Below are positions 1-64,000 of a stretch of 64,000 nucleotides of DNA, piece by piece (within the stretch, counting starts at the first letter, position 1; the number at the start of each line of letters is the position of its first letter). Both the position numbers and the translations under genes were made by a program. The notes under the pieces were generated by a model, which saw only the letters and a list, made by a program, of their open reading frames with translations, did not search any database and was not told the origin of the DNA. The DNA lies in the NCBI GenBank assembly GCA_949358305.1, contig OX442315.1, positions 10,506,427 to 10,570,426 of the forward strand, written 5' to 3'. The stretch comes from Strigamia acuminata. Taxonomy: Eukaryota; Arthropoda; Chilopoda; Geophilomorpha; Linotaeniidae.

Positions 1-2565
1 TTTCATGTTTTGAAAGCTGTACGGAAATACATTTCTGATTTACGAATGAACCGTATTGCTGACCAAAATGCCCGACATCTTTTCCAACGTTTAGCATACA
101 GCAATACCGAAGATATTTTCAATGAACTCCAAACCGAATTTGATTCCGATGTTTCTTTAGCCGCATACCCCAAATTCAAACAGTATTTTAAAGACAACTG
201 GTCTCCGATAAAAGAGAAGTGGGTCAAGTGTTTTAGGAACACACACTTCAATTTGGGCGATACGACAAATAATAGGCTCGAATCGTTTAACCACAAAATC
301 AAGACAATCGTTCATCAAAATTCTCCACTGCATCGATTTTACCAATCACTTCGATTACTTCTAAAAAGCACTGATGATATTCATGACCATGCTAAATTTA
401 ACGCGCGCATCAAGAAACAGTTTTACGCAAAAACGGGAGATATTTCAATCGACGATACAATTGCGAAAATCTTTGCATGTGTTCCTAAAAAAAATGCAAA
501 TATTATCGTAGAGCAACTTAAGTTTGCTTCGGTCAACGATGTAGCTATTACAGCAATCGAAGGAGATTCGTATTTGGTAAAGTTTGAAATTTATTCTCAT
601 TCTCGCATAGCATCAATGTTAAAATGCGCATGCCAATTTTTTCGAACGCGCCACCTTCCGTGCAAACACATGTTCGCTGTGCGAAAGTTTTTGCAGCTGT
701 CATTGTTTGAAGAAACAATGATTTCTGCTCGTTATAATAAGGATAATTGGATTGGTCAACCATCATCATCTTTCTCTGGCTCGGTTGTGTTAAAAGAAAG
801 TATGCCCTCTACGAAATGTTTGACTAATTGTGAAAAATACACAGATATTATGTGTGATTTGAAGAAGTTGGCCGATGTTGTGTCCTTAATGGGTGTTAAG
901 GAATATTTTAGAATGAAACAAATAATTGCGGATATCACGAAACGATTTGCAAGCAATATCCCATTCGTCATTGTCGATGCCACAAAAACGCCAATCGAAC
1001 CGTCCTCGACTTTCGATTTTCCTCCAGTTGCCACAAAAACGCCAACCGAACGTTCCTCGACTTTCGATTTTCCTCCAGTTGCCACAAAAACGCCAACCGA
1101 ACGTTCCTCGACTTCCGATTTTCTTCCAGTTGCCACAAAAACGCCAACCGATCTGTCCTCGACTTTCGATTTTCCTCCAGTTGCCACAAAAACGCCAACC
1201 GATCCGTCCTCGAATCTCGATTTGCATCCAGTTGCCCCAAAAACGCCAACCGAACGTTCCTCGACTTCCGATTTTCTTCCAGTTGCCACAAAAACGCCAA
1301 CCGATCCGTTCTCGAATCTCGATTTGCATCCAGTTGCCAAAGAAACGCCAATTGAACCGTCCTCGAATCTCGATTTGCATCCAGTTGCCAAAGAAACGCC
1401 AATTGAACCGTCCTCGAATCTCGATTTGCATTCAGTTGCCAAAGAAACGCCAATTGAACCGTCCTCGAATCTCGATTTGCATCCAGTTGCTGCAGAAGCG
1501 CTTGCTGAAATTCACTTGACTTGCGATTTGCGTCAACGGATAAAGCCTCCACTCGTTTTAAAAATCCGGGGTAGACCAAAAGGGAGTTGTAATACGGTAA
1601 TTGGGTCGAAACGAAAGCATGATAAACCATCTTCGCTAAAGGAAAAAAAAAGAAAGCTGGAAAACCAGAATTTAGACCCAATAACCCCAAATACTGACGA
1701 ACAGTGTATTCCTTCGACCCAGATTTGCCTTTCAGATGAGATTGAGGATTTTGCATTTTCTTGCCGTTCTGAAGATGAATGGATCGCAATTCCAACATGT
1801 CTCACCATTCATGACCGAAATCAAATTCTCCAGCATAATTGGTTAAATCATTCGATTTTGAACCATGCTTCTCTTCTTTTGGCACAACAATATCCCGAAA
1901 TTGTTGGTCTTGTAAATTTGGACAAATTCGGAACGGCTACAGATCCATTGTACATTCCATTTATTATTGACGTGCTTCCAGAAAGGGGAATTTTCGTTCA
2001 GATTTACAACACAGGTAACCATTTTGTAACAGTTGCTGGTTTTTTTGATGAAACCGACATTACTCTTGATGTGTATGATAGTTTGAATGGTAAAATTGTT
2101 TCCCCTAAACTGTTATCACTTGTAAGTGCACAGTTCAAATGTCATTCTAGTGGAATTATTTCTTTCAACCTTGTATCAGTTACAAGTCAGGAAAATGGGG
2201 ATTGTGGGATTCATGCCATTGCAAACGCTTTGTTATCGTGTAATGGTATTAATCCGGGACAAGTTGATTTTGATCATTCGCAATTGAGGAGCCACCTGAT
2301 AAAATGCCTCGAAAATGGAAATTTGACACCATTTCCAACAATTCGGGATGACTATCCAAAAAAAATATTATGCTCAATCAGGAAAAAAATTGTATTTTGT
2401 AAGTGCCGCAAGCCATATCGTCGTACTATGGTGCAGTGTGTTCGATGTTTGGAATGGTTTCATGCTAAATGTGTTAACAACTTTAAAGGTGGTAATGAAA
2501 AATATTACTGCGATTTTCGATGTGAAGAAGCAGTAAATATCAATGTTGTCATTTTAACCGAATAG
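1..2565 (+). CDS. MULE transposase fused to SWIM finger, Ulp1-like protease and PHD finger (5' truncated by window)
   Basis: The frame is open at the left window edge; its first residues (FHVLKAVRK) match the interior of the MULE transposase domain of the related element at 8923, so the N-terminus lies outside. Numbering from position 10: the end of the transposase domain (about 1-160), a SWIM zinc finger (C206, C208, C218, H220), ten 17-residue Pro/Thr/Ser repeats (324-493), a basic stretch with a GRPKG AT-hook-like motif and Lys/Arg clusters (about 520-560), an Ulp1/C48-type cysteine protease core (H671, D690, Q727, C732 in the context NGDCGIHA) and a C-terminal PHD-type C4HC3 finger (about 797-840). 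MULE proteins cut and move DNA; Ulp1-like enzymes remove SUMO or similar modifiers; PHD fingers bind histone tails. All catalytic residues I looked for in the protease are present and no internal stop is seen, so this may be an active or recently active element. Confidence 0.88.
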   Translation, partial: FHVLKAVRKYISDLRMNRIADQNARHLFQRLAYSNTEDIFNELQTEFDSDVSLAAYPKFKQYFKDNWSPIKEKWVKCFRNTHFNLGDTTNNRLESFNHKIKTIVHQNSPLHRFYQSLRLLLKSTDDIHDHAKFNARIKKQFYAKTGDISIDDTIAKIFACVPKKNANIIVEQLKFASVNDVAITAIEGDSYLVKFEIYSHSRIASMLKCACQFFRTRHLPCKHMFAVRKFLQLSLFEETMISARYNKDNWIGQPSSSFSGSVVLKESMPSTKCLTNCEKYTDIMCDLKKLADVVSLMGVKEYFRMKQIIADITKRFASNIPFVIVDATKTPIEPSSTFDFPPVATKTPTERSSTFDFPPVATKTPTERSSTSDFLPVATKTPTDLSSTFDFPPVATKTPTDPSSNLDLHPVAPKTPTERSSTSDFLPVATKTPTDPFSNLDLHPVAKETPIEPSSNLDLHPVAKETPIEPSSNLDLHSVAKETPIEPSSNLDLHPVAAEALAEIHLTCDLRQRIKPPLVLKIRGRPKGSCNTVIGSKRKHDKPSSLKEKKRKLENQNLDPITPNTDEQCIPSTQICLSDEIEDFAFSCRSEDEWIAIPTCLTIHDRNQILQHNWLNHSILNHASLLLAQQYPEIVGLVNLDKFGTATDPLYIPFIIDVLPERGIFVQIYNTGNHFVTVAGFFDETDITLDVYDSLNGKIVSPKLLSLVSAQFKCHSSGIISFNLVSVTSQENGDCGIHAIANALLSCNGINPGQVDFDHSQLRSHLIKCLENGNLTPFPTIRDDYPKKILCSIRKKIVFCKCRKPYRRTMVQCVRCLEWFHAKCVNNFKGGNEKYYCDFRCEEAVNINVVILTE
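979..1488 (+). repeat. coding minisatellite, ten 51-bp units
   Basis: Ten head-to-tail 51-bp units encode 17-residue repeats of the form A-T/K-K/E-T-P-x-E/D-x-S-S-x-x-D-x-x-x-V inside the MULE protein, between the SWIM finger and the basic region. Units fall into subtypes (FDFPP, SDFLP, LDLHP); the last three are nearly identical, which suggests recent unequal exchange. All units keep the frame. The same DNA yields long open frames on both strands, which are by-products of the repeat. Confidence 0.95.
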
Positions 2566-2718
2566 TAATATAGTAATAATAAGACTAATAAAGACTAATA
2601 AAACATTAAATAATCTATCAAACAATGCAAAAACATTTGGCCAAAAAAATAAAACGGTATAATAAAATCAATGAATTTTTCGAGGATTTCAAGGGAAATA
2701 GCACACAGACTCTTTCTC

Positions 2719-3100
2719 CTGAAATATCAGTGAGAGTAGCCACCCGCACTATTTCCACTGCAAATTTTGCCTGAAATATCAGTGGAAATAGCCTGTGCGC
2801 TATTTCTACTGAAATATCAGTAGAAATATATCAGTGGAAATAGCCTGTGCGCTATTTCTACTGAAATATCAGTAGAAATATATCAGTGAAAATAGCCTGT
2901 GCGCTATTTCTACTGAAATATCAGTGGAAATAGCCTGTGCGCTATTTCTACTGAAATATCAGTAGAAATATATCAGTGAAAATAGCCTGTGCGCTATTTC
3001 TACTGAAATATCAGTGGAAATAGCCTGTGTGATATTTCTACTGATATATCAGTAGAAATAGCCTGTGTGCTATTTCTACTGAAATATCAGTAGAAATAGC
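2719..3100. repeat. tandem palindromic repeat, probable MULE terminal repeat
   Basis: Starting about 150 bp after the MULE stop codon, an inverted pair of the type CTATTTCTACTGAAATATCAG / its complement recurs in roughly 60-70 bp periods, giving a chain of perfect or near-perfect hairpins. The second MULE in this window (8511-10866) also has terminal repeats built from tandem palindromic units starting about 90 bp after its coding end. By analogy this block is probably the 3' terminal inverted repeat of the first MULE; the matching 5' end would be left of the window. Confidence 0.7.
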
Positions 3101-3419
3101 GTCAGCCATTAACTTTACATAAATTGTAAAGGTGATTTATAACTCAGGAAAGTTGTACTTGTAAACGCAGGCTTTTTATAGGAATGTTGTTGTAGTAAAG
3201 TCAACTTTAATAATTGTTAAAGGTGGGCTTTCCAAGAACTTTTCTGGGCATTCACAAAATGGAAAGTTCCAATTTCATGCAGTGTAGGGGAATGAGGTAG
3301 TTTTTATGTGTGGACATCCACACGAACAAAGAGTAAGAAACGAGAGGGACGTGTTTAAAATGTTCCAAACCCCACGTTTTTATATTAGTATCTCATAATA
3401 TACAATAAAATCATTTCAG
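3101..3419. other. no gene recognised
   Basis: AT-rich sequence between the palindromic repeat and the first DEG/ENaC exon. I see no open frame, RNA gene or repeat here. The missing upstream exons of the channel gene are not in this interval or elsewhere to the left in the window, so the MULE may have interrupted the gene or sits in a long intron. Confidence 0.5.
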
Positions 3420-5726
3420 ATTGCCTTACATGCCTGATTCAGATCTTGAAGAGTGCATTACAAATAACTTGACCTGCTCATACATGGTGAAAATTCAAAA
3501 GAAATTGCAACCGATCAATCCGCATTACGACTGCAATTGTGCCAGAGCATGCAACAGAATTATGATAATTGCTCATCAACATTTCGATAATGTCGTCGAC
3601 AACACTTTGACATTTTCTTCATTCAGCATTAAAAGACTCACTTTGTCCGAGCAGTTCTGTTACGACATCATCTCTTTGCTGTGTGACACTGGAGGCTTTA
3701 TCGGCTTGTACATCGGAGTTTCGTGTTTGGGTTTTGTCGAAGTGATCATTCGCAGAGCACAGAAGCAGTACAAGAAAATGGCCATGTCCCGGAAGTGGAA
3801 AAGGGGTTGGGAAAAGAAAATTATTCATCGAATTCATAAAATTGTAGACAGACAAAATGAATTCGCATTGTCACACATAGATAACATTTATTCCCACGGG
3901 TTATTAATGCATATCAAAGCATTGATTGTGCTTTCATGCATTTGTGCCTGCCTTTATCAAGTCAGCAGTCGTATAATGTCGTTTTACTCGTTTCCTGTCT
4001 ACACCATAATTGAAGTAGTGGAAGACAGACTTGTTCAAATCCCAACATTACTTATTTGCAACGATGGTGATGCTGTGATTGCTGAAAAAGCAAAAGTAAT
4101 AAAAAACAACGGTTTAGATGAAAAGTGTATTGATAAATTGAGCATTGCCGAATTACTCGACCCACCATCGCAATTTGATGGCGATGCAGATTGGTTGTGG
4201 GAAGAATCGTCTAACCTCGGCAGTTTTTTAAACTTGGTATATTTCTTTATCAAGGAAAATATAAGGTGAGGTTTTTTATTGCTTTAATATAAAATTATTT
4301 TGATTATACAGATTGACGTAAGCGTGCATGAGGCATTTATAAACCGAATGGAAGGAAATAAAACATCTTTTTCGACCATATTTGGAGAGTGCACTAAAGT
4401 CAAATACGGTAAATCTGATTTGATTGCAAATTTAACACAAAGTAGTAATAGAATATCACCACAGATGAGATGCAATACAATGCAGCAACTGGGTATGTTT
4501 GCATCGTGCAATATATTCAAGATAGAGGTTGCAATTCACATTCTAAAGTAAATATACGATTTATATTTAATCGCTGTACAAATCGATGGTATGGAATTAT
4601 ATTATTTTTAATTTCTATTTGAATTTTAGATTTTCCTAATGGCAACAGAAAATCGAATGGATTTTACCGCTTACATGATTCATCCGCATAATTCATGGAT
4701 GCATGTCATTTTCACGAGGCAATCTGTAAGTTGCAGTCTTCCGTCGTCGTGTTCGTAATTGTATGAATAACAAATAAATGATTAGTTAAATTTAATTACC
4801 AGTTCAAACGAATAAAAACGCCAACAAAACCTTGCGTAGACATGGAAGCATTTAGAAAATGTGAGGACGACTGTCTAATGGAAAACAGAAAAAACATTTC
4901 ATGCAGGTTTAAAATTATACAAGATGATTTAAAAGTCTGGAAACACCTTTTTTTCTTGAAAATGACCAAAGGTAGATCAATTCTATTGATGTGGTCATAT
5001 AGGAAGTGTTGTCACCAAGTGAATTAAATCGGAAAAAAGAACATGAATGTTTATTTCTTTAGAATACGAGGAACAATTCAATCAGCTGTTGTAGTATACA
5101 ACAGTATAAAATACGCGCATGAACTAAATACTAACAGGAAATCAATGGACTATATATTTTATTTTCATAAGATTAAAAAATTTAAGGTCACCACTGAATA
5201 GTCCACCATTGACTTCCTGCATGACTACATCAATAGAATTGATATATCTTTAGTCATTTTCAAGAAAAAAAGGTGTTTCCAGAATTTTGAATCACCTTAT
5301 ACATACTTTGTTTTTGCGTTGTTTTCATTGTTTATCATCATCAGTTTACCGTTCATAACCAACTCTTCGTTGCCTTCTTGCACCAATTCAACCTCGGCTA
5401 AGCGAGTTATCAAAACTTACTTGACGGAGGTTTTGAAGACCAAATGTGGGTGTCATCCTCCATGTCAACACACTTTCTACATTCCTCATGTGGAATATGA
5501 CCAGACATTCCAATCACTCATTAACACATCTTCTCTATTGTTATCTCGTTATGAATTGGAAAGCAATTTCCAGGAAGTTTTCAAAGAGGAATTGGTTCTA
5601 CCGTTTGAAAAACTTGTCTGCGATATTGGATCCACTCTCGGATTCTTTCTGGGATTATCGTTTTTCTCACTTTTGAATCAAATATCCAACATTTACTCCT
5701 TTCTCAACAAATGCTGCAAAAATTAA
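3420..5726 (+). CDS. DEG/ENaC (amiloride-sensitive) sodium channel, partial, two units joined
   Basis: Probable exons: 3420-4265, about 4312 or 4323-4546, 4630-4725, 4803-4906 and 5345-5726, with AG/GT borders. The first exon begins in the extracellular domain of one channel unit (Cys-rich CNCARAC), runs through the second membrane helix with the G-x-S selectivity-filter signature (GLYIGVS), then without a stop enters a basic linker, a new first membrane helix and the post-TM1 motif (FPVYTI, LLICN) of a second unit. Later exons give the second extracellular domain, a Cys-rich CGCHPPC stretch, and TM2 with GFFLGLS, ending in a stop at 5726. These channels are trimers in the plasma membrane conducting sodium. 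The 5' exons are missing, and one junction (4265 to about 4323) needs a weak acceptor to keep frame, so the gene may be degenerate. A TIR element lies in the last intron. Confidence 0.72.
4916..5303. mobile_element. non-autonomous inverted-repeat element in DEG/ENaC intron
   Basis: Arms of about 93 bp (4916-5008 and 5211-5303) are inverted copies of each other with few mismatches, sharing a core such as GGAAACACCTTTTTTTCTTG. A second shorter inverted pair (about 5138-5155 and 5198-5216) lies inside. No coding sequence. It begins right after the donor of the 4803-4906 exon and ends about 40 bp before the next acceptor, so nearly the whole intron is this element. A TA-rich flank would fit a Tc1/mariner-type MITE, but I could not fix the exact ends. 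Confidence 0.75.
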
Positions 5727-5825
5727 ACCTGATGCAGAATTTAAAAATACCAAAACTTTTCCCTTCAATTTTAAACTTTTAAAGTGGATTAATTCTAATG
5801 TTTATAAATTACGCATTCTAATTTT

Positions 5826-5990
5826 CTAACTATTGAAAACACATTCTAAAACTATTGAAAACACATTCTAAGACTATTGAAAACACATTTTAAGGCTATT
5901 CAAAACACATTCTAAGACTATTCAAAACACATTCTAAGACTATTGAAAACACATTCTAACTATTAAAAACACTTTTGAAAACACATTCTT
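5826..5990. repeat. 22-bp tandem repeat
   Basis: About six to seven imperfect copies of ACTATTGAAAACACATTCTAAG follow the DEG/ENaC stop codon. Variants change TTGAAAA to TTCAAAA. No coding potential. The block is absent from the equivalent 3' flanks near 14000 and 34500, so it expanded after those copies separated. Confidence 0.85.
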
Positions 5991-6191
5991 ATTATGGAAG
6001 ACATGTTTTAGTTTTTGAAAAACTATTTAAATCAGATTCCAGTACTTGTAAACATGTTTTAACACTCATGGACACAATTTTACACTTGTAATAAATGTTT
6101 TCCTCATATCACATCACTGCTGTATTCAATGACTGAAATTATTTATTGAAATTCTACCAAAAATAATTCCAAAAAAAGAATAAAATTGAAT

Positions 6192-6374
6192 TTAAACGAA
6201 TCTGACAATAACCTTCAATGCTACACAATTATCGACCAAATAATTCGGTTCCAGCTTACTAAGAGCATAAAAGCGCAGTATTCCGCGTGAATAAGGGCTC
6301 CCTCTTACGGTAGGTCTATATATCATGCTCTGGTGTCTATTTAACGTGCAATAACGATGATCTTTGTCTTCCAT
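6192..6374 (-). pseudogene. MATH-domain C-terminal fragment
   Basis: Sixty codons encode the last part of a MATH (meprin and TRAF homology) domain, nearly the same as the end of the MATH gene at 34853-35833 (shared NYLVDN, PTVRGSPYSRG, ALKVIVRF). The similarity stops at about 6374, where GC-rich unrelated sequence begins on its upstream side, so no complete gene can be made. It lies convergent to the DEG/ENaC 3' end, the same arrangement as near 34400-35000. I call it a truncated duplicate. Confidence 0.85.
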
Positions 6375-6742
6375 CCGGGCGGCGGGTCCAAGGCGTACGG
6401 CTGTGAAGTGTGCAAGCGCCCAGTCCGCCGGACACTTCCGACGCGCTGCACGCGTTCCGGTGCGGTCCGCGGTGCCAGTGCAGACTCGCCACTTATTTAT
6501 TTATTTATTTATTTCTATCACATGATAAACATCCGCCATTATTTTTGTTCACCAAGGTCGCGTCATATGACGCTTGGTGAACATGCCCTATTCCGTTTTT
6601 AAGATTCACAGATCTGAAAATCCAATAAAGACTAACCGTAATTAATTTATTTAAAAAATATAAAATTTTGATGATTATGAAATCGATTTTCTTTAACTTT
6701 TTAAAAATCTCGTAACGCGCTGCACGAACATGTAACAACGTT
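6375..6742. other. GC-rich insert, perfect palindrome and LRR 5' flank
   Basis: 6375-6490 is GC-rich and unlike its surroundings, followed by a short TTTA run; together these look like a SINE-like insertion that broke the MATH fragment, but I see no clear tRNA-type promoter boxes. 6549-6584 is a hairpin with arms GTTCACCAAG / CTTGGTGAAC around GCGTCATATGACGC. From about 6595 the sequence matches the 5' flank of LRR copy B (10945-11100), so it is part of the duplicated LRR unit. Confidence 0.6.
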
Positions 6743-6866
6743 CAGGGCCGTTTCTACCTATGAGGCGAAGAGGCGGCCGCCAGGTGGCCATGCCGTGGTA
6801 AGTAACTTTACCAAGGCATGGCCACCTGGCGGCCGCCTCTTCGCCTCATAGGTCGAAACGTCCCTG
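6743..6866. mobile_element. 124-bp hAT-type MITE with 8-bp target duplication
   Basis: The element starts CAGGGCCG and ends with its near-complement, is almost one long palindrome, and is flanked by 8-bp direct repeats ACAACGTT at 6735-6742 and 6867-6874. The paralogous site upstream of LRR copy B (about 11090) has one ACAACGTT and no insert, which shows the empty site. A second copy of equal length is at 56897-57020. CAGGG ends with 8-bp duplications are typical of hAT transposons. It sits inside the conserved open frame upstream of LRR copy A. Confidence 0.93.
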
Positions 6867-6958
6867 ACAACGTTCGCCATACGTTGCCAGCATGTACATT
6901 TATACGGCTTGTTCACGGAATTATAAACATTCGCATTCGCAATAACTGCTTAATCAAC

Positions 6959-8269
6959 ATGCCGTACCAGAAAAATCTGCAAGAAATGTGTTTAAGTAAG
7001 ATTATGATTGATTTCGACGCGATGCAAGCCCATCTAACTGAACGACCTTTCCCTCCCATCTTTATCCAGACCATATACGAACGATTGTGTCAACGTGGAT
7101 ACAAACATGAACTCGATAGCCGTTTGAAATCAAACATTTTCATTCAATCCGGCACGACATCGTTGAAAACATTTTACATGTTCGATTTACCCACGGATCG
7201 TGTATTTGATAGAATTGGCCAAGTGTGCAAAAACCTCATCGACTTAGACGTGACAACCTCGTATGATTCCACATCTCAACAAATAATTGAACTGCTGTCC
7301 CATTTGCCGCAAATTCAACGCTTAAAGTTAAGCACACCAGAATGCACGGACGAGGTCGCAGCTGAAATCGGTCGCAATTGTCGACAATTGACGCATCTCG
7401 ATTTAAGTGACTGCACAGAGATCACCGACACTGGGCTTTTTTCTTTGGCCAGTTGCGTGAAACTGGAGTGTTTGTCTGTAGTAAGAACTAGTGTGACATG
7501 CGAGGGATGTTTCAGCGTTTTAAACCGACTGCCAGTTTTAAAGGAATTTCACACCGAGCACAACTTGTTTGACATGATAAAACAACGATCAAAATCGATG
7601 CCGAAGCGCACATATTCTATAGAACAAACGTGGTGTGATCTGAATACTAGCCAAGACCTCACCTTTCTCTTCACCGTTTTCCCTAAATTGATCAATTTAC
7701 GTGTTAAAGAGGATACTGTAGTGGCACTTCACGCGTGCGAACCTGAAGTGCTGTGCGTGGGATTACAACGATTGACTATTCTGACTCTGATGTGTCTTAG
7801 ATTAGTCAGTCTCCGGCTGATTAGTCGCTTCTGCCCAAAGTTGGAGGAATTGACACTGATTGATAGTACGATTTTAGATGAAACCGATAATTTGCCAGAT
7901 TCTGGCGTTGCTCTGTTCACGAAGCTGCGTCGCTTGGAAATATATTCAACTTCTCGCCTTGATGATTTACACACGTTATTCTTGCAGTGTCCGAATGTGG
8001 AAAAAGTACATATTTTTTGGTGTGAATCATTTAATGATGAATTGGTATCGAAGCTTGTTGGGTCGAATGTATTTCAAAATCTCAAGTTTTTGGAACTGCT
8101 TGGGTGTAATTCGATTAATTTGAGTTCGGTTTTGAAATTATTGAAAATGCGAAATCCGTTGAGGAAGTTGACCGTGCAAGCATGTAGAAATATTGATGCC
8201 CCAGCTTATGATAAAATTAAAAGTTATGTTGAATGCCACAACTTGGATTTACATTTAGAATATTTTTAA
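6959..8269 (+). CDS. leucine-rich repeat protein, AMN1/F-box-LRR-like, copy A
   Basis: The start is the ATG of MPYQKNLQEM; 437 codons. The in-frame sequence before it (VRHTLPACTF...LINMP) is also conserved in copies B and C without an ATG, so an upstream exon probably supplies the true N-terminus, and in this copy the MITE at 6743-6866 lies in that upstream part. The protein has repeated LRR units, including Cys-containing repeats such as LTHLDLSDCTEITDTGLFSL, as in AMN1 and FBXL substrate receptors. These proteins form curved binding surfaces, often for ubiquitin ligase targets; no F-box is clear here. Copy B is a tandem duplicate 2.9 kb downstream and copy C is inverted at 31479. Function is unknown beyond the fold. 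Confidence 0.8.
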   Translation: MPYQKNLQEMCLSKIMIDFDAMQAHLTERPFPPIFIQTIYERLCQRGYKHELDSRLKSNIFIQSGTTSLKTFYMFDLPTDRVFDRIGQVCKNLIDLDVTTSYDSTSQQIIELLSHLPQIQRLKLSTPECTDEVAAEIGRNCRQLTHLDLSDCTEITDTGLFSLASCVKLECLSVVRTSVTCEGCFSVLNRLPVLKEFHTEHNLFDMIKQRSKSMPKRTYSIEQTWCDLNTSQDLTFLFTVFPKLINLRVKEDTVVALHACEPEVLCVGLQRLTILTLMCLRLVSLRLISRFCPKLEELTLIDSTILDETDNLPDSGVALFTKLRRLEIYSTSRLDDLHTLFLQCPNVEKVHIFWCESFNDELVSKLVGSNVFQNLKFLELLGCNSINLSSVLKLLKMRNPLRKLTVQACRNIDAPAYDKIKSYVECHNLDLHLEYF

Positions 8270-8510
8270 TTTTATTTTATGTCGCAATTTGTTTACTATA
8301 TTTCTAATTCATCTGGAATTAATCCTGTCAAAAATGCTGTTTCCTTCTTGGAATTCTTCACCTCTTTTTTCTTGTTCCTTTTTGTTTTACAAAAAAATAA
8401 TAAAGACTCAGTGCATATTTTTATCTACTACTCGTACAAGAAGGTTGTGTTTATTTCACTGCTGAAAGAATATCTGCATTCGCGTTTTCAAAAGGAGACA
8501 CTTTTGAAAC
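8270..8510. other. 3' flank of LRR copy A
   Basis: This stretch is similar to the sequence after LRR copy B (12530-12600) and to both sides of the gypsy insertion near copy C. An AATAAAGA motif near 8398 could be a polyadenylation signal. No gene seen. Confidence 0.6.
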
Positions 8511-8636
8511 GGAGTGGTTAAAAAGGCAGAAATTCTGCCGAAATAACCATGGGTTAAAAAGGCAGAAATTCTGCCGAAATAACCACGGGTTAAAACGGCA
8601 GAATTTCTGTAGGTTTCACAGAAAGATGTAAATTCC
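8511..8636 (+). repeat. left terminal inverted repeat of MULE
   Basis: Starts GGAGTGGTTAAAAAGGCAG and contains about two and a half tandem palindromic units. It is the inverted copy of 10741-10866. Confidence 0.93.
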
Positions 8637-8864
8637 GAATACATATAATTATTTTTATCTGTTCATTAAAACATTAATAAACTTGTATTTACTTCGCTGC
8701 ATAGCACCTACACGATCTGCATACCTGCAGAGCGCAACATCCAATAGGGATGTTGATCATAATCGGAAATTAGTATAGATTTTCTATTTTTGGAATATAT
8801 TGGTCAACTAGACACTGATTGGGCGATTGACCTCTTATGTACATGAAACGTGACATTATTGAGG

Positions 8865-8873
8865 TATATAAAT
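8865..8873 (+). promoter_or_regulatory. TATA box of MULE transposase gene
   Basis: TATATAAAT lies 50 bp before the first in-frame ATG (8923) and inside the element, a normal distance for a core promoter with a short leader. No other TATA-like run is closer to the start. Confidence 0.5.
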
Positions 8874-8922
8874 CTCCAAACTTCACGTGGCAACCATTTC
8901 GCTTTTTGTGTTTAATTTCAAA

Positions 8923-10392
8923 ATGAGACTACACGATTTGTTTGATACTTGGGAACAATGTTTACAAGAGCATATGTTATATTGTAATCACACGTATTCT
9001 CCATTGTTTACTAAAACGAAAACCCAAACTATTAAGAGCTATAATCGGAAGATTAAAAACCCGGTTATCACAACTGGTAAATATTTTTGCATTACATACA
9101 ATTGCGTGCATTTTGGCAATTACGAGAGTCTATCAACTGGTAAAAGGAGAACAATGACGATGAAATCTGACTGTTGCGCATCCATTACGTACCGCTTTCG
9201 GCCGAAGTTGAAAAAATATGAAGTCTCTAAGCTTTGTAGCGATCACAATCATGCCCTGTTGGAAGACGATTATAAGAAATATCCGTTTAAGAGAGCCATT
9301 AGACAATCGACATCGGAGGAAAAAGAATTTTTTAAGCTTCTATTATCGTTAGATGCGAATCCAAAACGTGTACTTGAACATATAGCGGATAAATCGAAAC
9401 ATTACGAAATTGGAAGATCGTGCATCAACCTTATGCATTCGAGCAAAGACAAAAAATCAAACACAGCCCAACTATTCGTGTCCGAATTGCAGAAAGACAA
9501 AATGAATGATCCGGGAATGTCTATTGAGGTAAGTGTTAGTGATAATAATGAACTTGAATATTGTTATTGGCAGACTTCACGTATGAAAGCAGCGTTTCAC
9601 CAGTATCCAGAACACATATTGATTGATGCTACTTATAACCTAAACAGTGCGAGGATGCCATTGTATGTAGTGATGGTCGTTGATGCTAACAGAGTTAGTC
9701 GTGTTGCAGCAGTGTGCCTGGTAAAATCCGAAGCCAAACCAACTATACAAAATTTCATGAATACTTTCAAGAAAGAAAACGTAAGTAGTGATTTAATCGA
9801 AACTGTGATGGTTGATAAGGACATGACCGAGATCGTTGTGCTGAAAGAAACGTTCCCGAATGCACATATCGAAATTTGTTTATTTCACGTGTTAAAAGCT
9901 GTGAGAAAGCGAATCGGGGAACTGCGTATGCCGGCTGACGCTGATGTTGCGGCGAAAGAACTTTTTCAGAAAATGGCGTATTGCAAGACTGAAGAAGCGT
10001 TGTTGGAATTGGAGAGTGAATTTGATCGGAGCGTTTTATGTGATCATCCCAAGTTGAAAGAATACTACGAAACAAACTGGGCGCCTATTAAACACATGTG
10101 GGTCTTGTGTCACAGATACACGCACTTTAATTTAGGGGATACGACTAATAACAGACTAGAATGTCTTAATCAAAAAATCAAGGGAATCGTCAAGCGAAAT
10201 TCCCAACTGCATGACTTTTACAAGGCATTTCGTACTTTTCTGAAAAGCATAGATGGAATACACGACCATGCCAAATTTTATGCGCGGATTAAGAAACAAT
10301 TTCGCACGACTACAGGGGACAGTTCAATTGATAATTCGATTTCTAAAGTCTACGAATGTGCTCCATACTCTGTTGCGAACACATTTAGCTGA
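8923..10392 (+). CDS. MULE transposase, C-terminally truncated
   Basis: 489 codons from the ATG of MRLHDLFDTW. The N-terminal region holds a FAR1/FLYWCH-like Cys/His DNA-binding module (SDCCASITYRF...CSDHNHAL). It is followed by the MULE DDE-type core with ILIDATYNL and MVVDANRVSR in the first strand region, VMVDKD, and CLFHVLKAVRKR in the helix leading to the catalytic Glu region. It matches the protein at 1-2565 up to about residue 480 and then stops soon after an internal deletion that brings the PHD-finger end out of frame. Such proteins bind the terminal repeats and move the element. This copy lacks the accessory domains of its relative, so it may be defective or use a shorter protein. 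Confidence 0.85.
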   Translation: MRLHDLFDTWEQCLQEHMLYCNHTYSPLFTKTKTQTIKSYNRKIKNPVITTGKYFCITYNCVHFGNYESLSTGKRRTMTMKSDCCASITYRFRPKLKKYEVSKLCSDHNHALLEDDYKKYPFKRAIRQSTSEEKEFFKLLLSLDANPKRVLEHIADKSKHYEIGRSCINLMHSSKDKKSNTAQLFVSELQKDKMNDPGMSIEVSVSDNNELEYCYWQTSRMKAAFHQYPEHILIDATYNLNSARMPLYVVMVVDANRVSRVAAVCLVKSEAKPTIQNFMNTFKKENVSSDLIETVMVDKDMTEIVVLKETFPNAHIEICLFHVLKAVRKRIGELRMPADADVAAKELFQKMAYCKTEEALLELESEFDRSVLCDHPKLKEYYETNWAPIKHMWVLCHRYTHFNLGDTTNNRLECLNQKIKGIVKRNSQLHDFYKAFRTFLKSIDGIHDHAKFYARIKKQFRTTTGDSSIDNSISKVYECAPYSVANTFS

Positions 10393-10651
10393 TTGCATCG
10401 ATTATCAATCTATCACTACATTTCCAACGGTTAAAAATTGTGACTTAAAAGTATTAGCAACTGTCCGGAAAAAAATTGTATATTGCTCGTGCCGTAAACC
10501 ATTCGGAGGTCCGGAAATGGTGCAATGCGATAAGTGTGAAGAGTGGTTTCATAAAGGATGTCTCAAGGACAGTAGTGATGTTTTAGCGGATGAAAAGTGG
10601 TATTGCGAATATAGGTGCAAGAAACCAGTGCCACTAATTGAATTGTTATAA
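10376..10651 (+). pseudogene. PHD-finger tail detached from MULE transposase
   Basis: A different frame from the transposase gives the C-terminal end of the MULE protein (LRTHLADCID, then VRKKIVYCSCRKPFGG...CEEWFHKGC...WYCEYRC), a complete C4HC3 PHD-type finger aligning with the end of the protein at 1-2565. The jump from transposase residue about 480 to this tail shows an internal deletion that removed the SWIM, repeat and Ulp1 regions. Without its start it can only be made by frameshifting or splicing, so I call it a remnant. Confidence 0.82.
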
Positions 10652-10740
10652 TCATTGTTTAAAATAATTAAAATAAAATAAAATAAAAATAAAAGTTTCT
10701 AAAAACTTAACTCTTAATAAACAGATAAAAATAATTATAT

Positions 10741-10866
10741 GGAATTTACATCTTTCTGTGGAACCTACAGAAATTCTGCCGTTTTAACCCGTGGTTATTT
10801 CGGCAGAATTTCTGCTTTTTTAACCCGTGGTTATTTCGGCAGAATTTCTGCCTTTTTAACCACTCC
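10741..10866 (-). repeat. right terminal inverted repeat of MULE
   Basis: Inverted copy of 8511-8636, starting GGAATTTACATC and ending TTTAACCACTCC. Confidence 0.93.
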
Positions 10867-11180
10867 GAATGAATAATTCATATAAATTAACTTATGGTAG
10901 TTAAAAAGTTTCTGAAAGTATTAATTTCGTATTAATTTCGTTTTTAAGATCCACAGATCTGAAAATCCAATAAAAACTACACACAAACCGTAATTAATTT
11001 ATTTAAAAAAAATATAAAAATTTAATGATTATGAAATCGATTTTCTTTAACTTTTTAAAAATCTCGTGACGCGCAGCACGAACATGTAACAACGTTCGCC
11101 ATACGTTGCCAGCATATACATTTAAACGGCTTGTTCACGAAATTATAAACATTCGCATTCGCAATAACTGCTTAATCAAC

Positions 11181-12515
11181 ATGCCGTACAAGAAAAATCT
11201 GCAAGAAATGTGTTTAAGTAAGATCATGACTGATTTCGACGCGATGCAAGCCAAATTAACTGCACGACCTTTCCCTCCCATCTTTATCCAGACCATATAC
11301 GAACGATTGTGTCAACGTGAAGACATTCATAAACTCGAAAACCGTTTGAAATCAAACATTTTCATTCAATCCGGCACGACATCGTTGAAAACATTTTACA
11401 TGTTCGATTTACCCACGGATCGTTTGTTCGACAAAATTGGTCAATTGTGCAAAAACCTCATCGACTTAGATTTATCAACCTCGTATGGTCACCCATCTGG
11501 ACTAATAATCGAACTGCTGTCCCGTTTGCCGCAAATTCAACGCTTAAAGTTAAATGGGGAAACAGAATGCACAGACGAGGTCGCAGCTGAAATCGGTCGC
11601 AATTGTCGACAATTGACGCATCTCGATTTAAGTGACTGTCGATGGATCACCGACGCTGGCCTCTTTTCTTTAGCCAATTGCGTAAAACTCGAGTGTTTGT
11701 CTGTAGCAAGAACTAGTGTGACATGCGAGGGATGTTTCAGCCTTTTAAACCGACTGCCCGTTTTAAAGGAATTTCACTCCGGCCACGGCCACAACTTGTT
11801 TGACATGATAAAACAACAATCAAAATCGACGCCGAAGCGCACTTATTCCATAGAACGAATGATGCCTGATCTGAATAGTAGCGAAGACCTCATCTTTCTC
11901 TTCACCGTTTTCCCTAAATTGACCAGTTTCCGTGTTAAAGAGGATACTCTAGTGGCACTACACGCGTGCGAACCCAAAGTGCTGAGCGTGGGGTTACAAC
12001 GATTGACTGTTCTGGATCTGTCGTGTCTTAGCTTAGTCAGTCTTCGACTGATTAGTCGCTTCTGTCCAAAGTTGAAGGAATTGACACTGGTTAAGTGTAC
12101 GATTTTACATGAAACCGATAATTTGCAAGATTCTGCAGTTGCTCTGTTCACGAAGCTACGTCGCTTAGAAATCAGTTTGATTCATCTTGATGTTGATTTA
12201 CACGCGTTATTCTTGCAGTGTCCGAATGTGGAGGAAGTAGATATTTCTAGTTGTGAAACATTTGATGATGAATTGGTATCGAAGCTTGTTGGGTCGAATG
12301 TATTCCAAAATCTCAAGCTTTTGGAACTTTTTGCATGCCATTCGATTAATTTGAGTTCTATTTTGAAATTATTGGCAATGCGAAATCCGTTGAGGAAGTT
12401 GACCGTGCAGCTATGTAGAAATATTGATACGCCAGCTTATCTTAAAATTAAAAGTTATGTTAAATGCAGCAACTTGGATTTACAGTTTAGTCACAGTTCC
12501 ATGGGATTGTGGTGA
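11181..12515 (+). CDS. leucine-rich repeat protein, AMN1/F-box-LRR-like, copy B
   Basis: 444 codons from the ATG of MPYKKNLQEM; a conserved open frame continues upstream to about 11085, as in the other copies. It has the same LRR array as copy A (HLDLSDCRWITDAGLFSLA, CPKLKELTLVKC, CPNVEEVDISSCETF) with scattered substitutions and small in-frame length changes (for example SGHGHN against TEHN), a pattern expected of two working paralogues. The 5' flank from about 10945 and the 3' flank to about 12600 also match copy A, so the duplication unit is larger than the gene. It lacks the MITE present upstream of copy A and therefore shows the original arrangement there. No F-box is clear; the binding partner is unknown. 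Confidence 0.82.
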   Translation: MPYKKNLQEMCLSKIMTDFDAMQAKLTARPFPPIFIQTIYERLCQREDIHKLENRLKSNIFIQSGTTSLKTFYMFDLPTDRLFDKIGQLCKNLIDLDLSTSYGHPSGLIIELLSRLPQIQRLKLNGETECTDEVAAEIGRNCRQLTHLDLSDCRWITDAGLFSLANCVKLECLSVARTSVTCEGCFSLLNRLPVLKEFHSGHGHNLFDMIKQQSKSTPKRTYSIERMMPDLNSSEDLIFLFTVFPKLTSFRVKEDTLVALHACEPKVLSVGLQRLTVLDLSCLSLVSLRLISRFCPKLKELTLVKCTILHETDNLQDSAVALFTKLRRLEISLIHLDVDLHALFLQCPNVEEVDISSCETFDDELVSKLVGSNVFQNLKLLELFACHSINLSSILKLLAMRNPLRKLTVQLCRNIDTPAYLKIKSYVKCSNLDLQFSHSSMGLW

Positions 12516-13501
12516 TAATTTACAATATTTTTAATTTTATGTCGCAATATGTTTACTATATTTCTAATTCATCTGGAATCCTGTCAAAAATGCTGTCACG
12601 AGATGTGATGATGTGTAGTTTTGCGTTTTTTCACTTTTTCCTTTATTCATATTTAGCATTACATAATTTTCAAGTACTTTTAAAATAGACAAAAAAAATT
12701 TAAAAAAAATCACCAAAAATTGATAGAAACCAATAAAATATCAATAACAAGTAAATATGAAAAAAAACGACGTTTTTTGGTAAAAGCGAATAAAAGGCTA
12801 TTAAATGGTTGCATCAAATCTCCGTCAGAGCGCGCTGTTGCGAGCCAAGGTTACTAAAATAATCGTGCTTCTGTTCTCCTTCATTTGATGCACATACACG
12901 GACAATTCGACCGAAATTGAAGTGATCCTCGACCGCGCTCCACCACCAGCACCAGGAGTAACTAATGGTAGATAACGACCAAAACATAAATTAATTTTTA
13001 TATGTATTCTTACGTACTTTTATTTAAAAAAGAATTTAAAACTGTTTTGTATTGCTTGGATTGTCTAGCAGGTTTAATACAAGTCTCGAATGAATCCAAG
13101 GCTGCTTGAATGAATTGAGTTTTAAACAATTCGATTAACCATTCCTGGAGACGGCCATTTCGTTTCGATTCGCGGCCACCAACTAAAATTAAAAAAATAA
13201 AATAAAGTACGAAATAGTTACCGTAAGTGTATCAATTACTTTTCTAATTATTTCCTCAAAATAAATAACCGTATTCTGAAATTATTCTTTAATTCTCATC
13301 CTGAACGATGTAATCTGACGACACGATTAGCTCGCTCTGACGACCACTATGCAAACTATTCCATAAGTGTAGTGTATTGCATTGCATTTGATGCAAACAA
13401 CGTGACTGTGTCGAGTTCCGACTCCAAGGTAATACAATTAAATTCTTAATTTATTGAATGGCATTCTTAATTTCGTATCATGGAGGACACACGAATTCGC
13501 G
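12516..13501. repeat. duplicated flanks, no gene
   Basis: 12516-12930 is the 3' flank of LRR copy B; its reverse complement recurs at about 18270-18558 (phrases around ATTTGATGC, CGTGCTTC, AGCTCGCAACAGCGC). About 12945-13501 is a direct diverged copy of 35965-36450, leading into the small ORF in both places. A GC-poor low-complexity stretch lies at 12650-12760. I see no other coding region. Confidence 0.7.
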
Positions 13502-13753
13502 ATGGAAGCCGATTCCAACTCGAAAACTAACGCCGAGTTAACCGTCGAGTCCATCGACAAAGAATCGGAGTCATCGCTCCAAGAAACCGAAACAGAAACC
13601 GAAAGTACTAGTATAACTTCGGATTCGTTTACATCAGTTGTTGATGAGGAAATTGAACCGTCAATCTCGAACGAGCTTGTAAACCTCATCGAGGACACTG
13701 CGGAAACCATCAGTCGCATGTTTGGTCAATTGACGTTGAAATTGAGTAATTAA
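13502..13753 (+). CDS. small acidic protein, copy 1
   Basis: 83 codons beginning MEADSNSK. The product is rich in Ser, Thr and Glu, with an amphipathic C-terminal segment (LVNLIEDTAETISRMFGQL). The near-identical ORF at 36451-36696 keeps the frame despite two in-frame length differences, and the C-terminal 30 residues are almost unchanged, which suggests selection on protein. I recognise no family. The upstream 500 bp are also duplicated. It might be a short regulatory or structural peptide; the function is unknown. Confidence 0.6.
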   Translation: MEADSNSKTNAELTVESIDKESESSLQETETETESTSITSDSFTSVVDEEIEPSISNELVNLIEDTAETISRMFGQLTLKLSN

Positions 13754-13779
13754 AAACGAATATTACCAAAATTAAAAAT

Positions 13780-14148
13780 TAAAAAAAATTGTTGTTTTCA
13801 AATAAAAATTTAATACCTCATTTGGACAGTGTGCACAGTTAATTCGGCAAATAAAGTAAATAATAATAAAGTAAATAAATTTTGTCATTGAATGCAGCAG
13901 TGAAGTCCTTGAGATGAGGAAAACATTGATTACAAGTGTAAAATTGTGTCCACGAGTGATAAAAAAAAAAACAGGAGAAATTTTAGAGTTAGGCTTCACT
14001 GCACAACGTGTCATTTGCTTGTAATTTTCTTCAATGGTTTCAAATCAAAGGTACACAATAACTAATATAATACTTCGAACAAAAATGTCAAATAAAATGT
14101 CGATAAATATTTACCGGGTATTTTATATTTTTAAATTCTTAATCTGGT
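13780..14148 (-). repeat. inverted copy of DEG/ENaC-MATH intergenic spacer
   Basis: Read on the minus strand this matches the spacers after the DEG/ENaC ends at about 5727-6190 and 34390-34850 (for example the run GGACACAATTTTACACTTGTAA). No gene. It shows that the DEG/ENaC end plus spacer was copied at least three times. Confidence 0.7.
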
Positions 14149-14340
14149 TTAATTTTCGCAGAGTAAGTTGAGAAAACAGATAATGTTGGATACATGATTA
14201 GAGAGAAAGAAAACTGATAATCCTAGAAAAAATAGATCCAAGAATCGATCCAATATCACATACAAGATTTTCGATTGGCAGAACCAGTTCCTGTTTGAAT
14301 ACTTCTCGGAAATTACTTTCCAATTCATATCGTGCAAATA
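14149..14340 (-). pseudogene. DEG/ENaC C-terminal pseudogene
   Basis: The minus strand is similar to the last DEG/ENaC exon at about 5540-5726. The signature is split between frames: pieces of ELESNFQE- and CDIGS-type sequence can be read in one frame and FLGLSVFFLSNHVSNI in another, so at least one frameshift is present. The downstream spacer also matches. Not expected to make a channel. Confidence 0.75.
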
Positions 14341-14346
14341 GATCTA

Positions 14347-15270
14347 CTAGACATAACCAGAAAGAGCTTCCCTTGCTAAACTCGTGACGCTTTTAATGCC
14401 TGCATCTTGAGGATTTAAAGCAATCTAAAATAAATAAATAAATAAATAAATAATCAAATAAAAATAAAAAAAGAAAATGAATTCTCACCAAATGAACTAT
14501 CATCTGGCTCGAAGCAATGCGAAAGTTTTCCCTGTCCTGACCACACGGGATTTGTTCTCGCTGGTCGTCCAGCCATTCAGCTTGCTTTAATGCTTCTAAT
14601 CTCGGATAATCTAAAAAAAAAAACTATTAAAATTATTAAATAGGAAAAAAAAAATTTAAAAAAAAAAAATTTAAAGAAATTAACTTACTCGCAACTAAGT
14701 ATTGGCATCTGGAAAAAGTGTTATTTCCTTCAATCCTTCGGCATCGCACTTTTTTAGTGCCCAAGTACACGCCTGTATGAGCAAGGAAGCCAGTAATCGA
14801 GGCACGGGCATCAATTTGCACTCATTCCTGCAAAACAAGTAAAGGACTTATAAAAAATTAGTTTTTTCAAAAAGGCTTTTATATTGTTTTTTTTAAATCG
14901 CCGCCAAAGTGGGCTACTACTGCTGATGTCTACGAATTCAACTCCACCAGACCCAGGCTGACGATTTGGACCACTTGATAGCGGTGCCACGTAAAGTTCT
15001 TGCGAACGAGGAACGACACAAGAAATAAAAATGACCACCTCGCCGACTTGAAATCCGGTTGTTGATGCCCTGGATTTACGATAGTACACGTCGTCCGGCG
15101 TCGGCCTGCTCCTGCGATTATTTGCCCAGCTATTCCAGCTCGACTTCGCTCGTATATTAAAAATAATAATAATTTTTTTTTTTTTACCATTCGCGATGCT
15201 CCGGCCAAAACATTCCAATGGATGATTTCTTTCCAGAATTTTTAGTTTGTGGAGGACTTTCAATGTCAAA
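14347..15270 (-). pseudogene. exon-like fragments of an unrecognised gene
   Basis: Three exon-like blocks with AG/GT borders lie at 14689-14827, 14489-14610 and 14347-14424. The last two join in frame (...SSQMIVHL + IALNPQDAGIKS...) and end in a stop at 14347. The 14689-14827 block (ECKLMPVPRLLASLLIQAC) has one in-frame stop near its end. An upstream open stretch (about 14890-15265) contains GFQVGEVVIFISCVV and ELYVAPLSS, faintly like a Tudor-type beta-barrel. I do not recognise the family. The stop and the lack of a clean start suggest a decayed or incompletely resolved gene next to the DEG/ENaC pseudogene. Confidence 0.4.
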
Positions 15271-16351
15271 TGTCAATGTAATGTCAATCATGGCGACGGC
15301 GAGCATTACGTAACAATTACGTCATCATTACGTAATGACTGGGCCAATCTCCGATCGGTTTTTTAATGGTGAACAACGGTTCTTTTCGAAAATAGCCTTG
15401 AATAATTGATTTCCGGTAATAAATCTAATGAATTTAACTTCCTGGATAAAAATTACTAAAACAACTGAACAATTCTTTTCTATATTTAAAACAGTGATAC
15501 GACTGTCGAATTCTGCTGATCGAGTGACGTGAATTACCGAGAGAGCGAGTTCGGACAAAGATACGACAGATTAGTCAGATACGTATTTTCTTTTATTCTC
15601 AAAACGTAAGATTGTAAATTTAAAAGTTACATTTACTCCTCCCTTCAGACGAATACTCTACCATTTGGACACGAAGGACCAGATTGCGACAAGACAACGC
15701 CATTTTGCTCGCAACCTTATTTTCAGGGGGATTGCAAAGCGTGAATTCCTTTAATATCTACGAATCGTCATCTCTAAATCTAAACTGCGTTTTTCTAGGT
15801 ATTTTTTTTCATCACTTTCTTGTGCCTTAAAACTCGCAGTTTTCACCTGTTGACCAGTATTTTTTTATACCATACTAACAGTTGTATACAATTAATAATT
15901 AAACTATGACATACAATATGAAAATATTGTAATTTTATTTTTTAGGAGAAAAAAAATATACATTGCATATTGGCGATTTTTGAATAATAAGCTTAATTTA
16001 ATAAAGTGAAATATTTTGAGGTAATATTTACATACTGACTGAAATATCAAAACGAGTACCATTACATTGTAATTGAGAGCGTGCATTAAACCACATCATA
16101 GTGTGGAGCCAATTGGCACCAAAGACTTTACTCATATTATCTTTCTTCAGTTTTGACTTTTCGTTTCATTTCATTTCACGATTAAATTATAATGGTACAA
16201 CATTAGAGACGTCAAAAACAGCAATGCGTGAAGAAACATCACGGACATGACTAAAACGCCGAGTAATTTCGTATCGATTTTGCCAAACATCCAAAATAAA
16301 ATGGGAAAAATATGACAAAACAAAGTGTCAAACTCAGCGGCCGAGAACCCT
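15271..16351. other. no clear gene; one exon-like block
   Basis: A nested palindrome around ATTACGTAATG lies at about 15300-15340. At 15648-15743 on the plus strand a Cys-rich open block (FGHEGPDCDKTTPFCSQPYF) follows a TTCAG acceptor and ends at a stop; it may be a stray exon, but no family is recognised. The rest is AT-rich with no features I can support. Confidence 0.4.
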
Positions 16352-16517
16352 TATAGCCAATTGTCCTTTTTCACTAAGCTCCGCCCATGCTCCGCCTACT
16401 TTGTGACGTCACAAGATGGCGGCGTTAGTTGGGATACACGGTACATAAGCACATGTAAACACAACACACCTGTTATCATCTAGCATCACACATCCATCTA
16501 GCATCCAAATGGCTTAA

Positions 16518-16804
16518 ACCAAAAATTTAGAAAAATTAAAACATTTTCAATTAGAAGATGGTTTTGAATTCATTGAAAAGGCTGGGGTAAATAGTAGAAG
16601 GTGCAGGGAACAAGGATTTAGGTTTTTTTGTGCCAGTTATGTGCATGAAATAAGAGTTGAAGAGTGTGAAGGGCCATTTAAAGTGGCAGGAAAATGTTGG
16701 AGGTCCATGAGAAAAGGAGAAGGAGCCCATAATTTGTTTTTCTTAGCATCAATTGCTGAAAACAAATTAAATATTTTAAATGCACACTGTGAATGTCAAG
16801 CGGG
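16518..16804 (+). pseudogene. SWIM/YqaJ-type transposon protein, first-exon fragment
   Basis: An open frame of 95 codons reads LEDGFEFIEKAG...YVHEIRVEE...KCWRSMRKGEG...LNAHCECQAG and ends at a strong GTGAGT donor. The final C-E-C is the first half of a SWIM-type zinc ligand set, and the pattern is that of invertebrate transposon proteins that pair a SWIM finger with a YqaJ-type nuclease. The only upstream ATG is followed one codon later by TAA, and no second exon follows before the palindrome, so the gene is broken. Confidence 0.55.
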
Positions 16805-17017
16805 GTGAGTACATGAATAAAATTATTTAAGTATAATTTAAGTGTAATTAAATTGGTGTAGGACCACATTTGTGATCGCCAACTGACTGAAAATGATCGG
16901 TATTGAACAAAAAACGACGAAAATGATCGGAATTGAACAAAAAACGACGAAAATGATCGGAATTGAACAAAAAACACCAAAAGTGACCAAAAAAACAACC
17001 AAAAATGACTGAAATCG

Positions 17018-17783
17018 TGGCAAAAACGACCTAAAATGGCCGTAAATGTATCGATTATAACAGAAAATAACAGCAAATCAAGTTTGAACTTTTTTAATGA
17101 TTAAGATTAAAGTTGTGGGCAAGTTTTTGGTTATTATTTGGTGGTTTTCGCTCATTTTTGGATGGTTTTGTGGTCATTTTTGGGTGGTTTTGTTCATTTC
17201 TGATCATTTTCAGTGATTTTCGGTACCATTGCCGTGGGAAGGAATTCGTGTTAAGGAGGAAGCCATCTTTTAAGGATAGATACGCAGACGACGGCAAAAA
17301 CGATTGGAGAAAATCACGCGGACGACGGCAAAGGCGTATTTAACCTGTTCAACAATACCAATTGATATCATTGTTTCATTCGCCTTTGCCGTCGTCGGCG
17401 TGATTGTTTCCAACCGTTTTTCTCGTCGTCCGCGTGATTTTTTCCAATTGTTTTTGCCGTCGTCCGCGTGATTTTCTCCAATCGTTTTTGCCGTCGTCCG
17501 CGTATCTCTTCTTAAAAGATGGCTTCCTCCTTAACACGAATTCCTTCCCACGCTAAAATCGATTCTCGGCAATGATACCGAAAATCACTGAAAATGATCA
17601 GAAATGAACAAAACTACCCAAAAATGACCACAAAACCATCCAAAAATGACCGAAAACCACCAAATAATAACCAAAAACTTGCCCACAACTTTAATCTTAA
17701 TCATTAAAAAATTTCACACTTGATTTGCTGTTATTTTCTGTTATAATCGATACATTTATGGCCATTTTAGGTCGTTTTTGCCA
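17018..17783. repeat. giant imperfect palindrome (foldback)
   Basis: Arms of about 320 and 400 bp (17018-17338 and about 17381-17783) are inverted copies with a spacer of about 40 bp. Inside the arms are short tandem repeats, notably AAATGACCNAAAAC-like and GCCGTCGTCCGCGTGATTTTC-like units; the right arm has one or two more of the latter. As RNA or single-stranded DNA it would form a very long hairpin. Confidence 0.9.
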
Positions 17784-17906
17784 TACGTAGTACGGTAAAC
17801 AATCCCAACTAACTACTCCATCTTGAATTTTATACCCGGATGATGACGTCATCACCCACAACCTCACTAACCAATGGTAGCACAGGTGAAAAAGGACAAT
17901 TGTATC

Positions 17907-18558
17907 CGACTAACGAAATAATTAAAAAATGCCGAACAAATCGTTCCAATCCACAAATGCGTAAGAAAAATTTTAAATTGTAATTGTAAAAACCTAAAAA
18001 ATCAAAGAAAATTAATTAATTAAAAAAAAATTGGAAATATTCAATAATTCATTACCTTACAATCACAAATCGAACAAAATCTCCATCCGGGTTGTTGAGA
18101 CTTGGCTGTGTTTTCGATTACTATAGTATTGTTCAAATACTCGTGTCGGTTGTAGTAAATTGAGGTATGAAGTACAAATATGTAGTAATATAAGCCGGAT
18201 AAATTAGACGTGATCATCTGATCAATATCAACTCAACACCGCCACTAAATCGTAGAATTTCTTGGGAAATTTTGGTCGAATTGATCGTGTAAGTGCATCA
18301 AATGAGGGAGAACGGAAGCACGATTATTTTAGGGACCTTAGCTCGCAACAGCGCACCCTGGCGGCGATTTGAAGCAACAATGTAATAGCTTTTTACTAGC
18401 TTTTACCAAAAAACGTAGTTTTTTTTTTAAATATTTACTTGTTATTGATATTTTATTGGTTTGAGAGAGAAATTCCAACAAAAGAAGAAAAGGGAAATGG
18501 AAGGAGTTAGCATTTTTAACAGGATTAATTCCAGATGAATTAAAAATATAGTAAACAT
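17907..18558 (-). repeat. inverted LRR 3' flank, left of gypsy insertion
   Basis: From about 18270 this is the reverse complement of the LRR copy B flank at 12600-12930 and of the copy A flank at about 8285-8340. At 18558 the match jumps across the gypsy element to 31431, so this is the outer part of the 3' flank of LRR copy C. 17907-18270 shows no gene or repeat that I recognise. Confidence 0.75.
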
Positions 18559-19378
18559 TGTCGCGTCCTACTTGGTATAGGTTTAAATAGCGCTAACGTG
18601 TAATACTTTACCTGTGATCAATTATGTAAATACCCAAATGAATACCAAATGTATGTAAATAAACAGGTAATTTATTCACCAGGCTTTATGCCTTTAAAAT
18701 ACACTCAGTAATAATTCTAGAGTCGACGTGGTCAGCGTCGAACAAAGGATTTCTCAAGATGGCGTCGTCGATTCCGCGTGGTCGGCGGAACAAAGGCGGC
18801 GTCTCGAGTTGTCGTTAATTCGTCACGGATTCGTCTTCACGGACGCGGTGGAATGCTCTTTCGAGTCTTCTATCCGTGCCTGTTGTCTAGGGTTTGTTTA
18901 GCGTCGCAGAGGCCTCGTCTAGGAACTTTGGGGTTCCCTACAAAGCACTCGGACACTTACTTCGGCGAATAATCGTCTGGGCGATTATTCTGGGTGATTT
19001 CACAAGGGCTATTCTCGTGCTTTCGCAGGAATAGCTCGCAAGTGACTTCGTGAGAGTTACAGTTTGCACTTTACTCAGCGATCCTCGATCAATCCTAACT
19101 TGTAGTTGAAGTTGGCCTGACGGTGAGGTAGTTGCTGTGTTCTTGGTGTCGTTTGTGTAAGTTCTGACTTTAGGCGGGAAACACAGCCTTTTATGCAGTG
19201 GGGTGAAGGGCCGGCGATCAACCAATGGGGGCTGACCACCAGCCGCTTCCTCCCCCTCGGGGCACACACCTGCCATGGGGAGGTGGAGCCAACTCGGGGG
19301 GGAACGACTCTTTAATCATAGTGACTCATAGGACAAGTATCCGCCCTGGGGGGACACTTATCCAACTGGGTCACCACA
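18559..19378 (-). repeat. 3' LTR of gypsy element 1
   Basis: In element sense the 820-bp repeat begins TGTGGTGACC and ends GACGCGACA. An AATAAA signal on the sense strand lies near 18670, about 110 bp from the U5 end. Short hairpins with a shared GTGGTC loop core occur at about 18724-18742 and 18772-18790. The small open frames in it are the same in both LTRs and do not look coding. Confidence 0.95.
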
Positions 19379-19380
19379 CG

Positions 19381-19390
19381 TCCCTCCTCC
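19381..19390 (-). other. polypurine tract of gypsy element 1
   Basis: On the sense strand GGAGGAGGGA lies immediately upstream of the 3' LTR, the usual place and composition for the plus-strand primer. Confidence 0.75.
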
Positions 19391-19425
19391 AGCTTCGATC
19401 TTGGATCGGAGCGATCTCAATTTTC

Positions 19426-22400
19426 TCATCGCTCTCCTCTGCGAAGAGCCGGCAGCACTCCTCTGCATGGGCGGAGGATCACGGGTGGCACTGCCGGTGG
19501 CGGCGGTGGTAAATCTGGGGGCAGAGAGGTTGTTAGATCCGCAGGATTCTGCCGCTCATTGATGAAATATTGTGGGTGACCACCGACGGGTTCGCCGATC
19601 AGTCCCGTACGCTCATGGATCCAAATCCGGGTAGAGGCCGGGAATCGGTCTGGAACGAGCCGGATCCTTCGTGACTCGGCGCTCGACCCGGGTTTCCTGT
19701 GGGCCCGTAGGATACGGCGATGGAAGACGACGTCCATGGTGGATCGGGCTTCTCTGTTTAGCCATTTGAGGATCGATTCGCCGTGATCATCGGAGTCAAC
19801 GATGCGTTGTCGCGTGAACTCCGACATCTGAAGGAAGGGGTATTCCACTCCCAGCCTCAAATAAAGCTGCGCTGCTGGGGGCGGCGGAGGCGATGGTGGG
19901 AGCGGAATCTCCATTGGGCTCTCCAACGGTGGCGTAGCCGGCTCTGCAGAGAGAGCGGCCAGCCCTGCCGCTGGTGGTGAAGGAGAGGGCAGCGGAGGAG
20001 TTCGGGGTCCTCGTTTGGAACGCTTCGGAATCAATATGGGTCGATTCGCGTGTCGCTTCTCCTTCGGGAATACCGGCTTTGGGGTCGGTATGTATGGTTG
20101 GACCGCCGCCTCTGGGGGGGCGGTCTCGATGGCCTGTGGAAGGCTCGCCGCCGTTCCCGGTATCTCCGGAACCTCCCGAATCGTTCGTAACAAGGAAGGA
20201 TGGACACCGGGGTTCCGGTAGCGGAATGCCAACGAACGCATCTTTGAAAACTGTAGGCCTGGGTTTTCCGTATTTCTGGCCAGGTCGAAGCGCAGCGAGG
20301 CGGGCTCAGGAGTCCATCCGGCCCATACCTGGTACAACGCCCGAGGAAGGTGAACTCCCTCACGGTCGACGATTGTCCAGGCCGCCATAGCTTGCCGACT
20401 GTCCAAGAAGACGCCCAGGGATAGCAGCTGGGCCAGTACGTTCGTCACAGCCAAATTCAAACTGCTCCGATGGCAGGGGTGAGCGCGGTCCGGATTGTCA
20501 CTGAATTGTTGTGACAGCGTCCGCATCTGTTCGATCGCCCAATTGATGTGGTGAGTTTGGGCGGCGTCGGCCTGTCGTATGGCCAACTCGGCAATCGCGG
20601 GGTTCTCGTATTCGGCCAGATATTCTTGTAGCTCGCCGAGTGGGGGATAGGCCGCTTCACGCCGGCATCGAGCGTCCATCTCTCGCTGGGCGTACCATTC
20701 GGCGTTGCGATAAGGTCGACACACTCGTGGCGTTGGGGGTGACGGTGGACGGCCCAGCCCGGGTAGATTATCGTATCTGACCCGCTTCGGAGCTGGATCC
20801 CCCACCGGAATCATCCGGGGAGGGGTCCACGCGGTCACGGCTGGGTTTGTACCCTCGAGGAGTGGCGGCCATCGCGATTGCACTTGTGGGGGCACAAGCG
20901 CGGTGGGCACAGCCGGTGTTGAGCCCGACGGCCGGTTGGCCGCGTATCCTCGGAAGGCGTTCTTCAATGCTACGGCCAGATCCTGTTTTGTAACCGGCCC
21001 ATCTTTGTCCGACTCATCTGGGGACATTTGCTCTTCCGTCAACTCTCCCAAATCAATCTCTGCTTGGCGCCTGGACGGTCCAGCCGTGGGTCCGAGACTC
21101 TGGGGTTCGGACCGTTTCGCGGCGGCCATCTCTCGCTCCTTCTCTAATCCCTTAGCTATCAGGGATTGTGCTCGCAACTTCTGACGTACTTTGCGCTTTC
21201 GATTCCTCCGGGTGCTGGCTGCGACGGATCTTCGTTGGGCCGTCCTCTGGGGGACGTCCGTCGGAGAATTCGGTCTCTGGTGTGATGAGACGGTTCGTCG
21301 CGACGAGGATTGATCTGACGACTGTGTGGTAATCGCCATAAACAACGAGGATCTTTTCTTTCCTCGATCTTGGTGTGTCTCGGTCCTCGCAGCCCAGTGG
21401 GCGGAAGATTCGACCGTTCGCTCAGCCCGCGCGTCGTCTGGCGAGGCAGGCTCGAGCGTTACTACTCGGCGACACTCCGAGCGCACGACAACTCGAGTTC
21501 GGGAACTGGAGCCGCTCGAGCGGCTGCGGTAGTCGCGACTCGTTGACGGGCCGGCCTCTGTTGGGGAGACGGCCTGTCTTCTTCGTGCGGGTCCGCGTGG
21601 GGCGGACTCCGCCGGACGCTTCGATCTTCTGTGATGGCGGCGACTTCCCAGGATACCAGCGTGGTATAACTGCCACATCTCAGACTGCGTGGCCGTAAAA
21701 TTCGCCGGTGGTATCCATCTGGGTGTCAAATGATCTTCTTCGATGTCGCGAAGCCATCTACGGATTTCTTCGGGGGAGAAACCGTTTCTCTCGAGAACTC
21801 GGGTTACTCCTTGAGTCTCGGTGCGCTTTAAGCGTTTGATCTCGTCGTCCACTATTCTCTGGCGGGCTGCCAAGGTCGGGGCCTCGCTCCACCTATGGGA
21901 GGTGTGCAGCTCGGCCACCGTGCCTGGGTAAGCCTCTTCCAGGTACCCGGAGTAAACGGGGCTCGGCGGATCCGCATCGGGTGGGATCCGCGGCCCCACT
22001 CGCTCCCTCATCTCCTTTGTCATGCACTCGACCAGCGTTTTTGATCGCTCGAATTTTTCCTCGAGGGTCCTGGAATACATCAATCGGATTTTCCAGGCGC
22101 TGGTCTCTGCAGGATAGGCCTGCCGCAGGTAAATCGGCAGGGCTCCGCGAAAGATGTTGTTGGCGGTTGACACCGTCGAAGGCAGGGCGTCCCACGATTC
22201 TAGCGGGTCGACCTGAATAATTTTAGATCACAAGATTAATATAATAAATCCCAGTTTAACGATGGGGATCAGAAATATGCTCAAGATCGACGGTGGCAGC
22301 AACTCCTTTCTTTTGTTGCGGCCGTCGGTCTTATTTTCTTGTTTCGCAGTTCTGCGATGATCTCCGCCGTCGTAGCGCTGATCCAACACTACTTTTGAAC

Positions 22401-22891
22401 TCAGGTGATCCGCTTTTTTGGAAGGGGTCGCAGGCAAAACCGATCGTTAAATTTTAATTTCTTACGTTAAACTTTTTTATTTTAACTCTAATCGTATTTT
22501 AATTTATTACGATGTTTAAATTTAAAAGAAAGAAAACCTTTAGTTTTGGTTTTGGTTTGCCACGACGCCATTCCGCGAACACTTCCTTTGTTCTAGTTTT
22601 TTGGCGGCCTTGACTCCGAGGTGAATCTGGGTCCACTCTCGGGTTTTTAGCCAGCCTTAAATCAACAATAAAACAGAAAGAAATATATCAGTCACAAGTC
22701 ACGCTCCAATCTGGGTTGGATGCAACAGATTCAAAGAATTATGTGATTTCTCTGGGGAAATCACACTAATTTACCTGCAGCGGCGGTTGTTCGTCCCAAT
22801 TCTCATCTTCTTCTGCATTTACGATTAGGCCGTCGCTCTCGTCTCTCGACGATGCGCTCGGCTCTAATCGTGGGTTGCGTCGATCGGCCAT
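19426..22891 (-). CDS. spliced third ORF of gypsy element 1, not envelope-like
   Basis: Exon 1 (22891-22775, 39 codons, MADRRNPRLEP...) ends at a GTAAAT donor; exon 2 (22212-19426) follows a TTATTCAG acceptor. Both are phase 0 and join in frame to about 967 residues. In exon 2: an N-terminal segment (VDPLESWDALPST...NNIFRGALPIYLRQAYP), long Arg/Ser-rich and Pro-rich stretches, and a more conserved C-terminal part (ILKWLNREARS...VFHRRILRAHRKP). No signal peptide, membrane helix or furin-type site is visible, so it is not a typical env despite its place between pol and the 3' LTR. The element at 57055-64000 has a related gene with the same exon plan. Basic and Ser/Arg-rich character suggests RNA or chromatin contact, but this is inference. 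Expression presumably needs a spliced or internally started mRNA. Confidence 0.75.
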
Positions 22892-23268
22892 TTCAATTTA
22901 GGAAAATGAAGTTTTTTGAGAGGTCTTTGTTTTCTCTTTGGGGAGAAGCAAAAAACACGTCTCGTCGTGTTAAAAACAGTCGGAAACTGGGCCTATCGAC
23001 GCTGAGAATTGTGGGTCTCGAACGCGTCTCGTATTTTGCGAGATCCGCCGTGCTGGCAATGACGCTACGGGGTCGACCGCGTGGTTTCATTGTCACGTGG
23101 TCGCCCGATACGTCATAACTTCTCGTCTGTTAGTGGTGACTGCGACAATTCGTTGCGAAGTTTGGACTTAGCCAAATTTTCGCGTCTCAACATGTGCAGC
23201 AGCTCTCGTAAGTAAATCTTTTTATTTTACAAGGCCTCCGCTCCATGTTATCACATTTTCTTTTATTT

Positions 23269-26200
23269 TTAGTTCTTCCCCACGACTTTGCCGTCCCGAA
23301 TGAACGGATTATTGCTTCGTCGTGGTCGAAGGTTGATTTTCGACGTGCTCGTAGATCGTGACTCTACTTGCTCGTTCATCTCCGATGTGTTGGCATTTTT
23401 CTCATTACTAATTTTTTTATTTTCCATTTCAGAAGTACTCTCTTCTGCTTCCTCCCTCTCCGAAATTGCTTGCTCCGGCTGTGCTGGAGCCTCGTCGGCC
23501 GGAGATTCGGCGTCGAAGAATTCATCCTCGTCCTCCGCTATATTTTCAGCTTCATTTGTTTTTTGGAACGTGTCGACCACGGTGCCCCCTTGGCCGCTGT
23601 GTGTCTGACCTTCCAGCCAAATTTCCTGTGGAAATTCTGGCAGATATGGCCTTAAATCTCGGCCATGTATCGACTGAAAATTTTTGTTGTCCTCTAGGCG
23701 GCGTAGTTGGTATGCGTTGCCTCCGTGTTCGGCCACAATTACGTAGGGACCGTCCCTCTTGTCGGCTAAACCGGCGGCGATGCCCCTCGCTGCATTGGAC
23801 AACGTGTGTGCCTCCTTCCACACTAGATCATTCACTTTAAAGTTCGCGAAAGCGAGATCGCCTTCTTTATCTGCGATTCTCTCTCTCATGTTGAAAATAT
23901 GCGCCATCATATGCTGGTACGTGTCGGATATAGTCTGTTCCAACCGGCACACGTACTCATGTGGGCTCGACGGGTCTAATACGTTAACAGCTTCGGCAAC
24001 GCGTGGGTCCCATGGCATCCTTAATTCGCGGGCGAAGTTGAGGTACGCCGGTGAGAATTCGCGTGTTCGTGACACGGTTGAGCGAATGCTGAAAGCGATT
24101 TCTCGCAGGTATTCGTCCCATCGATTGTGAATGTCGGTGAATACTGTCAGCGCATATTTTATATCTTTATTTAATCTCTCGACTGGGTTTGTCTGAGGAT
24201 TATATGTGGAGGTGTTCGATGCATCCATTTTAAATTTCCTACAGAAGTCTTTATATATTCTTGATCGGAATTGGGGGCCGTTATCCGAAATGAGTTTTCT
24301 GGGAAACCCAAATCGCATTGCCACGTCGTAAAGGCACTCGACTATGTTTTCAGCCGAGGGCTTCGCGAGGGCGTACAGCTCCGGCCATCGGGTGGCCACG
24401 TCCATAATTACGAGAATATACATGTTCTTGTTTCCCGTTGTGGGCTTGGGGCCCATCAAGTCTATGCTTAAGCAGTCAAACGGTGCGTAGGGTCCGAGAG
24501 ACATGGCGTTTCTGGCCACTTTATCTCGCGGTCTGCACGCTTGGCACCGGGGGCAGTGTCGGATAAATTTCGTTATCTTTTGCCGCGCGCCCGGCCAGAA
24601 GAAAAGTTGTTTTACTCGATAAAGGGTCCTCGCCACGCCAGAATGGCTGGCGAGCGGGTGTCCGTGCATCAGCCACAACAGTCGGGTGTGCAGCGATGCC
24701 GGCACGACCACTTTAACCGAGTTTCCCGCTCCGCTGAGGTCATCTTGAAACGTCGGGTGGTATTTTACCAGGAGTTCATCATCTATGAGGTAGCTTGTTG
24801 CTTCTTTGACGAACTGTTTCCGGCGGTGTGGGTTTGTCATCCCTTCCGGAAATTCGCCGTTCAGCAAATATTGCGTTATAATTTGACATTTTGTGTCTGC
24901 TGCCTGGTGTTCGACGAACTCACGTCTCGTGGGTGGAGCGTATTGTGTTTTTTCTTCAATTTTTGCTGTGAAGGCGCGTAGTAGTGTTTTGTGGGTTTCT
25001 CCGGGGGGCGGAGATTGAATTTCGGATGTTGAATTGTTTGTCCCAGCTGGCTGGTATGTTCGAGTCCAAAAACCACAAAACGTTCTATCTTCAGGCTCCA
25101 TCACTGGTAGCTCGTTCGCCTTTCGCAAACGCCATATTCTCCGTGGAGTCGGGCAGTACAAGAGGTGGGTGTCGTCCTCGCCGTCGTCGTCTGGTCCTTG
25201 GGGGTCAGAGGCTGGGGCTCTCGAGAGGGCGTCGGCCACATGATTGTACTTCCCGGGGCGGTACGTAATTGTAATATCGCACGCCATTAACTCCAGTTGC
25301 CATCTTGCGAGTCGGCCGGAAGGTTCCTTGAGCTTCATCAACCAGCTTAGTGCCTGGTGATCTGTCTGAACCTCGAAGTTCGTGTACTCCAGATAGTCGC
25401 GAAATTTCCGAACTGCCCAAATTACGGCTAGGCATTCTAGTTCCGTTGCCGTATAATTTTTCTCCGCGCCCTGTATTTTCCTGCTTATAAACATACAGGG
25501 TACTTCTTGCGAGATTCCGTTGTACACGTGGGTCTGCAGAAGGGCTGCACCCAGTCCGATTTTACTCGCGTCGGTGTGCAACACGAACGGTCGGTTTAGG
25601 TCCGGCAATGGCATCTTTTCGACGTCAGCCAGCATTTGCTTGATAGTGCTAAATGCGGCCTCGCACTGGACCGTCCACTCAAACTCTTTATCCGTTCGTA
25701 AGAGATCCGTTCTAGGCGCGGCCACCTCAGCCAGACCAGAGAGTAGTCGGCCGAAGAAATTGACCATGCCCATGAATCTTTGGACACCCTTTATATCTTC
25801 GGGGGCGGGGAATCCGTTTATTGCTTTGACTTTTTCGGGGTCAATCGCGATTCCCTCGACTCCTATTCGATATCCTAGGAAGGCAAGCTCTTTCCTGCAA
25901 AACTTGCTCTTCCCTGGATGGATGTGGAGTCCTGCCTTGGCTAGGCGAGAGACCACTCTATCGATGTGGTCTATATGTTCTTCGAATGTGTCCGACGTTA
26001 TTATGATGTCGTCGAGATACGCCCACACGAAGTCGTGCAGCATATCTCCCAACACGCTTTCGATCAGTTTCTGGAACGTGCTCGGGGCGTTTACAAGCCC
26101 GAACGGCATCACGTTGAACATTAGTCTTCCTATCGGGGAGTAGAAAGCCGTTTTCAGTTTGTCTTCGGGTTTTAGCTCCACTTGCCAATACCCCTTTGAC

Positions 26201-27405
26201 AGGTCCATGGTGGTTACCCACTTGAACGGGCTCAGTTCCCGGAGGATCGAGTCTATAGACGGCATCTGAATCGGGTCTATAACCGTTATCGCGTTCAGGG
26301 GGCGATAATCAATGCATAGTCGAGGTTCCGAGCCTGGACGCATCACCAGGACGATCCGCATGGCGTATTCGCCCAGGGCTTGCGTTACTATGCCCTTGTC
26401 GAGCATGTCTTGGCACATTTGCGTCACGATGTCTCTTTTCTGGGGGTTCATCCCCTTGTAAGGCACTCGAATCGGCTTGTCTGTGGTTAAGACTATTTCG
26501 TGTGTTGCTTCCGTCGTTCGACCAGGTGTCTTGGTCAGAATTCTTTCATGCTTTCGAAGCACTCGCCTTAGTAGCGATGCCTCGTTAACACGCAGTGCTG
26601 CCTCCTCGACCAGGGTGTCCACGACGTTACTCCTCTGTAATTCCAGAGTGAAGGCTGCGAAATCGTAATCTTGGACGAATTTTCGCAATCCTCTTCCGTA
26701 TTCCTCTTTGTCCTTGGCTTCGTCCAGTAATTTTTGGGGAACTACGGGGACTGGCCGTTCTCCCTCGGGACTTATCCAGTTCCATGAACGGGTTATCGGG
26801 TTTGGCTGAATTTTCAGTTTTGCCATGATATCCATCCCTAAGAGGAATACTTTGTCGTGGGATGGCAAGACTATGAAGGGGTGGGACAGGTTCCCCCCCT
26901 TCCAGTCGATCATGATGCGAACTACGCCCCTCGGCTTGACGTAGCCGTTGGCGGTGAGCAATTCTACGTTCGCGTTCACTTGTGCCACCTTTTTTTCAAT
27001 ATCCAAGTCCTTTACTATATCTTCGGATATGAATGAACGATCTGCTCCTGAATCCAGCAGACCGAACAATTTTTGGTTTTCGATCTCCACTGGCAGCATA
27101 CACAGAGTTTCGCAATGTGTTTTCGTGACATTGCAGTGAAAAACGCGTAATGTTTGGGGCTCAACCTCCAGATTGAACGGGAGGTCCGTCCAATCTATGT
27201 CGACCTCCGGCTTCGTTCTCACTTGCATACTTGTCAGCGTCACTGTTTCTTCCTTCTTCGGAATGGTCTGCATGCGATCTTTGATCTGTGCTTCTGCCAA
27301 GGCATGACCTGCGGGTCCAGTGTGATATTTCTTCTTTTTAATTTCCGCGGCTGGCGCAGACGAAGCTGAATTTATTTCGGCGACGCCTGCGCTTGGGAGT
27401 TTTTT
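23269..27405 (-). CDS. pol: Pol polyprotein of gypsy element 1 (PR-RT-RNase H-IN)
   Basis: The frame opens just upstream of the gag stop and overlaps it in the -1 frame; the first codons have no ATG, so it is made as Gag-Pol through the slippery site at 27399-27405. Order: aspartic protease with LLDSGADRS; reverse transcriptase with TMDLSKGYW and the YLDD catalytic box; RNase H with LHTDASKIGLG; integrase with an HHCC zinc module (GHPLASHSG...HCPRCQAC) and the DDE core (LSIDLMGP, SDNGPQF, NPVERLN); then a C-terminal chromo-like/GPY region (KRDGPYVIV). About 1,360 residues with no stop. The order with integrase last identifies Ty3/gypsy. All expected catalytic residues are present, so the enzyme set may be functional. 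Confidence 0.95.
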   Translation of the reverse strand, partial: KKLPSAGVAEINSASSAPAAEIKKKKYHTGPAGHALAEAQIKDRMQTIPKKEETVTLTSMQVRTKPEVDIDWTDLPFNLEVEPQTLRVFHCNVTKTHCETLCMLPVEIENQKLFGLLDSGADRSFISEDIVKDLDIEKKVAQVNANVELLTANGYVKPRGVVRIMIDWKGGNLSHPFIVLPSHDKVFLLGMDIMAKLKIQPNPITRSWNWISPEGERPVPVVPQKLLDEAKDKEEYGRGLRKFVQDYDFAAFTLELQRSNVVDTLVEEAALRVNEASLLRRVLRKHERILTKTPGRTTEATHEIVLTTDKPIRVPYKGMNPQKRDIVTQMCQDMLDKGIVTQALGEYAMRIVLVMRPGSEPRLCIDYRPLNAITVIDPIQMPSIDSILRELSPFKWVTTMDLSKGYWQVELKPEDKLKTAFYSPIGRLMFNVMPFGLVNAPSTFQKLIESVLGDMLHDFVWAYLDDIIITSDTFEEHIDHIDRVVSRLAKAGLHIHPGKSKFCRKELAFLGYRIGVEGIAIDPEKVKAINGFPAPEDIKGVQRFMGMVNFFGRLLSGLAEVAAPRTDLLRTDKEFEWTVQCEAAFSTIKQMLADVEKMPLPDLNRPFVLHTDASKIGLGAALLQTHVYNGISQEVPCMFISRKIQGAEKNYTATELECLAVIWAVRKFRDYLEYTNFEVQTDHQALSWLMKLKEPSGRLARWQLELMACDITITYRPGKYNHVADALSRAPASDPQGPDDDGEDDTHLLYCPTPRRIWRLRKANELPVMEPEDRTFCGFWTRTYQPAGTNNSTSEIQSPPPGETHKTLLRAFTAKIEEKTQYAPPTRREFVEHQAADTKCQIITQYLLNGEFPEGMTNPHRRKQFVKEATSYLIDDELLVKYHPTFQDDLSGAGNSVKVVVPASLHTRLLWLMHGHPLASHSGVARTLYRVKQLFFWPGARQKITKFIRHCPRCQACRPRDKVARNAMSLGPYAPFDCLSIDLMGPKPTTGNKNMYILVIMDVATRWPELYALAKPSAENIVECLYDVAMRFGFPRKLISDNGPQFRSRIYKDFCRKFKMDASNTSTYNPQTNPVERLNKDIKYALTVFTDIHNRWDEYLREIAFSIRSTVSRTREFSPAYLNFARELRMPWDPRVAEAVNVLDPSSPHEYVCRLEQTISDTYQHMMAHIFNMRERIADKEGDLAFANFKVNDLVWKEAHTLSNAARGIAAGLADKRDGPYVIVAEHGGNAYQLRRLEDNKNFQSIHGRDLRPYLPEFPQEIWLEGQTHSGQGGTVVDTFQKTNEAENIAEDEDEFFDAESPADEAPAQPEQAISEREEAEESTSEMENKKISNEKNANTSEMNEQVESRSTSTSKINLRPRRSNNPFIRDGKVVGKN

Positions 27406-30400
27406 GCTAGATTAGTATTTAACTCCATCATCATTTTCATCAAGGTTTGCATGATGCCTTTTTCTTTGACGGTTTTTTCGCATTTGTCGGAGTAGTGACC
27501 GTATTCTCCGCAGCTGTAACATTTGATGTTACTTTTATCCCCTGTGGGAGTGAATCCCGGTTTTTTCGGGACGAAGGGCGTCGGGAATCGTCTTTTTCCT
27601 CCCAATGCCCCTCTCGCTTTTGTTGCCTGCACGTGTGCTCTGAATTGTGCGATTGCTAAGGCCCGGTGTGCATGGTGCAAATAGGGACCTTGATCGTCGC
27701 ATCCCGTCGACAAGTTTTCGAGGTGCTCATTTAGGGCTTCCTCGTCGCTTGATGCTGGCTCCTCTTCTTTAGCCGTGGCGAGAGGTGTTGTCTCTTCGAC
27801 TTTCTCCATCTGGGTGGAGTCCGTCGAGGTCACCTGCATCGCCGTTGCTGCCGGTGCTTTCTTTGGGGCAGCTATCGGGTTGGCTGGAAGAATACTGCCT
27901 GCTTTAGGCGTCAGCATTCGTCCGAAGGATGCTTCGGTGAGACTCATTATGCCGCTCAAATATTCACTTGGCCTCATTAATTTCTCTGAGGTCTTGTGAC
28001 GTTCGGCGCTCGTCTGCAACCGTTTCTCGTGCGCGTCAGCTTCCTCCGGGGGCAGAGTGGCGTAATACCGCTGTTCTATTTCTAACGTGTTTGTTAGAAG
28101 ATAGTTACTGACATCTTGGTAATCGCCAGTGCGGGGTGCACGCATGTCTAGCAGAATTCTTTGCGAGTGGGCCGATAATCCTCCGTAAAAGATCATCGTA
28201 AAACCAGCGGGGTTTATTTCGTACGGCGCTCTTGCAAACAGGAGTTTCGCTCGGGCGTCGTAGTCGGCTAATGTTTCTCCTGGGGCTTGCCGTAGACCAC
28301 GTAATTTGTTACTGATCTCGTCTGGAGTCTCGCCGTATCGGAGATCGAAACGGACGAGAAAATCGTCCCAGGTTGGGTTTTTCAGTCCCTGATACCATTC
28401 TCGAGCTGACCCCGTGGTTAGCTCCACTAGACCGTGGGTTAGCATGTCGGCGACGGTGGCTTTTGTCGCTTTCTTGATGCGCATTACTTCGTCTAGGAAG
28501 CGGTCTCCGGCCTTCCACGAACCGTCGAATCGTGTTTGTATGTAGTGTTGCCAACGGATGTTACCCGTGGCTTCGCTGCTTGGTTCGTTTCGTACGCCAT
28601 ATTTACGCTTAACCCTCTCTCCAGCGCGATTATGTTCGTCGCCTGGATGGCCTAGATCGATTCCTTCTCTTCTGAAAGAGTTCAGCAGGGCTCGGCCTAG
28701 TTCAGACATCGTGTAATGTCGGCCAGATGAGTCCTGAAAGTTCCCCTCCTCCGAACGAGGGTTGGAGCTCCGGGAGGAGCGGTCTGAAGCATTCGGCCGG
28801 TTCGACCGGTGCCCATCGCTGTCTTCTTGACTCCTCCCTGTAGACGGTCGACTCGGATGGTCGTCGTCCGACGAATCGGAGGGCTCGGAGGGATCTCCTT
28901 GGGGGTGAAACCTCGGCCCTCTCGGTGGGGTCTCTCCGCCAGCCTTCTTCTGTTTCGAGCCTCCGGATGGCGGCGGCTCCCCTCCGTCGTTGTTCTCGTA
29001 AAAAGAATGCCATCTGTTTTCCTCGCTTTCGGGGCGTTCCCGATTTTTATTTGCGTTTTTCTTTTCGAGTAACGCGTCGATGGCTGCTCCCGTCTCGGAT
29101 CTTTTTGAGGGGTGACGGTCCTTTGTTTTTGGGACCGACTCGTCTCTCTTTTGAGATTTCCCCCTTTTCGCCGTTTTTGCCGGCTTTGTTGCACCTTCTC
29201 CTGTGTCGGTATCAGAGCCGCTGGGGGGTTCTGGTTTCCGTTTCAGGTTTTCTTCATTTTTCTTCCTGTCCGAGACGTCTTGTGCGTACTCTTTCTGGAA
29301 CTTTTCTGTCTCCTTCTCCCAGTTTTCGGCTTCCCATCTTTTTTGCTCATCTATTATAGCTTGTTTCTTCGCTTTGTACTCTTCGGTCCATCTGACTCGA
29401 TCCCACTCTTCTTTCTCTTTCAGAAACTGTTCTTTTTCTTTTCTGGCTTCCTCTTCTCTCAACCTCTCGCGATGTTGTTCTTCCCATTTCTGATGTTGTA
29501 GAATGGCCTCTTTTCGCAACATTTGTAGTTTTTCTGTTTTTCTTTGAGCTATTAGCGCTTGAAATTGGTCCTCGTACTCTTGAGCTTCTCGATGTCGCCC
29601 TTCTACTGTTGCGTTCCATTCTTTTCGAATTTTAGCTTCTCGTTCTTCCCTCATTTTTTGGACCAGTTTCTCTGTTCTCTCGGTGGTTCTTCTCTCGCGT
29701 TGTTCCCTTTCTTCCTCTTCCTTCCAGAGTTCTCGCCGCTCTGCGCTCAGCCTTCGTTGGCGACTAGTCGCTTCTTGTCTGGCTTCCTCGCGGGCCTTCT
29801 CTCTGGATTCGTGAAGTGTTCGGTTGGGGTCTGGCGCGAAACCTCCGGTGTCACTGGGCGTTACCTGGGGCATGGGCGTCTCCGCTGCTGGTCTTGCGAC
29901 CGGCGTCGGGGCTTGTGCCGCACAGATAGCGTCAGTGAGTAGGGTAATCGATTCCCAGACTGACGTTCCTACTGGAATGTCTATCATCGCTTTTAGCTGG
30001 GCAGCTTGCTGCGTCAACCGAATTAGGTGAGATACTTCGAAGGAAACAACTGCAGGACTCGCCGTAACTCGGGGGGTTATCGGGGTCCCGCCGTCGTTTT
30101 TCCGTGGGGTTTGCTCTACGGACGTCTGAGCCGTTGGTGGTGATGGGTTTGTGCCGACCGTGACCGTTTCTCTCGGAGCTTCATTCGTCTCCTCGGTCAT
30201 TAATATCGATACCCGTCCCGGCGATACGTCGCGAATTTCTTCTCGATTTTCTATGGCTTCCGGATCGGTATCTTCGAAGGGTTGCATATTCAAGGGAACC
30301 CGCTCTCGCTCTGGCCCGTCTAGGGCCGCGAGCGATGCAGCTTGCTCCTCTTTCTGCGCCTTCGCTCTCCTTTTATTCGCTCGGGCTTTCGCCTTTGCGG

Positions 30401-30512
30401 ACATTTCGGGGACGGGACCATCCGATCTCAGGTGGTAGTCGGAGGTCCTTTTTCCCTTCTCGGGCATTCTCTGCTCGGTGTCAGACGTGGATTGCTCGTC
30501 TTTGTCTGACAT
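27372..30512 (-). CDS. gag: Gag of gypsy element 1, unusually long
   Basis: 1,046 codons from the ATG of MSDKDEQSTS to the stop at 27372. Contents in order: a disordered N-terminus; a very long charged Glu/Arg/Lys region (about 235-430) that should form coiled coil or a single alpha-helix; a Ser/Arg/Pro-rich stretch; a retrotransposon Gag domain (about 640-790: WKAGDRFLDEVMRI, GSAREWYQGL, LRGLRQAPGETLADYD); and near the C-terminus a CCHC zinc knuckle (CYSCGEYGHYSDKC). Gag builds the particle and binds RNA through the knuckle. Most gypsy Gags are about 250-500 residues, so the added N-terminal half is odd. The start follows a leader of about 75 nt after the primer site. Confidence 0.92.
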   Translation of the reverse strand: MSDKDEQSTSDTEQRMPEKGKRTSDYHLRSDGPVPEMSAKAKARANKRRAKAQKEEQAASLAALDGPERERVPLNMQPFEDTDPEAIENREEIRDVSPGRVSILMTEETNEAPRETVTVGTNPSPPTAQTSVEQTPRKNDGGTPITPRVTASPAVVSFEVSHLIRLTQQAAQLKAMIDIPVGTSVWESITLLTDAICAAQAPTPVARPAAETPMPQVTPSDTGGFAPDPNRTLHESREKAREEARQEATSRQRRLSAERRELWKEEEEREQRERRTTERTEKLVQKMREEREAKIRKEWNATVEGRHREAQEYEDQFQALIAQRKTEKLQMLRKEAILQHQKWEEQHRERLREEEARKEKEQFLKEKEEWDRVRWTEEYKAKKQAIIDEQKRWEAENWEKETEKFQKEYAQDVSDRKKNEENLKRKPEPPSGSDTDTGEGATKPAKTAKRGKSQKRDESVPKTKDRHPSKRSETGAAIDALLEKKNANKNRERPESEENRWHSFYENNDGGEPPPSGGSKQKKAGGETPPRGPRFHPQGDPSEPSDSSDDDHPSRPSTGRSQEDSDGHRSNRPNASDRSSRSSNPRSEEGNFQDSSGRHYTMSELGRALLNSFRREGIDLGHPGDEHNRAGERVKRKYGVRNEPSSEATGNIRWQHYIQTRFDGSWKAGDRFLDEVMRIKKATKATVADMLTHGLVELTTGSAREWYQGLKNPTWDDFLVRFDLRYGETPDEISNKLRGLRQAPGETLADYDARAKLLFARAPYEINPAGFTMIFYGGLSAHSQRILLDMRAPRTGDYQDVSNYLLTNTLEIEQRYYATLPPEEADAHEKRLQTSAERHKTSEKLMRPSEYLSGIMSLTEASFGRMLTPKAGSILPANPIAAPKKAPAATAMQVTSTDSTQMEKVEETTPLATAKEEEPASSDEEALNEHLENLSTGCDDQGPYLHHAHRALAIAQFRAHVQATKARGALGGKRRFPTPFVPKKPGFTPTGDKSNIKCYSCGEYGHYSDKCEKTVKEKGIMQTLMKMMMELNTNLAKNSQAQASPK
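27399..27405 (-). promoter_or_regulatory. -1 ribosomal frameshift slippery site
   Basis: On the sense strand A AAA AAC is in the gag frame (gcA AAA AAC), 25 nt before the gag stop at 27372-27374. Slipping back by one gives AAA AAA and enters the pol frame, which is open from just upstream (its last stop is a few codons earlier). This is a canonical retroviral-type heptamer at the right place; I did not model a downstream pseudoknot. Confidence 0.85.
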
Positions 30513-30586
30513 TTTCTTTCGGTAATTCTACGATTTGGGTTATCTTATTGAGAGATCACAAGTTCAGATTTGAGATTTATTTCTAA

Positions 30587-30604
30587 ATCCCGGACGGGCC
30601 CCCA
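30587..30604 (-). other. primer binding site, tRNA-Pro type
   Basis: Two bases inside the 5' LTR the sense strand reads TGGGGGCCCGTCCGGGAT. This equals the complement of the 3' end of animal tRNA-Pro at all but one position, so minus-strand DNA synthesis is probably primed by tRNA-Pro. Confidence 0.8.
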
Positions 30605-30606
30605 CG

Positions 30607-31426
30607 TGTCGCGTCCTACTTGGTATAGGTTTAAATAGCGCTAACGTGTAATACTTTACCTGTGATCAATTATGTAAATACCCAAATGAATACCAAATGT
30701 ATGTAAATAAACAGGTAATTTATTCACCAGGCTTTATGCCTTTAAAATACACTCAGTAATAATTCTAGAGTCGACGTGGTCAGCGTCGAACAAAGGATTT
30801 CTCAAGATGGCGTCGTCGATTCCGCGTGGTCGGCGGAACAAAGGCGGCGTCTCGAGTTGTCGTTAATTCGTCACGGATTCGTCTTCACGGACGCGGTGGA
30901 ATGCTCTTTCGAGTCTTCTATCCGTGCCTGTTGTCTAGGGTTTGTTTAGCGTCGCAGAGGCCTCGTCTAGGAACTTTGGGGTTCCCTACAAAGCACTCGG
31001 ACACTTACTTCGGCGAATAATCGTCTGGGCGATTATTCTGGGTGATTTCACAAGGGCTATTCTCGTGCTTTCGCAGGAATAGCTCGCAAGTGACTTCGTG
31101 AGAGTTACAGTTTGCACTTTACTCAGCGATCCTCGATCAATCCTAACTTGTAGTTGAAGTTGGCCTGACGGTGAGGTAGTTGCTGTGTTCTTGGTGTCGT
31201 TTGTGTAAGTTCTGACTTTAGGCGGGAAACACAGCCTTTTATGCAGTGGGGTGAAGGGCCGGCGATCAACCAATGGGGGCTGACCACCAGCCGCTTCCTC
31301 CCCCTCGGGGCACACACCTGCCATGGGGAGGTGGAGCCAACTCGGGGGGGAACGACTCTTTAATCATAGTGACTCATAGGACAAGTATCCGCCCTGGGGG
31401 GACACTTATCCAACTGGGTCACCACA
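30607..31426 (-). repeat. 5' LTR of gypsy element 1
   Basis: 820 bp, same length as the 3' LTR at 18559-19378, and I saw no difference in the stretches I compared. It drives transcription of the element on the minus strand. Confidence 0.95.
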
Positions 31427-31478
31427 ACATATTGCGACATAAAATAAAATTAAAAATATTACGGAGTATAAATTATCA

Positions 31479-32474
31479 CTACAATCCCAAGGAACTGTGA
31501 CTAACCTGTAAATCCAAGTTGTGGCATTCAACATAACTTCTAATTTTATCGTAAGTTGGCGTATCAATATTTCTACATAGTTGCACGGTCAACTTCCTCA
31601 ACGGATTTCGCATTGCCAATAATTTCAAAATGGAACTCAAATTAATCGAATGACATCCACGCAGTTCCAAAAACTTGAGATTTTGAAATAGATTCGACCC
31701 AACAAGCTTCGATACCAATTCATCATCAAATGTTTCACAACTAGAAATACGTACTTCCTCCACATTCGGACAGTGCAAGAATAACGCGTGTAAATCAACA
31801 TCAAGATGAATTGAATTGATTTCCAAGCGACGTAGCTTCGTGAACAGAGCAACGGCAGGATCTCGCAAATTATCGGTTTCATCTAAAATCGTACAGTTAC
31901 TCAGTGTCAATTCCTTCAACTTTGGACAGAAGCGACTAATTAGTCGAAGACTGACTAAGCTAAGACTAAACAGTTCCAGAACAGTCAATCGTCGTAACCC
32001 CACTCTCAGCACTTGGGGTTCGCACGCGTGTAGTGCCACTCGAGTATCCTCTCTAACACGTAAATTGGTCAATTTAGGGAAAACGGTTCTCACATTTAAA
32101 TTTAAGCGTTGAATTTGCGGCAAATGGGAAACCAGTTTGATTATTAGTCCAGATGGGGTGTCGTACGTGTAGTGTGACAAGTCTAAGTCGATGAGGTTTT
32201 TGCACAATTGGCCAATTTTGTCGAACAAACGATCCGTTTGTAAATCGAACATGTAGAATTCTGGCAACGATTTCGTGCCGGAATTCATGAAAATGTTTGA
32301 TTTCAAACGTCTTTCGAGTTCAAAAACGTATTCACGTTGACACAATCTTTCATATATGGTCTGGATAAAGATGGAAGGGAAACGACAATGTTGAGTTAAT
32401 TGGGCTTGCATCGCGTCGAAATCAGTCATAATCTTACTTAAACACAGTTCTTGCAGATTTTTCTGGTACGGCAT
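31479..32474 (-). CDS. leucine-rich repeat protein, copy C, internally deleted
   Basis: 332 codons from the ATG of MPYQKNLQEL; as in A and B, a conserved open frame continues upstream (VRHTLPACTF). Compared with copy B, about 127 residues are missing in frame between QRLNLN and TVFPKLTNL, removing the Cys-containing repeats. The rest is well conserved (CPKLKELTLSNC, CETFDDELVSKLVGSN). The gene lies inverted relative to A and B, and the gypsy element is inserted about 50 bp beyond its stop. The lost repeats would shorten the binding surface; it may be a functional variant or an early pseudogene with an intact frame. Confidence 0.72.
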   Translation of the reverse strand: MPYQKNLQELCLSKIMTDFDAMQAQLTQHCRFPSIFIQTIYERLCQREYVFELERRLKSNIFMNSGTKSLPEFYMFDLQTDRLFDKIGQLCKNLIDLDLSHYTYDTPSGLIIKLVSHLPQIQRLNLNVRTVFPKLTNLRVREDTRVALHACEPQVLRVGLRRLTVLELFSLSLVSLRLISRFCPKLKELTLSNCTILDETDNLRDPAVALFTKLRRLEINSIHLDVDLHALFLHCPNVEEVRISSCETFDDELVSKLVGSNLFQNLKFLELRGCHSINLSSILKLLAMRNPLRKLTVQLCRNIDTPTYDKIRSYVECHNLDLQVSHSSLGL

Positions 32475-32639
32475 GTTGATTAAGCAGTTATTGCGAATGC
32501 GAATGTTTATAATGTCGTGAACTAGCCGTTTAAATGTACACGCTGGCAACGTATGGCGAACGTTAGTAAAAAGTAAAAGCACGCCCTTGACTTCACTGCA
32601 TTTCACCAAGGACGAATGTTAAGTTAATGTACGTATATA

Positions 32640-33782
32640 CAGTGGTGGAAAAAAGTTTGAGACCACTACTGGTTTCTTAGTTGCAAGTCAAATTTTGACT
32701 TGAAAATTTATTTACAGGTTTATATCATGACAATAAAGCATTGTTTAAAATTATAAGACAATAACTCAAATCAAATTTAAGAAATAAAAAAAATTGTTCA
32801 AAAAAGGTCATTTATGCTGGAAAAAAGTTTGAGACCATGTGCTCTAAATCATCAAAAATATAACCAATTTTCATTTCTAATGTTTGGTATGCTTTCTATT
32901 CGTTGTAGTAACTAAAATGAACCAATTTGCTATTGAATTAACTGAATATTTTAGATTATTCGGTGTTGTCTTTAGCATGGGTAGGTGCGTTATTTGGTGA
33001 AATTCAAACATTGGAACATTAATTTCATCTCTAAATGAAAGAAGAGTAGTATATTGCTTCAGAAAGTGGTGAAACAAATGCGGAATTTGGTGTAACAACT
33101 GCAAGATTTGACATTTCATTCAGGGCAATTTCATCCCAAATCATTATTCACCCACCAGCAAAAAATACATGTGGTGATGGGTGAAAATCATACCAATAGT
33201 GTAGAACACCATCAGGTCCATCCAAAATAAATGTATCCTCTTTAGTTTTTTAGCCAGATATGTGTTGGTGCATAATTAATTATTTGGGGTAAAATTCCCT
33301 GAATGAAATGCCAAATCTTGCAGTTGTTACACCAAATTCCGCATTTGTTTCACCACTTTCTGAAGCAATATACTACTCTTCTTTCATTTAGAGATGAAAT
33401 TAATGTTCCAATGTTTGAATTTCACCAAATAAAGCACCTACCCATGCTAAGGACAACACCAAATAAGCTAAAATATTTAGTTAATTCAATGACAAATAGG
33501 TTCATTATAGGTATTAGAACGAATAGGAAGCAAACCAAATATTAGAAATGAAAATTGGTTAAATTTTTGATGATTTAGAGCACGTGGTCTCAAACTTTTT
33601 TCCAGCATAAATGACCTTTTTTGAACAATTTTTTTTATTTCTTAAATTTGATTTGAGTTATTGTCTTATAATTTTAAACAATGCTTTATTGTCATGATAT
33701 AAACCTGTAAATAAATTTTCAAGTCAAAATTTGACTTGCAACTAAGAAACCAGTAGTGGTCTCAAACTTTTTTCCACCACTG
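32640..33782. mobile_element. foldback Tc1/mariner-type element
   Basis: The ends are CAGTGGTGGAAAAAAG and its complement, flanked by TA at 32638-32639 and 33783-33784, the Tc1/mariner target. Arms of about 480 bp are nearly perfect inverted copies around a centre of about 180 bp. The two 80-codon open frames in the arms are mirror images of each other, not separate genes. The centre and one arm hold transposase remains on the minus strand. It lies just upstream of LRR copy C. Confidence 0.92.
33031..33240 (-). pseudogene. Tc1/mariner transposase remnant
   Basis: The minus strand reads EDTFILDGPDGVLHYWYDF...FFAGG, a stop codon, then IMIWDEIALNE, the segment after the second catalytic Asp of Tc1-like transposases (usual form LDGPDG...YW...GGGSVMVWG). 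The stop and the loss of the flanking catalytic regions make it inactive. Confidence 0.75.
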
Positions 33783-33784
33783 TA

Positions 33785-34852
33785 AGGTATATAAGACTTA
33801 GCAATGTTTCTCGTACGTTTCTACGTTTCATATTAATAAGTTGTTGACAGAATTGAAGAATTGAAGAATCTACCATGCCTATTCATTGATAACATATCTG
33901 TATATCGACGACTGTGTGTTGCAGTGATCCGGGTTATTCACTGAAATGTGAAATGTTGTTTAACAGACTTAAATTCTAAAAAGTAAATAATTAGATGTCT
34001 AGGAAAATGATTACACAGAATACTTTTATTAACACGAAATGCAAAGATAATGCTACCATAAACTAAAATAATAGAATGAAATACACAGTGAAACAATGGA
34101 AATACAATGAAATGGCGGGAAATACAAGTCACGGATGCACATTACAACTCAAGAGTGATCAAGAAATTCAAAGTACGGTATCTATTCTTCAGAACGAAGA
34201 TTAATTATAACATGTTATTCAATGATTAAAGAGCTTTTTTTCCCATTAATTCAATGTTTCATCAAATAATTGCAGAATTTTATTTTATTGATTGAGCTAA
34301 GAAACCATCATTATGGTTTTTAAAGCATTTCTTTGCAGTCACTGTACGCTGGCAATTGAAATTGTGAATAATTTCTTTTACTCTACAAAAATTAAACCAG
34401 ATTAAGAGTTTAAAAATATAAAAGAAATATTTTTCGACATTTTATTTGACATTTTTGTTAGAAGTATTATATCAGTAATTGTGTAGCTTTGATTTTAAAC
34501 TACTGAAGAAAATTACACTCAATACTTAGAAATTATTTATACAAGTAGTATGAGATATGGTATATCCAAGCATTATTATTACTTATTAATTACAAGGTTT
34601 AACTACTAAATAAATTAAACATCCAATATGTTATTTGTCATTTTATGTCGTCAAAAAATTTCAAGTAAATGACACGTTGTGCAGTGAAGCCCAACTCCAA
34701 AACCTCCCCTGCTTTTTTGTTATCACTCGTGGACACAATTTTACACTTGTAATGAATCTTTTCCTCATCTCAATGACATCACTGCTGTATTCAAAGACTA
34801 AAATTATCTACCATTTGCTAAAAACAACTCCAAAAAAAGAATAAAATTTAAT
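33785..34852. other. spacer with decayed DEG/ENaC 3' flank
   Basis: 34385-34850 matches the spacer after the DEG/ENaC ends at 5727-6190 and, inverted, 13780-14148. Upstream (33785-34385) I see no convincing exon. A conserved spacer without a recognisable channel exon suggests that the channel end here has decayed or was deleted. Confidence 0.6.
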
Positions 34853-35833
34853 TTAAATGAATCTGACAATAACCTTCAATGCTATACAATTATCGACCAA
34901 ATAATTCGGTTCCAGCCCACTAAGAGCATAAAAGCGCAGTATTCCGCGTGAATAAGGGCTCCCTCGTACGGTTGGTCTAAATATCACGCTCTGGCGCCGA
35001 TTTAACGTGCAATAATAATGATCTTTGTCTTCCATCCAATTTAGCAAAATAAAAACCACGTGTATTCTGCACGGCCAGGCAAGCGCCTCATCGTTAGGTC
35101 CTTCGACAATTTGGATTTGAACCGACAAGAATTTGTTCTTTGCGCCGCGCAATCCATTCGGACCAAGCAATAAGACCATTTGGTAACCCTCGTGACTAAA
35201 CTGTTGACTGCATAGAACTTCGTCTGTTCCTTGCCGGGCTTTTTCTTGGTGCTGGCAAAAGTCCTCGACTGTCCACGTGTGGACGAATTCGTCGTTGTGG
35301 AGATTTATTTGGCGTAAAATACGTGTTCTAGATTTGTATTGCCGTTGTTTCGGCTTCGTTTGAGTGGATTTTATTAAATCTGACAGCTGGTCTGAAAAGA
35401 AAGAAATTTTGAGTTTGAAATTTATTTTATTATAATTTTTTATTTTACGTAATTGTGACGATATTCCTTGGAATCGTAATTCGAAGTTGTCCATACTTTG
35501 GAAAAGTCGACACATATATTCGTTCTCCGGTTGTAATTCTTGGTCTGGAAATAGAAATTTTTGAATCGGCAACACCCGCCATTTCGCTAAGATGGCGCTG
35601 GTAATACCGCAGTTGATAGAAATAAAATTAAAATAAATACCTTTTTTCGGTTGTGGAGTAAATGCGGGGGATTCCATCGGTGCGTTATTAAATTGATCCT
35701 TTAATAGAAATATACAAAATTACAAAATTGATATTAAAATCAAATCAATTTTTTTTAAATTTCATTTTATACGAACCGCTCCTTTAATTTCAAATGAGGA
35801 CATTAAAATTTTGTCATCCATTTCCGACTCCAT
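34853..35833 (-). CDS. MATH-domain protein
   Basis: Likely exons: a short first exon starting at the ATG at 35833 (MESEMDDKILMSSFEIKGA), one near 35697-35640, one at about 35588-35450 and the last at about 35396-34853. Introns of about 50-70 nt are in frame in part, so they read through as open sequence. The last exon codes a MATH domain (FVHTWTVEDFC...GYQMVLLLGPNG...LSVQIQIVEGPNDEALAWP...NYLVDNCIALKV). MATH domains bind short peptides of receptors or substrates, often with TRAF or ubiquitin-ligase partners. No RING is found here, unlike the gene at 37800. A truncated duplicate is at 6192. The first donor (GTTCGT) is weak, so the 5' structure is uncertain. Confidence 0.72.
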
Positions 35834-36450
35834 TTCGATGTTATCAAGTGCTTGGAAGCTTTTAAACTCCAGTATTAAATGACTAATTGAAACAGCACAT
35901 AAAATTTGAGACTTTTTACTTTGCACAGAGTTGAAAACAGCTTCGCCGGTTGAATTAACGGTTCAGCACCAGGAGTAACTAATGATACATAAGGACCGAA
36001 ATATAAATTAATTTTTAAATGTATTCTTACGTAATTTTATTTTAAAAATAATTAAAAGCTGTTTCGTTTTGCTTGGATTGTCCAGCAGGTTCAATACAAG
36101 TCCGAATGAATCATTGATTTGAGTTTAAAACAGTTCGATTAACCATTCCTGGAAACGGCCAACATAAAACTTAAATTTAAAAAATAAAATAAAGTATGAA
36201 ATAGTTAGTGCATCGAGATAAATTATTACTTTTAAGAAAATTATTTCCGCAAAATAAATAATAGTATTCTGATGCAATCAGACGACACGATTAGCTCGCT
36301 CTGACGACCGCTATGCAAACTATTCCATAACCGCATTTGATGCAAACAACGTGACTGTGTCGAGTTCCGACTCCAAGGTAACACAATTAAATTCTTAATT
36401 TATTGAATGACATTCTCATTTTCGTATCATGGAAGACACACGAATTCGCG
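35834..36450. repeat. duplicated spacer
   Basis: From about 35965 this is a diverged direct copy of 12945-13501, ending at the small ORF in both places. No other gene seen. It may hold a shared promoter for the small ORF. Confidence 0.65.
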
Positions 36451-36696
36451 ATGGAAGCCGATTCCAACTCGAAAACTGACGCCGAGTTAACCGTCGAGTC
36501 CATCGACAAAGAATCGGATACATCTCTTGAAAAAAACGAAACAGAAACCGAAACTAAAACTTCGGATTCGTTTACATCAGCAGTGGATGAAGAAATTGAA
36601 CCGCCAATCCCGAACGAGCTTGTAAACCTCATCGAGGACACAGCGGAAACCATCAGCCGCATGTTTGGTCAATTGACGTTGAAATTGAGTAATTAA
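36451..36696 (+). CDS. small acidic protein, copy 2
   Basis: 81 codons, MEADSNSKTDAEL..., closely similar to 13502-13753, with in-frame gaps in the Thr/Glu-rich middle and an almost unchanged C-terminus (LIEDTAETISRMFGQLTLKLSN). Third-position differences dominate at several codons. It is not part of a recognised family; keeping the frame in two copies is the main argument that it is real. Confidence 0.6.
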   Translation: MEADSNSKTDAELTVESIDKESDTSLEKNETETETKTSDSFTSAVDEEIEPPIPNELVNLIEDTAETISRMFGQLTLKLSN

Positions 36697-36950
36697 AAAC
36701 GAATATTATAAAAATTAAAAAAAAAAAATTGTTATTTTAAAACAAAAATTTAATAATTGATTTTTATTGTTTATTTCAGATTCACTTGTGGAGAAAATGG
36801 CTGCCGCAAAGTCATCCGATGAATAAATAATGTAGCGGCCATTGTGCTAGATCGAATTTACGTCGCCAGATGGCGAATGTATAACTATTTACATTAAACG
36901 TTGAATTAAAGGAAAAACAAAAACTTTTCTAATAGAATTACATGTTATAA

Positions 36951-37202
36951 TTAATCTTCGTCATGTATAGATATCGTACTTTGAATTTCTTGATCACTCT
37001 GAGTCGTAATTTGCATCCGTCGAGACAACGACGCTAAAAAGGCTTGCATTTTTTCAATTTTCGCGTGAATGTGATTGGGAAACATGCGATCGCGATCATT
37101 TGGAATTTTCAATTTTTTCGATGACGAATCACCTTCATCACTGTCACCCTCGGCACGGTGCTTTGACCCGCTTGGGTCGACGTTCGACACTGAACCAGAC
37201 AT
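36951..37202 (-). CDS. small Ser/Asp-rich protein, divergent from RRM gene
   Basis: 83 codons from ATG (MSGSVSNVDP...). A Ser/Asp/Glu-rich N-terminal half with a short basic cluster (SSKKLKIP, NLS-like) is followed by a helical segment (AKIEKMQAFLASLSRRM). Starts 174 bp from the RRM gene on the other strand, so both may share a promoter region. No family recognised. The clean ATG and compact charge pattern suggest it may be real, but the length is short. Confidence 0.45.
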   Translation of the reverse strand: MSGSVSNVDPSGSKHRAEGDSDEGDSSSKKLKIPNDRDRMFPNHIHAKIEKMQAFLASLSRRMQITTQSDQEIQSTISIHDED

Positions 37203-37283
37203 TTTATGAATTCAAAAACGTCTATTCGGCGGTTTTATACTGTATTTTATTCGACTAACGTATTCGCGACGTTTCTAAACCAC

Positions 37284-37319
37284 TATATAAGTGAGTTGGA
37301 ACGTCCACAGACGGTCAGT
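37284..37319 (+). promoter_or_regulatory. core promoter of RRM gene (TATA and initiator)
   Basis: TATATAA at 37284-37290 and the arthropod initiator TCAGT at 37315-37319 are spaced by about 31 bp, as in insect genes with both motifs. The RRM start codon is 57 bp after the initiator. Confidence 0.7.
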
Positions 37320-37375
37320 CGATCACACACGTCTGGATTGTCCGTTTTAACGTCGTTTTAACAAGTTTTCATTCG

Positions 37376-37669
37376 ATGGGCAGCCGTGTTTATGTTGGGA
37401 ATTTGCGGGACGACGTTGGAGATGGCGAAATTGGGGAATTGTTTAGGGATTATGGGAAAATACGGGAAATTATTATTAAAAAGGGATTTGCTTTTGTTGA
37501 ATTTGAGGAGTATCGAGATGCCCACGACTCGGTTTACGGTTTAAACGGAAAGTTATTCCGAGGACGAAAGGTCACGGTGGACTTTGCGAGATCAATTCCG
37601 TATTTTCACGTTAGGCGTCGTGGATTAGTCGCGAGAAAAGATGATTTTTTTTGTGCAAAGTTGGCTTAG
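37376..37669 (+). CDS. single-RRM RNA-binding protein, SR-like
   Basis: 97 codons from the ATG of MGSRVYVGNL, without intron. A complete RRM: RNP2 (VYVGNL), alpha 1 (GEIGELFRDYGKI), RNP1 (KGFAFVEF), then GLNGKLFRGRKVTVDFA, the usual end of the fold. This is the pattern of the first RRM of SR splicing factors, but no RS tail follows: the protein ends about 20 residues later. It may regulate splicing or be a retrocopy fragment of an SR gene; the core promoter just upstream and the intact frame favour a working gene. Confidence 0.85.
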   Translation: MGSRVYVGNLRDDVGDGEIGELFRDYGKIREIIIKKGFAFVEFEEYRDAHDSVYGLNGKLFRGRKVTVDFARSIPYFHVRRRGLVARKDDFFCAKLA

Positions 37670-37799
37670 TCCCACATTTTGGTCAAGAAAAATTAATCGT
37701 TTGAAAAACTATTGTTTATTTTAGGTTTAGGTTTATTTTAGTTTTGTTTATTATGGATATTTATTGTGTTATGCGCTTTTTGTCACCAGGTGGCTGAAT

Positions 37800-43713
<5,914 letters not shown>

Positions 43714-44207
43714 AGTGTTTGTTCATTGATTAGTTATTAATGCAGTAATAAAGTCGCATTGCTTCGACTTGGATGGAAATTCTTGAATTGTTGTGCTATA
43801 GTTACTCACGTAACTTAAATAAATGAATTATTCTCAAAACTTATCTTGAAGAACGGATGGAGTCAGATTTAACTTCGAAAACAGCGGACACAAGAAAAAC
43901 GCGTGTATATGATTACATTTGCAAAAGTACAGTAAAATTTTATTCAAACAAAAGAAATATGTTAATTCTATTCCCCTCCCTATAAAACAACAATAAACTC
44001 ATCCCATTTACATTGTGGGTCACCGAACCGAAGTGACCCTCTGGTGACGACGCCACCTACAATCCCCTCCAATCTGCGCATCGCTTTTAAAACTCCAGTT
44101 TCAACAAAGTTGTTGTGAAATTAATTTTTTTTCTTGCTTCGCACAAAAGGGTCTAGCAAACAAACGTAAATAATTAATTCAATAAAGATTTCAACCGTAC
44201 TTTCAAC
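43714..44207. other. spacer between convergent TRAF-like and SAMHD1-like genes
   Basis: An AATAAA-type signal (about 43745) follows the MATH stop. The two genes converge here. 43920-44200 contains sequence related to the spacer at 51890-51980 after the second SAMHD1-like gene. No gene seen. Confidence 0.55.
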
Positions 44208-47069
44208 TCACTTAATACAGTCCTCATAAATGCGGCGAATTATGACCTCCTGGTCACCGTTTAAATCGATTTTGCTGACACATGATATTCTAACTTCTTG
44301 AAAACATTCTAGTCGCATTACTGGTAATTCTAACGAGTCGTAACTCATGACCTCATTTGGTTTGTTTTTAGAGTAGAAACGAATTTTCTTGTTGGCGAAA
44401 GGATCCTTTTCCTTGTGGCCAAAATCAAACACACCAGTCTTCATGAGGGCAAGTGTAATAATATAAAGAAAAGAAAATTACTGAAAGCTACACGATAATT
44501 CCAAATTGTATAATTCTTATAAATGTTATGCTCTGTGCCAAAAAAATTAGAATTCGATGAAACGGGATTCGATGAAGATTTACAATGGTTTATTAAGTTT
44601 TCCCTGATTTCACCAGTTTTGCTTCTTCAACTCACTCTATCTTATGCATCCCAGGCAATAGCAATAACACAAAGAAGAGTTTTACCCTTATGCGTATGAT
44701 ATACCTTTACATTCTAAACTTACGCTTAAATATATATCTTCTTTGAAGTCTTTGCATTCCCCGTATTCTTCCATTTTTGTTTTAATACGTTTCTCAATTT
44801 CTTTAATTTCGTCTGTTACATTCTGAAACATAAACAAAAAATCAGCAACTAAAAAGCAAAATAGCTTCTTTAAAGGACACTTTCAACTTAATCAAAGCAA
44901 TTGATACAACCCGTAACGCCCATGAAACCGCTCGTGGAGGCTGTAGTGGATCCACCATCACACTACTGACCTACTGAGCGTCGCAGTGGTGAATTGGGAC
45001 GAGAGCAGAGTCAGCACTGGACACGGCTGCCCTTGCTGACTTCAGGATCTTACTTCGCACACATGTCTCGGTTGAGACTCGGCGATCTTCTCTCTCCTCC
45101 CCATACCACTCAGCTCCCTCCTTCCCTATACTGGGTCATACCACTCTGCGAGGAGGGATGACCTTAGGGCCATTGGGCGGTGTGTGGTAGTGATGCTGGT
45201 CACCCTTGGGTGGCCAAGCGGTCACACAATTTTATTGCGTATAGATAATTTACGAAAGTTGTAAAAGTATTACGGAGGTCTTTGTTCTGCACTCCTTTTC
45301 GGTGAAGTTTACATACGGTAAGCTTTTTGAATGAAATATGGAAAGGCGAGTCTTTCCGAATGGAAAATTGATTTTACCTCATGATCGGCATAAACAATTC
45401 GATTTGTGCCAGGAATAGCCTTGTATAACTTTCTTTTCTGAATTCTGTCGTAAATATTGTGTTGAACTCCTGCTTTCTTGACCAGTTTTATAATCTTGAA
45501 TTCATCTTCGCTTGATTTTGTTTCATCAAGGTTAGCACGTTTGAAACCATCCATTAACCTAAAAAGTCAATGAAAAGATGTGAAAGCAATCTCAACATTA
45601 GTTAACTTAAAAAGTAACAATGTATAATCTGTATAATGCTGATTTTAAAGTCATAGAGCATCATTTGTTTAATCAGAAACATTTAAAATCAATTTTTTTT
45701 TCTTAAAAAATTATTTTTAAAAAATGCATTTAACAGTCTTCATTTTTTTAAAATTTTAGACTTGTTTTGATTGCTAAATGAGAATAGCTTACATTTGATC
45801 AATTATTCTTATTTTTGGATGCTTGTAGTAACGGTGATGATAATGCCATCTCATGTAAAACATGTGTAAAATACTTTGGGCCTCCTAAAGTAGAAAAAAA
45901 ATTGTACCTACTGTATTCCTTCGATTAAGAGCCGCCCTTGAATAAGAGCCGCGGCTAAGGGAGCAAAAATACCGTATTATTGCGACAATATTTTTTTTTG
46001 TATTCAAGGGAACAGATCCTTGAACGCTATCATTACGTTAAATACACAAAAAATATTATTTTTTTTATGGAAAACGGAAATCGAAGTTGCGGTCGACGAT
46101 TGCAGGAATACGGTTTTTTGCTGAATGTTTTTCTAAAGGATTATTATTATAATTTACTTTATCTCTGAAGGCAAGGACGAAGTTTTGTTTTTCGTCTTTA
46201 ACAACGCGAATAAATTGCATGAGTCTATCATGATCAAATGAATTTTTCTTTCCAAGATAGTGACAGTCTCGTTCAAAATAATCCCATTTATCAACATCGA
46301 TTTTCGTCTTTTTATTGTTCACAATCTGAAATATTAAGATTGCAATGATAAATGATTGCTGATAGCTTGCAGTATTCCACACCAACCTCCCACAGAAATG
46401 GCTTCTGCTTATATAGTTTTGACAGTTCTGTTTCTGGGTCACCTATAAAGTTGTAATATGTAATACATAATACATAATACATATTTGCAACTGCACAGGG
46501 AACAACGCTCGGTCTGATCTTGGATGTTCAATTTCAAGACCAATAAATTTGGAATATAAACACATTGAGAGAAAACCTGATTTACTCACTTTTTCTTTCA
46601 TCTCCTGGGTTAATAAATGAACAAATTCGATTTATCTCTTCTTGTGTCAAGTCAATATCCTGTTGCTCACATATCTTCCTAAAATTTTTACAGGATTCTT
46701 TTTCATGCTGTTTTAAAATTCATATCAAACTGAGATATTTTACTCCAATTGTGCATGTTACCTTCCAGTCTTCTTTATTTTCCTCCTTTTCATTCTTTTC
46801 ATCAAGAAAAGTTTGCCACAGATGCGAAAACGGACCATGACCTAGTATTAATTGTGGAATTAATATAAAAAAATACAGAATGATCATTTTTTATACAATA
46901 TCTTATATCTTACCCAGATCATGGCACAATCCAGCAATGGCCACACACTTAACCTCATCATCTGAAATTTCTAAAGGTTTCCCCTCTTTTGTCATCAGCT
47001 GTTCAGTTCGCAATTGATCCTGAAGTTTTTTAGCTAACCTTTCAGCCAAATGGCAAACGCTGAATGAAA

Positions 47070-47105
<36 letters not shown>

Positions 47106-49252
47106 TTTATAGTTCTTTACCCAATGGAATGTTCAAATCGCGTGTGGGTTGCACTCGGGAAAACGAAATAAGCCGATCCAAGTTGATGGATATTTCTTAA
47201 TCGTTGGAATTGTTCGGTATCGATAATATCAAAGTAAATTTGCTTCAATTTAATAGCTCCGTGAATGGCATCATTTAAAATCTGAATAAATCAAATATCA
47301 AAACAAATGACACATAAAAGAAATTAAATAATTAAATTTTATTAATTTTACCTTATCCATTTCGCCTTTTGACGAATCGATTAAAGCCCTTTTGTGTAGT
47401 CTGCAATCAAAACGTCAACTTTTGAATGTGGATGAAACACACAATCAAATCGACATGTTATACAATCCCTTATCATCAGCACTGAAATATGCATGATAAA
47501 AATTGAGTTTTGGCATTTAACTATCTTTGTCTGATCTTTTCAGTTTGTTACCAAGTAAACAAAGGATAAATAATCATTTTTAACAATGGGAAATTAAAGT
47601 AAAACAAACAATCGTATGATTGATGCTATTGATAAAGCTGATAGTTGTGGTAATCTCAGTTTATTTTGAGGTTTTGTTTAAATAAAAATCACCACTTAAA
47701 AGATAATTGTGTTATTTTATTTCACAATAGTCTGGCGTGTGCCAGACTCAGTCATGTGACTGGGGCGTGAAAACTCCCCAAGCACATTTCACTCCAAATT
47801 GGCTGGGGCATAGTATGATTGTACTATGATTTTACTATCACAGAATAACGTGGCCCACATGTTTTCAGCGCCGCATGGTGACAAGTTTCGTTACTGGAGT
47901 CACTTCAACACCTGTTCTCTTATTTAACACACAATCAACTTCTTGCTTACACTTACACAAGTGGCCCACTTGTTTCCAGCACCGCGTGGTGGCAAATTAC
48001 GGAACTGCAACACTTAAGGGAAAACATGTTATTGGCCATTTTGTATAGACGCTTCAACCTGTTCTCTTACACCATGGTCCCACCTCAGACCATAAATCTG
48101 TCTCTGGACCATGTTACTGCTAGTTACAACCCCTAGCAAAAAGTATTTGATCAGCCACCACATGACCTAATTTGAACTCAAAATCATTTTTTTTGCAGTC
48201 CAAGTAGTAATTTACAAACAAAGCATTTTATTCATTGAAAAGACCAAGCCAAATGCTACAATTTAGTGGCAATATGAACAAAATTAAATAAAATTTAAAA
48301 AAGTTAGTTATTTTTGTTGACACCCTTAAGGAAAAAAGTATTCAATCACTACAAAGCTGATTATAAAGTATTCGATCACTACAAAGCTGAAAAAAAAGTA
48401 TTCAATCAAGCACAGAAAATGTTGGAATTTTGAATTAATATTAATGAAAACACTGTCCCCTCTTAACTAAACTCAATATACTGAGAAGTGATTTTTATCT
48501 TTGTAAAATTTAACAAACACGCCTAAAGTTAAAGAACCCACAAATGACTCAAAATCACCGATAATTAAACTTTTAAAACTACAATACCTTATTAGCGTTA
48601 GGTTACAGTACATTACAATACTGATGACACATCGTGTCAGGTCATTTAGCTTATACAGGATACATATTGATTAATACATTTTTGGAACGAACAATAATTT
48701 TTGTGCAGCTAATGAGCCGACTACAAGTCCTTTTTAAAAAGCTAGTCATCTATGCAGTGTAGAGAGGTTGGTTTTTTAAACCAGCAATCAATTCTGTTTT
48801 TACATGGTTTTTTTTTTACACGGTTTTGAATTAGCACATCAATCTCGAAAAATGAATTCAATTTCGTTTTTACACGATTTCTTTGATTTAGCTCGGTTAA
48901 AATTTTTTAAAATCTCAATTTGATTTAAATTTAAATTAATCTACGAAATATTTAGGGATTTCCCCTTGTTTGTTGTCTTGGAAATTCATTTTATTTAACA
49001 TGGTTTTTTTTTTTTAGGATATATCTACCCTGCAAAAGCAGAAATTGATGTGTATCTATAAACATTACGGTGGATTGCTGTAATCAACATTACAGTTGAT
49101 TATTATTCTTGTGCTGTTGGTCGATTTTTTCTATAAATACAGAATTGCAAGAAAAATTGCAAGATTGGAACTATAAGAAAAATACTTACTCCAGACATGT
49201 ATTAAATAGTTCTTTCACTTTATCTGGCCATGTCTCGTCTTCTTTGTATTTT
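44208..49252 (-). CDS. SAMHD1-like dNTP triphosphohydrolase, copy 1
   Basis: Exons (5' to 3'): 49252-49190, 47400-47352, 47281-47121, 47059-46914, 46841-46762, 46707-46590, 46442-46388, 46326-46168, 45884-45793, 45558-45378, 44822-44724, 44438-44208; further 5' exons may lie upstream. Catalytic features: the first His in TRFEHSIG and the HD pair in [13 protein letters not shown], the metal-binding set of HD-domain dNTPases. Later [13 protein letters not shown], the [14 protein letters not shown] segment and the C-terminal lobe ([24 protein letters not shown]) follow the SAMHD1 order. SAMHD1 degrades dNTPs and in vertebrates limits retrovirus replication. No SAM domain is visible. Exon phases are consistent through the gene. 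Intron 10 (between 45378 and 44822) holds a repeat at about 44905-45235. Confidence 0.85.
44905..45235 (+). repeat. dispersed repeat, copy in SAMHD1-like gene 1
   Basis: GC-richer block inside an intron; its right end reads GGTGGCCAAGCGGTCACAC. The reverse complement recurs, diverged, at about 54655-54900 in the second SAMHD1-like gene (shared GAGCTGAGTGG, TGACGCTCAGTAG types). A SINE-like origin is possible, but I see no convincing tRNA promoter pair. Confidence 0.65.
47076..47104. repeat. (AAT)n microsatellite
   Basis: About nine to ten AAT units in the short intron between SAMHD1-like exons 46914-47059 and 47121-47281. Confidence 0.9.
47401..49189. other. long first intron of SAMHD1-like gene 1
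   Basis: No exon recognised between 49190 and 47400. Contents: the dispersed repeat at 47740-47830, T-rich tracts around 48770-49020 and AT-rich filler. The 47560-47620 part matches the upstream flank of gene 2 around 56870-57050 and shows that flank before the MITE and gypsy element 2 were inserted. Confidence 0.55.
47740..47830. repeat. dispersed repeat shared with 53425-53500
   Basis: Both places, in equivalent positions of the SAMHD1-like region, contain a phrase like GGGGYGTGAAAACTYCCCAGGCACAT followed by CCAA(A)TTTGGCTGGGG. The copies are diverged and non-coding. They lie in different introns of the two paralogues, so they are independent insertions. Confidence 0.55.
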
Positions 49253-50380
49253 CTATTTAAAAAAATGTAATTTTGAAAAATCTTCAAGATTATATTCACA
49301 CATATGGGAGAGCTATAAGGTAAGTTAGGGAAGTGCAGTCCCGATATAAAAGTTGCTAGATCTCTTGACAACCACACTTCTTACAGCCACTACTGACCGT
49401 CCATAAATTACGTAATGCTAATTTTTGGATTTTTAGACCTCCCTCCCCCCTGTACCAAGGTCGTAACAATTCCACAAACGCCCCCCCCCCCCCAGAAAAT
49501 TACGTAACAAAACTAACAACTCCCTCCCCAATTTTGATATACGGTATTTTCAATACAAATTTACGGTAGTACTGTTTAATTTTTTTTTAAAAATGATTAT
49601 TTTTAAAATTTTATACATTTTCAAACTTACATTTTTGTTAATAATTATTACAGTGACCATTTCGACTTTAAACTTCATCTTCCCAAGGAAAAAAAAGAGT
49701 AATAAATCGTGAAGCAATTATTTAAGTTAAATTATCAAATTTATAATAAGTTACGTAACATTATTGCAAACCCCCTTCTCCCGTTGTAACAACCCGCAAG
49801 AAATTTAAAACTTCCTCCGCCCTTAAGACGTGTTGTGACCCCAAATTTCCCTTTTATTTGGAATATTTGGAGTACAAGAAATTAATAATCCAGTTTATTT
49901 AATGTGTTAAATAAATTTTTTACAGTCCCTTTAATTATTTGGAAATACTAGAAATTGGTAATTTAAGGAATCAATTTATTTTAGTGTTTTTAATGAATTA
50001 TTTGTTAAAATAATTACATATTTTTGCTTGCTTGTCCAAATAAAATACTCATTTTATTTGCAATTGCCAAGTGCTTTCGGCTGTTAAACAGAAGCCGTTA
50101 GGACTGCCATGGCAACCTAACTGCCAAATTGGGGGGTTGCTATGGCCAGCTCCTAATTTGCACCGTTGCCGGGCACGAAGTGTGCCAGGTGCATGCCACG
50201 CATGCGCACTCGGCCGATTTTCCGGCCAAATTTTGAGTAATAAATTCGTTTATTACTCACTCTTTGCCTCCTCCTCACACAGCTTTGTTCAAACCAAAAA
50301 CACTGTTTTGTCCGTGACAAGTGAGATTGTAAAGTTTCAACTGATTTGCTTGATGCCAATACGCATCAAGTGAATCCGGT

Positions 50381-50890
50381 ATAATTTTACTTTACCGGCC
50401 ACCTCTCAGATCATCTCCAAAATTTGGATATCGGCGTGAAAAAACGAATGGCGTTGACGGTTTTTGGGGCAAACAAAAGTGGAAGCGGAAATCAGGAGAT
50501 TATTAGTAGTTGGTTTATACTGGTGAGGTTAAGTTAGGCATTGGAATTATATGGCCCATTGTTGTTGTTGTTTTTTATGTTGTTGTTGTGTCTCGGGTTA
50601 GGTTAGGTTAGGTTAGGTTAGGTGAGGTAATAAAGATGGCTGACAATAAGAGCGCACGTGCGTAACAATGCTGGGGAGAGAATGACTGACAGCTAACAAT
50701 GAAATTAGGGTTATAAAAATGAGAAAGTAAACATTTGATAGCAATCACTGGTCGTTAATCTGCTGTTTTCTGCTTCCGCTTCCGTTTGCCCCAAAAACCG
50801 TCAACGCCATTCGTTTTTTCACCCTTGAATACCCTTATATCCAAATTTTGGAGATGATCTGAGAGGTGGCCGGTAAAGTAAAATTGTTTC
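50381..50890. mobile_element. inverted-repeat element with telomere-type motif
   Basis: Arms of about 115-128 bp (50381-50495 and about 50763-50890) are inverted copies (GCCGGTAAAGTAAAAT, AACGCCATTCGTTTTTTCAC). The middle of about 265 bp contains (TTAGG)5. No coding sequence. It may be a foldback MITE or a rearranged duplication. Confidence 0.75.
50599..50623 (+). repeat. interstitial (TTAGG)5
   Basis: Five perfect TTAGG units, the telomere repeat of most arthropods, sit inside an inverted-repeat element away from any chromosome end seen here. Confidence 0.9.
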
Positions 50891-51983
50891 GTAAATCCTT
50901 CCCAGACGACGAAGTCGACGTGCAACGAACCGAACACTCGTTGTTTCCGCCGCCGCCCGAAGACAGACGTACACACGCCATTGTAGACCAACTCCCGGAA
51001 GACGCCAAGCCGACGAGGGACGACGCGCAAAAGCCGACGAAACCTCGACGCTCGACCTACTGACGACGGTAATTTACCGAGAAGAAACGGACCTGAAGAC
51101 CGCATTCGACAGTGCGAACCACGCCATTGGATTCATGAGTCTTCACCGGAGAATTTCCCGTTTTGACTTGAGGGTTCACACCTCGTATTCTCCATTCTGG
51201 CCTGGCTATCTAGCTGGCCACGATTCTGGCTCCACAGCCGAATCAACTCGCAAAGTCTCACGATTTTGCACCCGTTTGTGCATTTGCACCGATTTTCACG
51301 GCGATCTGTTGCCGCCATTTTCGTGCCTGATTTAATCATTTATTTATCCCTTGTATTCATATTACTCCTTAATTTTAACCTTAATAAAACTGTTTATTCA
51401 TTTTAAACTACTCGTTATTATTGCATTTGTTACCTAATTACCCCTAGACACCAACTTAACTGCCAAACCCGATAGAAGACCTAACAATGGCATTCAACTG
51501 CTTCCACAGGTTGAATACCGGGACCTTATGCATTGAATTAGGTAATTAATTAGATTAATATTCTGTGCTATTACTATTTTGGGATTCCAGGAACGCAACA
51601 GACGTTAGGTAATTTATGGACGGCTCCTATGTGTTTTGTGCCAATAAGTGAACCCATATACAAAGCCCACAAGAAACTGTAAGTACTGAAACCATTTGCC
51701 AATGTAACTTAGACTTTAATGTTAACTCAGGATTGATTTAGGCTGTAAATAAATTATTTAACATTAAACTTGTGTCAACTGATTTACCCATACGAGACAT
51801 TAGAACCAGAATGAGATCATGTAACAAAAGTAAAGTTAGGATGTACAGTACAACATATATCCACTTACCCAATAATATTTTGAAATTGTTTTGAAATTAA
51901 TTTTCTTTCTTGCTCAGCACAAAAGGGTCTAGCAAAAAAATGTAAGTAAATAATTGAATAAAGATTTCAACCATACTGTCAAC

Positions 51984-54900
51984 TCACTTAATCTTCTCCT
52001 CATAAATGTCGCGAATTTTTTTTATGACCTCCTGGTTACCGTTTAAATCGATTTTGCTGACACATGATATTCTAACTTCTTGAAAACATTGTGGTCGCAT
52101 TACTGGTAATTCTAACGAGTCGTAACTCATGACCACATTCGGGTTGTTTTTAGAGTAGAAAGGAATTTTCTTGTCGGCGAAAGGATCATTATCTTTGTTA
52201 CCAAAATCAAACACACCAGTCTTCATAGGGCAAGCGTAATAAAACAAAGAAAAAAAAAATTACTGAAAGCTACATGATAATTCCAATTTGTATAACTCTT
52301 ATGAACGTTATGCTCTGTGCCAAAAGGTTCATTAATTTTAATTTCTAAAAAAAAAATCTGAAAAAAAATGCGAACTTTTGATTCAAGTTCATGAACTTGA
52401 ACTTGAACTTAGTTCACTTCGAAAAAAATTTTAGTGAACGCGAACACGAACGTGTTCACATGGTCATGTACGCGAACTTGAATGCATTCACAATTTCGGG
52501 AACGAGATACAACACTCATTTTTACCCATATGGTATGATACTTTTACACCTTAAACTTACACTTAAGTATATGTGTTTGCCGATTTCTGTTTGAATACTT
52601 TCCTCAATTTTTTCAATTTCTTTCTTTAAATCCTGAAACACAAAAAAATTAAAAATTAATTCAAATTCTCCAAACATAAGCTTATGATTTAAAACCAAAA
52701 GGTCTGCCTAAAGGTACTGATCAATAGACACTGAATAAAGATCTAAATAAAGTCCCTTGGTTAAATCGTGTCGTGTGTCCAGTGCTGTTTGGGCATTCCT
52801 GTGCCCTCATGGCCTGTATCCACTCTCACAACATTGTTCATACATTGTTCATGTAAATCAGCCATTACAAATTGGGCAAACGTGTTGAAATAATCTCCAA
52901 AAAAGTTCATCGAAGCCGAACGCAGCCTCTCACAACAATTCCACCTGGTAAACTGATGCAGATGGGTTTCTGAAAGATTCGAATAGGTTTTTTTGGTCCC
53001 CCTTCCCCCTCACATATTGGGTTTAATGTTGGTATTTACGATAGTTGGAGAAGGTATCATATGGATTATTGTTTTGTAATTCTTTTCAGTCAGGTTTAAG
53101 TACAGTATGCTTTCTGGATAAAAGGTGGAAAGGTAAGTATTTCCATACGGATAAATTTATTTTACCTTGACATTATCGGCATAAACAATTCTATTTGTGC
53201 CAGGAATGGCTTTGTATGACTTTCTGTTTGGAAGTTTCTCTTTGAGCAGATCCAAAACCTTGAAGTCATCGTAATTTGAATGTTTTTCACCAAGTTCCTC
53301 CTCGCTGAAAGCATCTAGTAACCTAAAAATTAAAATTCAATTGTGTGTAAGGTATGTGGTGATCTCACGTGTGTTTTAAATAAAGTTATTATCACCACTT
53401 AGAAATATTTAGTATTTTTAAAAACCAGCCTCCTGTGTCTTGGGGGTGAAAACTTCCCAGGCACATCTGACCCCAATTTGGCTGGGGTGGGTTGTGAATT
53501 AACCGTTTTGGTGCAATAATTCCTTTGTTGCAACAAAATACGCTCATGGCGCATATCTGCGGCACAGATATGAAGTGTGCCGGGCTCAAATTTAGAGTTT
53601 TGGCACACTCTTGATTTCACAACGCAACTAAACGCACGCGTTCACTGCTCTCCTAAACGGTTAGTATTGATTGTGCACCTAGTTCTTGAGATTTGTGAAT
53701 TGAGACTTCTCACTGTTTTTGCCAAAACCTTTTCTGTGTATATCAATGCCAGTTGATACACGCACTTTATGATTGTAATCTCTGCTCATGAGCGAAGCTC
53801 TTACTGACTCATCATTTTATAAACCTCTAGACATATTTAAACACTCTTTTTAGGACTAACACAGTTTAACTGTTAGTTTAAACCCGGATCACAGCAGTTA
53901 GTAAGTAAAATAAAAATAAAAACGTGATTGGAAAGGGGAGTAATATTCGGAGTGTTTATTTACGGGCGATAAAAACCTCACCTATCCACATTTATTTTTA
54001 AAAGTGGTTGAAAAAACGGTCCAAGCCATTTTTAAAGCCACTTTAAAAGTAAATAAGGATAGAACAAAAAAGATAGATTAATTGTTATTGAGTACACTAC
54101 CGAGTTTCTGCATTGATTCATTACAACAAACTAACTTACATTTGATCAAATATTTTAACTTTTGGATGCTGGTAGTAGCGGTGATGATAATGCCATCGCA
54201 CATGAAACATGTGGAGAATACTTTGGGCCTCCTAAAGAAGAAAAAGTGTATTTTGCTGAATATTTTCCTAAAGGATTATTATACTTTATCTCTGAAAGCC
54301 AGGACCAAGGTATCTTTCTCTTCGTCCTTAACAACACGAATAAATTGCATGAGTCTATCGTGATCAAATGAATTTTTCTTTCCAAGATAGTGACAGTCTC
54401 GTTCAAAATAGTCCCACTTGTCGACATCGATTTTAGTGGTTTCATTGTTAACTACCTGAAAACATTAAGAATGCGATGCTGTGAGATTGCTGATAGCTTG
54501 CAGTATTCCATACCGACCTCCCACAGAAATGGCTTCTGCTTATATAGTTTCGACACTTCTACTTCTGGGTAACATATAAAATATATAATACATAATATAT
54601 ACAGTATAATATACAGTATAATACATAATTGCAACTGTATAGGGAAAAATAAAGGTGTGACCGCTTGGCCACCTACGTTCACCTACGTCACTGCCAGTAT
54701 AGGGAATGAAGGAGCTGAGTGGTGTGGTGAGTGAGAGAGGAAGCGCGACCACCCTAGAGAGAAGACTTCTTAAGAAGGTTCTGACATCAGCAAGGGTAAC
54801 CATGGCTGACTCAGCTCTCCTCACCATTCACCACTGTGACGCTCAGTAGTACGGCGATGGGCCTGCTACAGCCTCCATGAGCGGCTACATGAGTTTTACT

Positions 54901-56389
54901 CGGGTACGACACAAATGTTATGTTTAACCGACCTCGTCATACATGGGGCTCGCGCCCTGTGTGTGACGGGTCGGTTGCCAGGTGCAGCGTGCCTTTATGG
55001 CAACCCAGCACGCGGGTGACGGGATTCTCCAACCCCTAGACAAACGTATTAAAGGCCAACAACCAACAATATAGTCTCTTGTCATTATTTACGTGAGTAT
55101 GCGTCCCAATACCAATCCCCAGGTTACTTTGGCAAAGACCACACCAGTCATAAAGTTGTGGGTCCAGTGCAATTTGAGGAGAGTTGGTAAATGAAAACCT
55201 GGATGATACACATTTTGTCAAAAATTAGCCACGCAAACCAGAAGAAAAGCTGCTCATTTCGTTTAAATGCCGGAATTATAGAACAGCCAAGATAATGCGC
55301 CGAGAAATTTTTTGGGACACCGGGACAAACCGTCCAAAACTAGGCTGTCCCAGTAAAACCTGCATGTCTGGTCACCCTTGGTGGGAGTCCAAGAATAGAG
55401 TCTATCGTATGGCAATGGGTTATCTGACCTTGGGTGTTCAATTTCAAGATCAATAATTTAAGAAATTTAAATATGTTGAGAGAAAACCTGTTTTACTTGT
55501 TCTTTCAACTCCTCCTGGGTTAATAAATGAACAGATTAGATCTTTCTCTAATAGTGTCAAGTCAATCTTCTGTTCCTCACAAATCTCCAAAAAATTATCA
55601 CAGGATTTTTTTTCATGCTGTTTTAAAATTTATATCAAACCGAGATATTTTACTCCAATTGTGCATACTACCTCCCAGTGTTCTTTCTTTCCCTCCTTTT
55701 TATTTTTTTCATTCAGAAAAGCTTGCCACAGATGTGAAAACGGACCGTGACCTAGTATTAATTGTGGAATTAATATAAAAAAGTACAGAATGATCATTTT
55801 TTTTACAATATCTTATATCTTACCCAGATCATGACACAATCCAGCAATGGCCACACACTTAACTTCATCATCTGTAATTTCTATACGTTTATCCTCTATT
55901 GTCAGCTCTTCAGTTCGCAGTTGATCCTGAAGTTTTTTAGCTAGCATTTCAGCCAAATGACATACTCTGAATGAAGAATAAAAATTATTTAAAACTTTTC
56001 TGGTGCGTTGGTGGTAGTGATGTACACCAAAGTTTAATTTGTAGAGTTATAAAAGCTACTTTCTTATTTTTTTGTACATTTTTTACAAATAATTATTTTA
56101 TAGTTTGTTACCCAATGGAGTGTTCAAATCGCGTGTGGGTTGCACTCGGGAAAACGAAATAAGCCGATCCAAGTTGGTGTACATTTCTCAATCGTTGGAA
56201 TTGTTCGGCATCAATAATATCAAAGTAAATTTTCTTCAATTTAATAGCTCCGTGGATTGCGTCATTTAATATCTGAATAAATCAAATATCAAAACAAATG
56301 ACACACAAGAAAAAATAATTCGATTTAATTTATTTTACCTTGGACTTCTTCTGAACCCTTTCCTCTGTTGACGAATCGTCTGAAGCCAT
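51984..56389 (-). CDS. SAMHD1-like dNTP triphosphohydrolase, copy 2
   Basis: Exons (5' to 3'): 56389-56339 (MASDDSSTEERVQKKSK), 56272-56112, 55966-55824, 55751-55672, 55617-55497, about 54568-54520, 54455-54285, 54231-54140, 53322-53166, 52632-52561, 52220-51984. It has the same catalytic motifs as copy 1 ([20 protein letters not shown]) and the same exon order. Differences: its own ATG in the first exon, shorter exons near the C-terminal linker, and an exon near 54575 whose acceptor AG is lost; an AG nine bases downstream (ACCCAG) would restore splicing in frame, with three codons fewer. The intron upstream of that exon has grown to about 900 bp with inserted repeats. Frames are otherwise open, so it is probably functional. 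Copies 1 and 2 are a tandem duplication. Confidence 0.82.
54655..54900 (-). repeat. dispersed repeat, copy in SAMHD1-like gene 2
   Basis: Diverged reverse complement of 44905-45235, inserted in the intron between exons 55617-55497 and about 54568-54520. The flanking 54900-55440 sequence is also absent from the corresponding intron of copy 1. Confidence 0.65.
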
Positions 56390-56490
56390 TTCATATACAG
56401 TCTGCGAGCAAAACATCAACTTTGAATGTGAATGAAACAAATTATCAGCACTGCAATATGGTTGATAAAAACTTAATTTGCCTGTTCAAC

Positions 56491-56605
56491 TACCGTATTT
56501 TACCGATTAAGAGTCGCCCTCGAATTGTAGCCGCCTTCGAATAAGAGCCGCGACCGAGAGAGGCGATTTGATATAAGAGAGCGGCTCTTAGTCGATAAAA
56601 TACAA
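56491..56605. mobile_element. short palindromic MITE-like repeat
   Basis: The ends CCGTATTTTACCGATTAAGAG and CTCTTAGTCGATAAAATAC are inverted relatives. GAATAAGAGCCGC-type motifs recur near 45920-45960 and 56760-56840, so this is a small repeat family. No coding sequence; target duplication not determined. Confidence 0.6.
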
Positions 56606-56896
56606 TTATTGAATGATCGCTTTGGTGCCGTGTTGATTTTTGGTACCGGTATATGGTAAAGAGGCAGATACTGCACTAGGGGGTTGCCATAGAGATGCAG
56701 TTGCTACTTGCCTCACAGGAAATATGGGAATTATTGGGAACCGAATATGGTTCACAATTGAAATAATAGCCGCCCTCGAATTGGAGCTGCAGCCCAGAGT
56801 GCCCGTTTTTAATAAGAGCGGCGGCTCTTATTTGGTAAAAAACAGTATTTTTGAATGATTAGTAGGTTTGTTACCAAGCGCAAAATTATTTTTAAG

Positions 56897-57020
56897 CAGG
56901 GCCGTGTCGACCTATGAGGCGAAGAGGCGGCTGCCAGGTGGTCATGCCGTGGTATTTAACTTTACCAAGGCATGGCCACCTGACGACCACCTCTTCGCCT
57001 CATAGGTCGGCACGGCCCTG
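56897..57020. mobile_element. 124-bp hAT-type MITE, second copy
   Basis: Same length and layout as 6743-6866 (CAGGGCCG ends, near-complete palindrome) with perfect 8-bp direct repeats TTTTTAAG at 56889-56896 and 57021-57028. The corresponding upstream flank of SAMHD1-like copy 1 (about 47570-47610) lacks it. Confidence 0.95.
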
Positions 57021-57054
57021 TTTTTAAGAGAAATAAAAGTAAAACAAACGATTG

Positions 57055-58244
57055 TGTCACCATGTTGTTATGCTGCCGCGTACTGAGAGCAACATGCCTA
57101 AGAGCTGCGGCGATCCGGGTTTTTACTTATTAAATTAGGTAAATTTAACAAGCAATCGTCGTAGAGATGCCGTACAGGACTTCTACTCTGTGGCCAAATG
57201 TTTGTCTAGGGGAATGATTTTACACAGAGTAAAGGAAAAATTAGATAGCTTTAATTGTTCAAAATACAAAGGAGGTATTATTCAAAATGTTTGGGGTCGA
57301 TCTGGCTTCTTCTTCAATATCTACACTCACAGTTGACCGTTGGCTCCAAGATGGCGTCGATGGCGTCGTGTGAGCGCGGGATTTTAGCGGAGTAAACTCG
57401 ACGCTAAAATACGTTGCTAAAATATTCTAAAATCCTCGCGGAGCAAGCTCGACACGAGAATACGTCTTGCACACAGCGGTTTGATTATTACGGAGCAAGC
57501 TCGACGTAACAATCCGTCTTAACACAATTCGCTTTGTGGAGTTAAACTCAACACAAAGCCTTCAAACTAACAGAGTAAACTCGATGTTAGTTTCACACAG
57601 ATTTCTTTGTGGAGCAAGCTCGACACAAAGAACTACAAATCGACAGAGCAAGCTCAATGTCAATTCACACACAGAAATGGCTTAAATTACGTGTAGTAAT
57701 TCAAGCTAGAAAGTTGCTATTCCGTACAGTGGGTACAGACCAGCGATGAAACTCAATTCGTCCAAGAATCACAGATCACACTTTGCAGTTTTGGCAGAAG
57801 TTTGACACGGTTGTGAACAGTTTGGAGGTGGAATCAAGAGTGCGGGAAGAGTGGGCCAAAACCGTTTGGCTCACTTCTAAATCTGCTCAGAAAAGCTGCG
57901 CAGATGACGAGTTGCATGAAGATCACACACGGCCGCCTTCGGGTCGTGTGCAACAATCGAGCCGGGCACGCGCGAGGGGAAGGGATGCTCCGCCCAGGCA
58001 CACGCCTAGCAGCATCATCAAAGCAATGCACGCTGCAGCGCGATTGGTTGACGCTGTTGCTGGGCCAAAACTTGCTGCAAAACACAATATTATTTGGGTA
58101 ATATTGTGTCTTGTTTTATATTTTATTAATGTATGTTTTATTTCAATTTACCTTGAAACAAAACATATAAGCTTGTTGAATATGTTTATAAGACAATTTG
58201 GAAATATGGTGCGCACTCAAATAGGAATATTTGAGGTCACCACA
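57055..58244 (-). repeat. 3' LTR of gypsy element 2
   Basis: About 1,190 bp, TG...CA ends on the element strand. A TATA-like run with AATAAAATATAAAAC lies at about 58105-58125 on the sense strand. The U5-side half carries the seven-hairpin array. Open frames on the plus strand here (for example 57783-58373) are not supported by any family. Confidence 0.75.
57381..57664 (-). repeat. array of seven covarying bulged hairpins in the LTR
   Basis: Seven units share the plus-strand core GAG-YAAR-CTC-RA, each enclosed by a different 7-9 bp inverted pair: 57381-57410 (ATTTTAGCG/CGCTAAAAT), about 57432-57461 (one mismatch), 57484-57513 (one mismatch), 57531-57559 (GCTTTGTG/CACAAAGC), 57564-57593 (AAACTAACA/TGTTAGTTT), 57603-57632 (TTCTTTGTG/CACAAAGAA), 57639-57664. 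In element-sense RNA each is a stem, a 5' UC or UU bulge, GAG, a CUUG or UUUA loop, CUC. CUUG closed by G-C is a known very stable tetraloop; UUUA keeps the 1-4 pairing. Spacers are short and unrelated. Stems that differ in sequence but stay paired indicate selection on structure. Confidence 0.92.
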
Positions 58245-58259
58245 CTTCCCCCCCTTTTA
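58245..58259 (-). other. polypurine tract of gypsy element 2
   Basis: The sense strand reads AAAAGGGGGGGAAG directly against the LTR start, the plus-strand primer position. Confidence 0.8.
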
Positions 58260-58420
58260 AGAAAGAATCTTATTCTTTTCCAAAAAGAGACAGGTAAGTA
58301 TAGGAATAAATACACAAGGTTTCAAAGTAAAATGGAACAGGATATATATTTATTCTTTTTTATTACAATATAAAAAAAATAAAAAAGGAATTATTTTTAA
58401 TGAACGGGCGTGTTCCCTAA

Positions 58421-61255
58421 TTATTTCGGCAACATGTCCGTCGAATGATCGTTTGGATCTTTGTGCTCCGTGACGGTGCACAAAGGTCGGCCGGCGTTTG
58501 GTCCTGACCGGAAGCCAGGGTTGATGTGGAGCCACACTTGTTTGATGCGGTCCACACCATCCCTTCGTCCAAAACCCATCTCGAAATACTCCTGCGGGTC
58601 TTGAGGCGTAATTCGAGCGAACACCAGGCGTTGATGTAGGATCCACGGCTGCTGTTCCTTGATGTGGTTTTCCAGCCACGCGAGGACTCGGTTGCATAAA
58701 TCCTCGCTGTTCTGGAGAATCGTTTTCGTCGCGCTCGTTATGTAGCAAAAGGCGTATAAAGAGCGCAAACGTTGATAGGCGGTGAGGTGGGTGGCCATAT
58801 TCGATCCCCTATCTCTTGGCGGCGAATCCTTTGGAGGAGGCGGCGGTGGCGGCGACTTCTTGCAGATCGAGAGGGATCTGGATCTGCGCAAAGCCGGGGT
58901 GCGCGTCTTTGGTCTGGCACCGCAGGCCACAGGCACGACGAACTCGCGATCGTCGCTGTCGAGCCACTCCATTGGAGACGAGATGTTGCAACTCGGTGCC
59001 TCGGTTGCACGGGAAACACTCGACGTTGCCGTGATGGCAGCGTGGAGTGGAGCTGCGGATGACGGTGGTGCGCCAGCGGGACGGGCGGTAGCTCGTTCTG
59101 CTGCGCGTCGCTGCTTCAGCGCAGCCCATTCCTGCCGTAGTCGAATGGCGGATCCAGCCGGAGTTTCGCCAGTCGCCTCGGCTTGTTGCGTCAATTCGGC
59201 GAGCATCGTTGGAGGATCGGGGCGAACTGACTCCCAGTCGTCCAGCAAGGCTCGTGGAAGCCCTAACGGCACGGTCCACAATCGAGTGGCGGCCGCCAGA
59301 GCAATCTGTGGGTCGGGAAAGACTCCTTGGAACAGGATTCGAAGCAGTCCCTCCGACAATTTCCTGTTCATTTTCTGCAGCGTCCGTTGCAGTTGCTTGT
59401 CGGACTTGCACGACGCAAGCTCTCGCGCAAGCCATTGCCATTCCTTCTCACCTTCGCGGATCTGAGCGAGTTGGTATTCGTCCAGATGCGCGAGGTACAT
59501 CGCTTGGGCTGTCTCGGGAAACGATGAGAATCGCCTCCAGAGATCAGCGCACTCCTGGGCGGGAAACGGTTCGTGAGAGACGTATCCCTCAAAACGGATG
59601 ACCGATGTCACTTGTGGCACGGGCACCGATGGGTCTGGTCGCATGTCGCTGGTAACTGGACGGCAAGCAAACGGCAAAGAGGTGTTGACGTCTCCTTGAC
59701 CGGCTTGCAATGCGGCGATGCGTTGGTCTTCCTTCGCTATCTCGTCCGACCAGTCAATCCGGCCGGAGGAGGAAGCGCCAAGCTGTGAAGCGTTGGACCT
59801 TTCTTCACGCGACGAGAGTGAACTCCTCGTGGAAGATTGGCGCGATTGTACTCGAGGTCGGCTTCGGGATGTGGGTCTCGACACGGACTTCGAATGTCTT
59901 TTTGGCGGCGTCGGCTCGCGTCGGTGATGCGAGCGATGACGAGCCTTCTGGAGTGGAGGCAACCCTCCAATGGCGCCTTCCCCCGACGACTGTGTTGGGG
60001 AGGAGCGACGGCCACTGTAGGGCGACCTCGAAGATCGTGACCTCGACGTGGAGCGCGGTGGCACCACGTGGATGGTGGAAGCGACCTGTACCCGGGGCTC
60101 AGGCTCTGGATACGGGTTTGGCACGAAATCAGCATGGAAACATCCGCCCATGGCTAGTTGATGCATCTCCGATTGGCATGTCGGCACCCAACGTTTCTTT
60201 CCGTCCGTTGTTACACGGAAAGATTCGTTGTAGAGGCGTACAACCTCGGCTTTGGTTTGGTCCAAGCGTTGGAAAATATCCTCCAAAATCTGTCGACGCT
60301 CCCACGCAGGAGCGTTGAAGTAACGGCGATGGTCTCGCGTTTCTTGATTGATCACTGTGAAGGCGAAGTCGAGCAACACGTTTCGCAGTGGTCCGAAGGT
60401 ATCGCGCTTCATTGCCCACTCGAGGGCGTCGCGATGACCGAATCCATCGATTAAATAGGCGATCCGAAACTTCGTTCCCCATCGCTTGTTTAAGGCCTTG
60501 GAGAATTTGTGTCGGGCCGCCCAAAACGTCAGTCGTCCTTTCGACTTTATGATTTCTGGCGGCAATGCGTGTCGCCAGACACCAGGAGCGGTTGGAACAT
60601 CGGGATGCAGTTCGAGATGTGTTTCCCGAAGCTGGATGATCTGTAAAATATTCGAAGAAATAATTAAAATCCATTTTTTCGTGTAAAATAATTATTTCCG
60701 AATTTTCAGTGAATAAAATCACGGGTGAGATTTCATTCGACAGTTTAGATTCATTAAATTTTTCAAAATATTTGAAAAATCGTGAAAAACGTTGTTTCCG
60801 ACGGCTATGTTTCAATGTTGGAGCGTTACCGTAGCAACGCCTCAAAAACGAGACACAGCGCCATCTGGTGATAATAATGGCGGCGCCTTCTTGCGAAGGC
60901 GTTACCAACGAACTTTTCGCTTTTTCTGAGTGAAAATGCACTTTTAATTACTTTTCATGACTGAAAGGTAATTTTATTTTAAATTATTTACCCGGTCGTG
61001 TCTCTGTGCACGAGTTTCGCCGTTTGGATCGGCGAATAGGCCTCCTCGAAGTTGTGGTCGGGGCGGCGTGACTGGCAAACGGGCAGCAGCGTCGGCCAGA
61101 GCGGCTTGAGCTTCGGCGGACGCTTCGGCGGACTCTTCGGTGACATCCACGGATGTATTCGAAGTGTTTGCGGAACCAAGCAGCGTCGAATTTGTTTCTA
61201 ATTCGAGGCTGTTGGCGCCGGCTTCGCTTCCTTCTTTCGGTTCCTCTCCTTCCAT
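58421..61255 (-). CDS. spliced third ORF of gypsy element 2
   Basis: Exon 1 (61255-60992, 88 codons, MEGEEPKEGSEAG...) ends at GTAAAT; exon 2 (60640-58421) follows TTTTACAG. Both are phase 0, giving about 827 residues. As in element 1: an acidic first exon, a start of exon 2 with a short hydrophobic-aromatic motif region (LELHPDVPTAPGVWRHALPPE), an Arg/Ser-rich middle, a central helical segment (LPRALLDDWESVRPDP against element 1's LPRALYQVWAGWTPEP) and a C-terminal domain (LAWLENHIKEQQPWILHQRLVFAR). No membrane helix or signal peptide. Same place between pol and the 3' LTR. The shared exon boundary and LPRAL motif make common ancestry likely. The role is unknown. Confidence 0.78.
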
Positions 61256-61463
61256 TTGAACGACTAATCCAAATGGAAAGAAAAACGAAAATTAATTTAT
61301 TAGTTTTTCTTTGGAAAATTCCAAAGAAAAAACTACTTACAATTGAAGATTCGGGAGAATTTATCCAGTTGTTTCGCTTTTGGTTTTTCGGAGATGAGCA
61401 CTTAGCACACGTGTGAGATCGAAGTGAACTCAGACGCGAAGTGATCAGTTCAAATACCGGAAG

Positions 61464-64000
61464 TTACGTTTGGGTAACGTCGCTGTTAGTGACGTCATCC
61501 AATCTTATTGTTTGATTGGTTTGAGTATGGCTTGAGGAATTGCTCCTTACGTCATACGGCTGATCCCTGGATCTCGAGGTTAGCGAGGGGAGAAGACACA
61601 TGTTGTTTTTTCCTCTCGGTTTACGAGTCCGAAGATTATATCTCTTTGTCGGCGAGGGATTTATTGTATTTAAATCGCCGTCTTCATTGTCATCGGAGAC
61701 TGAGTCAGATGAGTCTTTTATTTCAGATGTTTTTTGTTTCTTTTCTAAAAACACCTTTTTATTTAATTTTTTAGCAATTTCAAGCTTTTTGAAACTGTCA
61801 CGAAGTTCAACGTCGTTATTCACGAGGTCTGACTCCATTTGTGGTTTGGATGAATTATCGACAGGTATTTTCTTTAATTCATCGTCATCTAACGTATCAA
61901 TTATATTTTCAGTCTTTTGACCGACTTCTTCGCCTTCTAACCATACTTCCTGATCGAAACTCGGGAAATACGGAGTTAATTCAGACGAATGGACAGCTGG
62001 AAATATTTCGTTATTTTCTAGCTTTCTCAATTCTACGGATCCTCCCTGTAATACTTTGGTTATTACATATGGTCCTGTTCTTTTATCAGCGATGCCAGCT
62101 GCAATGCCGCGGGCAGCGCTCGACAAAACATGAGAATCTCTCCAAACTAAATCGTTTAATTTAAAATTGGAGAACTTCTCACCTTCTTTTTTAAGATTTA
62201 CTCGTCTACGCAAATCTAACACGTGTGACATCATGTGCTGATATGTTTCGGCGATAACGGCTTCTAATTTTTGCACGTATAAATGTGGGTTTTTTGGATC
62301 TACGACCAAAATTCCTTCAGGTATTCTTGGATCCCAAGGTACTCTGAGTTCGCGAAAAAAGTTAAGAAATGCGGGAGAGAAGTCTCTTCCTCTCGTCACC
62401 GTAGTTCTCAAACTAAATGCAAATTCACGCAAATATTCGTCCCATTTGGAATGAACAGATGAATAAATTGCAACCAAATATTTGATGTCACGGTTAACCC
62501 TTTCAACCGGGTTAGCTTGTGGGTGATACGTTGAAGTTGGTGTTGGAACCATCTTGAACTTTTCACAAAATTTTTTAAAGACTTGGGCACGAAATTGCGG
62601 GCCGTTGTCAGAAATAATTTTACGAGGGAATCCCATGCTCATGGAAAGGTGATAAATGCAATTTGCCACTTTTCCAGCAGTGGGGTTACACATTGGATAT
62701 AATTCTGGCCAATGAGTTGCCACGTCAAGTATGACTAAAATATGTGTGTTGTTTTTGCGCGTCCGAGGTTTCGGGCCGGTCAAATCAACACTTAGGCAGT
62801 CAAATGGGCTGTAAGGACCCATTTGCGCTGCTTCAATTTGTCCTTTCGTTCGAGGCTTGCAAGCTTGACAACGCTCGCAATGTCGAATGAATCTCGTAAT
62901 GTCCGATTTCATGCCTTTCCAGGTATAAATTCGGCGTGCTCGATAAAGAGTCCTTGCAATTCCTGGGTGGCCAGAAAGTGGGTGGCCATGCATCAGCCAA
63001 ATAATTTTATACTTCAATGTCTGAGGTACAAAAACTTTGAGTGCTCTCCCATCCTCCCCCAATTCATCAGACATTGTGGGATGAAATTGCATTAATAAGT
63101 CGTCTTCAATTAAGAAGGTGGTTGCGTGTTTTCTATATTGTTTCCTCTGGAGTCGCGTTGTGACGTCAGGCGGAAATTGATTACAATTTAAAAAATTACG
63201 CATCAATTGGCACACTTTATCTTCTTTCTGTGCCTTAATTATGTCTTCCCTTGTGGGAGGTTCACAATCAAGACGTTCTACAATTTTGGCGACAAATGCT
63301 TTTATTAAAACATTTGACGAAGGAACTTGGAATTTCCTTGAAATTTGCGCTCTTATGACGTCATCTGATTCCTCAGAGGGGTCATAGATTTTAGTCCAAT
63401 AGTTGACGAATTCATGATCTTCCTTTTCCTCCAGCGTGGAGACAGGAAGCTCATGAAACTTTCCCATTTTCCAATTTCGTTGAGGTGATGGACAGTAAGA
63501 TAATAATTCGTCATTATCTCCATCATCTTCAGGATTTTCCGGTTTGTCAATCGGTGATCTGGATAAAGCATCCGCTAAAACATTTAGTGGACCTTTAATG
63601 TATTGTATTTCGAAAGAATAGCGCATCAGCTCCATTTGCCAACGCGCTAACCTTCCGGCAGGTTCGTCTAACTGCATCAACCATTTTAGTGCTTGATGGT
63701 CAGTCCTAACTATGAATGTGGTAAATTCCAAATAATGTCGAAATTTACGTAATGCCCAGATTACCGCTAGGCACTCCAATTCTGTGGCGCTGTAATTTAT
63801 CTCAGCAGGTTGCAAACTTCTGCTGGCATAAACACAAGGCACTTCGATATTTTGATCATCGATTTCCCTCATTTGCATAAGCGCGGCGCCTAGTCCTTTC
63901 CTGCTGGCGTCGGTATGCACAATAAATGGTTCTGTCAAATCAGGCATGGCCATTGTTTCTGCATTTGTTAAAGCATCTTTTATTTGATCAAAAGCTTCTT
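61464..64000 (-). CDS. pol: Pol polyprotein of gypsy element 2, 3' part
   Basis: Open at the right edge; the visible part starts in the connection/RNase H region (EAFDQIKDALTNAET, then FIVHTDASRKGLGAALMQM), continues with an integrase HHCC module (GHPLSGHPGIARTLYRARR...HCERCQACKPR) and the DDE core (LSVDLTGPKP, SDNGPQFRAQ, NPVERVNRDI), the GPY-type end (KRTGPYVIT), and an acidic C-terminal tail to the stop at 61464. Homologous along its length to pol of element 1. RT and protease lie outside the window. No stop is seen. Confidence 0.93.
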   Translation of the reverse strand, partial: EAFDQIKDALTNAETMAMPDLTEPFIVHTDASRKGLGAALMQMREIDDQNIEVPCVYASRSLQPAEINYSATELECLAVIWALRKFRHYLEFTTFIVRTDHQALKWLMQLDEPAGRLARWQMELMRYSFEIQYIKGPLNVLADALSRSPIDKPENPEDDGDNDELLSYCPSPQRNWKMGKFHELPVSTLEEKEDHEFVNYWTKIYDPSEESDDVIRAQISRKFQVPSSNVLIKAFVAKIVERLDCEPPTREDIIKAQKEDKVCQLMRNFLNCNQFPPDVTTRLQRKQYRKHATTFLIEDDLLMQFHPTMSDELGEDGRALKVFVPQTLKYKIIWLMHGHPLSGHPGIARTLYRARRIYTWKGMKSDITRFIRHCERCQACKPRTKGQIEAAQMGPYSPFDCLSVDLTGPKPRTRKNNTHILVILDVATHWPELYPMCNPTAGKVANCIYHLSMSMGFPRKIISDNGPQFRAQVFKKFCEKFKMVPTPTSTYHPQANPVERVNRDIKYLVAIYSSVHSKWDEYLREFAFSLRTTVTRGRDFSPAFLNFFRELRVPWDPRIPEGILVVDPKNPHLYVQKLEAVIAETYQHMMSHVLDLRRRVNLKKEGEKFSNFKLNDLVWRDSHVLSSAARGIAAGIADKRTGPYVITKVLQGGSVELRKLENNEIFPAVHSSELTPYFPSFDQEVWLEGEEVGQKTENIIDTLDDDELKKIPVDNSSKPQMESDLVNNDVELRDSFKKLEIAKKLNKKVFLEKKQKTSEIKDSSDSVSDDNEDGDLNTINPSPTKRYNLRTRKPRGKNNMCLLPSLTSRSRDQPYDVRSNSSSHTQTNQTIRLDDVTNSDVTQT

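Follow-up and report, generated by a model that had tools for sequence, protein, structure and literature searches.

The locus raises the question of what maintains a row of seven hairpins in a long terminal repeat (LTR), and what such a row could be for. The window, a stretch of 64,000 nucleotides from the genome of Strigamia acuminata, contains three parts of a retrotransposon: a 3′ LTR, part of pol and a third frame of 714 aa, with the minus strand of the window being the sense strand of the element. The 3′ LTR (57106..58244, minus, 1139 bp) reads TGTGG...CGCCGCA, has ends that are common to other copies and is immediately preceded by the polypurine tract AAAAGGGGGGGAAG (58245..58258, minus). 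The pol part (61464..63998, minus) runs off the window and matched the profiles RT_RNaseH (E 2.8e-37) and Integrase_H2C2 (E 1.4e-19), with RNase H before integrase, and matched rve weakly (E 2.4e-4, below its cut-off). The second LTR of this copy lies 11,814 bp further on, outside the window, and the full copy therefore measures ∼12.9 kb. This 5′ LTR matches the 3′ LTR at 100% over 1,014 bp; it is without its first 125 bp and starts inside the TATA-like box described below. A clear target duplication was not seen by eye around the window's own copy. In other copies of the element an 18-nt primer site follows 2 nt after the 5′ LTR. Its sequence was TGGGGGCCCGTCCGGGAT in 28 of 30 pattern-matched loci, some of which are the same place, and carried one change in the other 2; we take it to resemble the tRNA-Pro site of murine leukaemia virus. 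Judged by its LTR ends, primer site, polypurine tract and domain content, the host of the array is a Ty3/gypsy LTR retrotransposon. This gypsy-type element is recently active.

Several other repeats were observed in the window. A fold-back inverted repeat lies beside the insertion at 56894-57020, where a 129-bp inverse-orientation self match reaches 84%. Further away are a 3.3-kb perfect ATTT tandem array (39710-43036, 832 copies) and a short (GGTTA)n stretch (50596-50628), i.e. TTAGG, the arthropod-type telomere repeat. The same 36-bp unit, in 2.6 copies, is found at 8516-8609 and at 10768-10861, ∼2.2 kb apart and in opposite orientation, which is an arrangement like that of terminal inverted repeats.

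Read on the minus strand, the LTR contains seven tandem hairpins at 57381-57666 (LTR positions 579-864), as claimed in a preliminary description of this DNA. In the sense RNA, each unit can fold into a stem of 8–10 bp that is followed by a 2-nt bulge on the 5′ side, three GAG/CUC base pairs and a small loop. All units are on the minus strand, and the loop is CUUG in unit 1 (57637..57666) and unit 2 (57603..57632), UUUA in unit 3 (57564..57593), UUUAA in unit 4 (57531..57559), CUUG in unit 5 (57483..57514), CUUG, or CGUG in some copies, in unit 6 (57432..57461), and UUUA in unit 7 (57381..57410), the last carrying a compensated A-U to G-C change in some copies. The arms are thus longer than the 7–9 bp first reported, and the single identical 12-nt core of that report gave way to a more variable one, in which the second bulge base is C or U, the loop is CUUG or UUUA and the core of unit 4 has 13 nt. 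Unit 2 was unformed in one of two minimum-energy folds and unit 6 in both. Just upstream of the array lies an extra, core-less hairpin (57681..57705, minus) with an 11-bp stem and a 5-nt loop, which differs between copies.

In the window copy, all 56 inner stem cells (7 units × 8 pairs) were paired. When the 3′ arms were re-assigned to the 5′ arms in all 5,040 ways, the true assignment alone gave 56, with a mean of 37.6 and a next best value of 54, and slid registers of the arms paired only 22–26 of the 56 cells. Furthermore, when the whole LTR (1,139 nt) was scanned for this architecture (at least 8 bp, a 2-nt 5′ bulge, 3 bp and a 4- to 5-nt loop), exactly these seven units came up in the sense strand and none in the antisense strand, while 400 dinucleotide shuffles of the LTR yielded a mean of 0.03 matches and a maximum of 2. 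A chance origin of the seven hairpins was rejected on the strength of these re-assignment and shuffle tests. The folding energy of the array had z-scores of −3.9 for the sense and −3.7 for the antisense strand, and being near equal these do not distinguish the two strands.

Arrays were extracted from 119 of 119 same-genome loci (L009-L127), 67 of them distinct; L001-L008 were left out as places already present in L009-L019, and two further places were counted twice. By length, 26 loci (9 distinct) carried seven-unit arrays and 93 loci (58 distinct) five-unit arrays. Since the DNA searches scored the best 40 of 268–397 candidates, the number of copies is to be read as a minimum, and close copies are favoured in the sample. 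A pattern of two neighbouring cores matched 338 times genome-wide and its reversed control not at all, and the 67 matches listed with their letters were all arrays of this kind. In the five-unit form, the first slot is occupied either by AACTAACA/TGTTAGTT with loop UUUA or by AATTGACA/TGTCAATT with loop CUUG, and the second slot has the two alleles GCTTTGTG/CACAAAGC and TTCTTTGTG/CACAAAGAA. In the seven-unit form the two allelic hairpin pairs follow one another, as units 1-2 and 3-4. From this we infer that the seven-unit form arose by unequal recombination; the array length would shift between five and seven units through recombination of allelic hairpin pairs.

These copies bear on whether the fold is selected, and in which molecule. 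Over the 67 distinct arrays, 3,107 of 3,109 ungapped stem cells were paired, the cells comprising 2,865 Watson-Crick and 242 G-U pairs, 1 A-C and 1 other mismatch, in addition to 1 gap. Counted as distinct types, the non-Watson-Crick cells amounted to 14 G-U, 1 A-C and 1 other. A G-U in the sense strand is an A-C in the antisense strand, and the 14 G-U against 1 A-C types (one-sided binomial 0.0005) therefore point to the sense RNA as the selected molecule. Both antisense RNA and a DNA cruciform are disfavoured by this asymmetry. In agreement with this, variant types changed on one side of the modal pair kept sense pairing in 15 of 17 cases, where the substitution spectrum seen elsewhere in the LTR would predict 34% (P 6e-6; since the copies are related and recombining, the variant types are not fully independent, and this and the other P values are guides). 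After removal of types present in both alignments, sense pairing was kept in 13 of 15 (P 4e-5), and antisense pairing would survive in only 6 of the 17 one-sided types. Pairing was also kept in all six two-sided variant types (5 different), which sit at pairs 4 and 6 of the first slot, at pair 8 of the second slot (T-A and T-G) and at pair 4 of unit 7. The last of these, the A-U to G-C change, is present in several otherwise different copies, which may reflect recurrence or recombination, and none of the copies had a one-sided intermediate of this double change. The stem mismatches in the copies were a T-C in unit 4 of L035 and an A-C in unit 7 of L093; in addition, L092 has a deletion through unit 7, and unit 6 of L020 has lost the G-C pair above the bulge.

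The variation is unevenly spread over the unit. In the 58 five-unit rows, variable columns made up 0 of 30 in GAG/CUC, 0 of 5 at the first bulge base, 4 of 5 at the second bulge base, 19 of 88 in the stems and 35 of 64 in the linkers; in the smaller seven-unit set the corresponding values were 1 of 42 for GAG/CUC, 0 of 7 for the first bulge base, 7 of 124 for the stems and 14 of 76 for the linkers. Judged from these comparisons of copies, the array is almost certainly a selected sense-RNA fold. The selected single-strand fold of the preliminary description was thus borne out by compensatory changes between copies and by wobbles acceptable in the sense strand only, and the refutation it named, uncompensated stem mutations in other copies, did not materialise, the stem changes being nearly all compensated or tolerated.

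The place of the array in the transcript was judged from four short motifs with putative roles, scored in 60 distinct full LTRs taken from 77 loci among L009-L086. A TATA-like box, TATAAA (58115..58120, minus, LTR position 125), and a CCAAT box (58043..58047, minus, LTR position 198) were each kept in 60 of 60, a GC box, GGGCGG (57990..57995, minus, LTR position 250), in 58 of 60, and a probable poly(A) signal, ATTAAA (57250..57255, minus, LTR position 990), in 59 of 60, the last within a stretch that varies more than most others in the LTR. Since the ATTAAA of the 3′ LTR lies downstream of the array, a transcript ending there would hold the array at least once. The order of the boxes suggests a start site after the GC box, in which case the array would fall into R and hence occur twice on the genomic RNA, once at either end, and also on spliced mRNAs. 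With start and end sites predicted in this way, the array probably lies in the transcribed part of the LTR, in R rather than in U5. As far as sequence allows, the conserved downstream ATTAAA thus upholds the transcription of the array, while the U5-side placement favoured at first has become the less likely one, with promoter-like boxes upstream and the poly(A) signal downstream.

Three further features were observed in this part of the LTR. The hairpin CACAATATT...AATATTGTG is found at 58083-58108 (minus), shortly after the TATA-like box. Downstream of ATTAAA, a block of low diversity (57184-57231, minus) contains the inverted repeat TACTCTGTG/CACAGAGTA, which may be a hairpin of the poly(A) site or of U5. 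Two GCCAT boxes (57348-57364, minus), which we assume to resemble YY1 sites, closely follow the array; the GCCATCTT one is present in 48 of 60 LTRs.

What the array could bind is suggested by the letters of its core, which were tabulated for 352 hairpins, one broken unit being left out. The base before the bulge was a purine and the first bulge base U in 352 of 352, and the second bulge base was C in 218, U in 128 and A in 6. Above the bulge followed G-C (351), A-U (352) and G-C (352), and then, at the end of the loop, C-G (194), U-A (157) or C-A (1); the loops were CUUG, UUUA, UUUAA, CGUG, UUCA and CUUA. In an arginine sandwich, as outlined in an excerpt of PMC6189040, a bulge pyrimidine forms a base triple with a stem pair, and an arginine is stacked between this pyrimidine and the base just before the bulge; the TAR contacts are those of U23 with A27-U38, A22, G26 and G28. 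According to an excerpt of PMC10970485, the first bulge uridine of TAR and the G-C and A-U above it are indispensable, and the HIV-2 TAR site is AGAUUG. The array shares with lentiviral TAR a hairpin in the transcribed LTR, a purine before a pyrimidine 5′ bulge, a U as first bulge base, and G-C, A-U and G above the bulge (excerpts of PMC6189040 and PMC10970485), and its positions match the TAR requirements in being invariant or nearly so, with A or G as the equivalent of A22 and a free second bulge base. This likeness was found after comparing the core with several known hairpins, and it concerns few letters, a fixed U and three fixed pairs being expected by chance about 1 time in 256 by our estimate. 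Having several hairpins is a further likeness to the TAR of HIV-2 and SIV, the former having three stem-loops in one model as excerpted. The array also resembles 7SK stem-loop 1, which has multiple arginine-sandwich sites per RNA with pyrimidine bulges of 1–2 nt, although in 7SK the sites are grouped in a single helical turn of the same stem, whereas the array consists of separate tandem hairpins (excerpt of PMC6189040).

The differences from TAR are equally clear. The array has five to seven short units with free stems and a small loop instead of a hexaloop, its lower pairs differ, its host is a Ty3/gypsy element and not a lentivirus, and a Tat-like gene was not recognised. The cyclin T1-binding hexaloop of TAR was absent from the loops of all 352 hairpins; with lower pairs unlike those of TAR and no hexaloop, cyclin T1 recruitment in the style of HIV is not predicted. 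An Rfam search placed no family above its gathering score and gave 4 sub-threshold matches, the best with E 2.2 and none to TAR or 7SK. Since the TAR loop is absent and an Rfam match was not obtained, the array is better described as one that would work like a TAR than as one that is a TAR.

Taken together, an arginine-sandwich pocket would result from the purine before the bulge, the bulge U, the three pairs above the bulge (G-C, A-U, G-C) and a second bulge base that is free. The invariant letters would make up a pocket like those of HIV TAR and 7SK stem-loop 1, and thus suggest multivalent docking of an arginine-rich protein. Our preferred reading, tentative and a little short of an even chance, is that of a cis-acting RNA element, located where the LTR is transcribed, which serves as a multivalent docking platform for such a protein by the arginine-sandwich mechanism. 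The fuller statement, that these are five to seven tandem TAR/7SK-like arginine-sandwich hairpins in R which evolved independently of lentiviruses and form a multivalent response element, adjustable by recombination and read either by the element's own arginine-rich protein or by host HEXIM/P-TEFb, is possible, and we hold it with more reserve. For the function as such, we offer a reasoned guess. Of the proposals made at first for a multivalent array, protein binding remains the best reading, while dimerisation through the loops is disfavoured, since most loops offer only UU enclosed by a C-G or U-A pair. Dimerisation via the UCGA palindrome at the bulge is disfavoured as well, this palindrome lying partly within the stem and being interrupted in 134 of the 352 hairpins.

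As the ligand, the element's own Gag would be the first choice, via its basic segment QRSRRRHRSKRKRP together with a CCHC knuckle, because an array of many sites suits assembly on RNA and because the basic segment of Gag was the strongest among the pieces compared, the best stretch of the third ORF being weaker. With several sites on each RNA, Gag could assemble on the genomic RNA. As measured from pieces of another copy, Gag starts ∼90 nt after the LTR and is open for ∼964 codons; it contains a capsid-type Retrotrans_gag domain (E 1.4e-9) and, near its end, one CCHC knuckle. The basic segment, at about residues 371-384, lies upstream of the capsid-like domain and was identical to the letter in all 10 rows reaching it in frame, and a second basic stretch is found in the next piece (L242). 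Basic segments occur in many proteins and may act as nuclear localisation signals. The presumed position in R, on spliced mRNAs as well, argues against a pure packaging signal and would suit trans-activation or export no less than packaging.

The array could instead raise the export or the elongation of unspliced RNA in a Rev/Rex-, CERV- or TAR/7SK-like manner, bound not by Gag but by a regulator such as the product of the arginine-rich third ORF, or by host HEXIM/P-TEFb. We consider this unlikely, if a serious competitor. Being probably in R, the array would, like TAR, occur on all transcripts, and the third ORF (58421..60565, minus; TTG start, first M at codon 52) encodes 76 Arg. No Pfam match was found for this frame, which was searched in pieces, none of 7,993 scored candidate relatives reached E ≤ 0.001, and hydropathy revealed no membrane-like segment, so that it is not Env-like. 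A possible host ligand is indicated by two HEXIM matches over the cut-off in the host genome (C3:29670377 and C3:28238780), one nearly full and one partial. Against this stand the weaker basic stretch of the third ORF, its lack of homology to any known regulator and the missing TAR loop. Candidate partner trans-activators are the Gag basic segment and the arginine-rich third ORF, with no homology in either case. The Rex response element is located in the LTR, and we know of no tandem array of near-equal hairpins among Rev/Rex response elements and constitutive transport elements. Like the array, the RNA targets of Rev and the Mason-Pfizer element are structured RNAs, there exporting unspliced RNA via a viral or host protein (excerpt of PMC10309623). 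In the same excerpt, Cer1 is likewise a gypsy-type element with a third, non-Env ORF: its CERV is made from spliced mRNA and is needed for export of the genomic RNA, an example of export being served by an additional protein of a gypsy-type element.

Less probable again is that a host or element protein reads the shape of the bulged GAG-YUUR-CUC hairpin by means other than arginine, for instance in RNA localisation, stability or translation control, and that the resemblance to TAR is a coincidence. An invariant core with free stems would suit any binder of bulged hairpins, but the split between invariant and free positions fits the arginine-sandwich requirements letter by letter, and we regard this reading as improbable.

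Much further down is the notion that the hairpins have no selected function and owe their origin and repair to template switching during replication or reverse transcription. Retroelements switch templates often, and the unit 7 double change with its missing one-sided intermediate would suit such an origin. Compensatory changes can indeed be created in one event by template switching (excerpt of PMC8794818). Repair of this kind would, however, be expected to erase the 2-nt bulge too, should not spare GAG/CUC and the bulge U (none of whose 35 columns varied in the five-unit set) and gives no reason for G-U over A-C, which makes it very unlikely. The least credible reading is that of a DNA-level element (a cruciform, a repeated protein-binding site or an insulator), for which the repeated palindromic LTR motifs of Sireviruses offer a parallel (excerpt of PMC2829016), but which is disfavoured by stem sequences that differ between units yet stay paired and by wobbles acceptable in the sense RNA only. 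In that excerpt, the many Sirevirus repeats, from Ty1/copia elements of plants, are DNA palindromes with a CGG-CCG core located upstream of the TATA box and discussed as regulatory DNA, and the array was found to have a GAG/CUC core and to lie downstream of the TATA-like box.

A pattern scan of virus records (viral contigs) produced 114 stretches with 327 cores. The architecture of the array was absent from these 114 stretches, the stem below the 2-nt bulge being at most 3 bp at all 327 cores; stretches L145 and L218, with 5- to 11-bp stems lacking the bulge, and L147 and L156, with short-period repeats, were rejected. Among the titles and abstract openings listed by a literature search, conducted mostly without subscription journals, there was no LTR retroelement with a tandem array of covarying hairpins and nothing that joins a TAR-like structure with a retrotransposon.

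Structured LTR RNAs are well known in retroviruses, and the marking of RNA by Ty3/gypsy elements is, to our knowledge, less well known. Here, natural variation within a single genome yields 67 distinct forms of one array, with compensatory changes and a clear invariant core, and the arginine sandwich provides a concrete chemical hypothesis for it. If true, an element outside the lentiviruses would have converged on the TAR/7SK recognition mode, and there would be a way into the question of how the genomic RNA of gypsy elements is selected, exported or expressed.
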